Source: Bryoerythrophyllum caledonicum
Lineage: Eukaryota; Streptophyta; Bryopsida; Pottiales; Pottiaceae
Assembly: GCA_963971425.1 (NCBI GenBank)
Contig: OZ020514.1
Coordinates: forward strand, 17,023,406-17,087,405
DNA: 64,000 nt
Direction: 5' to 3'
Part shown: positions 1 to 64,000 of the stretch, piece after piece
How positions within the stretch are numbered: position 1 is the first letter of the stretch
Layout of the letters: the number at the start of each line of letters is the position of its first letter
The notes under the pieces: generated by a model
What the model saw: the letters and a program-made list of their open reading frames with translations, nothing else
Database searches by the model: none
Told to the model about the DNA's origin: nothing
Made by a program: the position numbers and the translations under genes

Positions 1-67
1 TTGTCATGGTTCACTGGTCATGTAAACGACGTCTGATTCACTAATTTTTGTTCGAATTTCAACCAAT

Positions 68-504
68 TTATCCTTGACCCGAGAATAAATACAAAAAGAA
101 ATCCGTAACAAGAAGTAAAGTATCCTCGAGCCAAGGATAAATTGGAAGAAATTCGTTGATAAAAAGCACTATGGACCCGAAATCATGCTTGTTGTAAAGC
201 AGTCACAGAAATTTTATGTGAAAAATATGTTTGCCCATTACACGTCGATACCTGGCATCACGAATAAAACCATAATTTAAAAATGATTCTCTGGCTATCC
301 TTGAGTCGAGGATAGTTGGCTTCCAAACCACGTTACATTCATCGACTTAAGAAATATGTATCCTCGGCTCGAGGATAAATAAATTAAGAATCCATAAAAT
401 CCGCACATTTTCAGGTTAAGTTATCCTCGACTCGAGGATAACTAGACTCACAATCTAATATCATTTGTCATGAAGAGGAATACCTATCCTCGACTCGAGG
501 ATAA
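68..504. repeat. Cluster of six dispersed ~20-bp palindromes
   Basis: Six copies of a palindrome with core TATCCTCGACTCGAGGATA (9-bp arms, one central base; the best copies extend by T and A on the outside). Copy centres are at 78, 130, 305, 368, 431 and 494. The last four centres are exactly 63 bp apart, although the 42-bp segments between them are unrelated. Copies at 421 and 484 are perfect or nearly so; the others differ mainly by C-to-T or G-to-A changes, often at the CG of TCGA. The cluster ends 46 bp before a putative exon starting at 550, so it probably lies in an upstream intron or promoter. Function unknown. Confidence 0.9.
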
Positions 505-549
505 GCCACAAATTGATTTCAAATATCCATGTGGTCATGCATTCTGCAG

Positions 550-3396
550 ATGGCCAATGACCCAATGGATATTGTGAACGACTACGACTATTCAGCGGAG
601 GAGTTCTTCATCGAGAAGTTCGAAAATCCGTTCGAACCGTCCCCCTTCATCGACGACGTGGTGGAAAACTATGGCACACTATGGGCGTTTCGGGATGTAG
701 TGTGGACTTGGTTGTTATCAAAATCCGGAAAATGTGTACAGATAACGATCAAAGTCAGTGACGAAGTCCCCTATGTGCTTCTGAACCGAAACGAGAGAGT
801 GACTATTGTCGAGCAACAACAAAAAGAGTATATCGTGCTCGGAATTCAAGCTTTCAATGACGTAGGAGCTAATCTTCCCCACTGCTACTCCATTGTTGTC
901 AAAGTGGGTTCATATCACGGGCAACTTGACTTCTCGGAGTTGCTTGAATGTGTTGTGCGAAACGGACAGGGATCGCTAAAGGAGGCGTTTGAGAAGTACT
1001 TGCCCTGAACAAACGACGATGCTGTAAAGGTGAATAGGCGATTGGTTCGAATTCATCAATTCCTTTCAGCATTTGGAGCTCGGCCGGTTCTTGTTGAAGC
1101 GATTGCACGTCATCGACCTCGCCAACTTGGTGCTGATGCAACCAATCCATCAGGTTCATCTGCACCTAGAACTTCGAGCCGTGCTCCGCCAAGAAGGCCG
1201 TCGACAACGTCTGCAACGGCTGGAGAGCCCTCCTCAAAGAAGAAAAAGTCCATTGCTGGTCGAAGCTCCACCTTGACCGTAACGTGGGCTGCCACTCCGA
1301 GCAAAGCCCGAAACGATCCGCAGGTGGATTTTGAAGCGGTCACCGAATCGCAGCGTTTGTTTTGGGAGGAATGCAAGGGATGTTTGCCGTTCGATAGTTC
1401 AACATATTCGATTAGAATCGAGCAGTGCGTTGTTGCAAAAGCCCAGTACTGCATTTGGGAAATAGAGGAGGGCATTGTGTTAAGCACCATGGACTTCCTC
1501 GTGCAACTTGGCAAAATTGATCAATGCTAGAAGATCTGTGTTTGCCCAGTCGATGCGGATGGTGAGCCTCTTCAGCGGAAGCCAACGTCTTGGGACGATA
1601 TCAAAAAGGGCAAGTTCATGCTAATCAATGGACAACATAGCGTAGAGGCCTCCAGGCGTCTGCAAAACATCGAAAAGTGCGGGGAGAATCGAAAGAATGT
1701 GTTGCAACATTGCGATGCATATGTAGTTTGGTCAACAAATCCTCAGAAGTTGCTTAGGATTTCCAAATTCCTCAACGACATCAACTACCTTGACCATGCT
1801 CAACCGACTTTGGGGAACCAGATCTTAAGTTGCCAAAGAATTTGGCTCAACTCGGGACGACCGAGTTACCAACAAGGAGAGGGCGCAACTTGCGGCAATG
1901 CCGCCGTTTTCGACCAGGAGAAATACTCGGTAAGCTTCCGTCTCTGGAAGTATCCTCAAGTCGAGGATAATACTTGATACTAAACAACTTCCATTTTAAC
2001 TCTCCTGCATGTCTTCTTCATTTTCATTGTTTTTGTTTAAATATTTGACATGCATAGGTTTCCTGAATTGCAGTTGTTCTCCAAACTTATCGTGAACCGC
2101 TTCCAAAACATCGACCCCACGAAGGAAGGGAAGCACGTGAACAAGTCATCACATATCACGAACGAGATCAAGGTGATCACATTGCCTGATGACATTTTCG
2201 AGCTGTCGGAAGATTTTCTCAAAAAACACACGAAAGGCAAGATCATCAACTTGAACACGATGGTCATGTATAATGAGGCTATAGGTTTCAGAGCCTCTCC
2301 CATCCATCGTGAATTTTTCAAGAGGTTGAGCCACCTCTCCGATAAGAACTTACGGGACCTGTTCACCTACCTGGTTGACAGTGAAGGCCCAAATCGATAC
2401 CCAAAAGTCACGCTCCGGCGGACAAGCGTGGTTCACGGGTCCTGCTATCACTACGAGGAGTGGGCATATTGCCGGAAGCAAAAGCGCATTGTCCTTCAGG
2501 AATTGATCGCAATTGATCCTTCTTTGAAGTTTTTGATGCCAGACGGGTCCACAAACGACGAGGTGAGGAAGGTATGGAAGTAAGAACACTGCGTGTCTTC
2601 TGCGACGTACAATATGCTCCTTGTCCGGCCCAACAAGGAGTTCTTCTCCATGAGGCTCACAAATGCTGAGAAGCTAAAGCGAGCATCTCAATTGATGGAG
2701 AAGTTTCCGAACATGTTTCCATTCTTTCGGAAGTTTTTGTACATGAAGAGCCACATCGACCCGGTTGTTGGACCATCCAAGCTTCGCGATTTTGATGGGG
2801 AGAAAATGGATTTCTCCGAATATTATGATCCGCCTGCGCACGACAGAGAGTCGTCCCTTGGAGTCCTTGACCTTCGACAGGTCCCGAGGTGGTCTTCCAA
2901 AGACAACTCATGTGAAGAGCCATACTTCTCTGCGTTTCTGAAGACCTTAAAGACGTAGAGAAACAAACCCACCCTAAACTCTCCAACTGTTTGGGTGTCG
3001 ATAACCTCTTCTGAGCAGCGAGCCGTGCAAGCTGGAAAGTATGACGAGAGAAGGATGTCCAAATATGTGTGCCTTTAGTCAAGGTACATGCCATCCACAT
3101 ACGAGCGACTCAATTTGGGGACATCGAGGTCAAAGTGTTCTGAGGTTTACCTACTGTTCCTCATAAGGGACGACCATCCCAAGTCTCCTTCGCTACTGAA
3201 GATGGTTAATCTGAAAAACTCTGCCGTGGATACTCCATACTACACCGAGAAAAACAAGTATTTTGAGGCATGCTTCACAGTTCACGGCTACGAGTTGCGG
3301 ATGGAGTTCTACCTTGAGCTCTTATCAACCTTCTGCAAGCCCGCAAGAAGAGTTTTCAAAGTTTATTGAGGCTCCAAGCTAGTGTCGGCGAGTAAG
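550..3396 (+). pseudogene. Decayed multi-exon gene with ParB/sulfiredoxin-like segment
   Basis: Two exons can be modelled: 550-1929 (acceptor TTCTGCAG before ATG) and 2074-3396, separated by an intron at 1930-2073 (GTAAGC donor). Both are phase 0. The reading frame stays open for 2.7 kb apart from in-frame stops at 1006 (TGA), 1528 (TAG), 2581 (TAA), 2956 (TAG), 3076 (TAG) and 3367 (TGA). Each is one C-to-T change from CGA, CAG or CAA, and no frameshift is seen. Around 1500-1665 the translation resembles the ParB/Srx fold: a stretch equivalent to the SIkenG-iqPi-V strand, then GKFMLINGQHSVEASRRL, like the ParB (N/D)GxHRxxAA motif. The middle has a basic Ser/Pro-rich linker (KKKK near 1240). 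The rest (2074-3396) is hydrophilic and unrecognised. The gene may start upstream of the window. A ParB-like nuclease or DNA-binding role is inferred from one motif only. Confidence 0.5.
1950..1970. repeat. Intronic copy of the ~20-bp palindrome
   Basis: Core TATCCTCAAGTCGAGGATA, 20 bp inside the modelled intron 1930-2073. One CG has become CA relative to the consensus. Confidence 0.85.
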
Positions 3397-3422
3397 GTAA
3401 TTGATCCCCTTCATTATCAAGT

Positions 3423-3543
3423 TTATCCTCGGGTCAAGGATAAATCCAATGAATCACCCATTCACATTATTCTGTACTTGGTTGCTCTATATCTTGCCTC
3501 TTCATGTATCCATAGTAATTGTTTATTCTCGAGTCGAGGATAA
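3423..3543. repeat. Two intronic copies of the ~20-bp palindrome
   Basis: Copies at 3423-3443 and 3523-3543, centres 100 bp apart, both inside the modelled intron 3397-3619 (donor GTAATT, acceptor TTTCGCAG). Each differs from consensus by one to three bases, mostly transitions. Confidence 0.85.
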
Positions 3544-3619
3544 CTCTCATGCTTGCCTCTCTATTTTTGATTGCTTTAGTTGTCGTATTTAACTCATTTT
3601 TTTGTCTTGTCTTTCGCAG

Positions 3620-5208
3620 ATGTTCAGAACGTCATTTTACGGTATGGACAAGAACTATCGCATGTTATACAAACACAATACGAAAAAAATTGAAAAGTAT
3701 GACATAAACGACTTCCTCCATAAGGATTGTGCGTATGCTAGTCCCCTGCCGTCGGATTCCGATGCTCTGAAATCCGCACCATCCCTCAACACTTCAGATC
3801 GCAGGCCCTCAAAGATTGTTGCCGCTTGCACAAGCTCTGCCCAAAGGACTTCGGCAACTGCAGCTGCAACGGCCTCAACCTCTGGAACCGAAGCTCCCAT
3901 TCATCGGCCTAGAGCCAGGGGAGCTTCTGGTGTTCGTCCGTCAAGCTGCGAACGAAGCGAACGAAGTCTCCATCAACAAAGTGCTTGTAGCGGATGCCAA
4001 CCCTCCACTCCCGCGCCAATCTCCTCCTCCGCCGAATCCCCCGAAAGATTTTGACGAAGATACCCAGGAATTGGATACGTATGGGAGTAATATGGGTGTG
4101 AACCTCTTGTCCCTTGGACCTGATTCGGCTGGGCCATCTTCTCGATATGCTGATGATGAAGGCAAATCACCGGTATCATCATCCTCCGGAGACGACGTTG
4201 AGGTCCTTCCTTGTGAGGTTCCTTCCTCTGATATTCCCAGTCCACAAGGGGATGCCTCTGCTGTTTTGGAGCCTCCATCTTAGGAGGCACCACAAGCTGA
4301 TGGGGGCACGAAGCGGGATGATGCCATCATCCTGCTTTCAGATTCCAGTGACGATGAAGGCCCAAGACTTTCTATGACTGGCCAATCAAATGTTGATACT
4401 CCCGAAGAAGAAGGTCTTTTGCAAGAGGTTCTGATTGAGGCTTTCGGCTTATTTATCAACGCTACTGGAGAAGCCCCGCCCCCTGGAGAGGTTGTGAAGT
4501 ACGAACTTGGTGGTGATTTTTATCAACATCTAGCGGACAAAAGCCAAATGGAGGAGAAAGACAAGCAGAATATGTTGGATCGCTTGGAAGAGTCCAAGCG
4601 TAGGTAGGCAGAGATGGAGGTTGCTCTTGGAAAGCAGAGGATGGAATTTGCTTTGGAGAAGGAGCGGATCAAGGCGACTATCAGGGCTGAGCTTCAACTT
4701 CAAATGAAGGCAAACCTGGCCCAGATGTACCTGAATAAGGGTGGAGGACCAGATGATGTTGCCGCCCTCTGAGGTGCCTATGAACACGAGTTATCCTTGC
4801 ATCAAAGATAACTCAGGTTCTGGGCTCTCTACTCCCTTGCAGCCTTTGGCTCCGTTACCTCAAAGTTCGCCATCTGTTCCTATTCTTCAACCTTCCTCTC
4901 CTAATCACCAGCAATCACTTCTGGGGGAATCACCTACGTACGCGGATGTTACCGAGGTGCCCTCTCCAAGCAGACGCTCTGTGGAGTATCCTCGACCCGA
5001 GGATACGCCGGGTGTCTACCTACACCAGAACCCGCTTCCACTCCCTACTCCCCTTCAACAGTCTGAGGAGTGCGACGTAGAGGCCCGCTTTGTCGACGTT
5101 CCTGTAGTGGTTGAGGATGTCAGTACGGTGGAGGAAGATCGAGTGGATTACGAGCCGTCACCTGATGGACCTCCAAACGGAGTGTGTGATTCTAACCATG
5201 TTGGCTAG
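3620..5208 (+). pseudogene. Decayed exon: Pro/Ser-rich linker, SIM-like motif, coiled coil
   Basis: The exon opens directly after an acceptor (TTTCGCAG before ATG at 3620), in phase with the preceding exon, so it is probably part of the same gene. The frame shifts once near 3890-3990 and again near 4750, and carries TAG stops at 4281 and 4605. The translation runs from a Ser/Thr/Ala/Pro-rich low-complexity region to IILLSDSSDDEG at about 4325-4360, which fits a SUMO-interacting motif (hydrophobic core followed by Ser/Asp/Glu). A Lys/Glu-rich coiled coil follows (about 4540-4740), then a Pro-rich tail. Two copies of the dispersed palindrome are translated in the tail. No enzyme domain recognised. 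Functional SUMO binding is an inference. Confidence 0.45.
4791..5006 (+). repeat. Two coding copies of the ~20-bp palindrome
   Basis: Copies at 4791-4811 and 4986-5006 lie inside the open tail of the exon and are read in the same frame, giving YPCIKDN and YPRPEDT. The first is degenerate (four or five changes); the second keeps near-perfect arms. Their 21-bp length is a multiple of three, so an insertion would not break the frame. This recalls the way Rickettsia palindromic elements sit in coding genes; relatedness is not implied. Confidence 0.7.
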
Positions 5209-5434
5209 GTCTTTTTTTTCAAATTTTTCAAGCTATTTTACGAGCTACAGCCGTGTATTTTTTGAAAGACTACTCATAGTCTCTAGTAGGTCTTATATGG
5301 GTGTATTGGACTGCAAGCATCAGATACATATGAGTTTTAATGCACATTAGGTAGAGTGTACATATTTGTAAAAGCATTTGCTTATAATTTATCGAATTGT
5401 TTAACAATTCAGTTTTCTTCAATTGTTTTCTCAG

Positions 5435-6402
5435 ATGAGAATGGATGATATTCTTCATCGACCTCTTGCATTGAAGCCTCGGATTGGGAATGGTTTACAG
5501 AAGTCGCTATGTGGGGGAGAATTGATGCAATCTCTGACACTTCCTTTGCATATTGCTCAATGTCCATTTCATCAGGTAATTTCCATTGACTTTAGTATGT
5601 GTTCGTCCTGTCCCAGTACTGTCTGCAGAGGAGTTTGTCCGTAGTCCTCAACCGGTGGCCACACAAGTAGCTTAATATTGTTCTGGATATTAATGGCATC
5701 TTGTGCGGGACAGAGCATCCCCCCCCGGTTGTCTAGAGGCTGAGGGAGTTGGGCAGTGTACTCTTGCACCGTCCCTGCGTACATAGGTCCGAAAGCTGTA
5801 TATACTCGCCCTAGAGTTCGTGCGTTTCTGGCGGACATCCGAAACATCACGAACTCTATTGTCGTCTCGAGCTCGATGAAGAAATCCATCATAGTTGAAA
5901 TCTCGAAGTATCTTTTTTCGGACATGCCTTCTCCAGCTTTGGTTCGTGGTCAGGAGAGTTGTAAGAGAATTGAAACCTCGCCCAATAAGTTCTTGATGGA
6001 TCAAAATAATTGGAACAAGATGATCTTTTTGAAAACCGTGTCATCAACTTTATTTAGGCGCTGACTTGAGTCGATGGTCCTAGATTTGGACAACACCCTT
6101 CTCATCAACGACAGCCCGGAGAAGAGCGTCTGTAATCATACCGGAAATGCCATTTTTCTTCGTCCGTGGAGATATGCGGCTTGTTCCTTACTCAGGAACT
6201 TGTACCTTCGCTGCGACGTTTGGTTTCCGAATGCCCTGTTGGGCAATTACATGATTATGTTAATAACAATTGCATAGGGGTTCCACCGTTGGCGCGTAAT
6301 AGTCCTTTTATGAAATATATTGTAGATGGGATGGCGCTGTCAAACAAGAACGTTGGTTTTGTCTATGAAATTCCACATGGTTCTACTTCATCAGCTTCAT
6401 AG
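5435..6402 (+). pseudogene. Decayed NIF/FCP1-like HAD phosphatase-type domain
   Basis: Modelled exons are 5435-5575 (TCAG before ATG; donor GTAATT) and 5629-6402. The second reads NIVLDINGILC near 5674-5706, matching the plant NIF-like first motif (LVLDxNGxL, Asn replacing the second Asp of classic HAD). Then come VYTRPRVRAFLADI (about 5798) and, near 6074, MVLDLDNTLLINDSPEKSV plus GNAIFLRPW, matching the LLVDDSPEK...NAI motif near the end of NIF/SCP domains. It is broken: TAG at 5668, a frame change at the C8 run 5719-5728, TGA at 6062 and a frame change near 6166. The family dephosphorylates Ser on proteins such as RNA polymerase II CTD; activity here is unlikely. It may be a separate gene or the 3' part of the preceding one. 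Confidence 0.55.
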
Positions 6403-6769
6403 TTTCAGAGGCTTCTATTTTGTACTATTGTAGGCATTTAGTATCGACATTGTAAACATTCTTTTACATTCTGAATATAAAAATACTTTAAAACTTCAAC
6501 AAGGTTTTTTGTAACTTATTTTCATTGTTTCGTGTTTTTCGTTTCATATGTGCTTCTATTCATCTTTTGGTCGGTTCTAGGATTTATCATTGTTTTCAGT
6601 ATTTTTTTTATCCTCTGGTCGAGATTACTGTGTTTATTGTGGAAACAAAGTAAACTGTATTTCTTCAGGCTTGGTTTCATATTTTTCTTCGGATCGAGCA
6701 TGCGTTGGATTGCTGTGACTGTTGTTATGTCCTACTCATCGCTTCTTTCATCACGTGTGTCTTTTGCAG

Positions 6770-7534
6770 GTTGTGAAGGCTACCGTCCCTCCTCTATGTA
6801 GGAGTAATCGTAGTAAACCGCTCTCCAATTGTGGCTTGTTTTCTGAGTACCCTGGGTCTCTTCCTGGAGGATTTTCCCAATCCCACCATTCAAAGTCGTT
6901 TATTATGTGCAGTGCAACCAATGCTCTCTCTGCTATCATGGACTTTTCTACACAGAAGGTCGATGATGGTGTTGTTGATAGCCCTCCTGAGCGGAGGGCT
7001 GGAATTCCTTGTATGGCATCTCCTTCGCCACTCAAACGGATGTGTGCTTCTGTAGAGCTTGTTGGCAATTGCACTCCTAAACGGCAGATCTATGTTAATG
7101 GTGCAATTGGTGTGAACGAGGTGAAGGAGTCTGAGCCTATCACTTCCAATTTGATAATTCCGCCTTCAACTATTCCTGTCAAGCCTTCTCCTACCCCTGC
7201 TAAGTGGAGGTTGCTTCCTAGTTCCAGATCTGAAGGTATTGTAGGAGTTAGTAATCCTCCCATACGTTCAACGGGATTGCATACTGAATCTCTCGGTTTA
7301 AAGCCTAGATCTTTGAGATCCGCATCTTCACAGTTTCGTCGGAATTCACTATGCTTGAGTGGAGGTGGTGGTTCTGGGGCTGATAGTGGTCAGTGCCATC
7401 AATCACGTCATTCACCTTTGCTGAAATCCGTGAATTATTCGGAAGTGGATGATTACTATAAACCCTATTCTCGGAGGAAGGAAATTATGATTGGGTATGC
7501 GAAAGTGAAAGCGCAGGAGGCCTTGCTTCTGTAG
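6770..7534 (+). CDS. Unrecognised 3'-terminal exon, Ser/Pro-rich
   Basis: An open frame of about 255 codons follows a good acceptor (CTTTTGCAG at 6761-6769) and ends at TAG 7532. The composition is Ser/Pro-rich and probably disordered, with a short Gly-rich stretch (GGGGSG) and a Tyr/Lys/Arg-rich end. There is no recognised domain. It lies downstream of the HAD relic on the same strand and has no internal stop, unlike its neighbours. It may be the last exon of the same locus; the donor exon is not obvious. Confidence 0.3.
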   Translation, partial: VVKATVPPLCRSNRSKPLSNCGLFSEYPGSLPGGFSQSHHSKSFIMCSATNALSAIMDFSTQKVDDGVVDSPPERRAGIPCMASPSPLKRMCASVELVGNCTPKRQIYVNGAIGVNEVKESEPITSNLIIPPSTIPVKPSPTPAKWRLLPSSRSEGIVGVSNPPIRSTGLHTESLGLKPRSLRSASSQFRRNSLCLSGGGGSGADSGQCHQSRHSPLLKSVNYSEVDDYYKPYSRRKEIMIGYAKVKAQEALLL

Positions 7535-8386
7535 ACACAATGAGGTGGTTCAACCATTTCTTCTAGTGAAGGGGGTACTCCTAAGTAGGAACAATTGTAT
7601 ATGCTTCAGGAGTTCTTCCATGTTTTGTTATAGAGACGATAGAATAGATCCTAGACTACTATAAACAGAAATCTGCTTGCAATTGTCTATTGTGGTAAAC
7701 AATGTCATGAAAATAAAATTTTAGTATTATTATTTTCCATTGTACTCACTCTTCTTTGACTATGGATGGAATTAATTTTCTCTATGACGATCTATTAATA
7801 GTATGTCTTGTGTAATGCAATTATGGAGCGTCCCAATGATCATGTTGTTTTATTGTTGGATCGGGGATGTTTCTCGTATGTTATATGATGTATGCCTCTA
7901 TTTGCAACAACTTTTCACCATATTTGTTTCCGAAGTAACAGGTTTTTAGTCTCAAATCTCATGTTTTGTCTTATTTTAATGAATATGGTGTTAAATGGTC
8001 TCCTTCAGATCCCACCCGCCGCGATGCGTAGGCGGGGTTTGCAGCTTCTTCTAGACAGTCCACAAATGCAAGAGAATGGCGCAACATGGACTCACGAACG
8101 TCAAAGGACTTTTTTGAAGACGCATATACAGGCTTATGGAGGAACTCCCTAAACAATTTAATTAGTGATAGGACGATTGTGTTTTGCCTCGGGGTAAATG
8201 AGTGTTGTTCATGACTTTCTTTCATGAAGTTTTAAATAAAGCTTGGATTAATAGTATATGCTTCTTTTACCGTTACCAATTTTTTGGACATTTGGCTAAT
8301 TTGGTCCATCCATGGAATGAAATATAGTATTTGCGGTACATTGTCTTTATGCTTTGCACCTACAAATGTCTACGTATATTGATATT
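7535..8386. other. Non-coding, AT-rich
   Basis: No supported gene. The only notable structure is a short GC hairpin (CCCGCC 8015-8020 with GGCGGG 8031-8036) in otherwise AT-rich DNA. Confidence 0.4.
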
Positions 8387-10515
8387 TCAAAGAGCATATA
8401 TTGTCAAAGTCATTGAAATCTCCCAATATAACGAATATGGTGTTTTCTCAGTTTGTCCACGCCGCTTCCAGTTCACCGCACGCTTCTTCCGACGACAATC
8501 TATCCTCACGGAGTCTTCCACGAGGTGCTCATCAATTGCCAAGTGGAAATCCACATGGTAGAGATAGGGCAACTCTAGCTCCTCCATCTCGTTTCTAAAA
8601 ATTATTCAGCAATTCATGATCGATTGGTCTACTACAAACCACAACATCATGTGCCACCACTTCTGTGTTGAGAGCTGCACAGAGTAGTTGCCACGAATCT
8701 TATCAGTGACATCTACTCCACGCATCATCTGCTAATATTGGAGATGTACAAGACTCCTCAAGACAAAATCTGGCTTCACTTTCCTCCGAGTTCTTAGTGA
8801 GACCTTCACTCTTGGTCTCCACGTGGCTTCTGTTGTAGACAAGAAATTCTCTACCTTCTTATCTTGCCAAGACACAACAACCATCTGCTTACGCCGATTC
8901 ATCTTGATACCGATGCTCCCCCTCTACTTCTTGTTACGCATTCGCTTCATCTCCTTCAACAAGCCACGCCAATTACAACGCATTGTGCTAGTCGCCCAGA
9001 AGCTGCAGCAAAGATGCTCATGGTAGAGCCTTACGGACGTGAAGAAGTTGTCCGTCACTATTGTGTGCCACCGGCCCTGCAAATGCCGAGTTAAATCCAA
9101 AACAACCATTTATCCTAAACCTCCGGTTCCTTCTCCTATGCCCTTGCCGACGTAGACACTGGCGTTGATCACAATACAAGACTTTGCGCTAAGTTTAATG
9201 CCGAAATGAATAGGTTTTCCTCTCATAAACTGGCTTATAAACTGGCGTATTTACCTTTATATGCAACAATCAATTTGTCCACAAATATATCCCTGCCACT
9301 ATTGTAAATACCTTTAGAGAGAGCAACAAAGTGATCTAGGAGCCATTGAAACTTAGCGCACGTGTCCAGGAGAGGAGTCATGGACCTCCCTCTATTCCGA
9401 TCATCCTCTTTGAACCTAGGATCTGACGCTGCAATGTCCTGTCCACATTGAGGGTTGTTGTTGAAGCCGTTGTCTCCTAAACTACAGCCAATGAGGTCAA
9501 CATTGGCATTAGGCATCTCAGACAGGGATTTTGTGTGGACACGACCTCGGCTAGAACTCTCTATATCGAGAATATCACGCAACGTCAAAGTACCTAGCTG
9601 ACTCCATACGCAATGTTCTCAGTTACTACCAGTTTTGAAGGTCTTCACCAGGCGCGTCTGAGAACTCACTACTGTAAGAATCATTGTCAAAGTCCGGGCT
9701 AGACTCAACGGCTTCTCGGTCTGCCTTCTCATTTAAGGACTCCCTGTCACTTCCACGAATCTCGTCCAAGTCTCCTCTTTCACGACCTAAAGTAGCCTTG
9801 TCCACCGAATGAAGGCACCAAAATATGCTCGAAAAGCGCTTGCAGGCCATAATTGGTGGATTACATAACAATGAAGTATCTTCTTTAAGCATGTCCTTTA
9901 ATGCATCGCGGGTAACTTCTTTATGCCCATGTATAATACAATTCCAAACCAGGCCCGCAGTTTAAGAACCGTTACATCATACCATATATTTCCACCTTTG
10001 GTCCTCGAGGTAGACCTTGACGAAGTTGATGGAATGACCGTCTTGGCATACCTGTTCGTTTCTACAGCTATGATCTGCAAGACATCCTCTGTGAAATAGA
10101 GACCAAAGAGGGGTCCAGGCGATGGTATTCCAGGAAACCCATCTTGCGCAACCCATCCAGGAGTTGGTCCAACGAACATACGACGTGATCCTAGAAGAGT
10201 CACATGCTCTAGTTCCAATTGGATTTATGGTAATACGAATCAAACTCAGCGTCGTCAAATCGACTTACATTGTATGTTTTTGGTTCATTAGCACAAAGAT
10301 TGTCCTCCATTACATTTGACGTACTCCCATGTGAACCCCTCTGTCGAGCGGGCTTCACTGCCACCTGGTTGCCCTTCTTTCTCTATGACCTTGAGGGTGG
10401 GAATTTTGAAGCTCCAAGACCTGTAGGGGATGGCATCCACTCTTAGGTTGACATTGTCAAAGGCCTTCACCTCCCCTTCACCCACATTAGGCGACGGTAG
10501 ATCCCATATCTTCAT
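8387..10515 (-). pseudogene. piggyBac-family transposase relic
   Basis: Read on the minus strand, fragments occur in the order of a piggyBac (DDE_Tnp_1_7) transposase. The N-terminal part (about 10218-9898) has LYFTEDVLQIIAVETNRYA and an FGIVLYMGIKKLP stretch. Then comes an MACKRFSSIFWCLH segment (9850), and FVDKLIVAYKGK with the first catalytic Asp at 9277-9279. HTIVTDNFFTS carries the second Asp at 9050-9052, GVDVTDK carries the third at 8711-8713, and KWWHMMLWFVVDQ follows. All three catalytic Asp codons survive, but several stops and frame changes lie between fragments, so the gene is dead. Minus-strand ORFs at 10571-10948 may be further upstream exons. No TTAA-flanked terminal repeats were identified. 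The live enzyme would cut and paste DNA at TTAA sites. Confidence 0.75.
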
Positions 10516-12784
10516 GGTCTCAATTAAAAATAAAGCAATGCAATGTTGTGACTAAAAGGAGACAGGTAAGTCACACCAAACCAAAGCCCTTGACACGGCC
10601 TCCTTCTATGATAGTAATCGTCTCTCCCTCTTGAATTGTAGATTCTTCTCCCTTCTCTTGCACATGCACATTAAAAAATACCTCAAGTTGATTGTTGTCG
10701 GCAGCCGCCCGGTGCAACTTTGCTCTCCGACAACATTGAAGGACCTCCCCATGCCAAATCACGCCAATCACTATTGCACGTCGGACTATGCAAACACCAA
10801 CTAAGGGTGCACACTGTACTCTATAGCCAGTTGTTAGTCGAAGTGGTTTCCAAAGTGGAATGCTTTTCACGGCAACAATGGAAGGTGTCGACAGAGTTAG
10901 CGATACCAATCTTTTTAGAGCGATGACACCAACAGCTGGAAGACGCACTGGAAACGCACCGGAGGTTGTCTTGAGGAGGGAAGAGATAGTGTCATCCCCT
11001 AGTAGGAGAAGCCGATGTCACCGGAGATGGTTGACACAAAAGACTCCACTAGAAGGACTCCGTTTCCAAAGGTGCACGTTGCCATCCCTCTTTATCTTTG
11101 AATGTGCTCCTCGTCAGCACCGATGTCTCCTTCCGCAGCACGTCCAACAAGCAGTGGGGCGTACAACATCTCTTGCATGCATTGGTTGGCTCCATGTTCA
11201 TCGCCACCGTCGGCGATGATCAAGTAAAGATATCTTCTCCCATAACTCCCAATCAGAGTGTCGTCTCCGTGTGGAACCCAAATCCCCTAGAAGGTAGCAA
11301 GGTTGTCCTCCCGTCGGAATAGGAACATGTTGCAGCATCACGGTGTCCTCAATTGGGATGATTGACTTATCGACCGGATGGGCGTGCTGTAGGTGTGCTT
11401 AGAGACGTCACCCGCTATACATGTCCCAGACATTGGAGTCCGTAAACAATGTTATGCCTTGAAACTCCTCCGTCCATCGTGCTCGTGGCAAGTCTAGTGG
11501 CGGAGAGCTGCCATTGGCTGATCCCTCCATTGTGCACCTTGTGTGGGACGATCAAACGCATAACCCTAAATCGTAGCCTAGAAAATGTAAAAAGATTGCA
11601 CAGCCCTAAATTCTTCAATGTACAACCCAAAATTTATGCATCAATATGATAGTTTTAGAACTATGGCATGTAAGCTGCGTGGACCTGTATTAATTAGGTG
11701 ACCAAGGAAATGTGACTTATTGATAGAAGGAGTGTCAAGTTCAAATTCAGCGATGTCCCTCGTAGTGAAGTGTTCACTCACGGCAATCAAAGCACTCAGC
11801 AAAGCAGTCTAAAGAAACTCTCCATGATGACATACAACAACCGCAGCGCGTAAAATAACTGCAATCATTGGATATCTCCCCCCTCTGAACGCACACAACC
11901 AACACACCAACTAAAGGTTACTCTAATCGAGGGAGCTATGAAGTGCAAGATACTTATCAAAGAAGAAACATAACGAAATTATACTGACCTCAAACCTTAG
12001 ATTGCTGAACTGTGGGCGCATTGACCCTAAATCGCTGGTGGCGGCTGAGTACAGCTTGGATTCAAGTGCGACCTTGGCATTTAATCCAATTGCATGGAAT
12101 TGCAAACGAATGCCTCCCACGCTTGCGGCATTTGAAAGCATTCTAGACGCAGGCATTTTCCCTCCCAAAGTCTGGCAAAAATTGTTCCGAAGATCTCTTG
12201 ATGCACGATCTAAGTACTGCAATGATTGAAGAGGAATAAAAAATCTAGAGTTACCGATCAAGCATTCTTAGATTAGCGTGGAACGTTTTTTTTCTAGAAA
12301 GTATTTCATCTGAAGAGGAGAGGGGGCGATAATCAAAGGAGGAGCATCATCTTGGACGAAGCGGCCAACTTACTTTGAAAAATCGGATACTGGCCACTGC
12401 CGATCAGGATTACGTCAGCATTGGCGTCTACAAAGAGGGTCTTCTCTTGTCGTTGAATTCTACACAGTTTGGGCACCCTCTTCTAGAGTACGTATAATAT
12501 GCACTTCAAAATGGCATAGAAATCGCAAAAACTATCCAAATTTTTTTTTTACTTGAATAATTTATTCTCCTACTTATGTCTTATAAATTCTCTTTAATAA
12601 TTCATTTCAAATTTGTACTCCACTACTCACTGAATTCACCCTAAACTTTATGCATGGACCACTTTGATCCACTATCCCACTAAGGGATTAACCGCGAAAC
12701 AAGAACCTAGACAGTTCATGATCTAAACAAAATAGGTTTGTGACCCTTGAACATACAATCCTCTAGAGTCCTCCTGGAAGCTTG
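10516..12784. other. No recognised gene
   Basis: Short ORFs on both strands show no recognisable domain. Minus-strand 10571-10948 may belong to the piggyBac element because it ends next to a possible splice junction. The remainder looks non-coding, with an AT-rich stretch near 12541-12620. Confidence 0.3.
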
Positions 12785-14600
12785 ATTCAACCATGAAGAC
12801 ACTAGAAACTAGTTTATTTCATATTTTTCTTGTGTTAATAGATCTTGTTAATCGCCCATATTCTTTCGCTTGTCCAAAAATGCTCCACATCATTCCTCCA
12901 GATATTTCTTACACGCACAATACCTTTGTTCGACCAATTTTAAAACATACGTGTATGTTCCTCTCTCCATGGTCTGCCTCTCTTATCACAATGTGTTCAT
13001 CAATCTCGCCAGGTTGCTCTTGGTTTCAAATACAATGCGCAGAACTGAATCTAACAGCTTCCAATGGAACTTTTCTGCTTCGTAGAAATCCAAAGAGTCC
13101 TTAATCATTGATATGAAAACAATGCTAAGGTAGTGAGCATTATTTTTGTCGACCTCAGTCCACTTGTAGAACCATGCAGCGTCATTTCAACACTTCAAAG
13201 GATTTTCTTATTCTGTGTGTTGACAAAATGCTTCCTCACTGATTGCGCTGCTTCAATCACCTGTGATCCTTTGACGCCTCTTTACCCCATAAGGGTTGGC
13301 TCTCAGAAATTCTCAGCTATTTGTAAACTATAAGTCCCCATTGGTCGACCCCATCCAAAAAGTAGATTTCTCCGCCAAATGTTGCTGAAGTGGCTTATTC
13401 TTGGTTCTTGCTATCAAACACAGAATGGGAAAAATCCGAAATCCATTATCCTTAGACGTGGAATGGAGAAGTTACGCTTGCCTCCCGGAATTGTTGTGAA
13501 CTTTTCGTCGTAAGATAGCCTCTCTTTATGCACTGCTCCGTGTCAATCTGTACTTCTTGAGACTTTGATGCTTCTTTATTAACAGAATCCTTCTTCTCAG
13601 AGTGCCCAAGGGAACTGAAAGTTATCCTTAAAAATCAGCAAATTATGACCCAGATCTATTGTCTCTTGTATCGACGACAAGATTATGTGAGCGGTGAGCT
13701 GGAATATTGCTAAGTATAGTGAGGTCAAAAATTAAAATCTGAATATTACTAAATTTGATTTGAATTATCAATCAATATGGTCTAAATTTAGTAAAAAAAT
13801 GGACCTATTTTCGTGGAAATATTGGCGACATCCATCATTTGACGATTATAAGCGTTGATCCTTTCGGACCTCAATCAATTTGTTATAGGCCTCTCATAGT
13901 GGGGAAGCAGAGTCGGACTTCGACTCAGACCTAGGTTGCGACGATATGTGGGCCGTACTCAAATTGCGATGACAGACCCAAATTGCATTGGTGGTGAGTG
14001 GAATAGACCAACAAATGTGACGAACTACAACTAGGACTCAGTTAGTGACAACTCTGATCGGATGTGTTTTTGAAGTAAAATATGTCGTGCTATTGGACAT
14101 ACAGTATGCTGCAATCAAGTGAATGCTACAAATATCTCAAAGTGTTTACATTTTGTTGTCAGCCTTTCATAACGCATTGGCCACTCTGTTTTCAACATTT
14201 CCACATAAGAATTATTCAGCGCTATGATGGTTGGAGTACATCTATGCCGTCGGAATTCCCCAAAGCTTCAAGGTCCTATCAACTTGGCAATGCCTTGGTG
14301 TTGATTTCTTCCGGCTCACGTGGTAGAAGCATAATTATCCAAGCCGCATCCTAAAGAGATTGGCCTTCCAGTATCCTTTGATGTTGGGATGTCACGTTGC
14401 ACTAGCAATGTAGGCGTAGCACGCTCCTTTGCCGGAATAACTTCAGCCTTGTCCATTCTACGAGAACTCCAATGACATCGTCAACAAACTCATCTGGTTA
14501 TCTGTTCGACTCCTCCACTGGATGAAATGGGCTCACCATGTCAGTGAGGGACATGGTATGCAAGGATGTATCATTTCCTTCTATAGTAGAGTCCATATTG
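12785..14600 (-). other. Possible highly decayed transposase, family uncertain
   Basis: The minus strand yields short protein-like segments: an acidic one near 14600-14440 and a Trp/Phe-containing helical one near 13110-12990. They are loosely like hAT/DUF659 transposases but interrupted by many stops. I cannot support a family call. It is listed because the neighbouring DNA is otherwise featureless. Confidence 0.15.
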
Positions 14601-15642
14601 CAGAATCAGGCGCTAATCAAGTCCATGGCAACAGATTATGAGTCGAGCTGAACAACTTCAGATTCCGAGTACGTGTTTAACTTTTGTGGACTACTACATA
14701 GGTGATTTTTTTAGTGGCAAATTTTCTCACCCTGGCAAATTTTACACCAAGAATTTTCACTGTTTTAGGTCCCGTCTTCGCACGAATCGGTTTGGGGTGC
14801 CTGGTCACTTCGCCTGTCTCGCGCCCTAGCGAGACGTCTCCTCGCCGTCGCGAGCCGCCCCTCTCACTTCTTGGCCGCCATCACCCCACCTTGTCTCGTT
14901 CGAAGCACGCCACACCCGCGTATTTCAGAGCGCGCCATCGTTAGTTTGCACACACCCGAGATTAGTAGCAGCTCGCCAGCAATAGACGAGTGTAGTTACA
15001 GAGATCGCCATGTTTGAGAGGTTCTGTGAGGGTTTGTCGCCAAGGGAATTTCAGGCTAGTTGAAGGCGGCGCTGATCAGAGCGGGTGCGGCGCACATTGG
15101 ACTAGACTGGGTGGAGGAGCGATAGAGGAACCGTGCGAGTTGGGGGAGCGATGGAGGCAGCGCCGTTTGTGCGGCGTTTGCTGCAGCGTCGACCATGGCA
15201 GCGGCGTCTCTAGCGCGTGTGCACATAAATCACAGCAAACCAGGGAGTTATCGCACCTTCGCCGTTTGTTTACTCTTGTTCTTGTCGTCCTATTCAGGGT
15301 TTGCTCACGGCTCTGAAGCAGCAGTTGTGTCTCTTGAAATTTTGGTATGACGAAAGAGTGTCGAGAGAGAATTCAGAAACGATGGTTGAAGGGTTAGGGT
15401 GTGTCTAGGTGTCTTCTTAGTGTTCAGAGAGAGACAAGGTGGAAGACGTCGCCTCAACGATCCGCGTGATTGTTCTCACGGAGTCCGCAAAACCCACCGC
15501 TAGTTCAGTCTCCAATGTACAAACTTTGGAGGTTGCTGTTGGAAGTCCCATGGTCGAGGCCGCGCAGCGAAGGCGGCAGAGCTAAAAACATAACCGGCAC
15601 TTCCTGGACAGTTGGGCCGCACGCCACCCGTGGGCGGAGTCC
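14601..15642. other. Non-coding region upstream of hAT relic
   Basis: GC-rich from about 14800 to 15640, with no supported ORF. It may include the 5' end of the hAT element. Terminal inverted repeats were not found by eye. Confidence 0.3.
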
Positions 15643-17798
15643 GTGCTGGAGCGTGATGGACGTGTGTGTCAGGTGCGGTGCAAGGTTTGCTCCACCGTGG
15701 AGGGCCGTGAGAAGCTCCTAGAGCCGAAGCTCGACTCGCTGTGGAAGCATGTTGGGAGGAGGAAGGCGGTAATCGATTTTGGAAAAATCAAGAAAGGTGA
15801 GCATTACTTCTTGTCAACCTGCCAACACGTGAAGAATGAGCGCATATTTTTTGCACAAGGAGGTACGGAGACTGTTGCCCAACGAGTGATCGAAGGAGCC
15901 ACTCGGAAGAAGAAAAAAAAATTGGTGCCATTACGGGAACTGTTTTGGCTTCTCAGCCCGAGACGGCGAATGACAGACTTCGAGTCTGCAACGACGTTGT
16001 TCCAGCAGTTGGCGGTGCCGGACTGTCCTCGCAAGCATTGGTGCACAAGTGCGGGATGGGCCATGGTGGACAATATGGGATACGTACTTTTGGAGCACAC
16101 TAAAAAAACCATACGTGAGTGTTCATTCTTTTTGATTTTTGCAAATGATGTAACAACTATCGACCATGAGAGTTGGCTCTCTGTGCATGTTTATGTGGTG
16201 ATTGGATTTGCAAGATGCAGTTTGTTATTGGCTTTACAACGTCTAGTTGATGGGAATGGTGCTCATGCTGTGAAGGAAGCTATTGTGTCTAATCTAACTT
16301 ACCATGGAGGGCTGGATGTGAAAGAAGTGGCAGAAAAATTAGTGTGCTTTGGTGCAGACGGTGTTGCGGTTTTCCAAGGTTCTCGATCTGGCGTGACGAT
16401 GCAGTTGAAGGAGCTGATCTCTCCTTTCATGGTGAGGGTGCATTGTATGGCGCATCGCACGAATCTTGCAGTGGAGCCGCTCTCCAATCTGTTAGTCGTG
16501 GCGAAACTTGAATCGCTTTGCCAAGCCATGTACGCGTATTTCAACACCAGTTCGAAGAAGCACCTTGAGTTTCAGAAGCTTGTTGACATTGTGGAAACAA
16601 AGGGTTTGAGAATGCTCAAGAACGTGAAGACACGTTGGATCTCGCTTCTTGAGCCGCTTAAACAAGTGATGGGGGAGTACAAGACCCTCATAGTGAAGAT
16701 GTGTGAAGATGCGACATTGAAGGAGCGTGCTTTCACTACGAAGCATGCAGCCGCCAAGGAGTCTGCGAAACTAAATTGCGGTTTGCTGTGTGATATTGCA
16801 ACGTTGTTGTCTTTACCATGCATCATGTTGTTGCTAGAGCCTGTGAACAGTTTGATGAAGTTTGCGCAGTCTTCTCACGTGTCTGTTTCGGATTATGTGG
16901 CGGTTGTGAAGATATGCCAAGCGGAGCTCTACATAATGTATGTTGATTCGGAATCATCGTACCAAAGGCAGCATTTTTAGATGTTGTGCGATGTGATTGA
17001 TGATCACTCGTACGCCATTGCGCAAGAGTGGGTGGTTGATCTTAACGACAGCTCGGAAAGCTTGGGATTCCGGATAAACGAGCATACTTATGTTGCACAC
17101 ATGTTGTGTGTTGTTTCAGGGAAGAAGCTCTTATTAGTCGGTCTGATTTTTTGCATGTGGTTACCTCGGTGAAAGGTCAGTATAAGGATGCTGCTGAAAT
17201 ACTCATAAGCGAGTTGGAGAAGCGGTTCCCTGATTCCGCGCTAATGAATGCTTTCTCTATCATCTTTCCTCAGTTTTGGTTGTAGCAAAACTATGATGAA
17301 CTATTCGGTCTTCACATGAAGACCCTGAGGCATCATTTCTGTGTTGTGAGGCACGTAAATCGGGGGACCAAAGAGAACCCTGCGATGGTTCAGGTGGATC
17401 CTTTCTTGGATGCCCGGTCACTAGGGCTGCATGCTTCATTGTTCAAGTTGACAATGAAGTCGAACTACGTGGCAGCGATGGAGGAACCGCGTGACAAGAA
17501 TCCGGTTACCAAGTTTTGGGAGAAGGTGGGACAAAGCAGTCTCATGAGGTGCCGTTTGTTCGAGTTTTTTAAACTCGTAGACATTGCCATATGTGTTGTG
17601 CTGGGCAGCGTGGAAGATGAGCGGACATTCTCCATACTTGGCTTCATGAAGTCAAAAGTCCGGAACTGCTTGGGCGGTCATCTGGATACTTGTGTAAAGC
17701 TCTTTGCTCAATCATTTTTTTTGCAGGGTTCTTTTTCTTATGTGGCAGCAATGACACACTGGAGGGATTGTCGTGAACGACAAGGTGTGGGATTGTAA
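15643..17798 (+). pseudogene. hAT-superfamily transposase relic (ZNF862/KIAA1586-like)
   Basis: The first 445-codon block (15643-16980) starts with a Cys-x2-Cys zinc-finger-like segment (CKVC followed by LWKHVGRRKA). Its core has GADGVAVFQGSRSGV and VRVHCMAHRTNLAV, typical of the central hAT domain, and KTRWISLLEPL. A TAG at 16978 interrupts the same frame, which continues to about 17090. After a frame change near 17100, frame 0 runs to 17798 with a TAG near 17284. It ends in the hAT dimerisation region, LFEFFKLVDIAICVVLGSVE and DERTFSILGFMKSKVRN, the equivalent of the conserved VSSxxxERxFS...KxxRN motif. hAT enzymes move elements with 8-bp target duplications and act in the nucleus. The stops and frameshift mean this copy is probably inactive. 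Confidence 0.8.
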
Positions 17799-18500
17799 TC
17801 TTACCTTCTGTTTCCATGATGACGGCAAGTGTTTGATGCTTGAGATTTTGTAAACAAGTGTACTAATTGGGTGTGGGGTGGGGGGACTGGCTGCTACAAT
17901 GGGCAGGGCCTTCTTCGCCGGGGTTCAATTCCCGCAGGCAGTAAGTGATTACGACGTCTTTTTTAATGTTGTCTTGGTGTCATGCTTGAGTTTATGTAAC
18001 GTATCATTGGTATCATGTGTGTATTTGATTATGTTTGCATCATGTTTCTTGTTTGTCGCCATAACGGCACTTCAATTTTCATGTTTGTCACCAGAGAAGA
18101 TAAAATGTGTTCATTGAAGCAGCCAAAAGCGGCGTCATGAAACAATCAGGGAGCCACATTGCTGACATGTTGCACAAGCAAATGTTTAAAAAAATTCGCT
18201 ACTTCAGTAATTTTGAATCAATGTAGGAGCCAGATTTTCTTATTGATATCAAGATATAATCGCCAGGATTCTGTCCACACGTTTGTGAATGGTAGCCACT
18301 TGCACGACCTCCGTAAAAGAGTAAAAAATCGTTGCCTCGTGTCCAAAACTAGACGTATTTTCTCATTTGCCAAATTTGGCACACAGATGATTTCAACCAT
18401 GGAAAGGGGTTAAATTTAGTCTACTGCTACTTGGGCGATTCTTAGGCATGTAATCCAAGAGAGGTCCAAAATTAGAGGATTCTTTAGAAATATTTTCAAG
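17799..18500. other. Non-coding, 3' flank of hAT relic
   Basis: No supported gene. A short 14-bp palindrome, TGCCAAATTTGGCA, is near 18368-18381. Confidence 0.3.
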
Positions 18501-18832
18501 GATCTGGCTGATTCACCCCGACGAGCGTTGGCCCAAGCCGCAGCCTCGTCAAGGTGGTTGCGTCGGCCCCGACCCTCCTTCTCGGACCCGCCCAGCCCAG
18601 CCCGGTCTTCCTCCCGCCCGCGCATGAGCCTGGCCGTCCCTACCCAAACCCTTATTTTTTTCCCCCCAGCCCGTCCTTCCCTTCACCGGGCAGCCCATGC
18701 GTCGTCAACTCTGACCGGCAGTAATGTAGCAGCCGGAGGAGGATCTTGACACCTTGCCGCTCGTGCCATAGCCGCCGTCGACATTGATGAAGGTTTGGGG
18801 TTTGCACTACCCTCTTGCAAGCCAGGGAGAAT
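18501..18832 (-). repeat. 332-bp dispersed repeat, copy 1
   Basis: This segment matches 43886-44218 in the opposite orientation over its whole length. Differences are scattered substitutions and small indels. It is GC-rich at one end (near 18520-18640) and includes a run of T and C (18655-18668). It has no coding potential and no clear terminal repeats, so the element type is unknown. Confidence 0.8.
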
Positions 18833-19225
18833 ATTCGTATACAGGGATTGGTGTTGAGGTGCAACAACAAGGATATTGAACTTGCCATCGGCATTCTAGA
18901 TTGGAGGTTTTTGTGTTTCTTTGTGTTCTACACATCTGTGAAGAGTTGCGTGAGAGCATGGTGCTAGAGCGTGGTTTAGGGTATGTCAATCATGCTCGAA
19001 TGGAGTGCAGTTTATTGCATGCCTCCAAGTTGTTTTTTTGAAAGGCAAGAAGTTGATGCTGATTCTAGACCATATCTTGAGTTCCATGGTTGTTTTGGCA
19101 AAGTTGCTTACAATGAATAGCTTCCGTGCAGATTTTCGTATTCGGATCTTGGACTTTGTTTCGTTCGAATCTTGATTTCCGTTTCGTTTGATTAAGATCT
19201 ATATAGTCTGCAGTTTAGTGTTTCA
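18833..19225. other. Non-coding flank of MULE
   Basis: No supported gene. It could contain the 5' terminal repeat or leader of the MULE, but no inverted match was seen downstream of 22485. Confidence 0.3.
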
Positions 19226-22200
19226 ATGGAACCAAATGTAGATCTAGAACTTGAACCCGACCTTGCAGGGCAAGACTACACAGATATCACTTCCTCAGAG
19301 AATCATTTGTGGCCCGCTGGAACTGCCTTCGACAACTTAGGCCACCCCCCTGTTGTGAGCACGACTATTGCCGTGCAGATGACCCGTGTCAATTTCCCTC
19401 CGCCCCTGTAGGACCTGGCCTGCACGGCCGTGAACCTCATCACTGCCTGTCGAATGTTCCCCACCTTGGCCTAGGCAGTCAGCCTGTACCAGAACACGTG
19501 CCTGATTCTGTGCCCTGCCCACCTGACTTCAAATGCCCTAGTCTGGCTGCCACTGACATACCGCTACAATCTTTCAAGAAGCCCTGGTCAAGGAATATTT
19601 TGGAGAAGGTTCGCGATAGTGTACAGAGGCCACCACCCAGACCCCTCGATCGCGCAGATCTTCAATGGAGCGATAAAGTGAACCAAGGGGGAGGAAAAAA
19701 AACCATTAAGATGGCCACAATATCATGGGACAGATTGGAGGATTTCCTTGAGGGTGAGATGAGTACTCGACCTTACCCTTGTACCTTTCTTGAGGACATC
19801 AATCACAATTTCAAGAGCAACAGAAAGGACATTGAGAGAACACAAACCCGGTCTGAATCTGCCATACAAGAAATCAAGTAAGTATTCCTTGCCAATAATT
19901 ATTGATTTACATTACATGCCCCTTTAATAGAGATCAATCCTCACATTCCCGACTTTCTTTTCTTCAAGTTTACTTGCCAATTTGGCCAGGAGCACCGCTC
20001 AAGCCAGTATAAAGCTGAAGTTTAAAGAGTATTCGCCCACACTTTGACGGACCGGCGGAAGTCCACCAATCGAAACAAAACTATCCAGAGGGCGAAGAAG
20101 ATCATTCAACAGTCTGTGATGGCTGCGACGGGGAAATACAAGGGCACAAAACGCAGTCGGTCACAACTAGAGAGCACAACCGAGAAAGAAATTGATTTGA
20201 ACGTTGAGGCCATCGAAGAGCAGGCCACGATCCAGGAGGCCCAGGCCAAGCTTCTGGCCGCACAAAAAACTATTGACAAAGCCGCTACACCTAGGCGCAA
20301 GACCCGAGTTGGCATAATACAGGCAGGTATGTCAATCAAACGAGGTTGTCAATGTTGCTTTGTTGCAAAACAACTTTTGCTCGATCCAACCTTGTGCACG
20401 ATACACTTCCATTGTATGGACCACATCAACAAGGAGGGGAATCCTTGCCATGGTCTAGATTTTGGTGGCCAGAGGGTAGGGTTATCCGGTTGACTTTCAC
20501 AGGCCACAAAGGACTGGATTCAGAGCTCTCTACGAAGTGGAAAGTCTCCAGCTCAAGTGATGGCTGACCACAAAGCGGAGGTTCTTCGTTGTGCTACATT
20601 AAACTTACTAGCGACTAGGGATACGTTTGTCATGCCTAGGGATGTCTACAACATCGCTAAAATCCTTGCTAAAGAACTTTGGGAGAAGCACCCCCGAGAT
20701 GCCCTTAGTGTTCGAATGTGGAAAGAGGAGAATCCTGAGTCGTTCTACCATTATAACGAATATGGGAACATAGATTTGAATGAGCCTCCACCAAATGACG
20801 ACCCCTTCTCCATCGCCATCCAAACTGAGTGGCAGCTCCAAATGATGGTAAGACACGGAAATAGACGTGCACTTGGGATAGATGCCACCTTCGGTACAAA
20901 TTTGCCCAAGGTACCCAATCACCTAAACCTTGCCTGCATGATGTTGCATCCACATTTCTTGTTGCTCTTCTAACTATTTGATTGTGTCTGGCTTGTAGTA
21001 CCCTTTGTACACAGTCATGGTTTTTGACGAGTGGGAACAAGGTATTCCAGTGGCATTCACAATTCATGGAAAGAGCCGTCAAGAGGACATTGTTGTTTGG
21101 CTCAAGAAGCTTAGAGATCGATGTATCTCGGTACAACCAGGTTGGCGGCCTAATGCTGTCGTCACCGATAATGACCAGGGTGAATTGAATGCCATCAGGT
21201 ATCACGGTGCCCTTCCTAACATGGCTTAAATATTGCAGCCCGAACATGCGTATTACTGGCCATAGAACTAAACTTGCCGGGATTTCTGTATAGGGAGGTG
21301 TGGCTTGAACATGATGGCATTGACGGGGTTAAGATCTTTCTTTGCCTATGGCATGTACGCAAGGCCTGGCTTGAAAATGCTATACTAAAAATCAAGGCCA
21401 ACTACCTACGTACTGACATTTCAAAGGATTGTGCCGATTTAATGTACAGGAATGGAATTCTGGAGGGCGAGTCTGCAGTGCAGAATTCCAGGGCCAGGTT
21501 CGAGCAGCTACGGAATAAGTATGGAGACGGGGCCAAGACTTTCTTCAACTATTTGAAAAAGACTTGGATTCCAAAGCTAGAAATGTGGGTTACAGGATTC
21601 AAATCTGTTCCACATGCAAATCAGGATACAAACGCCGCTGTGGAGAGCTATCATGCTAATCTGAAGTCCATATTGTCCACTTCAAGGCAGAAGTTTAACG
21701 GCCGTCACGTGGACTGGTTGATACGCGACTTGGTCAAGGATGTCTTCACTCACTATTGGTACGCCGTTCAGTGCAAGCTCTTCGGTTTTATCAAGAACGG
21801 GAAGGCGGAAGGTATGTTGGCCAGCGCCGTCATCCGAGCTAGGGAGATTCGGGACGGGCATGTTTTTGTGGACTTGGACCAAGACATTGCGTATGTGGCC
21901 ACTCAGACGAACTTCCCAATGGTGTGGGTGGTGGCAAGCCCTAACACAGACTGGGCTCGTTGTACGTGTCCTTTGGGGATGCGGGGGAACATTTGCAAAC
22001 ACGTTGTGAAGGTGTTTAAGCTTGTCAATGTCAGAGTACAGGACGCGGCCATTGTACGGTACGCCGGAACTCTACGGAGTACCATTGCTATAGGAGGAAT
22101 TCCTGCTGGCCTGGAACCTCCTAAGGTGGGTGGAGTGCCTGGCGCAACACAGACCCAAGGTAAAAATGCCAGAGACATTGACACATCAAATCCGCAAAAA

Positions 22201-22485
22201 CATTTGGCGGATATCAAGTCCACTTGGGCTGATCTCCATGACTTTGCGATTCAAAACGCAGACTTGCGGGGACATTTGTTGGCTGGCCTCAATGAATTGA
22301 AGGGCAAGGTCTCAAGCTTGAAGGCGAGAGCTGATGCTAGCATCCTACATCCAGCATCTCAATCGTTGTTTCACTTAAATGAAGGGAGTAACACCAAAAG
22401 GCGATTCAAAGCATGTAGTGAATTAGGTAGACATAAGTCTGGATCATTCATGAGGCCAGGTAGACGGCGAATAGGTGGCTCATAG
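19226..22485 (+). mobile_element. MULE transposase gene with zinc finger and SWIM domain
   Basis: Coding blocks run in order. 19226-19877 is an N-terminal Pro-rich region (frame change near 19395; donor GTAAGT). About 20000-20910 has a basic helical region and a Cys/His cluster GCQCCFVAKQLLLDPT...HFHCMDH...CHG, like FAR1/FLYWCH fingers, with a TGA at 20491. It then reads ALGIDATFGTN, with the first catalytic Asp. A phase-0 intron at 20911-20998 joins this to YPLYTVMVFDEWEQGIPVAF (20999-21198), with the second Asp in VVTDNDQGELNAI. The last block, to 22485, has LCLWHVRKAWLEN, a Glu in NAAVESYHANLK, and a SWIM finger (CTCPLGMRGNICKH near 21963-22004). A 1-nt mismatch at the 21199-21238 junction and the TGA suggest recent inactivation. 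The superfamily makes 9-10-bp target duplications; terminal repeats not found. Confidence 0.85.
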
Positions 22486-23399
22486 GAGGTTCTCAATTTT
22501 GCCATAACTATATAGTAGTTCAGGCATTTCCTACCCAGTTTTTTGGATCTCTACTGCTCCATATATACCTTCTGTACGTTGTTTTACTATGTCTATGGAA
22601 GTTTGATGTTTATTAAACTAATGTCGTTTTGGACTAAACTCTGAAATGGGATCACCCCTCCCCATCCTTTTTTCAATTCTGATTTAATTTTGTGAAAGAT
22701 AGCTCCAATATTTCAATAACTACATTTTATATAATAACTAAGCACCATGAAAATATCTCCATCACTCTCCCTCTCTTCCATATTCTCCCTCTCACTCTAT
22801 TCCTTATTCACCTTTTTTTTAGACAATTTGATGTCCTTTTTCTTCTCCGTCTCATGTTTGTTTTATTTGAAAATATTATTTTATTTAATTCATGTTTAAA
22901 TTCTGAATTCTTTTTGTGGATTATCCGTTCTTTTAATAATTAAGAACGTTTTATAAATTTACATAAATGTGTAAACATTTGATTCCTTCTTTCCTTCTTT
23001 CCGATATTAGTTGTCCCTTGCGATTTCCCTCCCCCTTTTATCATTTAGTCCAACATCAATGCTTTACATGTTCCTAAGTGGGACCAAAAAGTTTAGGCCA
23101 GGTTTAAGGCAAATGTTCCCGGCCTTCCATCCAACCATAGGCCGTCCATCATATATAAAATGCATTGAGAGATTAATACTACTCATTGTAAAAAGTTTAT
23201 GTTTTAACAACGGTGTGGGAAAAAAAAACTGTAAATACATAGCAATAATATAACGTAGAGTAAGTCCCATTTACGTGGCCTAAACGGGAATCATAAGTAC
23301 ACCTGCACTTGAACACGCCTACCTCCTAAAACAAAAACATATAACCTCCATACTTACTAAGCCTAATCAAAAAAAAAATTGGACGAACTCTCCAGACTT
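22486..23399. other. Non-coding, AT-rich
   Basis: No supported gene. It is strongly AT-rich with pyrimidine-rich stretches around 22740-22850. Confidence 0.5.
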
Positions 23400-24802
23400 C
23401 TATGGAGCCTGATATGTCGTCACAACGACATGGCCTTCTCCATCAATGGAGACATTGTCCAGAACCGTGGCCAGGCCAACCGCGGAGGTGACCTCCAGAG
23501 GAATTGTGGGAGGGACTGCAGGTGGTAGCGCGGGAGGGCCTGCAGCTGCCAAGACAGCCGTGGAGTACGCAGCAATGGAGGTCACTTCGGAGAGGCACGC
23601 TGCCGGGGTTGGAGTGGGAAAATCTGATGTGCCCACGGCAATATTGGGCATGCCCGCCACCAATGTCACTCCGAAGGGTAACTATGCTTCCTCTGCACGC
23701 CCAAAATCTGCAACCAAAATGTCTTGGGCTACGACAAAAGCCTCCGCGAACAAGTCATTGGCCGCCTCGAATGAGCTGGGTAGCTGAGCTTCCATAGAGC
23801 CAGTGAATTCCGCGTGGTCACCATCTACAATGATCTTGTCCAACTTCGCACGGCATGCTGCAACACTAGCCACCATCAGATCTTTGGACACAAGCTGCAG
23901 CCGCTCTTGGATACCTGCTGGCCACACACCCATAGCCTCTACAGAACCTACAGCATAGCCCAAAGAGATATTCTCACGCAAGAGGAGAACATGCTCAAAC
24001 CTAGGACTCTCCAATGACAACACAATCGACCCATCCTTGACCCACAACTTGCAAAGCTCATCGGCCATGTTTGCGTGCAAGATGTCACAGTACGCAAATA
24101 CAAACGTTGCCTGCAGCCAGTGAATATATTCACTGCGGAGCTCGGAGCTGATGTCTCGCAGCTCCAGCGCATCTCAAAAAGCGCTGAAATTTGATCCGGT
24201 GGTACCCATGTCGGAAAAATAAATCTTCCCCATGCGGACGAGCTCACGCATGGCTGTGAACACCTGAGACACTGGTCAATCCACACTTCCATCTACCGGT
24301 AATCCACGCACATAACATGTCATGAGCACCCTGTAGCCTCTGACATTGCACGAATGCAACGTCAGGGCCTGTGCAAATGGTGGCGGTGTGACATCCAGCT
24401 TGCCGTCTCGCTCCTCCTCTAACATCCATGATGATAACACATCAAACTCCACGTCAGAATGCGAAAAGGTGTGAGCACCTAAAAGCGCCAAAACGTTAGT
24501 TAGTGATTAATTTATGAAGAATTGCCTTGCTTATTACAAATAGTAGTTAGATTAGTAGTTAGTAGCACCTTCTAGTGTTAATTAGTAAATGTTAGTTAAC
24601 TGAACTCCACGTGACTATAAAGTAGCATAAAGGGTAAAATTAGAGTTACTGATAGGAAATTAGACTTGCGAGAAGCAAAAGAGACCATTTAGATTATTAG
24701 TTAGTTTAGTCGAAGACAATTAGTGAATTAGAGTTTAGTCAGTAGAAGAATTGTAATCACTTATTTATAAGCGTAAGATAAAGATAAAGTAAAAATCAAA
24801 TA

Positions 24803-24803
<1 letters not shown>

Positions 24804-24833
<30 letters not shown>

Positions 24834-24871
24834 AAGAAGAAGAAGAAGAAGAAGAAGAAGAAGAAGAAGAA
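24804..24871. repeat. (AAG)n microsatellite
   Basis: About 22 uninterrupted AAG/GAA units within the non-coding part of copy A of the zinc-finger family. Confidence 0.95.
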
Positions 24872-25375
24872 AATAGTTAGAATATATTTTATGGTGATTG
24901 ATTTGTCAAATTGTTGGTTTCTAATGATCCAGAACTCTGATTAGGGTGTATGAAAACTTGATTTTGATGTTTAAATGTGTTTTGAACACATTGGTGAAGT
25001 TAGTTTTGCGAAAAAAAAGTAGTCTGTTATTGGCATTTAGCGTGTCCAGCCCTAAAATCGGGTTTGGGGCATTGGTTGATCGGGGCCCTTGATCTTGATT
25101 AGGGTTCTAGATTTGGATGGTGGAGATGTGGCCGCCACCCTAGGGCTCTCTCCGACTTGTATAAGAGAACTTGGGCGGCCACTCTTCCTCTCTCTTCTTC
25201 TCTTGGGCGAAGCCATGCCAAGTTGCCTCCAAAACTTTACTCTTGATGATGAGCTGCGGTTGCACCGCTATTGCAATTCAATTACTTAGATATAGAGTAT
25301 GAAACTTAAATAATTGCATCCTTTTGTTAGCTTTCTAGGGATACTAAACACGCTCAATTTGGAGCAAAAACGAGG

Positions 25376-25768
25376 GAGTTGTGGTGGTTTTAGTGACAAG
25401 GGGTCTGTTGCCGCCTAGATTCGATGCATCGACTTTGATGGCCCATTGCAAGCAGGCAACAACGAGTTTGGAGCTGAGATTTACATTCATCTAGATCTTT
25501 ACGTCGGCTTTCCAAAGACACCTTGCACGTACAAATCCAAGCAACGACCACGGAGTTACGGCAATTTTAGTGATAAGGGGTCTGCTACCGTCTATAATCG
25601 GGGCATCAACTTTGACGGCCCACTGCGGGCAGGAAACAACGAGTTGAGAGCTGAGATTTTTTAAACTCTTAGGTGTTTATGTTGGCTTTTCAAGGACACC
25701 TTGCACGTACAAATCCAAGCAACGACTACGGAGTTACGGCAGTTTTAGTGTTAAGGGGTCCGTTGCCT
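25376..25768. repeat. ~178-bp tandem repeat, about 2.2 copies
   Basis: Units begin with GAGTT at 25376, 25553 and 25731, giving periods of 177 and 178 bp. Shared blocks include CCTTGCACGTACAAATCCAA and AAGGGGTC. The third unit is cut off after about 35 bp. No coding potential. Confidence 0.85.
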
Positions 25769-25958
25769 TGATTGGAGCACCTTTTTCCTTGCATTTTTTC
25801 ATCTACTTCATTGTTCATCGTGTACTCTCAACCTTTGATACTTTTACCCCTTGAATTTTATTTACCTTCCCTACTTCTTGCCCCACGTCTAATTTACTTT
25901 TTATCTTACCTTGTATGGTTAAAATTTTTGCACTCAATCTCATCCAATGAATTCCAAT

Positions 25959-26136
25959 CTTAGGTTAGGGTTCATCCATTATGCTAGGATTTCACTCATT
26001 ATGTTTAGGGTTCATCCATTAGATTAGGGTTCATCCATTAGGTGTTAGGGTTTCATCCATTATGTTAGGGTTTCATCCATTAGGTTTAGGATTCATCCAT
26101 TAGGTTTAGGGTTCATCCATGAGATTTAGGTTGGAT
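25959..26136. repeat. ~20-bp minisatellite of telomere-like and TTCATCCAT blocks
   Basis: About eight units of the form TTTAGGGTTCATCCATTA (18-23 bp each), alternating a TTTAGGG/TTAGGG-like block with TTCATCCAT. The telomere-type heptamer is degenerate, so this is a composite repeat and not true interstitial telomere sequence. Confidence 0.8.
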
Positions 26137-28147
26137 GAAACTAGTTAGGATGAATTTGGTTCACAAAAGGGACGCTCTATGACTGGTGGAATCGGTAGCA
26201 TACTAAAAATAAGAAAAAGTGGAGACCATGCCCACTGAGAACTCTCCAAGTCCATGGCCAAGCGATGATCATATGCGCCAATGGAATGAGAAATATATGC
26301 ACTTCTCCCTTCCGTGGTCTCTGCAACTTTCGCATTGAAATGTTAGAGGCGGTCTTTGTAGGTAAACACCTCATCGTGGTGGAGGTAGAACTTCTCGATC
26401 TCCTCCTCCATCGAGGCCTCTGTCTGCCGCATAAAAACATCTTTATAAGCATCGATGGCATCCAGGTCACGGGTAGAAATCGCGTCCTGCAACATCCAAA
26501 TTGGACACATGCACCGTTATCAATCACAATTGTTATGTGTTAGACAAAAGTGGAAATAGACGTGGCCAGCAACTTACAAGGAGTTGTAAGTCGCAGTGGA
26601 CTGCTCCTTAAGCGCGGAAAAGTATCTTTGGCAATCGTCCATCGCCGTGCATTGCCCGCAGCGTGGATACAAGCCTCTCTAATTCGTTCAACTCCTCCAA
26701 TGGAATGACATCACCTGTCAACTTCACAAATAAATATAATCCAGGAGCCGCTGGAAGGGCATCCGGCTCCAAATCTGGATTAACATCCGGAAATCTGAGC
26801 TTGGCCTCTCCTATGATCTTCGCGAGCTCTCGGGCCCTCGAGTCACTTACCCGCCATGCTGGAACTTTGCGCTGAAAGCCATCTTCGGTCTGGCCATAGT
26901 GGGGACTGTTCGGGGCAGGTCCTCTAAGGCCTGGACTGTCCTACACTGGGTTGTCCGGCACAGGCCGAGCATATTCTGGACCGCTTGGCGAGGGGTGCCC
27001 TCTGGAACGCGGCCTATCTGAAGAGGGTCAGCGGCCCTACACTGAAATAGAAGTGGAGCACTGGCTGGATCACCGGGAGAACCGTGTGCAGGAGCTTCGG
27101 CATGATCGCTGGAATGGGGAGGATGAGCTCCCCTGGGTGGGGTTGTGGCTTCTAGAGGCACGTGCTGGGGTGGCATGTGTCGGAGATTCCGCTTGGATGT
27201 TGAGGGTGTGGCTGTGGCCGCCGCAGCAGCACGCTCCCGCTTGGCAGCCCTTGGTGGAGTTCGATGCTGGCCAGCTTCACCGCGGTTGTCTTCATTCCGC
27301 TTGAGTCCTCTCCCTTTTGGCTGCAAACTCTTGCCTGCACTTCGGAACGCAGCCATGAGATCCGCAACCGACATGCCGGCCATGGCTACATTCAAGAAAG
27401 TGGAGTGAATCTCCGATCTGTGTTTCCGGTTTGGCCCATCATCCTCCTCAGAGCTAAGGACCTCTATTGGAGTTGAAAGTGGTGGAGGGGCCAAGCTGGT
27501 ACCTGTGCCCTTCGTCCACTTCGTTGTCTTGCCTGTCATCACGAAAGGAATGGGAATTTAATACTTCTGGAAAACATCATGGGTCTCTCTGTTGTCGTCG
27601 ACTCCACGCGAAGGGTAGATCTTCAAGTCCCCTTTTTGCTTGTAATCGAACTCCTTGCGGAGCCGCTCCTGCCAGTGATATCCGAGTGCCGACTTGTCGG
27701 TGAAGTCCTGGCCACAATACCGGCAAAAGAAAGGAACCTTCGCCTGCGCAGTGGAGCCTCCCTCCCGTGGTTTCTCGCGCCTCCAGAGGGTGTTGATCCT
27801 ACCATCAACAACTAGTATTCAGAGATGGTGAATGCGCTATGGTTTGGAATGTAGCGTATCCATTGGCTCTGGCATACTATAACCCCCTCTTCACCGAATT
27901 TGCCCTCTACCGTAAGCTACACATGGGACATCCTCTATTAGAATAGGGCAAGCCAGCATATGTGCAAACATTTAATGAAGGGCAGGACTACACGTACCTG
28001 GGAAACAATGCGAGGTTCGCATTGTTTGATATAGTCCCGCTAATAAGCACTTAGTGAGGCCTCATCCAATATCATGGCGTTGGCCCTGAGCACCTCCACA
28101 ACATCCTCAATTCGTAGATTCCGTAGGTCTGGGACACCCGGATCTCT

Positions 28148-28474
28148 CACCTAAGTCCAGGCCACAATCAAGTATGCGTAAGCCAGGCCAACACAATAGA
28201 AACATGGAAGAAGTTGGTCTAAGTAGATCTTGGCCTATGTATGAATTGATTAAATGAAACATTAATACAGGAGTAATGTGGCCACAGACTCTCACCAACC
28301 GTTCAATTGTCGTACCACGAATTTTCAAATTTTTTTTAGTTAGAGGGTTGATGATGATAAACTTCGATTTGTTAGTTAGATTCCGAAGTTAATACTCCCC
28401 TAAAATAGTTTGATACTTAGACTAGAGTTAGAGAATAATCAAGGTTATTTTAAAACCGTAGATAGGAGAAAAGA
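28148..28474. other. Non-coding
   Basis: AT-rich spacer between the zinc-finger relic and the minisatellite; nothing recognised. Confidence 0.4.
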
Positions 28475-28692
28475 GAGCCCGGAGGCTGCTCCCAAGACCC
28501 GAGCCCGGAGGCTGCTCCTAAGACCCGAGCCCGGAGGCTGTTCCCAATACCCGAGCCCGAAGGCTGCTCCCGAGACCCGAGCCCGGAGGCTGCTCCCAAT
28601 ACCCGAGCCCGGAGGTTGCTTCCAATACCCGAGCCCGGAGGCTGCTCCCAAGACCCGAGCTCGGAGGCTGTTCCCAATACCCGAGCCCGGAA
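28475..28692. repeat. 26-bp minisatellite, about 8 units
   Basis: The unit begins GAGCCCGGAGGCTGCTCCCA and ends AGACCC or ATACCC; units start at 28475, 28501, 28527 and so on. Because 26 is not a multiple of three, the array keeps several frames open (Gly/Ala/Pro/Ser-rich on the minus strand), so long ORFs here are artefacts. Confidence 0.95.
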
Positions 28693-28963
28693 ACTGAACA
28701 GGAAACCAGTACGCATGGGCTGTCAACCAAGCGTGAAAAGGCAACGAGGAACCTGGAGACTAACCACCGTATTCGGGATAAGGAGATCAGGAGTACCAAC
28801 TAGAAAGTAAGAAGAAGAGACGCCGAGTTTCCAACCGCAGATAGAAGGAATCTTCCTCATCAAACCAAAACCGGCTACTTAAACGAACCCCCTCGTTCAG
28901 CTCTACACCACGACATGAGCCTAGAGAGAGAGAGAGTCAACAGGAAGCAGGATGTGAACGTGA

Positions 28964-29100
28964 CAGCCCGGAGGCGACACCGACTACAAGTTGGAGGGAC
29001 CCGGAGGCAACACAAGCTACGAACGTGTGAGCCCGGAGACGACACAGGCTGTGAACGTGTGAGCCTAGAGACGACTAAGGCTGTGAACAAGAATTTGGAG
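28964..29100. repeat. ~32-bp degenerate minisatellite sharing the same core
   Basis: The core CCCGGAGGCGACAC recurs at about 28967, 29000, 29032, 29064 and 29094 (spacing 33, 32, 32, 30). It shares GAGCCCGGAG with the arrays on either side but has different filler (ACGTGTGAGCC). Confidence 0.75.
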
Positions 29101-29182
29101 GCAACCTAAGGAAGAGCCGACCCTCGGAGGAAATCCACGCCGGCCAGGTAAGGAGCCAAAGGTAAGCAAACAAGCAGGACGA

Positions 29183-29430
29183 GAGCCCAGAGGCTGTGCA
29201 CAAGGTTAATACGCATAGGTTGTCCGCAGGACAAGAGCCCGGAGGTTGTGCACAAGGTTGGTACGCACAAGTTGTCCGTAGGACAAGAGCCCAGAGGCTG
29301 TGCACAAGGTTGATACGCATAGCCTGTTCGCAGGACAAGAGTCCGGAGGCTGTGCACAAGGTTGGTACGCATAAGCTAATTGCAGGTCGAGAGCCCGGAG
29401 GCGGTGCACAAGACTGAGGAAGGAAAGACA
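29183..29430. repeat. 52-bp minisatellite, about 4.7 units
   Basis: Units start with GAGCCCGGAGGCTGTGCACA at 29183, 29235, 29287, 29339 and 29391, exactly 52 bp apart, twice the period of the 26-bp array upstream. It lies 90 bp upstream of the gag-like ORF. Confidence 0.95.
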
Positions 29431-29517
29431 AAGGTTGTCCAGCAACAAAGGAAGGGCCCGGCTACCGACAGCATAGGCCAGGACCTCACCGGGTGAACAA
29501 GGTAAAAGGGAGGGGTC

Positions 29518-30954
29518 ATGGCTTCCTCCAATCCAGTCCTATCTTCGGTAAGGGCCATCTCCCCCGCCATCCCCAAGGATCCACTTGAGCTTGCCGAACT
29601 CAAGGAGGACCTCCTTCGCATGGGATGTCTCTCCCTCCTCGACTTTTGTTGGAGTTTCTGCATCAAGTCTACCGTGCAAGAACTAAGGCAAGACCCATTA
29701 CTGGAACCGGAGAATGATAGTATCCGGGCTTGCCCAGGCTGGTGGACTATGGGGAAGTGGCAAGAGGTATACGAGTTTCCTCGGCAGGGTGCAGAATGGA
29801 CGAGTTTGAAGAAGGAGGAGTATGGCAAGGGACGATTCGACACCAAAGACTCCAAGAATGGTTATGGTCTGAAGGATTGCATAGACTCTCGAGCCCGACG
29901 GGTCTTTGCATTCCTCATACCCATTCTACACCCTGAAAAACCCACGCGAGTCACCACGACTTTTGCTAACACCGTGTATGGATCGTATTTAGGAGAGAGG
30001 ATGGTAAATTGGGCCATTATTGTGAAGGACGTAGTACTCCGGTTGACCAAGAGTGTTGGCAATGCCAAACGCTCTCCTCTTTGTCCCTTCTTGATCCACC
30101 TCTATCATCACTTCAAGGAAACAACGCCAGAGGAGACAACGGCGTACGGGACTCATTTGATGATGAAGAAGTTCCAGGGGACAGAATTTGAGTGCGAGTC
30201 AGGTTCTGAGGGAAGAAGCACTTCCTCCCCATCAGAAGAAGAGGCGCCTCCACCCCCCAAGCGTCAGAGAAGGAAAGAGGGAGGAGCCCCTTCCACTCGG
30301 ACCCGAGCCGCACTCCGCGCCGCAGTTACCGGACCCGCACACCTCGGAGACAAGACATACCGGGCATCTGAACTAATTGAGGCTTTGCGTGTGTACGTAG
30401 AAGACACCGACAAGACCTTGGCACATGTGAGCAGCTTGGTGGGCAATCCACCCATCCAAGGACTAGTCACTGCGGTCAAGGAACGTATAGGAGGAGCGAG
30501 TGACCTCCGTAGTATGGAGCAGAAGGTCCACCGGCTCACCCTTGAGATGACCAAGATGAAGAGTCGGGCCTTGGAGGCAGAGAAGAGGCAAAAGGAAGCT
30601 CTTCTCGAAGCCAATGCCTCTATGGAGGCATTACAGCAAGTGGAGGGTACCTTGCACCTACCTGCAGATGTCGTATTCAAGGCCCGGATGTTCGATGCTA
30701 GGTTGGAGAGAGACGACCATGTTTCGAGCAAGAGGGTGATCGCATTCAAGATGGAGCAAACCGTGAAGGTTGAGGAGGCTTATGCCAACATGAGGTTATT
30801 GGTAAGCAACCTCACACACATCTTACCCAAGTTCGTGGATGACTCCGACAGCTCAAACAAGGACGGGGATTCGGACTCCAACACGGAAGATTGCGGCACG
30901 GGCAACAAGGGGAAGACTGTGGTGGACCTTGACAGTCCAACTCCTCTCGTATGA
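29518..30954 (+). CDS. gag-like protein of an unidentified retroelement
   Basis: An uninterrupted 478-codon frame. The first ~220 residues are globular, with a segment TVYGSYLGERMVNWAIIVKD and CPFLIHLYHHFKETTPEE that resembles the capsid-like domain of plant-lineage retroelement proteins; this is from general appearance, not a firm match. Then come an acidic Ser region, PPPPKRQRRKEGG (basic, NLS-like), and a coiled coil (about residues 320-380). The C-terminus is acidic, ending KTVVDLDSPTPLV, which resembles a SUMO-interacting motif. The frame continues after the TGA (30952-30954) to 31485, so the stop may be a CGA-to-TGA change. Three minisatellites precede it. There is no protease, RT or integrase beside it. 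Confidence 0.45.
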   Translation: MASSNPVLSSVRAISPAIPKDPLELAELKEDLLRMGCLSLLDFCWSFCIKSTVQELRQDPLLEPENDSIRACPGWWTMGKWQEVYEFPRQGAEWTSLKKEEYGKGRFDTKDSKNGYGLKDCIDSRARRVFAFLIPILHPEKPTRVTTTFANTVYGSYLGERMVNWAIIVKDVVLRLTKSVGNAKRSPLCPFLIHLYHHFKETTPEETTAYGTHLMMKKFQGTEFECESGSEGRSTSSPSEEEAPPPPKRQRRKEGGAPSTRTRAALRAAVTGPAHLGDKTYRASELIEALRVYVEDTDKTLAHVSSLVGNPPIQGLVTAVKERIGGASDLRSMEQKVHRLTLEMTKMKSRALEAEKRQKEALLEANASMEALQQVEGTLHLPADVVFKARMFDARLERDDHVSSKRVIAFKMEQTVKVEEAYANMRLLVSNLTHILPKFVDDSDSSNKDGDSDSNTEDCGTGNKGKTVVDLDSPTPLV

Positions 30955-31485
30955 CCTACGAGGGCTCCGGCGAGACCCTCTCCTTCAGAAATCACCACCC
31001 AGACACAGAATGGATGGAAGGAGAGCTCATATGTAGGGGTGGAACCCCCACCCTTGATCCGTCATCGCCAGCCACCCCAAGGCGACACCGTTCACTCTGC
31101 ACCAGTTATGGACCCTTTATCGAGTGTCTTTCCCCTAGGAAAGACTACCAGTGAGAGTTCTTCTCATTGGCACCTCCCGGTCCTTACATCCGGCCCGGAT
31201 ATCATGACAACTCCGAACCAGGTACCGATTCTTCCAGCCCGGTCCAAGTTTCCTTCAGTTCCTGTCTCCTTACCCGTTACCTCCACCGGGACGGGCACCG
31301 CTTTCTCTACAAGAGAAATCGTGTCCCATTCGTTTGCTACTCCGACTCAGCCCACGGATGCCACTTTGGCACCCTTGATGACACTTGCTACGGCCGCACC
31401 CACCCCTTCTTCGAGCCGAAGCTCCAAGAAACATAGAAGGAAGGAGGAGAAGAAGAGGCTCGAGGAGTTTGCGCAGGGTAGGTAG
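30955..31485 (+). pseudogene. In-frame continuation of the gag-like ORF, Pro/Ser/Thr-rich
   Basis: The same reading frame stays open for 176 more codons after TGA 30952, to TAG 31483. It is Pro/Ser/Thr-rich and ends with a basic segment (SKKHRRKEEKKRLEEF). It was probably once fused to the upstream ORF, or could be read through. An overlapping ATGA at 30951 also opens a short different frame, which looks spurious. Confidence 0.35.
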
Positions 31486-32562
31486 AAACTTACGTCTATA
31501 GGGTAAGGATGTTGTTTCGTAGGTCACTGTTCATTCCGGGATTTGGCCCCCGATTGACTTTGAATTTGACTTAGTTTTGCCTGGGGATTTGTGTAATAAG
31601 TTACCTTCTGACGGTACACGTCGTGTGGAGTGACAGCCACCGCCGCCAAGGGTAGTTAATGCGCCGTTTCTAGTTAGAAGGTATCGATTGCTTTGGACGT
31701 TAGTGTGAGTTTGCTGCAGTATAAGAGAGGAGTCTCGAGGCACCTCTCTTCACTGCTTGTTCTGTGCATTTGCTTTCAGTTTAATTCTAAACCTACGCTC
31801 TCAGAAAACCTTCGATGGTTGGAGAGCTCGGATTCCATACATGATTGTGAGTGCCATTTCAAGTAGTCCACTCCTCAAATTTGTACTAACTATCAACTCA
31901 TTGTTTCCTTGTTCCATCAAGTAGAGTTAGTCCGGGTAGATGGGAATAACAGGTGAGGTGGGGAGATAGTTAGTAGGGGTATGACTCTAACTCTAAATAC
32001 TTACAATTGTTTCCTTGTTCCATCAAGTAGATTAGTACGTGTGGGTGGGAATAATAGGTGAGGTTGCAAGTGTCTAGGGAAGGACGTGGGGGGAGTGACG
32101 GATGTATAAGGATCCTAGCGAGTCTTGAGTGACCTTCTGACAACCGATTAGTGTCGGTTGTGAGGGCTCGGGTCGACCCTGAAACATCCTACCTCCAGCC
32201 ACATCGGATGTGGAGGGAGACTGAGAGGAGGACGGATAGTGGGCGGGTAGGCCCCTTACTCACTTACATTACGCCCCTCACAGTTTTGGAAACACAAGTC
32301 TAACATCCCCTTCGGGGAGATCTCAGTGACACCATAACCATTCAAGTGAGTGAATGGAGTTAGAAGGAGAGAATGGGAGGAAGAGTATCTGTTACTTGTG
32401 TCAAACACTAAAATCTCTGTGAGTCCTCGGATCATCGTCCGTGGTGATAAAAACCCCTGTCGGGTACGCATGTACTCTAGATATCCATATTATGCATAGG
32501 TGTAACTATAAGCCCCAGATCTAATCTAAAGTTTGAGTAATAAAAGTCCTTCCTACCCGTGC
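31486..32562. other. Non-coding, possible retroelement 3' region
   Basis: No supported gene. It contains an inverted repeat AAGAGAGG...CCTCTCTT at about 31723-31750 and a short duplicated phrase (TTGTTTCCTTGTTCCATCAA at about 31902 and 32007). It could be LTR or leader of the element carrying the gag-like ORF. Confidence 0.3.
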
Positions 32563-32733
32563 GAGGTAGGACGTACGAGGTAGGACGTACGAAGGTAGGA
32601 CGTACGAAGGTAGGATGTACGAATGTAGGACGTACGAATGTAGGACGTACGAATGTAGGACGTACGAATGTAGGACGTATGAAGGTAGGACGTACGAATG
32701 TAGGACGTACGAATGTAGGACATACGAGGAGAC
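32563..32733. repeat. 15-bp minisatellite, about 11 units
   Basis: The unit is GTAGGACGTACGAAT with few variants. The period is divisible by three, so it is open on both strands, reading (VGRTN)n on plus and (SYIRT)n on minus. These ORFs are treated as artefacts. Confidence 0.95.
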
Positions 32734-33357
32734 AACAAGCGTACGAAAAGCGGGGTAATTGGTGTAATTAACACCCAGGCTTTGTGATCTAAACCTTCAT
32801 TCCCTCCTTTCTTTTGATGTGTCTATTGTATATTCGACATTGTATAGATTTTTGGCTTGATGTTAGTCGTTGTAGTTCTCGGTGACTCTCTGTGGGAACG
32901 ATTACCTTAAGGATATCTTTGTGTTAAGATGTAAATACTTGCCAACACGTACTACGACATCAATCACGGTGGCCATGATGATAAAGGTTGGCAATACTCT
33001 TCAAAAGCCAGATCTGAATTTCCTAAACCCTAAACCGTACACCCTACCTATTAATTAACTCTAAAATCCCCTGACCTATCATAAACCCTAAACTAAGTTT
33101 AATATGAGCAATGTTACTATGGCCGTGAGAGGTGCATCTTGGCTTGCGTCATTCGCCCTGGCATGGTGATGGTGGAGCAACCAACTGTTGAGATGGCGGT
33201 GATGCAAAAACTGGCCTGCTGCTACTAAGGGCACAGGAGGTTTGACAGCACTTATCAATCACAATAAGGTTTTGGAAAAAAAAAACAATCAAACATGGAA
33301 AAGGTCAGATGGGAGAAATATAAGAGACTAAAAGGAAAAATCACCAAACTCTGACAT
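32734..33357. other. Non-coding flank of the retrotransposon
   Basis: No gene. A few CCCTAAA-like heptamers occur at about 33022-33100. ACAT at 33354-33357 is repeated at 42974-42977 just beyond the other end of the element, a candidate 4-bp target-site duplication. Confidence 0.35.
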
Positions 33358-33463
33358 TGTCGTGTAAAGAAAGATCGATAACCACAACAGATCGAGAGCC
33401 CTAACCAACATCAAATAAACGAAAAACATACACTAAAACAAGTATACGTAATACACCCTCAAG
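33358..33463 (-). repeat. 106-bp direct repeat, outer copy
   Basis: It begins TGTCGTGTAAAG and ends CACCCTCAAG. It is identical to 33756-33861 apart from one C/T difference, and lies outside the left LTR core. It is absent next to the right LTR. Confidence 0.9.
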
Positions 33464-33753
33464 GAAAGATGTATGAATCACAAGTAGTCAAGCGTCTCGC
33501 ACTCCACGAAGGAAGAATCAACGAGTGCGAGTGGAACTAGAGAATGTAGAGTCTTTACTAATGACAAACCATCACTAACAAGCAAGGACTCACTAATCAC
33601 TCTCTAAACACACTCACAAAGCTTGACTTGACAAAGACGTCAAGTCAAGGACGTGCGCCGCCGTTCGTCCCTAAACACACGTAGATTAGTAACAAACTAA
33701 TCTACGCTAAAATCTACGATACGAAGAGACCCTCGACGCCACGTCCCGTGACA
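33464..33753 (-). repeat. Left (3') LTR core
   Basis: Matches 42610-42973 from GAAAGATG to GTGACA, with one A/G substitution (33724) and lacking 66 bp. It contains three perfect hairpins: 9-bp arms 33496-33504/33523-33531, 11-bp arms 33622-33632/33639-33649, and 11-bp arms 33680-33690/33696-33706. Confidence 0.85.
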
Positions 33754-33755
33754 GC

Positions 33756-33861
33756 TGTCGTGTAAAGAAAGATCGATAACCACAACAGATCGAGAGTCCT
33801 AACCAACATCAAATAAACGAAAAACATACACTAAAACAAGTATACGTAATACACCCTCAAG
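33756..33861 (-). repeat. 106-bp direct repeat, inner copy
   Basis: Lies between the left LTR core and the internal region, directly beside a C7 run (G7 on the element strand) that would suit a polypurine tract. If plus-strand DNA starts there, the 3' LTR would begin TGAGGG at 33859. Confidence 0.85.
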
Positions 33862-34176
33862 TGCCCCCCCTAGCGGATAAAGAGACCCTCTATCCAGCTA
33901 GGACCAAACAACACTAATAAGACTAAACGCCACGGTGATGTCGCTGCAACAACTGTACGCATCCAGCCAAAGATGTCGCCGTCATCGAATCAATAAGCAT
34001 ATGAAGAAGTAACAAAGAGATGGTAGGCCGGGTGCAATGTGAGCCCCATCTTTAATCGCCTTAGGCAATTTTATTGCCAATCCCTTGGTCAATCTCCACG
34101 TTGCCTATCCCTGAACCGAAACCAGGAACTCCAACTGGATGGCAACGCACCACACAATGACAAGTCTATGAGGAAT
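33862..34176 (-). other. 3' untranslated part of the retrotransposon
   Basis: Non-coding, between the pol stop and the 3' repeat, with the candidate polypurine tract at its left edge. Confidence 0.5.
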
Positions 34177-37100
34177 TCAAGCCGTTTCATCGGGTGAAAC
34201 GTGACTCGAAGACCTCCGACAACGAGGGCAAGTCCAATCCCCGGACGGTTGAGTAGAGAGAGGCGGCGTCAAGCAAGCCATATGCCAACCACGCTGGTAA
34301 TGGTCACAAAGCAACATAGTAGCCGCACCCTTCTTCTCACCACACACAAAACACGGAAGACCTTGTGGCACAACGGCCAACTCAGGATGCACGGAGCCAT
34401 CAATGGGCAAATGGCAGGGCGCGCAGTTCTTGGAGTGCTCCCGACACTCCCGGCCATCTTTGCCTTCCAGCAACAAGATGCCACTGGGCAACACATCCTT
34501 CACACGAAGAATGGTGCGCCCGGCCTTGACGTCTAACGTCGTAGGCGCCTCACGTTGCAAATAAACGTAATCTCCAGTGGAGAAACGCCGCAACTGAGGT
34601 CGATAAGCGCCGCTGCGAATGCGAGCGTACCGTAATGTGTCGCGGTGCTGAGCGATGGATAAATTCTCCATGGCCATTGGCATGGCCCGCTTGAAGAACT
34701 CCGCTCGGTCACGCAGACACTGGATCCAGACCTCTGGATCATCCAAGTCCACAACTGGGGCCAACTTCTCCCGTACAGAACTGGGTAGAATCGGCTCCCG
34801 TCCGTACAACAACTGATACGGACTGAAAGCGGCCAAAGAGGCCTGCCGACTAAACCGGTATCCCATGGCGATCCATGGTATCATCAGATCCCAATCACGG
34901 TGGCCACCCTGACGTAATCCATACTTCCGTAGTCCACGCTTGACGGTCTGAACCACACGCTCCGCCAAACCGTCTGCTTCCGGATGATCCCGAGAAGTGG
35001 TACGGTGGTCAATCAAAGCCTTGGTGCACAAAGCCTCGAAAGCACCAAGGAACTCACGCCCTTGGTCAATCAACACCTCAGCTGGGGCTCCAAAACGAGC
35101 GAGCACCCGGTCAAGGAATGCCATGGCCGCCAACTCTGAGGAGTTGTGTGGTAGTGCCACAAGCTCAATCCACTTGCTGAAGTGCTCCACCATCACCAAC
35201 ACGTACTTGGCTCCACGTGGGGTGACAACAAGTGGCCCGGCAAAATCCAGAGACCAACGGTAGCCCAAACCCATGATGGGCAAAGGCTGCAACTGTGGTG
35301 ACAAGGTGTTGAAGCTGGATCTGACCCGATCACAGACTTCACACCGTGAAACGTACGTGGCAACGTGCTGATACATGCCGGTCCACCAATATTGACTGCG
35401 CAACATCGAATGAGTCCGCCGGACGCCAAAATGGCCAAGGTCTTCGTGTACCTGCCGTAGCAACGAAGCCCTCTGATCCGGTCTGGGAACTATGCGCCTA
35501 CTTCCATCCGGCCACAACCGAAATAGAAGGCCGTTCTCCCAACGGAACCTCGCTATCCGGTGTCCAACTCGATCGCGCTCCATGGCCGAAAGAGCGGGCG
35601 GAAGTGTGCCATGTTGCAGCTTGTGCAAGACTGGAACGTCTTCCCACACGTCGCTAACAACCTGGGCCTTGTCCGGTTCCTCATCCGCTGCCATATCAGG
35701 CAACGTCGATGTGGATCCAGACATCAATGTGAGGTAGGCTGCTGCATGCCACCGCGGGACTGACTCTCTGTCACAATCCCCATGCCACCTGGCACCAGTC
35801 AAATCCTCCTCCGATGGACTTGGATTGCGAGATAGACCATCCGCATCCAAGTTCGTGATGCCCGCCCGGTGTACAACCTCAAAATCATACTCCTGGAGCA
35901 ACAAAGCCCACCTCGCAAGCTTGCCAGTAAGCTTGTCAGACTCCATGAGCCACTTCAAAGGCTGGTGGTTGGTCACCAAAGTAAAACGTTGCCCATACAA
36001 GTAGGGCCTAAAATGAGCTATGGCCCAAACCGCGGCCAAGGCCTCCCCCTCATAGGACGAATAGTTGGACTCCGCGTTGTTGTTGCTCCTAGAAGCAAAC
36101 GCCACAACGTACTCCCGTCCCTCATCATCCTTTTGAGTCAACACGGCTCCCAATCCTACTGCACTCCAATCTGTGTGCAAGTGGAAAGGCCGTGTAGCAT
36201 CTGGACGCCGTAGTACAGGCGCTGAACCGAGCTTCAGCTTCAAAGTAGCAAACGCCTGTTGTCCCCAAGTCCATGGCTGATCCTTTCCCGTGAGAAGAGT
36301 CAAAGGCTTAGCAATCAAGCTAAAGTTCTTGACAAACCGGCGATAGTAATTTGCCAAGCCAAGAAAAGCTCGAAGCCGTGACACGTCGATTGGGGCTGGA
36401 ATCTTCTGCAACGCATCCACCTTGGCCTGTTGTACGCCAAGACCCCCTGGAACAATCATATGCCCCAAATATGGTAACCGGTCGTGAAAGAACTTGCACT
36501 TGCCATGGTGCAAGCGCAATCCCCACTGTCGTAACCTCTCAAACACCGCCTGAAGATGCCTCACATGCTCCTGTGGGCTGCTACTAAAAATGATAACATC
36601 ATCAATGTAGCATCGGGCAAACGGTAAACCGGTCAACACCCGGTCCATCACCCTCTGAAACTCAGCGGGTGCGTTCTTGAGGCCAAATGGAAGAAACTTC
36701 CAATGGTAGAGCTGATCTCTCCCATCCAGATCAACTCCCCAGAACGCGGTCTTCACCCGGTCTTCCACCATCAATGGTAACTGGTGGTAACCGGACCGTA
36801 AATCAAGAGTACTAAATACTCTGGCCTGTCCCACCGCATCAAACAACTCCTCTGGCGTGGGCATGGGATACCGATCCGACTTGGTCTTACGATTGACCGG
36901 CCTATAATCCCCACACATCCGCTTCTCCGTCCAGTTGCCAAAGATGTCCTTCTTCGATGGCATCACCGTGGCACAAGCGTACTCGCCGTTGGAGAGCTCA
37001 ATCAAGCTGGCGTCCAACAACTCCTGACAACGAGTTTGAACCCCAACTTTCTCAGAGAGACTGAGCTTGTACGGTCGTCGGAAGATCGGGTGGTCGTCCT

Positions 37101-37299
37101 CCAATTGAATGTAAATCGGTTTGCCTCTGTAGCCCTCTAAATCATGGAGACTAAAGGCAAAACAACTACGATACGAACGTATAAACGCTCGTACCCTTCG
37201 TGCCTCTGCACCGGTAAGATGTGGCCCCAAATCCAAAGGCCAATCATCAAACTCCGTGGTCTCCTTCTCCACCGTAGAAGACTCACCGCGTACCGGCAC
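34177..37299 (-). CDS. pol: pol: reverse transcriptase, RNase H, integrase, PHD finger
   Basis: An open frame of 1040 codons; the GTG at 37299 is probably not a start, and the frame continues up to the TAG at 37312. RT: VFSTLDLRSGYHQL (Asp166), LPFGLKNAPAEFQ, YIDD (231-234). RNase H: HTDWS (Asp377), YEGEALAAVWA, and TNHQPLKW, where the usual Asp of TDH is Asn444. Integrase: H618, H623, C653 and C656 zinc motif; core Asp685, Asp745, Glu780 with 34 residues between the last two. The end (981-1027) is a PHD-type finger CFVC...MLLCDHYQRGWHMACLTPPL...DWTCPRC, in which the usual fourth Cys (CDxC) is Tyr1001. PHD fingers read histone H3 tails, so it may guide integration, where other gypsy elements use chromodomains. 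The Cys and Asp substitutions may reduce function. Confidence 0.92.
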   Translation of the reverse strand: MPVRGESSTVEKETTEFDDWPLDLGPHLTGAEARRVRAFIRSYRSCFAFSLHDLEGYRGKPIYIQLEDDHPIFRRPYKLSLSEKVGVQTRCQELLDASLIELSNGEYACATVMPSKKDIFGNWTEKRMCGDYRPVNRKTKSDRYPMPTPEELFDAVGQARVFSTLDLRSGYHQLPLMVEDRVKTAFWGVDLDGRDQLYHWKFLPFGLKNAPAEFQRVMDRVLTGLPFARCYIDDVIIFSSSPQEHVRHLQAVFERLRQWGLRLHHGKCKFFHDRLPYLGHMIVPGGLGVQQAKVDALQKIPAPIDVSRLRAFLGLANYYRRFVKNFSLIAKPLTLLTGKDQPWTWGQQAFATLKLKLGSAPVLRRPDATRPFHLHTDWSAVGLGAVLTQKDDEGREYVVAFASRSNNNAESNYSSYEGEALAAVWAIAHFRPYLYGQRFTLVTNHQPLKWLMESDKLTGKLARWALLLQEYDFEVVHRAGITNLDADGLSRNPSPSEEDLTGARWHGDCDRESVPRWHAAAYLTLMSGSTSTLPDMAADEEPDKAQVVSDVWEDVPVLHKLQHGTLPPALSAMERDRVGHRIARFRWENGLLFRLWPDGSRRIVPRPDQRASLLRQVHEDLGHFGVRRTHSMLRSQYWWTGMYQHVATYVSRCEVCDRVRSSFNTLSPQLQPLPIMGLGYRWSLDFAGPLVVTPRGAKYVLVMVEHFSKWIELVALPHNSSELAAMAFLDRVLARFGAPAEVLIDQGREFLGAFEALCTKALIDHRTTSRDHPEADGLAERVVQTVKRGLRKYGLRQGGHRDWDLMIPWIAMGYRFSRQASLAAFSPYQLLYGREPILPSSVREKLAPVVDLDDPEVWIQCLRDRAEFFKRAMPMAMENLSIAQHRDTLRYARIRSGAYRPQLRRFSTGDYVYLQREAPTTLDVKAGRTILRVKDVLPSGILLLEGKDGRECREHSKNCAPCHLPIDGSVHPELAVVPQGLPCFVCGEKKGAATMLLCDHYQRGWHMACLTPPLSTQPSGDWTCPRCRRSSSHVSPDETA

Positions 37300-37305
37300 G
37301 GCCGG

Positions 37306-37314
37306 TGATTGCTA
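37306..37314 (-). promoter_or_regulatory. Candidate leaky stop: TAG CAA TCA
   Basis: On the element strand the methyltransferase frame ends AAG TAG CAA TCA and pol continues in the same frame. TAG followed by CAR-YYA is the tobacco-mosaic-virus type of readthrough context. The stop could equally be a CAG-to-TAG mutation. Confidence 0.55.
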
Positions 37315-40008
37315 CTTGGTAGCACAGAGGGCTTTAATGCCCCCAGACCCCTCACTCACAGAATCTACAGAAAATCCCGTGTCGTGATGATAAAACTGGG
37401 AAAAGATATCTCGAGCATCCTCACGGCCAAAGTCCTCTGCCAAGGCTGCAAAGACACGCTGAGCACGAAGCTCCTGAGCTGCATGTCTCTTCAATCGAAA
37501 AAGCAACTCCGCTTCCTCGATCTCTGTGAGATGTGGCACCGCTGCCCCCTGACCATCAGAGTCTGCCCCCAGCACGCGTGGATGGTCACTCGAACGGCGT
37601 TGAGCGGCGAAACAGAAACCACATATCCAAACAAGGGTGTTGAGGTCAATGGCTTGACCTAACAAATAACGGCGTTGTCCCTCAGAGATATTCGGTGCGG
37701 CGGTGGTGCCTGTTAAAAAGCCCATCGCCCGCTCCCTCTCATCGGCAGAAGGCTCCTCGAAAGTTTGGGAAGAAGAATCCCAAACCATGCCCGGACCGCG
37801 TGCTCTGAAGGCAAAAGAGCCTCGATAGCACATCAAAGTGGGAAATGCCCCCCGAGTGAAACCAACGCGGTTGACCACCGCCAATGGTGGCTCATCATCC
37901 TTCGTAACCTCCGTGGAAACACGGTGGTCGTCTAAAATGTCATCAACCTCATGGCGCACGGGCCGTTGCACTTGAGCAAGTGCAGAAGTGAGCGTCGTGG
38001 ATGATGCCATGTTGGTCCAAATCCAACGTGGCCGATGGGCGTAAGATCCCAATGCTGCGGCATCAACAAACGTAGGGGGACCAAGAAGGTGATGGATGTA
38101 CGCCCCATCCTCACGCACTTTCGTCCGTATATCCCCCAATGGGGGTACATTCTCAAAAATGTACCCCGGTGGTGTCGATTGGTGGGTAATCCACCACTGG
38201 ACGAGCCTAAACAAATCCGCAAAGAGACCCGACCGTGGATCATCCAAGCCACGTCCACTTCCCGCCCGTGAATGGCCTTGGCAAGGCCATCCGGCAATCA
38301 CCAAGTCCACGTGACCTAACCGGCGAAGATCATCCTCACTGATCAACGTCACATCACGTGGCAACTTGCCAAAACATCCCCGAATGGCAGAAGGTGGTAA
38401 CTGCTCCGGGTACAACGCCAGAAGACGCTGAATGTGGTGGTGAGCAACTCGATTGGCTGCAAAGCCACTATCGACGTGAATGTACCGGCGTACCTTGAGC
38501 CCAGCTTCTAACACAGCCGCGAGCCCCGTACCGATACCGGCAAATAGCTCCACGAGGGTAATACCGTCATCTGGTGGTCGCCACTGAATTGTACGAGCCA
38601 ACAACGGAGTAGAAGAGTCCACTAAGAGATGTGGAGCATCCAAAGCATCCACAATCTCCCGACTCTGACGGGTAAGCTCCAACTGAGTTCCCCAAGGCAG
38701 AACTGGATCCTTGCAATGACGTGCAGGGATCTGTAGTGGTATGTACTCCCGTGATTCCGCTACCCCCGACATAAAAGCATATGTCTCCTCCAAAAGCGTA
38801 GAACCACATGGCAAATCAGAAGCCAACGCACTGCACCCAAACATAGCGTCCGCCGTGGAAGTCACCGCGCTAGCTGCGAAGACAATCGGAATGAGCTCCT
38901 TTCTGCCATCACCGGCAGACCACCCAGGCCTAATCCAGGCCTCCTCCGTCCAATTATCCACTCCAAAACCGAGAGGATAAAATGCTTGCTGACCCACCAG
39001 AATGTCATAGTTGGTGGCACCAGTCACAGCACACTGAAGGGATACGTGGGAGAACAATGGACCAGATCCGACACCGAACATCAACTGTAACGGATGTCGG
39101 GTGTACCCCATGGCCTTCTCCGTGCCTCCAACCGATGTAACAATCGTAAATGGGCAAGGCTCGAGGTCCGAAGCACCTAGACCCAAATCCAGGGCTAGCT
39201 GCTTGCCAATCATCACTAGCTGAGCTCCAGAGTCCAGCATAACACGGAAGGGGGTAGCTCGAGTGGGGTTGCCGTCCGTACGGCTAACCACCATGACTCC
39301 GTCGTCATTCACCAAACGTACAACCCCTAGACGCACACTACGGCGCTCTCGTGCCGACCGGGCTGCAATGTCAGATAAATAAGCCACTCCAGAGATCAAT
39401 GACTGATCCCCGGAGGACTGCTCCGTAGGTGTGGAAGTGGCATTGGCCCTAAACACGGAAATAGCCTCCGCCGCCAACTTGGCCCGCAATGCCACCAAAT
39501 CCTCCTCGGTGGGTGGAGCCGTCACCGCCTGCGACACCTCCAATGAAGGCATGGGCACCTTGCCCTCCAACATACTACCTGCCAAGTGGAATACACCAAA
39601 TGGTCGAAAATCCGGTGTCAGAAAATCCACACCGGCAAATACGGGCAACTGCAACACCTTATACGCCAAGGTGTGTGCGGCATCCCCATGAGTGGAAGAA
39701 AGCGGTGGGACCGGGGGCGGAGTGGGAGAGGCAGTAGAAATAGCCGCATCCGTGATGCCAAAAGAAAGTGGTAGCCGGGACTGACCAATGTGGTCCGGCA
39801 AACCCGTGTGGCGTGGACGGCCACTACTAACCGGCACAGAGGATGAAGGTGCCACTGCTTGTGCAATAGTCAGAGCACGCGTGGCCACTGCTGCCACCAC
39901 CTCCCCTGAAGCGCCATACAAGTAGCGGTCTAGGACTGAAGATGAGCCCTGACCCCTCGATGGAGGCCGTGTCTCTGCCACTTGCCCCAAAGAAGCCATC
40001 GCACTCAT
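37312..40008 (-). CDS. Retropepsin-like protease fused to cytosine-C5 DNA methyltransferase
   Basis: An open frame of 898 codons. Residues 1-200 are low complexity. A retropepsin-like segment spans about 225-350: FRVMLDSGAQLVMIG (Asp259-Ser-Gly-Ala) with ILVGQQAFYPLGF later. A C5 methyltransferase domain spans about 483-795 (38562-37624): motif I LVELFAGIGTG (485-495), motif IV AGWPCQGHS with catalytic Cys576, motif VI FENVPPL (Glu619), motif VIII SYAHRPRWIWTN (655-666), and a motif IX/X-like end RRYLLGQAIDLNTLVWI (779-795). The order is the usual I-IV-VI-VIII-X, not the permuted DRM order. PCQ is like Dnmt1/Dcm-type enzymes; AHRxRxxWTN recalls DNMT3. All key residues are present, so it may methylate cytosine using S-adenosylmethionine. 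The last 100 residues are Glu/Arg-rich. Frame is shared with gag upstream and pol downstream. Confidence 0.93.
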   Translation of the reverse strand: MSAMASLGQVAETRPPSRGQGSSSVLDRYLYGASGEVVAAVATRALTIAQAVAPSSSVPVSSGRPRHTGLPDHIGQSRLPLSFGITDAAISTASPTPPPVPPLSSTHGDAAHTLAYKVLQLPVFAGVDFLTPDFRPFGVFHLAGSMLEGKVPMPSLEVSQAVTAPPTEEDLVALRAKLAAEAISVFRANATSTPTEQSSGDQSLISGVAYLSDIAARSARERRSVRLGVVRLVNDDGVMVVSRTDGNPTRATPFRVMLDSGAQLVMIGKQLALDLGLGASDLEPCPFTIVTSVGGTEKAMGYTRHPLQLMFGVGSGPLFSHVSLQCAVTGATNYDILVGQQAFYPLGFGVDNWTEEAWIRPGWSAGDGRKELIPIVFAASAVTSTADAMFGCSALASDLPCGSTLLEETYAFMSGVAESREYIPLQIPARHCKDPVLPWGTQLELTRQSREIVDALDAPHLLVDSSTPLLARTIQWRPPDDGITLVELFAGIGTGLAAVLEAGLKVRRYIHVDSGFAANRVAHHHIQRLLALYPEQLPPSAIRGCFGKLPRDVTLISEDDLRRLGHVDLVIAGWPCQGHSRAGSGRGLDDPRSGLFADLFRLVQWWITHQSTPPGYIFENVPPLGDIRTKVREDGAYIHHLLGPPTFVDAAALGSYAHRPRWIWTNMASSTTLTSALAQVQRPVRHEVDDILDDHRVSTEVTKDDEPPLAVVNRVGFTRGAFPTLMCYRGSFAFRARGPGMVWDSSSQTFEEPSADERERAMGFLTGTTAAPNISEGQRRYLLGQAIDLNTLVWICGFCFAAQRRSSDHPRVLGADSDGQGAAVPHLTEIEEAELLFRLKRHAAQELRAQRVFAALAEDFGREDARDIFSQFYHHDTGFSVDSVSEGSGGIKALCATK

Positions 40009-40029
40009 CTGCTTTTTCAGCTCCGCCAG

Positions 40030-41361
40030 TTAAGCCTGCAGTGTCTTCACCGCATCCGATCCAACAGCTGAAGACCTTGGGCGCTTCTCTGGATGAAGAG
40101 AAAAGCAGTTCTCATCAGTGTGGCCAGTCTTGCCACAGTGAGAACATGTCACAAGCTTGTTCCCCTTACCCCCAGCCTTCTCTGCAGGCTTGGCTGCCTC
40201 AGTCTTGGGCTTGGCCTTCACCGCCCCTGCCCCCTTCTTCTTGGAACAGTTGGGGTCCCCCTTGGTGTGACCAGCCTCCCCACAAGCCCAACAATGCACA
40301 ACCTTTTCAGGTTGTGCCTCTGCCAAGCTACCGGTGGCGGTGGCAAGCTTCTTGGGCTTGGGAGCCTCTAATAGGGACGTCACTAAATCAGTGGCCTCGC
40401 TCATGCCCAGTGCTCTATCGAGCGCTTCCACCTCGGCCAACGCCTGAGCCAAAGTGGCGTTGCCATGATACCGAAAAAGAAGATGTGGACTAATCAATTC
40501 CACCATCCTCTTGTCCAACTTGGAGATGAAGATCTTCACCAATTGGCGCTCCGTGAACACATCACCAGCCTCAGCTGACAACCGTGCCAACCGGGTATAC
40601 ATGGTGCGTGGGGTATCCTCCTTCTCCCGGCGGAAATCCTGGATGCGCTGCATCTGATCACGCCTGAAGCCCCCGTACTCCACCTCTAAATGCGCCATGA
40701 ACTGCGCTAGAGGACCAAAGGCAGGCGGATCGCCAACCGCCATCAATGCCGCACGTGTGGCAACGGCCAAACGGGACATGGCCCCCATGCCAACCCGTTC
40801 GCCCACAATGGCAAGACCCTTGCCCCTAGAGTCCTCCCCGAAGAGACTCTCTTCCACCTTAGGCTCCTCGGTGGAAGTCGGCAGTTGGGCAACTGCACTC
40901 TCCTTGAGCGCAGTCACCAACTCCACACGCTGGCGCCAGTACTCCTCAACCGGACGTAACTGTGACTCGTGCTGCGTAGTCCACTTCCCGTACGATTGGA
41001 GCGCTTCTAGCTCCAAATGCTGGGGCAAAAGCTCGAACGCATACCAGTCGTTAAACGACGGCGTCCGCTGGCGCTTCTCCTTCATCCAGGTTTGGAATCG
41101 GAGCCGCCAATCGGGCAGGGAGATGCCCCCAGCCCGTCCCGAGAACCTCTCTCGCACGACATGACGGAGATCGTCCTCCATGTCGTCAAACGTGCCCACG
41201 CCCCAGACCCGAAGCCTATGATCGGTATCCAACGCCGAAATAGGCTCAAAAGCCTCGTCGGTATCCGACCCTGGCCCAAAATCTGTGGTGGAAGCACTCT
41301 CCGAGTGGTCTGGTGAGGGGGAGCGGTAATACCGACTCCGGGTACTCACCTTAAACAACAA
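40030..41361 (-). CDS. gag: gag: capsid/nucleocapsid with two zinc knuckles
   Basis: 443 codons starting at ATG 41361. The N-terminal third is acidic and Ser-rich. A retrotransposon capsid-like region spans about 215-325: AQFMAHLEVEYGGFRRDQMQ, FRREKEDTPRTMYTRLARL, LVKIFISKLDKRMVELI. Two zinc knuckles follow: CWACGEAGHTKGDPNC (widened C-x2-C-x4-H-x6-C) and CSHCGKTGHTDENC (canonical C-x2-C-x4-H-x4-C), separated by a Lys/Ala-rich linker. The ORF ends TAA at 40032-40030; seven codons later the next ORF starts at ATG 40008 in the same frame. The reading across the stop (LQA, stop, LAELKKQM) looks like a continuous coiled coil, so TAA may be a mutated CAA. It would form the particle shell and bind the RNA. 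Confidence 0.9.
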   Translation of the reverse strand: MLFKVSTRSRYYRSPSPDHSESASTTDFGPGSDTDEAFEPISALDTDHRLRVWGVGTFDDMEDDLRHVVRERFSGRAGGISLPDWRLRFQTWMKEKRQRTPSFNDWYAFELLPQHLELEALQSYGKWTTQHESQLRPVEEYWRQRVELVTALKESAVAQLPTSTEEPKVEESLFGEDSRGKGLAIVGERVGMGAMSRLAVATRAALMAVGDPPAFGPLAQFMAHLEVEYGGFRRDQMQRIQDFRREKEDTPRTMYTRLARLSAEAGDVFTERQLVKIFISKLDKRMVELISPHLLFRYHGNATLAQALAEVEALDRALGMSEATDLVTSLLEAPKPKKLATATGSLAEAQPEKVVHCWACGEAGHTKGDPNCSKKKGAGAVKAKPKTEAAKPAEKAGGKGNKLVTCSHCGKTGHTDENCFSLHPEKRPRSSAVGSDAVKTLQA

Positions 41362-42609
41362 CCACCTCGGGACCTATCTACGGGTACTATCTAAAAGGTA
41401 AGGGTACGAACGGGCAACCTGCACCTGCAAAATCACCAAACTTTGTGGTTCACCGGTCATTACCTCCGGCTAGCACAGGTCCAACCACAACCCCCCACAT
41501 AGAAAGGTCTTGCCGGCCATGAACCCGACTTCACCCCTACAATACCCTATCACAATCTGGGACAACGAGAAATGGGGCCACCGAAAAACACCGGCAACAA
41601 GCCCGCAACATGGGGGAGGTACCGCACAAGAATCGAGAAAATCCAAACCGGATCCTCTCCCCCAACAACATATAAGCAAAATTGACAAAAGAGTCAGAGC
41701 CACTGGCACACGCCTGCAGTGGATGGCTCCGAGTCGCAACACCTGCAAAAGCAAAGAGAAACAGTGCAAGGTGTTCCCCCAATGTCTAAAACTAAGGAGG
41801 TAATAGAATCCTATGGTCACGGTGTTCAAAAACACTAGTCCCCCAACAAAGTTCAAACCATGGGTGACAAACGTGCCAAAACGTCAATCCAATACTAGAA
41901 TTGGATAAATGACGAGATTCCTTAATTATAAACGCAAGTTTCACTCAAAACTAGAGTAAAACTGCACTAGCTAATTACCTCCGAAGTTAGACACTAAACA
42001 CTTTTTTTTTTATTTTATTTTTTTATTTTTAATAGATCACATAACATGTGATTGTTTTCGGGATGTCCGAAAACTCACCAAAAATTTTTTTTGCAAACTA
42101 GAAATTTTTTACACCACTAGTCTTAGAATTCTTCCACGAACTCAAATTCGAAGTCAGAATTGAAAAATAATAAAAACTCCAAAAGTTGGGTTTTTGATGT
42201 TTCAACTCCAGGGACTCCCTGAAATTTCAGTACTCAAAGTAACGGAATTGGGAACTTCGGCACGGTTTAGGGTCCCTAACGGAATTGCGACCCTAGTGCA
42301 AATGCGTACCCGGATGAAAACTGCCCCGAAAGGATGAAGTCGTGCGCAGTGGATGAAACGTCGATATTGGATGAGAAATCGCAAATTGGATGAAACTGCT
42401 GAAACTCCAGAAACTCCAGAAACTCCAGAACTTCTTGCTCCACAACTTCCAATCTCCACAACTTCTCCAAAAATCGTCCGATTTGGGCGCCGTCGGTGGC
42501 GTCGGCTTCGTCTCCGCGCGCTCTACACGAAAATTTAAACTACCCACAATTTTTTCAAATCACTCAATGTCAAATTTGAGAACTATTGCAAGAAACGTAG
42601 GAAGGTCTT
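41362..42609 (-). other. Retrotransposon 5' leader
   Basis: Non-coding 1.25 kb between the 5' LTR and gag. On the plus strand it has several GGATGAAA words (42313-42390) and a 9-bp tandem repeat AAACTCCAG (about 42398-42430). AT-rich around 42000-42120. Confidence 0.6.
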
Positions 42610-42973
42610 TGTCAAGTGAAAGATGTATGAATCACAAGTAGTCAAGCGTCTCGCACTCCACGAAGGAAGAATCAACGAGTGCGAGTGGAACTAGAGAATG
42701 TAGAGTCTTTACTAATGACAAACCATCACTAACAAGCAAGGACTCACTAATCACTCTCTAAACACACTCACAAAGCTTGACTTGACAAAGACGTCAAGTC
42801 AAGGACGTGTGCGGCGCTATACGCACACGCAAACAACCCTAAGTGGATGAAAATCATCCACGGATGAAAACGGTGCGCCGCCGTTCGTCCCTAAACACAC
42901 GTAGATTAGTAACAAACTAATCTACGCTAAAATCTACGATACGGAGAGACCCTCGACGCCACGTCCCGTGACA
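42610..42973 (-). repeat. Right (5') LTR
   Basis: Starts TGTCAAG and ends GTGACA on the plus strand, giving TGTCA/TGACA termini. It contains the same three hairpins as the left core (42650-42685, 42776-42803, 42900-42926). A 66-bp segment missing from the left copy holds a fourth hairpin (GTGGATGA/TCATCCAC near 42843). Confidence 0.85.
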
Positions 42974-43339
42974 ACATGGAGAAAGAACAGACGCTTATCT
43001 TAAACACGCCTAACCCTCAATGGAAACTAGAAGCCAGTGCTCGCAACTGGCTTGCAAATTAGCGCTCTTGCGACCCTGACCTTCATCTTAACCGTGTCCA
43101 ATAATCTCCCTAATCACGAAACTGTAATACAACACGCCTTCCTGTAAGCTAATTGCGCAACCAAAAAAACACCACACCTACTCGAAAACAACCACAGTCG
43201 ACACACCTAAGCAACTCTCCACATTGCATGTACCGCCTAAATGCCCAACCTAAACATAAACATCCACGGCCAACAATCCAAAGACAACAAAACAAAAAAC
43301 ATGACAGTAAGAAACTAAGGCACGAAAAAAACCCGAAAC
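42974..43339. other. Non-coding flank
   Basis: Starts with ACAT, the candidate target-site duplication. No gene recognised. Confidence 0.4.
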
Positions 43340-43790
43340 CCTGGAATGGCTCACCTTATGCCCTTGTCGCGCTCTCCCTCGCCCTGTCGCGCTCTACCTC
43401 GCCTAGGCACTGCGCGCGATCGGCACTCCACCCTCAACCTGTGCCCGCGGTCCTCGTCGCCCTGGTCGCGCTCTCTTTCACCCAGCTCGTGCCCAGCTCG
43501 CGCTCTGCTCGCTCTCCCGCACCTACTCGCGCGCCCTGCTCGCGCTCCCTGCTCGCGCCCTGCTCGCGCTCTCTGGTCGCGGTGTTTGGCGCGCTCTGCT
43601 AGCTCTCCCGCGCTCTGCTTGCGTTGTGCTCGCCCTCTCATCGCGCCCTGCTGGCGGTCTTCCGCGCCCTGCTCGCAGTCACCTTAAATCCTCTCGTGGT
43701 CTACCGCGCCCCTCTCGCGGTCTGCCGCGCCCTGCTAGCGGTCTGCCGCGCCCTAGCCCTCACCAAAACTCACCAAAACTCACACAACCA
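43340..43790. repeat. GC-rich degenerate low-complexity repeat
   Basis: Irregular repeats of the words CGCGCTCT, GCTCGC and CGCCCTGC. ORFs on both strands (Arg/Ala/Ser-rich) follow from the repeat and are not supported as genes. Confidence 0.7.
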
Positions 43791-43885
43791 AACCCTAACC
43801 CTCACCAAAACTCACACAAAAACCAAACCCTAATCCTCACCCTAAACTCACACAACCATCGCAGCGAGCAGAACACCCCAACAAC

Positions 43886-44218
43886 ATTCTCCCTGGCCTG
43901 CAAGAGGGCAGTGCAAACCCCAAGCCCTCATCAATGTCGACGGCGGCTATGGCACGAGCGGCAAGGTGTCAAGATCCTCCTCTGGCTGCTACATTACTGC
44001 CGGTCAGGGTTGACGACGCGTGGGCTACCTAATGAAGGGAAGGACGGGCTGGGGGGAAAAAAAGAAGGGTTTGGGCAGGGACGGTCGGGCTCATGCGTGG
44101 GCGGGAGGAAGACCAGGCTGGGCTAGCCGGGTCCGAGAAGGAGGGTCGGGGCCGACGCAACCACCCTAACGAGGCTGCGGCTTGGGCCAATACTCGTCGG
44201 GGTGAATTAGCCAGATCC
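43886..44218 (+). repeat. 332-bp dispersed repeat, copy 2
   Basis: Inverted match of 18501-18832 over its full length, with scattered differences. Same comments on coding potential apply. Confidence 0.8.
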
Positions 44219-46090
44219 CATTTTCAAGCACTTAGAGTGCAGTTTCTTCAGGCAAATTTGGCCAACGATTCATATATATGCCAACCGCTTTTACCAGTCT
44301 CACATGTTCCTTCATAAACGGTCGGATGCGGCTATAAATTGTAAGCCAATATATTTACAATCCCATGTCTAGGTTGAACAGATCGGCATGATCAATGGTA
44401 CCTACAAATAACGAACCTGAAATGCAGCGAGCTTCATCCGGCAAGGAGCAACATTGACGGCCACCTATGGTGATTGCGAGGTCAACATGACCGCCCTCGG
44501 ATCCGCAAGGGGGTGGATAAGGTTGGACTTGTTCGTGACCATGTTGCATCCGTGTGGACGCTCGGCATGGTCGAGGAGGGTATGGCGGGAGACAAGTGGA
44601 TGATCGGATAACGACCACGTGTTGAAGCTGAGGTTAACATTGCCTCTTTCGGATTTGCAAGGATCAACACTAGGGTTGGAAGACTTGCGGGGTACAGTAC
44701 TGACGTAAACGAAATAGGACTGCGTGACCTTAGAGTCAACTATACAATGTATATGAAGTAGACCGATAAGCAATTGGAACCTTTTTCCATTAAAATCTGT
44801 ACAAAACATTCCATTTTAATTGGTCAGAGTTACACAATGACAACAACCCCATGACTTTGCTATCACTTGGAATTTCAACGACATCTTTAGATCCATGATG
44901 TTCATTGCGTTTCAACCTAGCTTGTACGATAGAACTGTCGACATGACGCGCATGATTTTGTTCCAGCTCAATGTCGGAGCATGAACATACAAGTCCTCCA
45001 ACTCACCAAGCACACAGGCGATAGCAAAATACAAGTGCTAGCAGTTCGTCGAGGATCGACCCATTTCGTTGGCCTTTGCTTGCATCATAACCAAGTCCGC
45101 GCATGTGCAGGCCGGAATCGAGCCTTAAGTAACCATGTATTCTTGCAAGAAACAATACTTTGTAAGTTGCAAGAACGAAGCCAAGTGCAATGAAGGGCAC
45201 CATATGACGCTTCAAAATATGCGCCTTCATGGCCAGGCCTGATCTCTAACATTGAATGTGCAAGTGGACTCGCCCATCAATACAACGCATCAATTCTTTG
45301 GCAAACCGGGACAACTCAAGTTCGTGAGCGGCCAGCAGAGCTAGATACACTCCAAGGCTGGAAGTGTCAGCGTAGAGACGCTACTTGTTTTTGACGAAAT
45401 TGGAAACCAACAAACTCAAGGGTAATTATCTCCAAACGCTTGAGGTTGGTCCCCCTCTTAATAGGCCAGATCTGAAGTACGGTATGTAATCGAGTAGGAA
45501 TCCATTTCTTGCGACTGTCCATCACACAACGGTTAATATCATGGGGGCAAAAATAGAACTCGTGATGTCGGGTCTACTCGGAGTGATAGTTCGTTCAATT
45601 ACCGGTGTACGTAGGGCATGTACGTGCCTTTTTTTTATTCGATCCGAGTAAGGCACAATTTGTTTATGAAGGGCCCAACGTCCTATACCGGTTTGACGTG
45701 CAGCCACTCGGGTGATATGCCAATTTAAAACCTTGCAGCAAGATTCCTCTACCCCGTAACATGCGTCGATTTAGGGTGCGTTTGACAATCGTTCTCCATG
45801 CGCTTTGATCTAGGAGAATTGTCATCGTCAACGGCTGTTTTCCATGCGCTTCAGTCTAGAAAATCGTCACTGCCAATAGCTCAGTCGACATCAACATTGC
45901 GATCCACAGCCTCGACAACCTCTTGAACAGCACCTTCGCTCCGATGTGCCTTAGCCAATATGGTCTCTACTCGCGGACGGGAGAAGTTGATCTTCTTTGG
46001 GCACTGGGAGTCAAATTCCGAACTCGGCGAAAGAGTAAGCTTCCACTTGGTTGATCCAAATACCTCTTCACTAACGAAGTGTGGCTACTT
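44219..46090. other. No recognised gene
   Basis: Short ORFs only, without recognisable motifs. One duplicated phrase (GCGTTTGACAATCGTTCTCC and TCCATGCGCTT variants) occurs near 45779-45860. Confidence 0.3.
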
Positions 46091-47110
46091 GCAATGGGGA
46101 TTTTTGTCATAATTGCGTTGGTATAAACTAAGAAGGGATTTCAAGGAAGTCTTTGCGCTTGACAAAGTTAGGGAACGATTTGAATATCGATAGTGTAGTC
46201 AATTAGGTCATCAAAATTCGAACCTTTTGGATCCGCAACTTGCAATGAGGATTTCCGTTACGGCTGCAACTGCATAACTTGAGAAGGCATACTTTCGGAT
46301 CCAAAGAGGGTCTTTGGGCTTGCCACAAAGTTAAGAAAAGATCTGGATATTGATTGTGTAGTTGGTTAGATCGTCCAAATTTAGCGCATGTTTATGCCCT
46401 ATTCTAACACTAGCTAAAATTCTTCAACAAAAATGTCCTATTCTCTACATTGACTAAAATTTAGAAGAAAAAGGTGCAAATTTTGATGATCACACCAATA
46501 TTACCATCATCTTGAAGAGTTTTTGCTAACTTTGAAAGTGCTCGACAGAACCATCTTGGATCTTAGAGTGTTTTTGTCAAATTATACCAATGCAGATATA
46601 ACAAGAATCTCCATTGCAGGCAACCACTGCAATCTAGTTCTCAAATTTGAAAGGTTCAAATTTTGATCCTCTGATCGATTGCAATGTTGATATCCGGATC
46701 TTTCTCTAACTTTGTGATTGGCCCAAAGACCCCTTTAAGATCCGAGAGTATCCGTTCTCAAATCAAATCATCGCAGTTTCAATGGGGATCTCCATCGTAT
46801 GCAGCCATTGCAATTTGGTTCTCAGATCCGAAAGGTTGAAATTTTGATGATTGATCGACTACACTATCGATATTAAATCTTTTTCCAACTTTTTCATTGG
46901 CGCAAAGACCCCCTTTAGATCCAAGAGTACCCGTGCTCGATTCAAATCATTGTAGTCATGTCGAGGATCCCCGTTGCAAGCAACCATTGCATTTTGGTTT
47001 TTGGATCCGAAAGATTCAAATTTTGATGACCTAATTGTCTATACGATGGATATCTGGATATTTTCTTGACTTAGGACACACCCTAAGATGCCCTTTGGAT
47101 CCGAGGATGT
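46091..47110. repeat. ~150-180-bp tandem repeats in two opposing orientations
   Basis: Two units in one orientation (GCAATGGGGATTT at 46091, GCAATGAGGATTT at 46242) are followed by three in the opposite orientation, anchored by AAGGTTCAAATTTTGAT at 46651, 46832 and 47011 (spacing 181 and 179). Units share GGATCCGAAAG, ATCTGGAT and CAAAGACCCC blocks. Divergence is high, so the array is old. Confidence 0.7.
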
Positions 47111-48079
47111 ACCTTGGGCCACTGAAATGTGTGGGAAAACCTAAAAAATCAGTATCTTACCATAACAGGAAGGCTACCAAAAAAATTTCAAATTTTTCTA
47201 AGGAAACAATACTTTGTAAGTTGCTTTAAAGACACCCTCACATTTGAGAGAGGTTCATAGGACACCATCAGGTTCTAGAGTGGCTCAAAGGACGAAAGTG
47301 CCCCAAAAAACAGCCTTCAACCCAAGAGTTGAGCAAAGGACACCCTCGGATCCAAACGGCCACACATAGGCCTCTACGTTGTGATGACGAGCTGGGCTCG
47401 CATTATGACTCAAGAACAACTTCAAGGGTTAAAGGATTCTAAGGAGTGTTGCTGAGGTGGCAAGGAAAACAATGATGGAAACTTATTGCGGTGATGGAGT
47501 TCTTCTAAGAATCCATTTTTCCTGATAGCGGAAAGTGGAGTGTTCAAATTCATTATCAACTAGACCTTCGTAGACATGGTGCGTTTGGCAATCCAAGGTC
47601 TTAAAGATGAATTCGTCGTGTAGCTAAGCACTAATGTGGATAGTGGAACTTATGATTGTGTCACCTAGAAACCGTCCTTGCCTATTGACCTTGTAGGTCG
47701 TGACATCCATTTCCGCTTTAGATTCTTCGACATGAGCAATTCATTATAGTCGTTAAGTTATGGTCTATCACATCTGGCATGGAAATGGTATTATGGAGCA
47801 AGGCGATGAGAAGATGATGATGTAGAGGACCTCGCTGCAATTGGGGCTTCTGTGCTCCAACCCTAATCTAAAGAGCAACTACCCATGTGCGTGGTGTGCC
47901 AATTGCTGCAAGGCTCGGAAACCATGGAGATGTCTAAGTTGCCTTGTGACTCAAGCTACATTTCAACTTTACAAAAGTTATGCCTCGGTTGGCTAATTGC
48001 TCGTCATTCAATTTTTCCTACGTGCAGACTATTGGAAAATGATCATTCCAATTTACTCACAAGTCCTTATTATCAAGTA
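47111..48079. other. Non-coding
   Basis: Contains a degenerate ~35-bp repetition (AAAGGACACCCTC words, 47220-47350). Nothing else recognised. Confidence 0.35.
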
Positions 48080-48316
48080 CTAGGGTTGGTACCCGTCGTC
48101 CTGACAGGAAGAGCGGAGGGTGGTGTGTTAAATTTGCGTTTGTATGTAAATCAAGAGGTCAAAATCAAGAGTCATTAGGTTACTACCTAAAATCAAGAGT
48201 CAAAAAGAGTGCATCACGGTGCCTCACCCTTCACATCAAGAGGTCAAAATCAAGAAAGAGAGGTCATGTGACTGGGAGCGGCGGACAGACAGACTGACGC
48301 CTTTTATATAGGTAGA
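48080..48316 (-). mobile_element. Helitron-like non-autonomous element, copy B
   Basis: On the minus strand it begins TCTACCTATATAAAAGGCGTC, preceded by A, and ends GGGTACCAACCCTAG followed by T. TC...CTAG termini in an A/T target are the Helitron signature, with a small hairpin before the end (TCCT/AGGA). The interior matches the copies at 50910 and 57314. It encodes nothing. Confidence 0.65.
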
Positions 48317-49719
48317 TGCTTCAAACCACTTGCAGGTCATGGCGTCCATCTCTGCTTCAAATGCTTTGGCACCAACAATCTATTTTACTCGTTTAGGTTG
48401 CAGTGATAACTCAATTGTTGAACTCTGCCTCACTACTATGTCTCAGACGTTTTGCTTGCAGTGGAATGAAATGGTGAAGGGTGACGCTCTGCTTTGTTTG
48501 GTTGAGGTTTCTTGAAGTCATATGCAATTTCTTGCTCAATCATTAATGTGATATGAGGGGTTTCAGAGCTTGTAATCCTGCATTGAGTCCACAATGGCTT
48601 GCAAACTAGTACGTGATTCATGGTTTCTCTACTTGAAATGAAGAGTGAAATGTAAGGATTAGAAGATGTGATGCAAGGGACGTGGTTTAGAATGAATTAG
48701 GATTAGGTGTAAATCGTGTGAGGATTATGTGTAAGTTCATTGGATTACATGAGAGATGCGCTTGTGGTGTAGTAATAACGATATCGACGACTTCATAGTT
48801 GTAGGTTCACGATGGTAGAGCAATATGTAAATGTGATGAAGTGAGATGGCAACTTCCGTAGCTCTAGACCTCTTGATGTGCAGATGTGGTTATAACTGTG
48901 GTGACCATGGTTGTTTGCAATGGTGTTACTGCTTGGTGCAACTTCGTCTGAGGGTGGTTGCGTTGAAATGTGCTGCAAGTGTGAGCAGCTCCAAGCGCAA
49001 GTCGCGGAAGGCACATTGCACGAGTGCTCCATTCTGAAGAATATTGGGCTTTCCTCAAAGCTCAAATTGGGCTCTCTTTGGAGCTCAAATTGGGCTCTCC
49101 TCGAAGCTCAAGAACAAGTACTATGTAAGTTTCTACCACCATTCGATACGATTATCTTTGTGAGCGAAGTGAGCTATATGCTGGCTCTAAGTGGGATTTT
49201 TTGGTAGGCAATCGAGCTAATGAATTGTGATTATGTGGTGCATGTACGCGTTGTGCCCGTGAGGAAGGATAACAAGGTGATGGTGGTGCGAGGCACGTTA
49301 AGGGCCGGGTAGGGAAAGTGGTGCAAGTGTACAAGCGCAAGTGGGTCATCCACGTTAGCGCATCACCTGCAAAAGGATTCATGGTAGGTATTAACGATGC
49401 ACACTCCTTTGCACTTGTATTGGACATGTGATAACAATGTTTGTTTTGCAGGTGCCACCACAAACATGGGCATCGATCCATTGGAGGTGGGGATCACGAA
49501 ACTAAAGCTGGACAAGGATGACAACCCCAAACTCTGACAAAGTTTTCCCTAACAAAGGCAGACCATATGTGGGCGGTGGACAATATGTTTGTCAAACACT
49601 CCATCAATGACAATGGGGATGACAACGGGCAAGCGGACTTGGACAATAGCAATGTCCAAGGCAACATCAAAGTAAAGGGCAACAACCTTGAGACGGCAAA
49701 GAACATGCTACGTGACGTA
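48317..49719. other. No recognised gene
   Basis: Short ORFs only. A three-fold phrase GCTCAAATTGGGCTCTC occurs at about 49060-49105. Confidence 0.3.
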
Positions 49720-49801
49720 GTGTACCACTTGCACAATCCCCACTACAGCATGTAGACACGACAAAGAACATGCTGCAGTGGGGATTGTGCGAGTGGTACA
49801 C
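49720..49801. repeat. Near-perfect 34-bp foldback with 14-nt loop
   Basis: Arms 49720-49753 and 49768-49801 are reverse complements with two mismatches (both transitions). RNA from either strand would form a 34-bp stem. It could be a small-RNA precursor, or a decayed foldback element. No known microRNA sequence is recognised. Confidence 0.85.
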
Positions 49802-50909
49802 TGATTTAGAGGTTCACGGCCTAGTTTGCCTTGTATGCAACAGAAGCTCGGGGAAACTGTGTATGACGTTTGGTCATGTAAGTCGACACGCACGAATCAG
49901 ATTATGATGCACAAGAGTTTGGCATTTAGAATCGAACATCTTCACGGCGGATAAGAGCCCCCAAGATCTTTGTCACAACCGCCATGCGAGGAGACACGTG
50001 GTAGAACACCGACCGATTGTAGACTGACGAAGTTGGCAAAGCATTTTGGTTTTCAAAGTACTGCGGCAGATAAATGGCAAGAAATTGTGGTTTGGCAAAC
50101 GATGTTACGAATGCGTCTACATTTCCTTCAATTTTTGTCTTGTTCATTTGTAATAACTTAAAACATCTGAATCTCTCGTGTATTTCTTATCAAGTGAACC
50201 CGGACATTATATGAGGCATGAACCGTTTTTGTATTGGTAAACGGACGCCTACTAATCAAAATTCTCCTGTTAATCAAAATTGAATTTGTTCTTTTTTGTT
50301 TCTATCGCACTTCGCCTAAACCATGTTTGGTAAATCGTTGCTGTTTCAGATCCGTTTGATTTCTTTGTCTCTATTTCGTACTTTGCGTCTCTCCTCAATC
50401 CTGCTTTTTTTTATGCTGACATAATTTGGTCACCCTAACGAAATTCCTCAAAGCCGCGTTGAGTAAACCGTTGCATTTTAGATCCGAAATGAAGGAATTC
50501 CGAGCCTAAACCGTTCATCCAAACCTTAATCCTCAATTTGGTTTCAACTATCCGCATCTACTCATATCCAAAAATGAAGGATGTTGCGCTAGTTTCACAA
50601 CGTGACCCTTGGATTTGGCATTTGAATCAAATGTGCCCTTTGAATTGAATGTGAATTTTGAAAGAATCCTTCATATGTGCCCTTTGGAGGAATCCTTTAT
50701 AGTGGCCTTTTATTCAAATTTGGCTTATTGAGTTTTAAAATTGTATTATGTATCAAAAATAGAAAAATAAAACCATAATTTCCAAAATATTGAAACTACA
50801 CAATATACTACCTCGGGTACATAAAATAAAGGATAGTTATCTAAAGACAATAACACGTATATGAAATAAATAATGGGTGTTTAAAGTGAATAATAGGTAT
50901 ATATATATA
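49802..50909. other. Non-coding, AT-rich
   Basis: No gene recognised. Confidence 0.4.
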
Positions 50910-51218
50910 TCTATCTATATAAAAGGCGTCAGTGTCTATCCGTCCGCCGCTCCCTGTCACGTGTCCTCTCTTTCTTGATTTTGACCTTTTGATGTGAAGG
51001 GTGAGGCACGGTGATGCACTCTTCTTGACTCTTGATATTAGGTAGTAACCTAATGACTCTTGATTTTGACCTCTTGATGTGAAGGGTTTTCTCCTCCTAT
51101 ATACTTTTCCATTTAAATTCGGTTTGAGCTTACAGGTTTTAAAATACAAAACATACAAATGTAAATTTAACACACCACCTTCCGCTCTCTCCGTCGGGAC
51201 GATGGGTACCCACCCTAG
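50910..51218 (+). mobile_element. Helitron-like non-autonomous element, copy A
   Basis: It begins TCTATCTATATAAAAGGCGTC after A and ends TGGGTACCCACCCTAG before T, 309 bp long. CGTC/GACG can pair near the 3' end. The interior carries the phrase CTCTTGATTTTGACCTCTTG, partly duplicated. It is the best preserved of three copies. Confidence 0.7.
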
Positions 51219-51839
51219 TTTAGTAAAAAGAGGCTAATTTTTTTTTCCGTAGTGGAGGTTTTCAAAATTAGATACCCTAAATTTGGATATAGTTGAACTC
51301 ACCGACGGCTCACCACTCACCACTTACAGCGACCGCTCATTGACCGCTCACATGATCAAGTTTCCTTCTCTTGTATTATCTTTGGCAAAGACAAATTTTC
51401 TTAAGTCAAATTCACTATCCTTTGAAACATCTCTGGAAAGTTCATATACATAGCCATGTTTATATCATTGTCTTCTTCTCTCCCGATACCTCGATGAATC
51501 TCCTCAAAACTTGTAATGTCTGTAATATCATGTGTGCTTCACATAACATCATCAGTTACCTGAGGTAGGATATGTTGTATAACCCTTGATTATGTTGTCA
51601 GTTAAATCCTTAAGAAACTGATCCTTCTACATATGAACACTCTTGAGTGTAGAAACATTGGAGCAAATGGTTTGTTGCTAGCCTGGCGGGGGGCCAATGT
51701 GGCGGGCACGGCCATTGTGGCGAGGTGTCGACATGGGAGGGATGATGTGGTAAGGAAGACACGTTGGTAGGAAAGGGACGGGTCGCGTGTGTGGTGGGCA
51801 GGATTGGGCGCCAAGGTAGCTGCTACTCCAAGCCTTAAT
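51219..51839. other. Non-coding
   Basis: No gene recognised. Confidence 0.35.
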
Positions 51840-52208
51840 CCCCCGCACATGAGGCCCAACGAGGGTTGTGGTTTGCAGCATAGAGAATATGGCGAGCTCC
51901 CACCAGCAGAGACTTTTTGGAGCCCCAATGCCGCACATGCGCCTGACACACAAAGGTCCGCATGGTAATTCGCATGCCATGTCACTACCACCTCATCCCT
52001 TTCCTGACATGCCTGGTGAGAGATTGAAGAAGGATGATGATGGTGGTAGTGGATGGATGGATATGTTTACCCCAAAGGCTAAAAAGATTCACTTTATGGG
52101 TAAAACAACCCCCCTTGCGAACTGTTGGGGTGCATGTTCGCAGCGAACCTGGTCCGCAGGAGGGGGGTTGGGGTGCGAACAGACGCCGTTGGGCCTCATG
52201 TGCGGGGG
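51840..52208. repeat. Perfect 21-bp inverted repeats 327 bp apart
   Basis: 51840-51860 and 52188-52208 are exact reverse complements (CCCCCGCACATGAGGCCCAA plus C). The enclosed DNA has an ORF on each strand without recognisable domains. It may be a small foldback or terminal-inverted-repeat element; no flanking duplication was seen. Confidence 0.7.
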
Positions 52209-52259
52209 ACTCTTGTCTCACGACCCACCATAGACAGGGGCCAATAACGGATTTGTCCG

Positions 52260-52385
52260 GGTTTCAAACCAAAACCAAACCAAATCTTTATCATCCCAAC
52301 CCTAAGCCCAAACCGGTCCAAACCGATCCCAGGCCCAAACCGGATCCCAAGCCCAAACCCGATCCGAACCCAAAAACCAAAGGCG
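52260..52385. repeat. Degenerate CCCAAACC/GATCC simple repeat
   Basis: Imperfect ~11-bp words such as CCCAAACCGGATCC encode Pro/Lys-rich nonsense in one frame. No function is supported. The following ~500 bp (to 52885) hold no recognised gene. Confidence 0.6.
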
Positions 52386-52885
52386 TGAGCCTCACCAACT
52401 ATTCTACAAAAAAAGGGGGGCAACACCAAATGCAAAAGGCGGAGAGAAAGTTCAAAGTGCAGAGCCAGTTTTCGCAGGGCGGTGGTGGTGAGAAGTGTTG
52501 TGTGCACGCCACCCTTGCCTCGGATCTCTGCTCCGATTCCCCGCACAAAGCTCTTCGAGTGGTCGTGCCAAGGCGGTGATATATCGGAAGCGGTGACGCG
52601 CACGACATCAATCTTAATTCCACATTGCCGCCTTGCATGGTGGAATGCTCGCTGTAGGAAGCGACAGAAGAGAGGAGAGAAGAGGAGAGTAGGGAGGAGA
52701 GGGCAGGAAAGGTTGTTAGGTGTTTGTGGAATGCTTAGGGCACACCATGGCGCGACTTTAGGAAGCGTCCTTGTGGAGAGGGCAGGTGAATAGAGGAGGA
52801 GAGAGCAGGAGAAATTGCAAATCGATTGGTGGAATGGTTAGGGCGCACCATCTCTCATCATCGCTGTGCTTGTTGGCGTGACATT

Positions 52886-53756
<871 letters not shown>

Positions 53757-55543
53757 ATGAAGCCATCTGCCTCTAGTCCCTTTCCTCTTGCTGCACTCGT
53801 CACCAAGCAGAAAAGTGAGATTTCTACTGAAAAGATGGTGACGCTTGATTCTATGGAGGATAAGCAGCTTCCGTTGAATCAAGAGATAAAGGGAGAGGGT
53901 TTAAGGCGAATGCCGCGGCTGCCGATGTCGACGTCTGAACTCATCGTCGTTTTCAGCATCTTCGGGATGTTTTCAATCGCGTTGCTGTGCATTTACCTCA
54001 CCATGCCTACTGTGGATCTCAAACTCCTCAAGCTCCCTCGGACGGTGGCGGAGTTGCGCACATTGACGTAATTGGATTCCACTATTTCCTTTATGTGCAT
54101 GAGGTTGCGTCTTATATCTTTCCTTTTTCACGATTGCTATTATTTCTCTTCAGGGTGCACTTGTGTTCTTGACGATTAAAAGGTTTTCTTTAGTTTCTCA
54201 GAGGCATTGGAAATCCCAAAACTGCTGTCGATTGAACCCACGTACTTACCCTGATGGATTGTCTTAAAATTGCATGTATTGAATTCTGCAGGGATTATGT
54301 CTCGAAATACACCGATGACTACAAGTTGCAGGTGCTGTTGGGCTTCTGCACGATCTACATATTCATGCAGACTTTTATGATCCCCGGACAATCCGTAATG
54401 TCACTTCTTGCCGGCTCTCTCTTTGGTGTGGTTCAGGGCATGGCGTTGGTGATCTTTACAGCTACAGCTGGAGCTTCTTGTTGCTATTTTGTATCGAAGC
54501 GTATTGGCCGACCTCTGGCTATGTGGCTGTGGCCAGACAAACTGCACTTTTTCACCCCGAGAGGTTGGTCTTGCTATCTCTATTCTAATTTGGTTCCAGC
54601 TTGATGCGTGAAGAATGTTTTACGTTCCTCGTTTCGGACTGTTGCTAGGATTGCTGTTACCTGGCCATTTGACACAAGTATACAATGCTTGGTCAGATAA
54701 TAATACCATTTGCTGGTGCAGTGATTACCGAACCTTGAAACTGTCGTGGGCAGCTATAACGAGTAATGTTGACAATGGCATGGGTGCAGGTTGCCAAACG
54801 AAGGGATTACCTCTTCAACTACATGCTTTTTTTAAGAGTCACGCCAACCTTGCCAAATACGTTTATCAACGTTTGTTCCCCGATTGTAAATATCCCCTAC
54901 CCCATATTCCTCGTGGCTACAGTGATTGGTTCGGTGCCCGCTACGTTTGTGATTGTTCGGGTAAGCCACCTTTTCTTATATTGTGTTATTCTGCTGTGCT
55001 TCTGGCCCTCCATCAATTAGCATTTATCTTGCTTCAGACAAACGTAATAAGTTACAATAATTATATAAATTCTATTGAAAAGAGTGCTACTATGGATATA
55101 TTTGTGCTGAACAATTCTTAGACATCAATTTTAAAAAAATCAGAATGTTGGATTCTCGATTTTGAGTGCGGTTTTCACCAACTTCAGCTTTCGACAGTCG
55201 TCTGTGACGATCATAGCTTATATTGTGGTGAGAATCTGTGCATGACTAGAGTAATTATGTGCAATACTATAGGAATTATATTGTCATTGTGATTTTTATT
55301 GTAGTCTAGTAAATATTCTAATTTCCATGTGTTGTCACTCCCTGGAAGCTTAACTGTAGTGTCCTTTCTCTTGACGTGGGATAACAGGCTGGGCTTGCAT
55401 TGAACACCCTCAGGAGTTTCAACGAGCTGTATGACGTCAAGACTGTAGGCGCTCTGTTTGTTCTTGGCCTCATTTCCATTGTGCCAACATTGCTGAGTCG
55501 ATCCCAGTCTCGAGCATCGGCTGACAGGCCTCACAGTAGCTAG
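53757..55543 (+). CDS. TMEM41-like VTT/SNARE-associated (DedA-superfamily) membrane protein
   Basis: Modelled exons are 53757-54067, 54292-54563, 54790-54960 and 55388-55543 (stop TAG), about 300 residues, the usual TMEM41 length. The N-terminus is cytosolic and basic, followed by a membrane segment (ELIVVFSIFGMFSIALLCIY). Exon 2 holds the VTT signature: FMIPGQSVMSLLAGSLFG and TATAGASCCYFVSKRIGRP. Exon 3 has YMLFLRVTPTLPNTFINVCS and VIGSVPATFVIVR; exon 4 has AGLALNTLRSFNELYD and a last membrane segment. The family comprises ER lipid scramblases that act in autophagy and lipid transport. Introns 1 and 3 have GT-AG ends and consistent phase. The exon 2-3 junction is off by one phase as drawn, so a tiny exon, another splice site or a base error is possible. 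No internal stops. Confidence 0.88.
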
Positions 55544-56390
55544 TTGATGCTATCCCATCCATGCTAGTGCGTCTCTGGCCCACTCTGTCTGCTATCGACT
55601 TCCCATGTGGAGATTTTGAATTTCAATTCGAGATGCAGCTATGATCATCGATCTCTAGATAAACAAGTGGAGCCATGCACTTCTTTCGCATGGAGCCTTC
55701 TGATTTATCATTTTCTTTCTTATATTTGTTCAACAGATTTGAATTTTGTACATACAGTGTACACCGATTATGATATTCTCCTTCTATTTGAAGTAGTCTA
55801 ACCTAGATAGAAACCTTCGCAATGCAAAGATTCTTGCACTGCTACAGGTGTATTTATCAGACGAGAGTAGAGTTAACAGAATCATCAGTGTACCGCCATG
55901 TCCATTTGACGATGACTTTGTAACGTCAATGCATGTTGTGCACTAGGTAATTTCTTGGATAGCATTAGCAGCCAACCTGTTTTAGGTGTTGTGCTTTGAA
56001 TCTGTTTTAGGTGTTGTGCTTTGAATCACAAAATTCTTCCACTGAATTAAATAATCGCGGAACGTTTTAAATATATACCCTCTATAGCTTTTGATACTTC
56101 TGTTCGTTCACTTCTAAATAAGGCCTCTCTACTACTGTATGTATGAAACTATTGAGTTAAACTCCCGTGAGAGAAAAACTTTTCTCAAGTACCCCGTTGC
56201 CCCATCCCCATCCAACAAGAAGCATGTGCCATTGCTACGCTACGTTTCAATTCGGCCTCGTGTGCCCATTCCACTAATCAAGACATTGCGACTCAACCTC
56301 TTTTACCAGTTCGCGTTTTCTAACTTAATGGCCTACTAATGTACAGTCCCCTTCAGTAAAGATACGTACTTTACTTTTTGAATTTCCTAG
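55544..56390. other. 3' flank of TMEM41-like gene
   Basis: Probably 3' UTR and then non-coding. A 28-bp phrase (TCTGTTTTAGGTGTTGTGCT core) is duplicated in tandem near 55976-56030. Confidence 0.4.
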
Positions 56391-56412
56391 GGAAAGTAAT
56401 TTCAATGCTGCC

Positions 56413-57313
56413 AACTTTGACAGCATCTTGAAGGTTAAGAGATTGTTGCTTTACCCATGAAATTTTTGCACAAGATCATTTCTATGTTGACAACATGTGT
56501 GCCAAATTTCAAGGCCGGAAGATGAATAAAAAAAGATATTCAAGATTCTACCAACATGGGTAGCACTAAGAAAAGTTTCTAGCTGCGAACTTTGACACCC
56601 TCCCAAGGATTGAAATTTTTGTTTTTGCCATGTATTTCTAGCATGGGACCGTCTCTGTTGTTTATTACATGTTAAAGTCCAAAACATCCACACAATAAGA
56701 CATATTAAAATCTAGCAACATGTGTAGTGGTGATTGTAGTTGTAGGAAGCATTTTACTTCCTGGCCAACTTTGACACACTCTCAAGGATTAAATCTTTTG
56801 TTTTTGCGCATGAAATTTTTGGCATGAAATCATATCTATATTGAATACATGTGAGCCAAGTTTTAAGGCCAGAATATCTACATAGCAAAAGATTTTTAAA
56901 ATCTACCAACATGTGTAGTTGTGAGAAACATTTCACTCTTAACAAATTTGACACCCTCCCATGGATTAAATTTTATATTTTCCCATGATATTTTGGACAT
57001 GAGACCATCTTTATGTTGATTACATGTTTACTTAATTTCAAGTCTAAAATATCCACGATTGAAAAGAAAATATCAAATCTACCAAAGTGCTAATTGTGAG
57101 AAAAACCAAGGGTACCATTCCAACTTTGGCACCTTCCCTAGGTTTGAAAAATTGCTATTTTACTGTGAAGTTTTAACTCATGATCACCTCTATGTTTATA
57201 ACATGTGTGCCAAATTTCATAGCCAGAACATGAATACAAAACCAATATTTCAAAATCTACCAACATGTGTAACTATGAGAAACAATCTTGTGTATCTATT
57301 ATTGTATTCAATA
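56413..57313 (+). repeat. ~177-bp satellite, five units
   Basis: The anchor AACTTTGACACCCTC recurs at 56413, 56588, 56767, 56944 and 57122 (spacing 175, 179, 177, 178). Units share CATGAAATTTT, CATGTGTGCCAAATTTCA and CTACCAACATGTGTA. Moderately diverged. Confidence 0.85.
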
Positions 57314-58077
57314 CTAGTGGGGTACTCATGTCTTCTGGACATAACATTTTTTTGTGTTGAGTCCCCACCTCCCCATCCCCTAGCCCTTTCCCTCCAATCC
57401 ATCGTCCCCTCCGTCCTTGTCCCCCGTCCCCCATCCCTGTCCCCGCCCCGTCCTTTTATCCAAAACCCTAACTTTTAGCTTTTCATTTTATCCAAAACCC
57501 TAACTTTTAGTGCCCATCGTCCCGACGGGGAGAGCGGAGTGTGGTGTGTTAAATTTACGTTTGTATGTTTTGTATTTTAAAACCTATAAGCTCAAATCGA
57601 ATCTAATTGGAAAAGTACATATATTTTTGGAGTGCATGTAAACGTTACCCTAGCTTAAATCCACTTCAAAAATAAAGTACTTTTGCTTTATATTTGCATT
57701 TTGATCAACCCTTTGTGCACATAAGTATCACTTGCCCAATATAAGAGGAGAAACCCCTTCACATCAAGAGGTCAAAATCAAGAGTCATTAGGTAACTACC
57801 TAATATAGGAGGAGAAAACCCTTCACATCAAGAGGTCAAAATCAAGAGTCATTAGGTTACTACCTAATATCAAGAGTCAAGAAGAGTGCATCACCGTGCC
57901 TCACCCTTCACATCAAGAGGTCAAAATCAAGAAAGAGAGTCACGTGACCGGGAGTTAAAATTTATAACTTTTAACTTTCGCACCACTTTTTCATCCAAGC
58001 TCGACGTGTTTTACATCCGACCGACGTGTTCATTCACTTGACGTGTTCTTCATCCTGTATTCTTTTATAGATATAGA
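57314..58077 (-). mobile_element. Helitron-like element, copy C (764 bp)
   Basis: On the minus strand it starts TCTATATCTATAAAAGAATAC after A (58078) and ends GAGTACCCCACTAG before T. A hairpin ATGTC-CAGAA-GACAT precedes the end. The interior contains the family sequence found at 48080 and 50910, with the CTTCACATCAAGAGGTCAAA block present three times. It is inserted exactly where the satellite orientation flips. Confidence 0.65.
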
Positions 58078-58080
58078 TGT

Positions 58081-58390
58081 CACTTTGAAATTTGACACAC
58101 ATGTTATCAGCATAGAGATGATCTTGTGATAAAACTTTCATGGTAAAATATCAAATTTTCAGCCCTTAGGAGGGGTCAAAATTGGCAATAGTAAATGGCT
58201 TACAACTACACATGTTGGTAAATTTGGAATATCTTTTTCTATATCCATCTTCTTGCCTTGAAATTTGGCACACATATTGTCAACATAGAAATGATCTTGT
58301 GCCAAAAATTTCATGGTAAAATAACAATTTTTTAATCCTCAAGAGGGTGTCAAAGTTGGCAACACTTAAAGTTACTATCCAGAGGAATGC
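58081..58390 (-). repeat. ~177-bp satellite, inverted orientation
   Basis: Nearly two units of the same satellite as 56413-57313 but on the opposite strand (reverse-complement anchors at about 58173 and 58348). Confidence 0.8.
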
Positions 58391-59140
58391 AAAAAATATG
58401 TATCTTTATTGAAGGGTACTGTACATGAGATTTTACTTCCTGAAGTGTTGTTGGTAGAGGGATCTCGTTATTTAGCTTGGTCGAGTGTTGGTCCAGACCC
58501 AAGGCTTGGTGAGTTGACTAGCTCGACGCCCGACCTTGGCCCTCTTGCCCGCGACTCGTTCCCGGGCCGCTACTGTGTCGCCCGCCACGATGCCCCCGCC
58601 ACGTCGCTTGCCCGCCACGGTGGCCAAGCCCGCCACGTAACCTCCTGGCCACGCAGGCCGCCCGCGAGTGCCTGCCCGCCCGACATCCCTCGCCCGGTTT
58701 CTTCCTCCTCCAATTCTCGTCCGCCTCCCTAACCGTCCGTTTGAAGGTTAAGTTACCTGCCAATGTCCATAAATGTCTCAACAAATTAATGCTGTATTGT
58801 CCTGATTACGCCGTTGCCTTCAATGCTCACAACTGCCTTTGGCATTTGATGCAGCCCTCGATTATGGCTGCTTCCAATAACCAACACCTACAAGATAGGT
58901 TATGACATGTCCGAGTAAATTTTCTTATTGTTGCCGTTACATTGAGAGGAATTGGGTGAGCTTGGGAGTGACAAAGTGCGAGGGGATAGTCGAAGAGCGG
59001 TGGATTTAGTTTTAGTGTTCAAATTTGGGAAGGTTGTGATCGTGAGAGGGATTAGGGTTTTGGGAAGGGTGCAATTCGAAGTTCGGGTTAGCTGAATTGC
59101 GCGTTGAGTGTGTGTGAAGGTGGGAGACGTGATCTGGAGG
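58391..59140. other. No recognised gene
   Basis: A GC-rich 107-codon ORF (58409-58732) is low complexity and is not supported as a gene. Confidence 0.3.
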
Positions 59141-59950
59141 TAACATTCTGTGGGAGGTGCTGGTCGAGGCAATGGAGTAGGACGTAATGTGTGGGGAGGC
59201 GCTGGTCGCGGCAAGGGAGTGCTCGCGCAACCCAGGCGTGAGAAGGAGCTGGTTGCGGCACCTGCTGCCCGCACCAAGGGAGTGTGGGGAGGCGCTAGTC
59301 GCAGCACCTGTTGCGCGCGCCAAAGGAGTGTGGGGAGGCGCTAGTTGAGGGTAGGGAGTGCTCGCGCGACCTCGGCGTAAGGAGGCGCTAGTCGAGGCAA
59401 AGAAGTGCTTGCGCGACCTAGGCATGGGGAGGCGCTGCTTGCGGCACGTGCTGAGCGCGCGAAAGGAGTGTGGGGAGGCGCTGCGCGCGCGAAGAGAGTG
59501 CTCGCGTCATTGATGCTCACGGCACCTGCTGCGCGCGCCAAGGGAGTGTGGGGAAGCGCTACTAGTGCGAAAGGAGTGCTTGCGCCATTGCTGCGTGGAA
59601 AGGCGCTGCTCACGCCACCTGCTGCGCGCGCCAAAGAGTGTGCCAAGGCGCTGCTAGCGCCAAGGGAGTGTGGGGAAGCGCTACTAGTGCGAAAGGAGTG
59701 CTTGCGCCATTGCTGCGTGGAAAGGCGCTGCTCACGCCACCTGCTGCGCGCGCCAAAGAGTGTGCCAAGGCGCTGCTAGCGCCAAGGGAGTGCTCGCGCG
59801 TAGGTTGCATCCCTGACGCTTCCCGTGCCAAGGGAGTGAGGGGAAGCGCTGCTTGGGCGAACCGAATGCGCGCGCGAATGGAGCATGGGGAGGCGCTGCT
59901 CGTGGCAGCTGCTGCATGCGCAAAGGGAGTGGGGAGGCGCCAAATGGTGC
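59141..59950. repeat. GC-rich degenerate minisatellite
   Basis: Repeated words GGGAGTGTGGGGAGGCGCTG, CACCTGCTGCGCGCGCCAA and GCTCGCGC in units of about 40-60 bp. Ala/Arg-rich ORFs on both strands are artefacts. Confidence 0.85.
59541..59784. repeat. Exact 122-bp tandem duplication
   Basis: 59541-59662 and 59663-59784 appear identical, so this duplication within the older array is recent (or an assembly artefact). Confidence 0.85.
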
Positions 59951-60769
59951 AAGGAGTGGGACATGGAAGGCGACCGCGAAATTTTAGAGTTTACCGTACG
60001 CATGACCTAAGTGCTTGTCGTCGAAGGGTAGGAAAGTAGGAGGCGACTTGGAAGGAGCGGAAAGTGGAAGGCGACCGAGATGAAGCGTTCTGAGCTGCAG
60101 CAGCTGGGGTTTTCCATGTTGTCAATCACATTGTGAAGAAGTTGCGGCGCGTTGTAAGGCGCGTGCTGCGTCATGGGGCAGTCGCGCTGGGACAGACTGC
60201 GGCGGGTATGCACACTGCGAGCTGTGTAGGCAGATGGCTAGTGAGGGCACCTTCAAGAGGACCTAGAGTGAAGGCTACAGGAGAGCATTGGCGCGACCAC
60301 ATAGGTACGTCGTCACGTGTTGTCCTGAATAAGGGTTTAGTTCCTCAGTAGAGGGTGTGGAATTTAGGGTTTTTTTGCATGTCCTGCCCCACGCAATGAA
60401 CATATACAATCATGTCCATTGTTGTCCGTTTTCTCCATACCAAATTGTGCTTGTACAATATCTTCCAGGGTTTAGAGTGTATACATCTACGGGCCACCAT
60501 AATTTGAAGACGTTTTTAGTATCCTATAGAAGACAGGTTAAGGGTACTCTTCACCTGCAAGAGTTATTGTAAGCATCCAATCAACTATGCCGCCCACCTG
60601 AACAGATCCGGTGAGGTTCAAAATTCCTCTACATGTCGTTAGCTTTGTTTAACGTGTTCCTTTGTTTAATGTATTCCATTTTTGTCCCCATTTAATGTAT
60701 TTTTTTGTTTTCAAGTTGCGGGTCAGCTATCTTGATTTAGTATATTCTATTGTTTTCAAGTCACACGTC
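59951..60769. other. No recognised gene
   Basis: Short ORFs only. It could hold upstream exons of the zinc-finger family copy B. Confidence 0.3.
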
Positions 60770-63700
60770 AGTTGTCCAGAAATCCCAAACCTAGGCACAA
60801 TATCATATGTAGAAGCAGCACGTGTCCTACTCAAGAGGGCCAACATACTCGATGTTGCTAAACGTCCGCAAGAGTAGCATCTTCGCATCGAGACGTGTGT
60901 GCCAGGGCCTTTGGAGGGGGTAAGTGTACTTTGCATTCGTGGCTGGAATGCTCCATTGTTTTGTCATTGTCGTGACTAACTTGCCTTATTTCATGCCCTC
61001 ACAGCTCCATTTTCCACGAAAGTTTGGTTTAGAAGATGTCATCGTGTGCCAGGTTTGGTGGATGATGAAAGCAAGCAACCTACGCAGCGCGTACATGTGG
61101 AGCAAGTACGAGTGGCTATTGGTGGAGGTGAATTGTCTTTGGCGGCGCGACAGCCGAAAGGAGGTGTCACCTAGAAAGAGATGAAAGGTTTCCTTTTATT
61201 GCCGGTACTGTTAGGAGGATTTCAACGACAAGGCTGAGCTCGGGTGGCATCGGATGATGAAGAAGTGCAAGGTCTACAACTATGACCTGTATGGAGAGTT
61301 GAAGATCTATCCCTCGCATGGGGATAGAGGGAATGGTGAGATCCGGGAGACTTTCAACAAGTTCAATATCGAAATTCCTGATGCAGTGGGGAGATATCCA
61401 ATCGAAGACCCAATTCCACCATGGGTGCAGTCCAGGACAAGGCTGGAATTCCATCCCTGTAGAATGCCTCAGTAGTGGTGAGGACATCAGGCCTCTTCGA
61501 CGCAAGTGCCGACCTCGCATCAACTTGTACGTCAAAGGAGGTTCCTCCGTAACTCCACCAACCATGGCAGACTTTTGCATGGAGCATCGTTCTCAAGCTG
61601 CAACCTATGCAAATGGCCCATGAAGGCTCCTGCAAAAGCATCGGGGGTCCCGAGGAAGGCCAATCGCACCAATGAGGAGCATCTGGAGAAGGCTGCTGAC
61701 ACTGATGAGGAGCGTCCGGAGGAGGCTGCTAGAAGTGACGAGGACAGTCCAGGGAAGTGGAGTGGATGAGAAAGGAGCGGCTAGAGTTCCTGCCAGTCCT
61801 GCCACTAGTAAGGGCCGTAAGCGCGGAGATACTTCTGAGCGGTCTGAAGGAGAAGGCACCACCGAGTGGTCCCTGAAACGCCCATGCGTCCCAGCGTCAA
61901 GTGCTACGGATACGAAGGGCAAGATGTATCCCCAAAGTTGTCCTGAAGAAGGTGAAGTCCCATCGCCAGCCAACGCCACACCCCTGTCCGGGACTGGTCA
62001 CTGTGAGAAGCCTTTTCCTCGTGCTCGCGCAGGGTCCTCTTTGCGTACAAGTGTGGGAGCTGCTGGATCCGCCGTGACGCCTGGGGGCTCTTCTTGCGAC
62101 CGTCAAGGACGTCGACTATCCATGAAGGCGCCACCACCCCATTCTAGGCCACCTTAAAGTCCCTCTAGGCCGGGCAAGACACTGATAGACACTTCTGAAA
62201 CAACAAGGTAGGAGTGTCTCTCATCCTCCATCGACATTACCCCGCTGTTCACCTCGTAAGCAAGGTGAAAGACGTGTAGCACGGGGCATTCCAAGGATGA
62301 TTTACACCCTAGAGAACGTCAGCATCTGCCCGCTTAGGTGGAGGCTGCAAAACTTTTCTCAGAGGTGGACCCGAAAACAATGCCAACGCCCCTACCTCCA
62401 GCGCCTGGCCTGTACTTGGTTGTGAAGGCTAGCGAGATTGTGTCGCCGGATTCCCTACTACATGGCGAGATGCCTTTGTTGGAGTTGCAAACACTGCAAG
62501 CAATTGGTCGTTTAAGTAGGTTGATATTCAACGCATGGGGGGCGGTTCATAGTGAACCCGATCTTATGGTAAGTCCATCCTTATTTGCAATGCTTGTGGT
62601 AGGTCCCTTCTCATTTGCATTTGCAATGTTATAATATGTCCTGTTCTATTTGGTACTAAGTACAAAGTCGACCTAACTATCTGAGCATCTATTGCGCATA
62701 ATGCTCTAGGGTCACGCGATCTTCAGGCCATCAACACGTGTCGCAACATCTTCATGTCACGAGATGAGTCCAAGATTACTGATGAGATAGCTTCTTTTGG
62801 GGTTCATCACCAGCTAGCGTTCTCATACCCCGCCAAGCTCCAAGAGTTTCCGGACAGCCATGCGAGGGTGTTCGAGTATTGCAGCAATACGTGAAGAAGA
62901 CCATGCAGTCCTTTGACTTTGCTACTGGTATAGCTGCGGAAGACGTCGCATGGTCTTGGTCGTCATTCATCTGGCGATGCAGTCCATTCCCTCGCCAGAG
63001 TGCCTAGAGCGCACGTTCAAGTACACGGAGGAGGAGTTTAAAATGCTCGTGGGGTGGATGTTGAAGGGAGAGCACAATGGTGCATTGGATCAAACTCCCC
63101 CACCATGTGCTCGGGCATTGAAGTTGTTTACGAGTAGCAAATATGGTTGTGGAGTAGCCATGGTTTTCCCTCTCAATGGTTTGCGTGAGGATGCGTTTCA
63201 TAAATGAGGGGATCAATTTCTTTTTGCGATGCAAGAGCTACTGAGGATGGGGCGCATTTATTTCACTACCTTGGAAACCAGAGCGGAAGACTTTCTGGAA
63301 TTTTGGCAAGTTTCGAAGTCTGGCTCGTGCATGTCTTTGTTGGTTGACCCATACATGGTGTGGCGGAGGACGGTGTATGTGCAAGCTTGTTGTGACTTAC
63401 TCCACTTCAGCATGGATGGCGAGCTTCACCGAATGTAGGTGGCGGGCGGCGGGGAGGAGCTGTGGACGAACTCGGACAGGTTACACTATGTTCTATTCCT
63501 TCGAGAGAATATGGCTTTAGGATACGCTCCCGCTGGGTTGGTGGCTACAGGTGAGTGGTTCCCTTCACCATGTAGCCTTGGCGTGGCAGCAAGAGGGGTT
63601 GGCATCGTGTCAGGCCAAGCTGGATGTTATCATGGTCGATGGCCTAGCGGTTGATTTTAGCGGCCTCTGCCACTCCCCCCTATCCACGGATTTCTTGGAA

Positions 63701-63859
63701 CGCCCTCCCTCGTCGCCTTTGCCAAACACCTTGTCCTCTGAGCATGCTCTCGAGTGCGGTGCAGGAGATGGGGTTGCTAGTGCTATGATATTGCTCGCCA
63801 ACCCGACAGGGTTCTTGGGCATGTCGATGTCGGACACAGACAGACCGTTAGGGACATAG
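60770..63859 (+). pseudogene. Unrecognised zinc-finger gene family, copy B
   Basis: Coding blocks align with copy A (23.4-28.1 kb, minus) in order. About 60773-60920 has EIPNLGTISYVEAARVLL, with TAG at 60875. About 61000-62157 has FGLEDVIVCQVWW, WLLVEVNCLWRR, a C2H2-like finger FYCRYC...EDFNDKAELGWHR near 61190-61250 with a TAG between the Cys pair and EDF, and then a Ser/Thr/Lys-rich region. 62338-62570 has APGLYLVVKASEIVSP and FNAWGAVHSEPDL. About 62730-62890 has NIFMSRDESKITDEIASFGV. 62950-63859 has LLRMGRIYFTTLE, LFLRENMALGYAPAGLVATG and CQAKLDVIMVDG. Stops interrupt several blocks (63205, 63436) and frame changes occur. It may be a decayed host family or cargo of a mobile element. Function unknown. 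Confidence 0.5.
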
Positions 63860-64000
63860 AATGCCCTACAATTGACCATTTGGTGGAGGTATGAAATGCT
63901 TTCTGGACTCATGAGGCACTGTGATTGAGCCTGTTTTTGAGGTCCTATGTTTCTGTGGTGGGGCTGGATAGGTAGTGCGAGTTATTGGAGATGGGGCCGC

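Follow-up and report, generated by a model that had tools for sequence, protein, structure and literature searches.

A Ty3/gypsy-type element joining a Dnmt3-like methyltransferase to an integrase-PHD protein, with rearranged end repeats that suggest insertion from circular DNA

We studied an element of Ty3/gypsy type that lies on the minus strand of the window, i.e., the whole stretch of 64,000 nucleotides of Bryoerythrophyllum caledonicum DNA analysed here. We lean towards reading it as belonging to a clade in which a Dnmt3-type methyltransferase (DNMT) is combined with a DDE integrase-PHD, and as inserting via an opened circle. The rearranged end repeats suggest insertion from circular DNA; the circle step, as well as the readthrough, cDNA methylation and chromatin tethering discussed below, we infer from anatomy and sequence.

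Structure of the element and its family

The element spans exactly 33358-42973 with ACAT on either flank, and its genes are ordered gag, protease-DNMT and then RT-RNase H-integrase-PHD (Table 1). Assignment to Ty3/gypsy, proposed by an earlier sequence-only reading, was confirmed by the Pfam matches in the 1040-aa frame (RVT_1, RNase H, H2C2, rve and PHD, the last at 2e-8), the order protease-RT-RNase H-integrase with a DDE integrase and the short (4 bp) target site duplication; the best PDB match of the integrase of a relative, P0052, was Ty3. The 898-aa frame matched DNA_methylase (3e-11) and, slightly under the Pfam cut-off, a retropepsin (22.0 vs 24.3 bits); the match of the gag zinc knuckle was also below cut-off. 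The integrated termini are not identical LTRs but split repeats, A1...B1-GC-A2-B2, in 20/21 copies. Insertion was recent, since A1 and A2 differ at 1/290 sites outside the 66-nt deletion in A2; the claim that near-identical LTR cores marked a recent move was thus right about the age, but the repeats are not ordinary LTRs. The window copy is damaged, having a premature stop in gag and a lost zinc ligand in the PHD. The window also contains a MULE-like ORF, whose only matches with a species name are to Ceratodon purpureus (2/68).

Table 1. Positions of the features of the element in the window
Feature	Position	Strand	Remarks
Target site duplication, 5' side of element	42974..42977	.	4 bp, ACAT on +
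Repeat A1	42618..42973	-	356 bp; starts TGTCACGGG; holds self-primer segment
TATA-like GTATAG	42818-42823	-	within A1
Predicted RNA 5' end / self-primer GTCTTTGTCAAGT	42780..42792	-	perfect reverse complement of primer binding site
Primer binding site (PBS) ACTTGACAAAGAC	42605..42617	-	immediately after A1; 13-nt complementarity
gag, two zinc-knuckle motifs	40030..41361	-	Pfam match below cut-off
Premature in-frame stop, gag/protease boundary	40030..40032	-	private to window copy
Retropepsin-like protease (DSGA)	38839..39318	-	Pfam, slightly under cut-off
Dnmt3-like C5 DNA methyltransferase domain	37519..38598	-	Pfam, PDB matches, motifs
DNMT motif I	38524-38550	-
DNMT motif IV	38278-38292	-
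DNMT motif VI	38146-38157	-
DNMT motif VIII	38023-38040	-
DNMT motif X	37645-37659	-
In-frame UAG then CAAUCA	37306..37314	-	fits UAG-CAR-YYA readthrough motif; also L049
RT, RNase H, H2C2 integrase, PHD	34177..37299	-	Pfam
RT motif YIDD	36598-36609	-
Integrase DDE, D	35236-35256	-
Integrase DDE, D	35059-35073	-
Integrase DDE, E	34954-34974	-
PHD finger	34219..34353	-	Pfam 2e-8
PHD zinc ligand	within 34294-34308	-	Tyr in window copy
Polypurine tract TAGGGGGGGCA	33862..33872	-	immediately before B1
Repeat B1	33756..33861	-	106 bp; ends ACACGACA
Palindrome GACAGCTGTC	33750..33759	-	B1-GC-A2 junction, predicted integrase cut site
Repeat A2	33464..33753	-	66-nt internal deletion in window copy
Repeat B2	33358..33463	-	3' end of insertion
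Target site duplication, 3' side	33354..33357	.	4 bp, ACAT on +

Relatives, which the sequence-only reading proposed to seek in the genome, form a family: 40 DNMT places with 90-100% identity were scored among 703 first-look candidates, i.e., 39 besides that of the window. Twenty other copies, each examined as one 5' and one 3' piece, showed the order of the window copy within both pieces, and the other copies retain DNMT and PHD. A relative in an unrelated assembly (L049) is 89-91% identical across both pol frames. A chimeric assembly or a private fusion was rejected on these three grounds. DNMT, integrase and PHD occurred in one frame in 46 of the 167 retrieved relatives, with the DNMT at two different positions among the 46; a search of viral contigs gave no relatives. 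The pairing of DNMT and PHD, for which the earlier reading named no precedent, is real, but it is not private to this element, and some relatives have a single domain. Because the Closterium protein P0040 has a DNMT without a PHD and L052-L053 have a PHD without a DNMT match, the two are not strictly coupled across relatives.

End repeats, priming sites and the circular intermediate

The repeats of the element are split direct repeats in the order A1-ORFs-B1-GC-A2-B2. This B1-2nt-A2-B2 order was present in all but one of the 21 copies, and no B match preceded A1 in any of the 21 5' pieces. Target duplications of 4 bp, identical on the two sides and abutting A1 and the last B, were found in 18 of 20 testable copies, the exceptions being c17, which has no target duplication, and c9, in which 3/4 bases match. 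The GACAGCTGTC junction had 68 exact 31-mer matches in the genome (control, 0). Among 20 further junction loci, B-GC-A-B reached the B2 end in 16 and included part of B2 in 2; since common 3' flanks are shared by L054/L055 and by L066/L067, these loci represent at most 18 independent insertions. Altered joints were seen in L057 (one added T), L065 and L069 (rearranged) and L059 and L061 (no full B2). A one-LTR insertion (c4, duplication GGGT) and a three-LTR insertion (c1, duplication AACA) were cut at the same GC, and they fit circles of 1, 2 or 3 LTRs. A1 and A2 differed less within copies (2.7 differences) than between them (7.9). L049 closes as a one-LTR circle through 127-nt identical ends, but integrated copies could produce the same closure in an assembly graph.

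It is highly improbable that this pattern stems from an ordinary LTR element in which recombination or gene conversion reshuffled the repeats once it had inserted. Tandem repeats do undergo such exchange and the three-LTR c1 could have arisen so; however, the same order stands flush with the 4-bp duplications in those 18 copies and is seen again in subfamilies whose A is at 82-92%. Moreover, c18 has an A1 identical to its A2, both differing by 8% from the A of the window.

The putative priming sites point to a conventional LTR of a different outline. Complementarity of 13 nt to the PBS was reached in 0/2000 shuffles, and the 13-nt self-complement was found in 19 of the 20 copies having A1, as well as in 5/5 more copies with A1 in the DNMT-diverged group (a sixth piece is without A1). 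In L049 the self-primer and the PBS are altered on both sides with the complementarity kept. A TATA-like site lies ~30 nt upstream of the predicted RNA 5' end, and a G-rich polypurine tract adjoins B1 in 21/21 copies. The candidate Tf1-like self-primer site and the polypurine tract delimit a normal LTR of the form B-GC-A; on this basis, the insertions resemble two-LTR circles that were opened at the palindrome.

In the mechanism that we propose, the RNA would start near A1 position 182, and its first 13 nt would fold onto the site right after A1 and prime the first strand, as in Tf1, while the second strand would be primed at the polypurine tract before B1. The product would be ordinary linear DNA with B-GC-A as its LTR, the tips of which would not be the integrated ends. 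These tips would be joined (A|B), and the integrase would cut the palindrome GACA^GC^TGTC within the LTR and integrate the circle thus opened, duplicating 4 bp of the target. Such opening would yield A1-ORFs-B1-GC-A2-B2, and the inserted copy could still be transcribed as a complete R-U5...U3-R RNA.

The joint between A2 and B2 bears on how the circle might close. It was flush in 19/20 copies, almost always exact, and cleaner than end joining usually leaves, so it may have been templated. A DIRS-like route would account for this: the internal B1-GC-A2 would serve as a splint on which both ends are restored and linked during reverse transcription, the integrase would open the circle, and the LTR tips would need no end joining. 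The repeat order also equals that described for PAT and Ngaro elements (PMC4157794). Still, we consider a templated circle rather unlikely, given that the PBS and the polypurine tract are exactly where the conventional LTR B-GC-A requires them, and that added bases of the kind joining would give occur in L057 and at two joints with exact flanks (1 nt each, a count without a denominator).

Coding capacity: a conserved UAG, the methyltransferase and the PHD finger

Gag, protease-DNMT and RT-integrase-PHD all share one frame. A stop separates DNMT from RT in 21/21 copies; the gag/protease boundary of the other copies is sense and in frame in 19/20 and frameshifted in 1/20. That both stops are programmed signals was rejected, only the DNMT/RT UAG being conserved. 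This UAG is followed by CAAUCA in 23/23 sequences (21 copies, one nested copy and L049), with an open frame beyond, in agreement with the described readthrough motif UAG-CAR-YYA (PMC3542737), and the protease-DNMT frames of seven close relatives stop at the same position. The methyltransferase does lie between protease and RT, as first read, but the conserved readthrough-type UAG parts it from RT. Because it is upstream of a conserved UAG in readthrough context, the DNMT is probably made at Gag level. The main product would be Gag-protease-DNMT, to which readthrough would add RT-integrase-PHD at a low level, and the DNMT would enter particles at Gag stoichiometry and could methylate new cDNA before integration.

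The view that the domain is a complete-looking C5 cytosine methyltransferase was borne out by the Pfam match and by motifs I, IV, VI, VIII and X in unrearranged order; the best PDB matches were DNMT3A/3B, as expected of a Dnmt3. Selection on the DNMT is not relaxed: pN/pS was 0.19 among 21 copies, and dN/dS against L049 was 0.09 for DNMT, 0.16 for PHD and 0.02 for integrase. Purifying selection therefore acts on the DNMT as well as on the PHD. That the DNMT has no methylation activity and serves instead in nucleic-acid binding or as a structural part of the particle is unlikely, although one LINE-type retrotransposon DNMT is reported not to have methylated DNA in yeast (PMC5890265) and Glu replaces Pro before the catalytic Cys in at least 21 of the 46 relatives with all three domains in one frame; against it, the clade of the window element keeps the motifs under the low dN/dS given above, and methylation of CG has been reported for a DIRS-type Dnmt3 (PMC5890265). 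The element showed no loss of CpG that would point to self-methylation (0.85 in the element vs 0.76-0.78 in the flanks). Private C>T changes were ordered CHG (0.0100) > CG (0.0069) > CHH (0.0041), a pattern that is the footprint of host-type methylation on the copies and not of the element's enzyme.

A PHD-type finger at the end of pol, in place of a chromodomain, was also read correctly: at the integrase C-terminus, where chromoviruses carry a chromodomain, the Pfam search gave PHD only. In PHDs with an H3K4me3 cage, a Trp precedes the zinc His by two residues. Of 120 sequences examined here, 115 have Gly at this place, 3 have Ala, 2 have Pro and none has Trp. The solved PHDs nearest to that of P0052 were those of MLL3, CHD4, WSTF, KDM5B, KMT2D, KDM5A and ATXR5, with PHF21A, UHRF1 and AIRE further down the match list; several of the nearest we take to be of the unmodified-H3 kind. 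Some PHDs do read H3K4me3, and as such a reader the finger could direct new copies to active promoters; we disfavour this as quite improbable in view of the missing Trp and the presumed ligands of the neighbours of P0052. Lacking the cage Trp, the PHD resembles unmodified-H3 PHDs on these assumed ligand classes, and the relevant mark at insertion sites would then be the absence of H3K4 methylation. The PHD would tether the integrase to H3 tails without K4 methylation, where CG-methylated new copies would match their surroundings.

The whole scheme, with LTR-LTR circles as the normal route via the palindrome cut, Gag-level Dnmt3 marking and placement by the PHD-integrase in H3K4-unmethylated chromatin, is tentative, and we give it a little under an even chance. 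For retroviruses and LTR elements, two-LTR circles are generally considered dead ends, and ordinary retrotransposons are not known to insert from circular DNA. If the scheme is true, the one-, two- and three-LTR insertions with 4-bp duplications would be a natural test system for circles as substrate, split direct repeats would be possible without a tyrosine recombinase, and the element would be a split, mobile counterpart of the histone-read, DNA-write logic of the host. As DNMT with PHD recurs in green-lineage elements and is under purifying selection here, a gain from host-like self-methylation becomes testable.

Comparison with known systems

In the openly available journal literature searched we found neither PHD with DNMT in a Gypsy element nor such elements in mosses. 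The Chlamydomonas element REM1 is reportedly a green-algal Gypsy element with a PHD, as here, which is said to lie in a separate inverse ORF and not on the integrase; we know of no DNMT in it. The Volvox/Haematococcus proteins P0050, P0098 and P0131 have an integrase with a C-terminal PHD, as here, at 47-48% identity over integrase-PHD. The DNMT profile is also matched by P0098 and P0131, both from Volvox; there the DNMT is placed ahead of the integrase, in P0131 following RNase H.

Gypsy elements with a DNMT are known in Klebsormidium (PMC5890265), a precedent that the sequence-only reading had named correctly. KnitGypsy-Dnmt3 of Klebsormidium nitens is described as having a Dnmt3-type domain in Gypsy pol and DIRS-like repeats (PMC5890265), a likeness to our element at the level of the published description, and purifying selection on the DNMT is common to both, with Ka/Ks < 0.2 reported for the Klebsormidium element (PMC5890265). 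The main text of that paper never mentions a PHD or chromodomain, and the sections consulted mention neither a readthrough stop nor a self-primer nor a model with circles; in our element the DNMT lies upstream of the stop before RT.

The split direct repeats A1-B1-A2-B2 are those described for the tyrosine-recombinase elements DIRS, PAT and Ngaro (PMC4157794); unlike these, our element has a DDE integrase and 4-bp duplications, and Pfam found no tyrosine recombinase in its three frames. Its predicted RNA start is complementary to an LTR-adjacent PBS over 13 nt, which resembles the arrangement in the self-primed elements Tf1 (11 nt) and Sushi (PMC7175516, PMC6317226); it differs from them in that its integrated ends are not the LTR tips, a PHD replaces the chromodomain and a DNMT is present.

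Domain content of the element and predicted expression of its methyltransferase

The sequence-only reading of this region as a minus-strand retrotransposon with a methyltransferase and a PHD finger was borne out by ORF reading and Pfam, and the element was bounded by ACAT at each side. In the window copy the C5 DNA methyltransferase (DNMT) presented ELFAGIGTG, GWPCQ, FENV, AHRPR and GQAID in the usual order, which we take to be motifs I, IV, VI, VIII and X. Among solved structures it came closest to those of DNMT3A and DNMT3B, with E about 3e-9; matches to DRM proteins were far weaker (0.007 to 0.05). The integrase (IN) had D, D and E, with 34 residues between the second D and the E, as well as H2C2.

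Features located in the window
Feature	Position	Strand	Basis or remark
Element: gag + protease-DNMT + RT-RNaseH-integrase-PHD	33358-42973	minus	ORF reading + Pfam
15-bp tandem repeat array	32550-32757		near the element's 3' side
Transposase fragment, presumably MULE-like	21220-22485		SWIM finger match below cut-off; named matches of the ORF in Ceratodon purpureus only, 2/68
Open frame, 482 aa	29506-30954		no convincing Pfam family (FAM91_C 0.007, below cut-off)
Long GA-type microsatellite	52826-53458		yields spurious RERERE frames

Among 120 integrase-PHD sequences the residue two before the zinc His was Gly in 115, Ala in 3 and Pro in 2. The solved PHDs nearest the relative P0052 were those of MLL3, CHD4, WSTF, KDM5B, KMT2D, KDM5A and ATXR5, with DPF2, PHF12, PHF21A, UHRF1 and AIRE, among others, further down. 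Several of these PHDs bind unmodified H3 tails, a property shared by the ADD domain of host DNMT3.

Gag, protease(PR)-DNMT and RT-IN-PHD all lay in one frame, and the only conserved stop was UAG CAA UCA after the DNMT, found in 21/21 copies (the window's and 20 others of this genome), in L049, a relative from an unrelated assembly, and in an older DNMT element (L009:1-1735, ~83% identical in PR-DNMT) into which copy c0 is inserted. UAG_CAR_YYA is the motif for efficient readthrough, according to the available part of PMC3542737. The PR-DNMT frame of seven metagenomic relatives (P0001-P0004, P0006-P0008) stopped at the matching residue. The conserved stop suggests that the DNMT would be produced together with Gag and protease, and RT-IN-PHD only following readthrough.

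Copies, selection and relatives

A 501-bp DNMT probe run against the genome (437 Mb, 894 contigs) gave 703 first-look candidates and 40 scored places, the window's included, at 90-100% identity. We examined the 20 of the 39 others most similar by DNMT, through one 5' and one 3' piece each, which leave out the middle of the RT-IN frames. The DNMT codons were both covered and stop-free in 19/21 copies, the window's included, and gag in 14/21. Of the 20 copies with the finger covered in full (c10, covered in part, is outside this count), 17 kept all PHD zinc ligands, one ligand being lost in the window copy and in c18, and c3 having a stop within the finger. Among the 21 copies pN/pS of the DNMT was 0.19, and none of the other four gag-side segments was as low. 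Computed against L049 with the window copy's own damage included, dN/dS was 0.09 for DNMT (bootstrap 0.05-0.15), 0.16 for PHD (0.04-0.41) and 0.02 for integrase. Neither DNMT ratio reflects the relaxed selection that had been raised as an objection. The DNMT element is a family, not an accident; a single private fusion was ruled out by the 40 places and by the domains kept in other copies.

The window copy itself is a recent insertion, as its terminal repeats A1 and A2 differed at 1 of 290 sites, in agreement with the recent movement proposed earlier. It is nonetheless damaged: gag and PR are separated by an in-frame stop private to this copy, Tyr stands in place of one PHD ligand, and A2 is short by a 66-nt deletion. 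Private C>T changes of the copies were rich in CHG, which fits a plant-type methylome; the host is most probably a moss. Synonymous diversity in the other copies (window 37312-40029) was about 5 times higher in DNMT than in protease codons (pS 0.080 vs 0.016), which suggests exchange between subfamilies.

Named sources were Marchantia, Calypogeia, Closterium and Sphagnum among 47 DNMT matches, and Haematococcus and Volvox among the 120 listed of 471 integrase-PHD matches. The PHD profile matched 119 of these 120, a count biased because the query contained the PHD; P0082 had no match and P0151 a weak one. The DNMT/PHD pairing recurred, with DNMT, IN and PHD in one frame in 46/167 proteins, but it is not constant: contigs L052-L053 (presumably of soda-lake origin, from isolate names) encoded PR-RT-RH-IN-PHD in one frame with no DNMT match, and Closterium P0040 had the DNMT and no PHD. 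In 44 of the 46 the DNMT lay directly before IN, and in 2 before RT. The second DNMT position formed one clade (97/99) in the methyltransferase tree (47 chosen rows); in the separate RT tree (53 rows) a 100/99 split kept all of it together, two DNMT-less rows falling among its members. One capture followed by relocation, or two captures, may fit these trees equally, which do not separate them because of the long outgroup branch. Within the second-position group (P0045-P0163), at least 21 of 46 DNMTs had Glu for Pro before the catalytic Cys (GWECQ), a change found in Closterium too.

L049:1-9285 is a eukaryotic retrotransposon on a contig filed as a Synechococcales (cyanobacterial) MAG. It is a contaminant there, and may represent an extrachromosomal circle with one LTR. 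Contigs L050-L053, from MAGs assigned to Halorubrum, Mollicutes and Halanaerobiaceae, encoded Gypsy integrase-PHD proteins 47-48% identical and are probably eukaryotic contamination.

Split direct repeats, a predicted self-primer and a proposed circle reading

The repeats were laid out A1-ORFs-B1-GC-A2-B2. The 3' end ran B-2nt-A-B in 20/21 copies, c4 being without A2-B2, and no B match was found ahead of A1 in any 5' piece. A1 starts TGTCACGGG and the last B finishes ACACGACA; exact 4-bp duplications flanked these limits in 18/20 testable copies, the exceptions being c9 (3/4 bases matching) and c17 (none), with c7 left out as its A1 was outside its piece. A further copy was flanked by CCTC at each side. 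The B-GC-A junction 31-mer occurred exactly 68 times in the genome (reversed control 0). Among the first 20 of these places, copies already examined excluded, 16 ran B-GC-A-B through to the B2 end, B2 was partial in L057 and L072, and no B2 match was found in L059 and L061. L054/L055 and L066/L067 shared their 3' flank, so each pair is a duplicated segment with one insertion, leaving at most 18 independent insertions.

Adjoining the A1 end, ACTTGACAAAGAC was reverse-complementary to A1 182-194 over its whole length in 19/20 copies having A1 (c17 had a 1-nt insertion), and shuffling reached 13 nt in 0/2000 trials. The pairing held in 5/5 more copies having A1, two with A at 92%, a sixth piece without A1 not being counted; in L049 the last pair was altered on both sides and 13 pairs were retained. 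The core TCTTTGTCAAGT was kept in 10 of 14 further A2 sequences (absent from L057, L062, L066 and L069), and a TATA-like GTATAG lay ~30 nt upstream of the segment. Tf1 primes likewise from the first 11 nt of its own RNA, as stated in the available part of PMC7175516. Six or seven G then GCA directly preceded B1 in 21/21 copies, a tract more variable in the further junction loci. With the predicted primer binding site (PBS) right after A1 and the polypurine tract (PPT) right before B1, U3 would start at B1 and U5 stop at the A end. Judged from sequence, the LTR would be B-GC-A and would be tipped by CTTGAG and TTTC; the integrated ends, which are of TG/CA type, would fall within this LTR, at palindrome GACAGCTGTC.

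The order A1-PBS-ORFs-PPT-B1-GC-A2|B2 would then be a two-LTR circle opened at the GC within one LTR. Copy c4 (A-ORFs-B, GGGT at both sides) would be a circle with a single LTR, again opened at this GC, and c1 (A-ORFs-BgcA-BgcA-B, AACA at both sides) would hold three LTRs. Cutting after CA on both strands would leave 3' ends in CA and an overhang of 2 nt, just as retroviral integrases do. A1-A2 differences averaged 2.7 within copies vs 7.9 between, and a copy's own A2 was nearest its A1 (ties included) in 14/19. The A|B joint may instead be templated, as in DIRS elements; this is favoured by the flush joint in 19/20 copies and by an exact-flank search with added bases at only two places, one nt each, a count and not a rate. 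L049 closes on itself (127 nt identical ends, 9158-bp period) in the one-LTR circle form, which may reflect either a genuine circle or the collapse of an assembly graph.

Comparison with known systems

The Klebsormidium precedent that the sequence-only reading named proved correct: in the available part of De Mendoza et al. 2018 (PMC5890265) a Dnmt3 lies inside a Gypsy element, which per a figure legend joins Gypsy domains to a DIRS-like repeat arrangement, and CG methylation by a DIRS-type Dnmt3 is reported. Both the Dnmt3 and the DIRS-like repeats are thus shared with the window element; PHD is absent from that paper's main text. Split direct repeats are also known from tyrosine-recombinase elements (PMC4157794, as far as available), whereas the window element encodes a DDE integrase. 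To these systems our analysis adds the PHD pairing over many relatives, the DNMT at the predicted readthrough position, the putative self-primer site and a proposed mechanism for split repeats.
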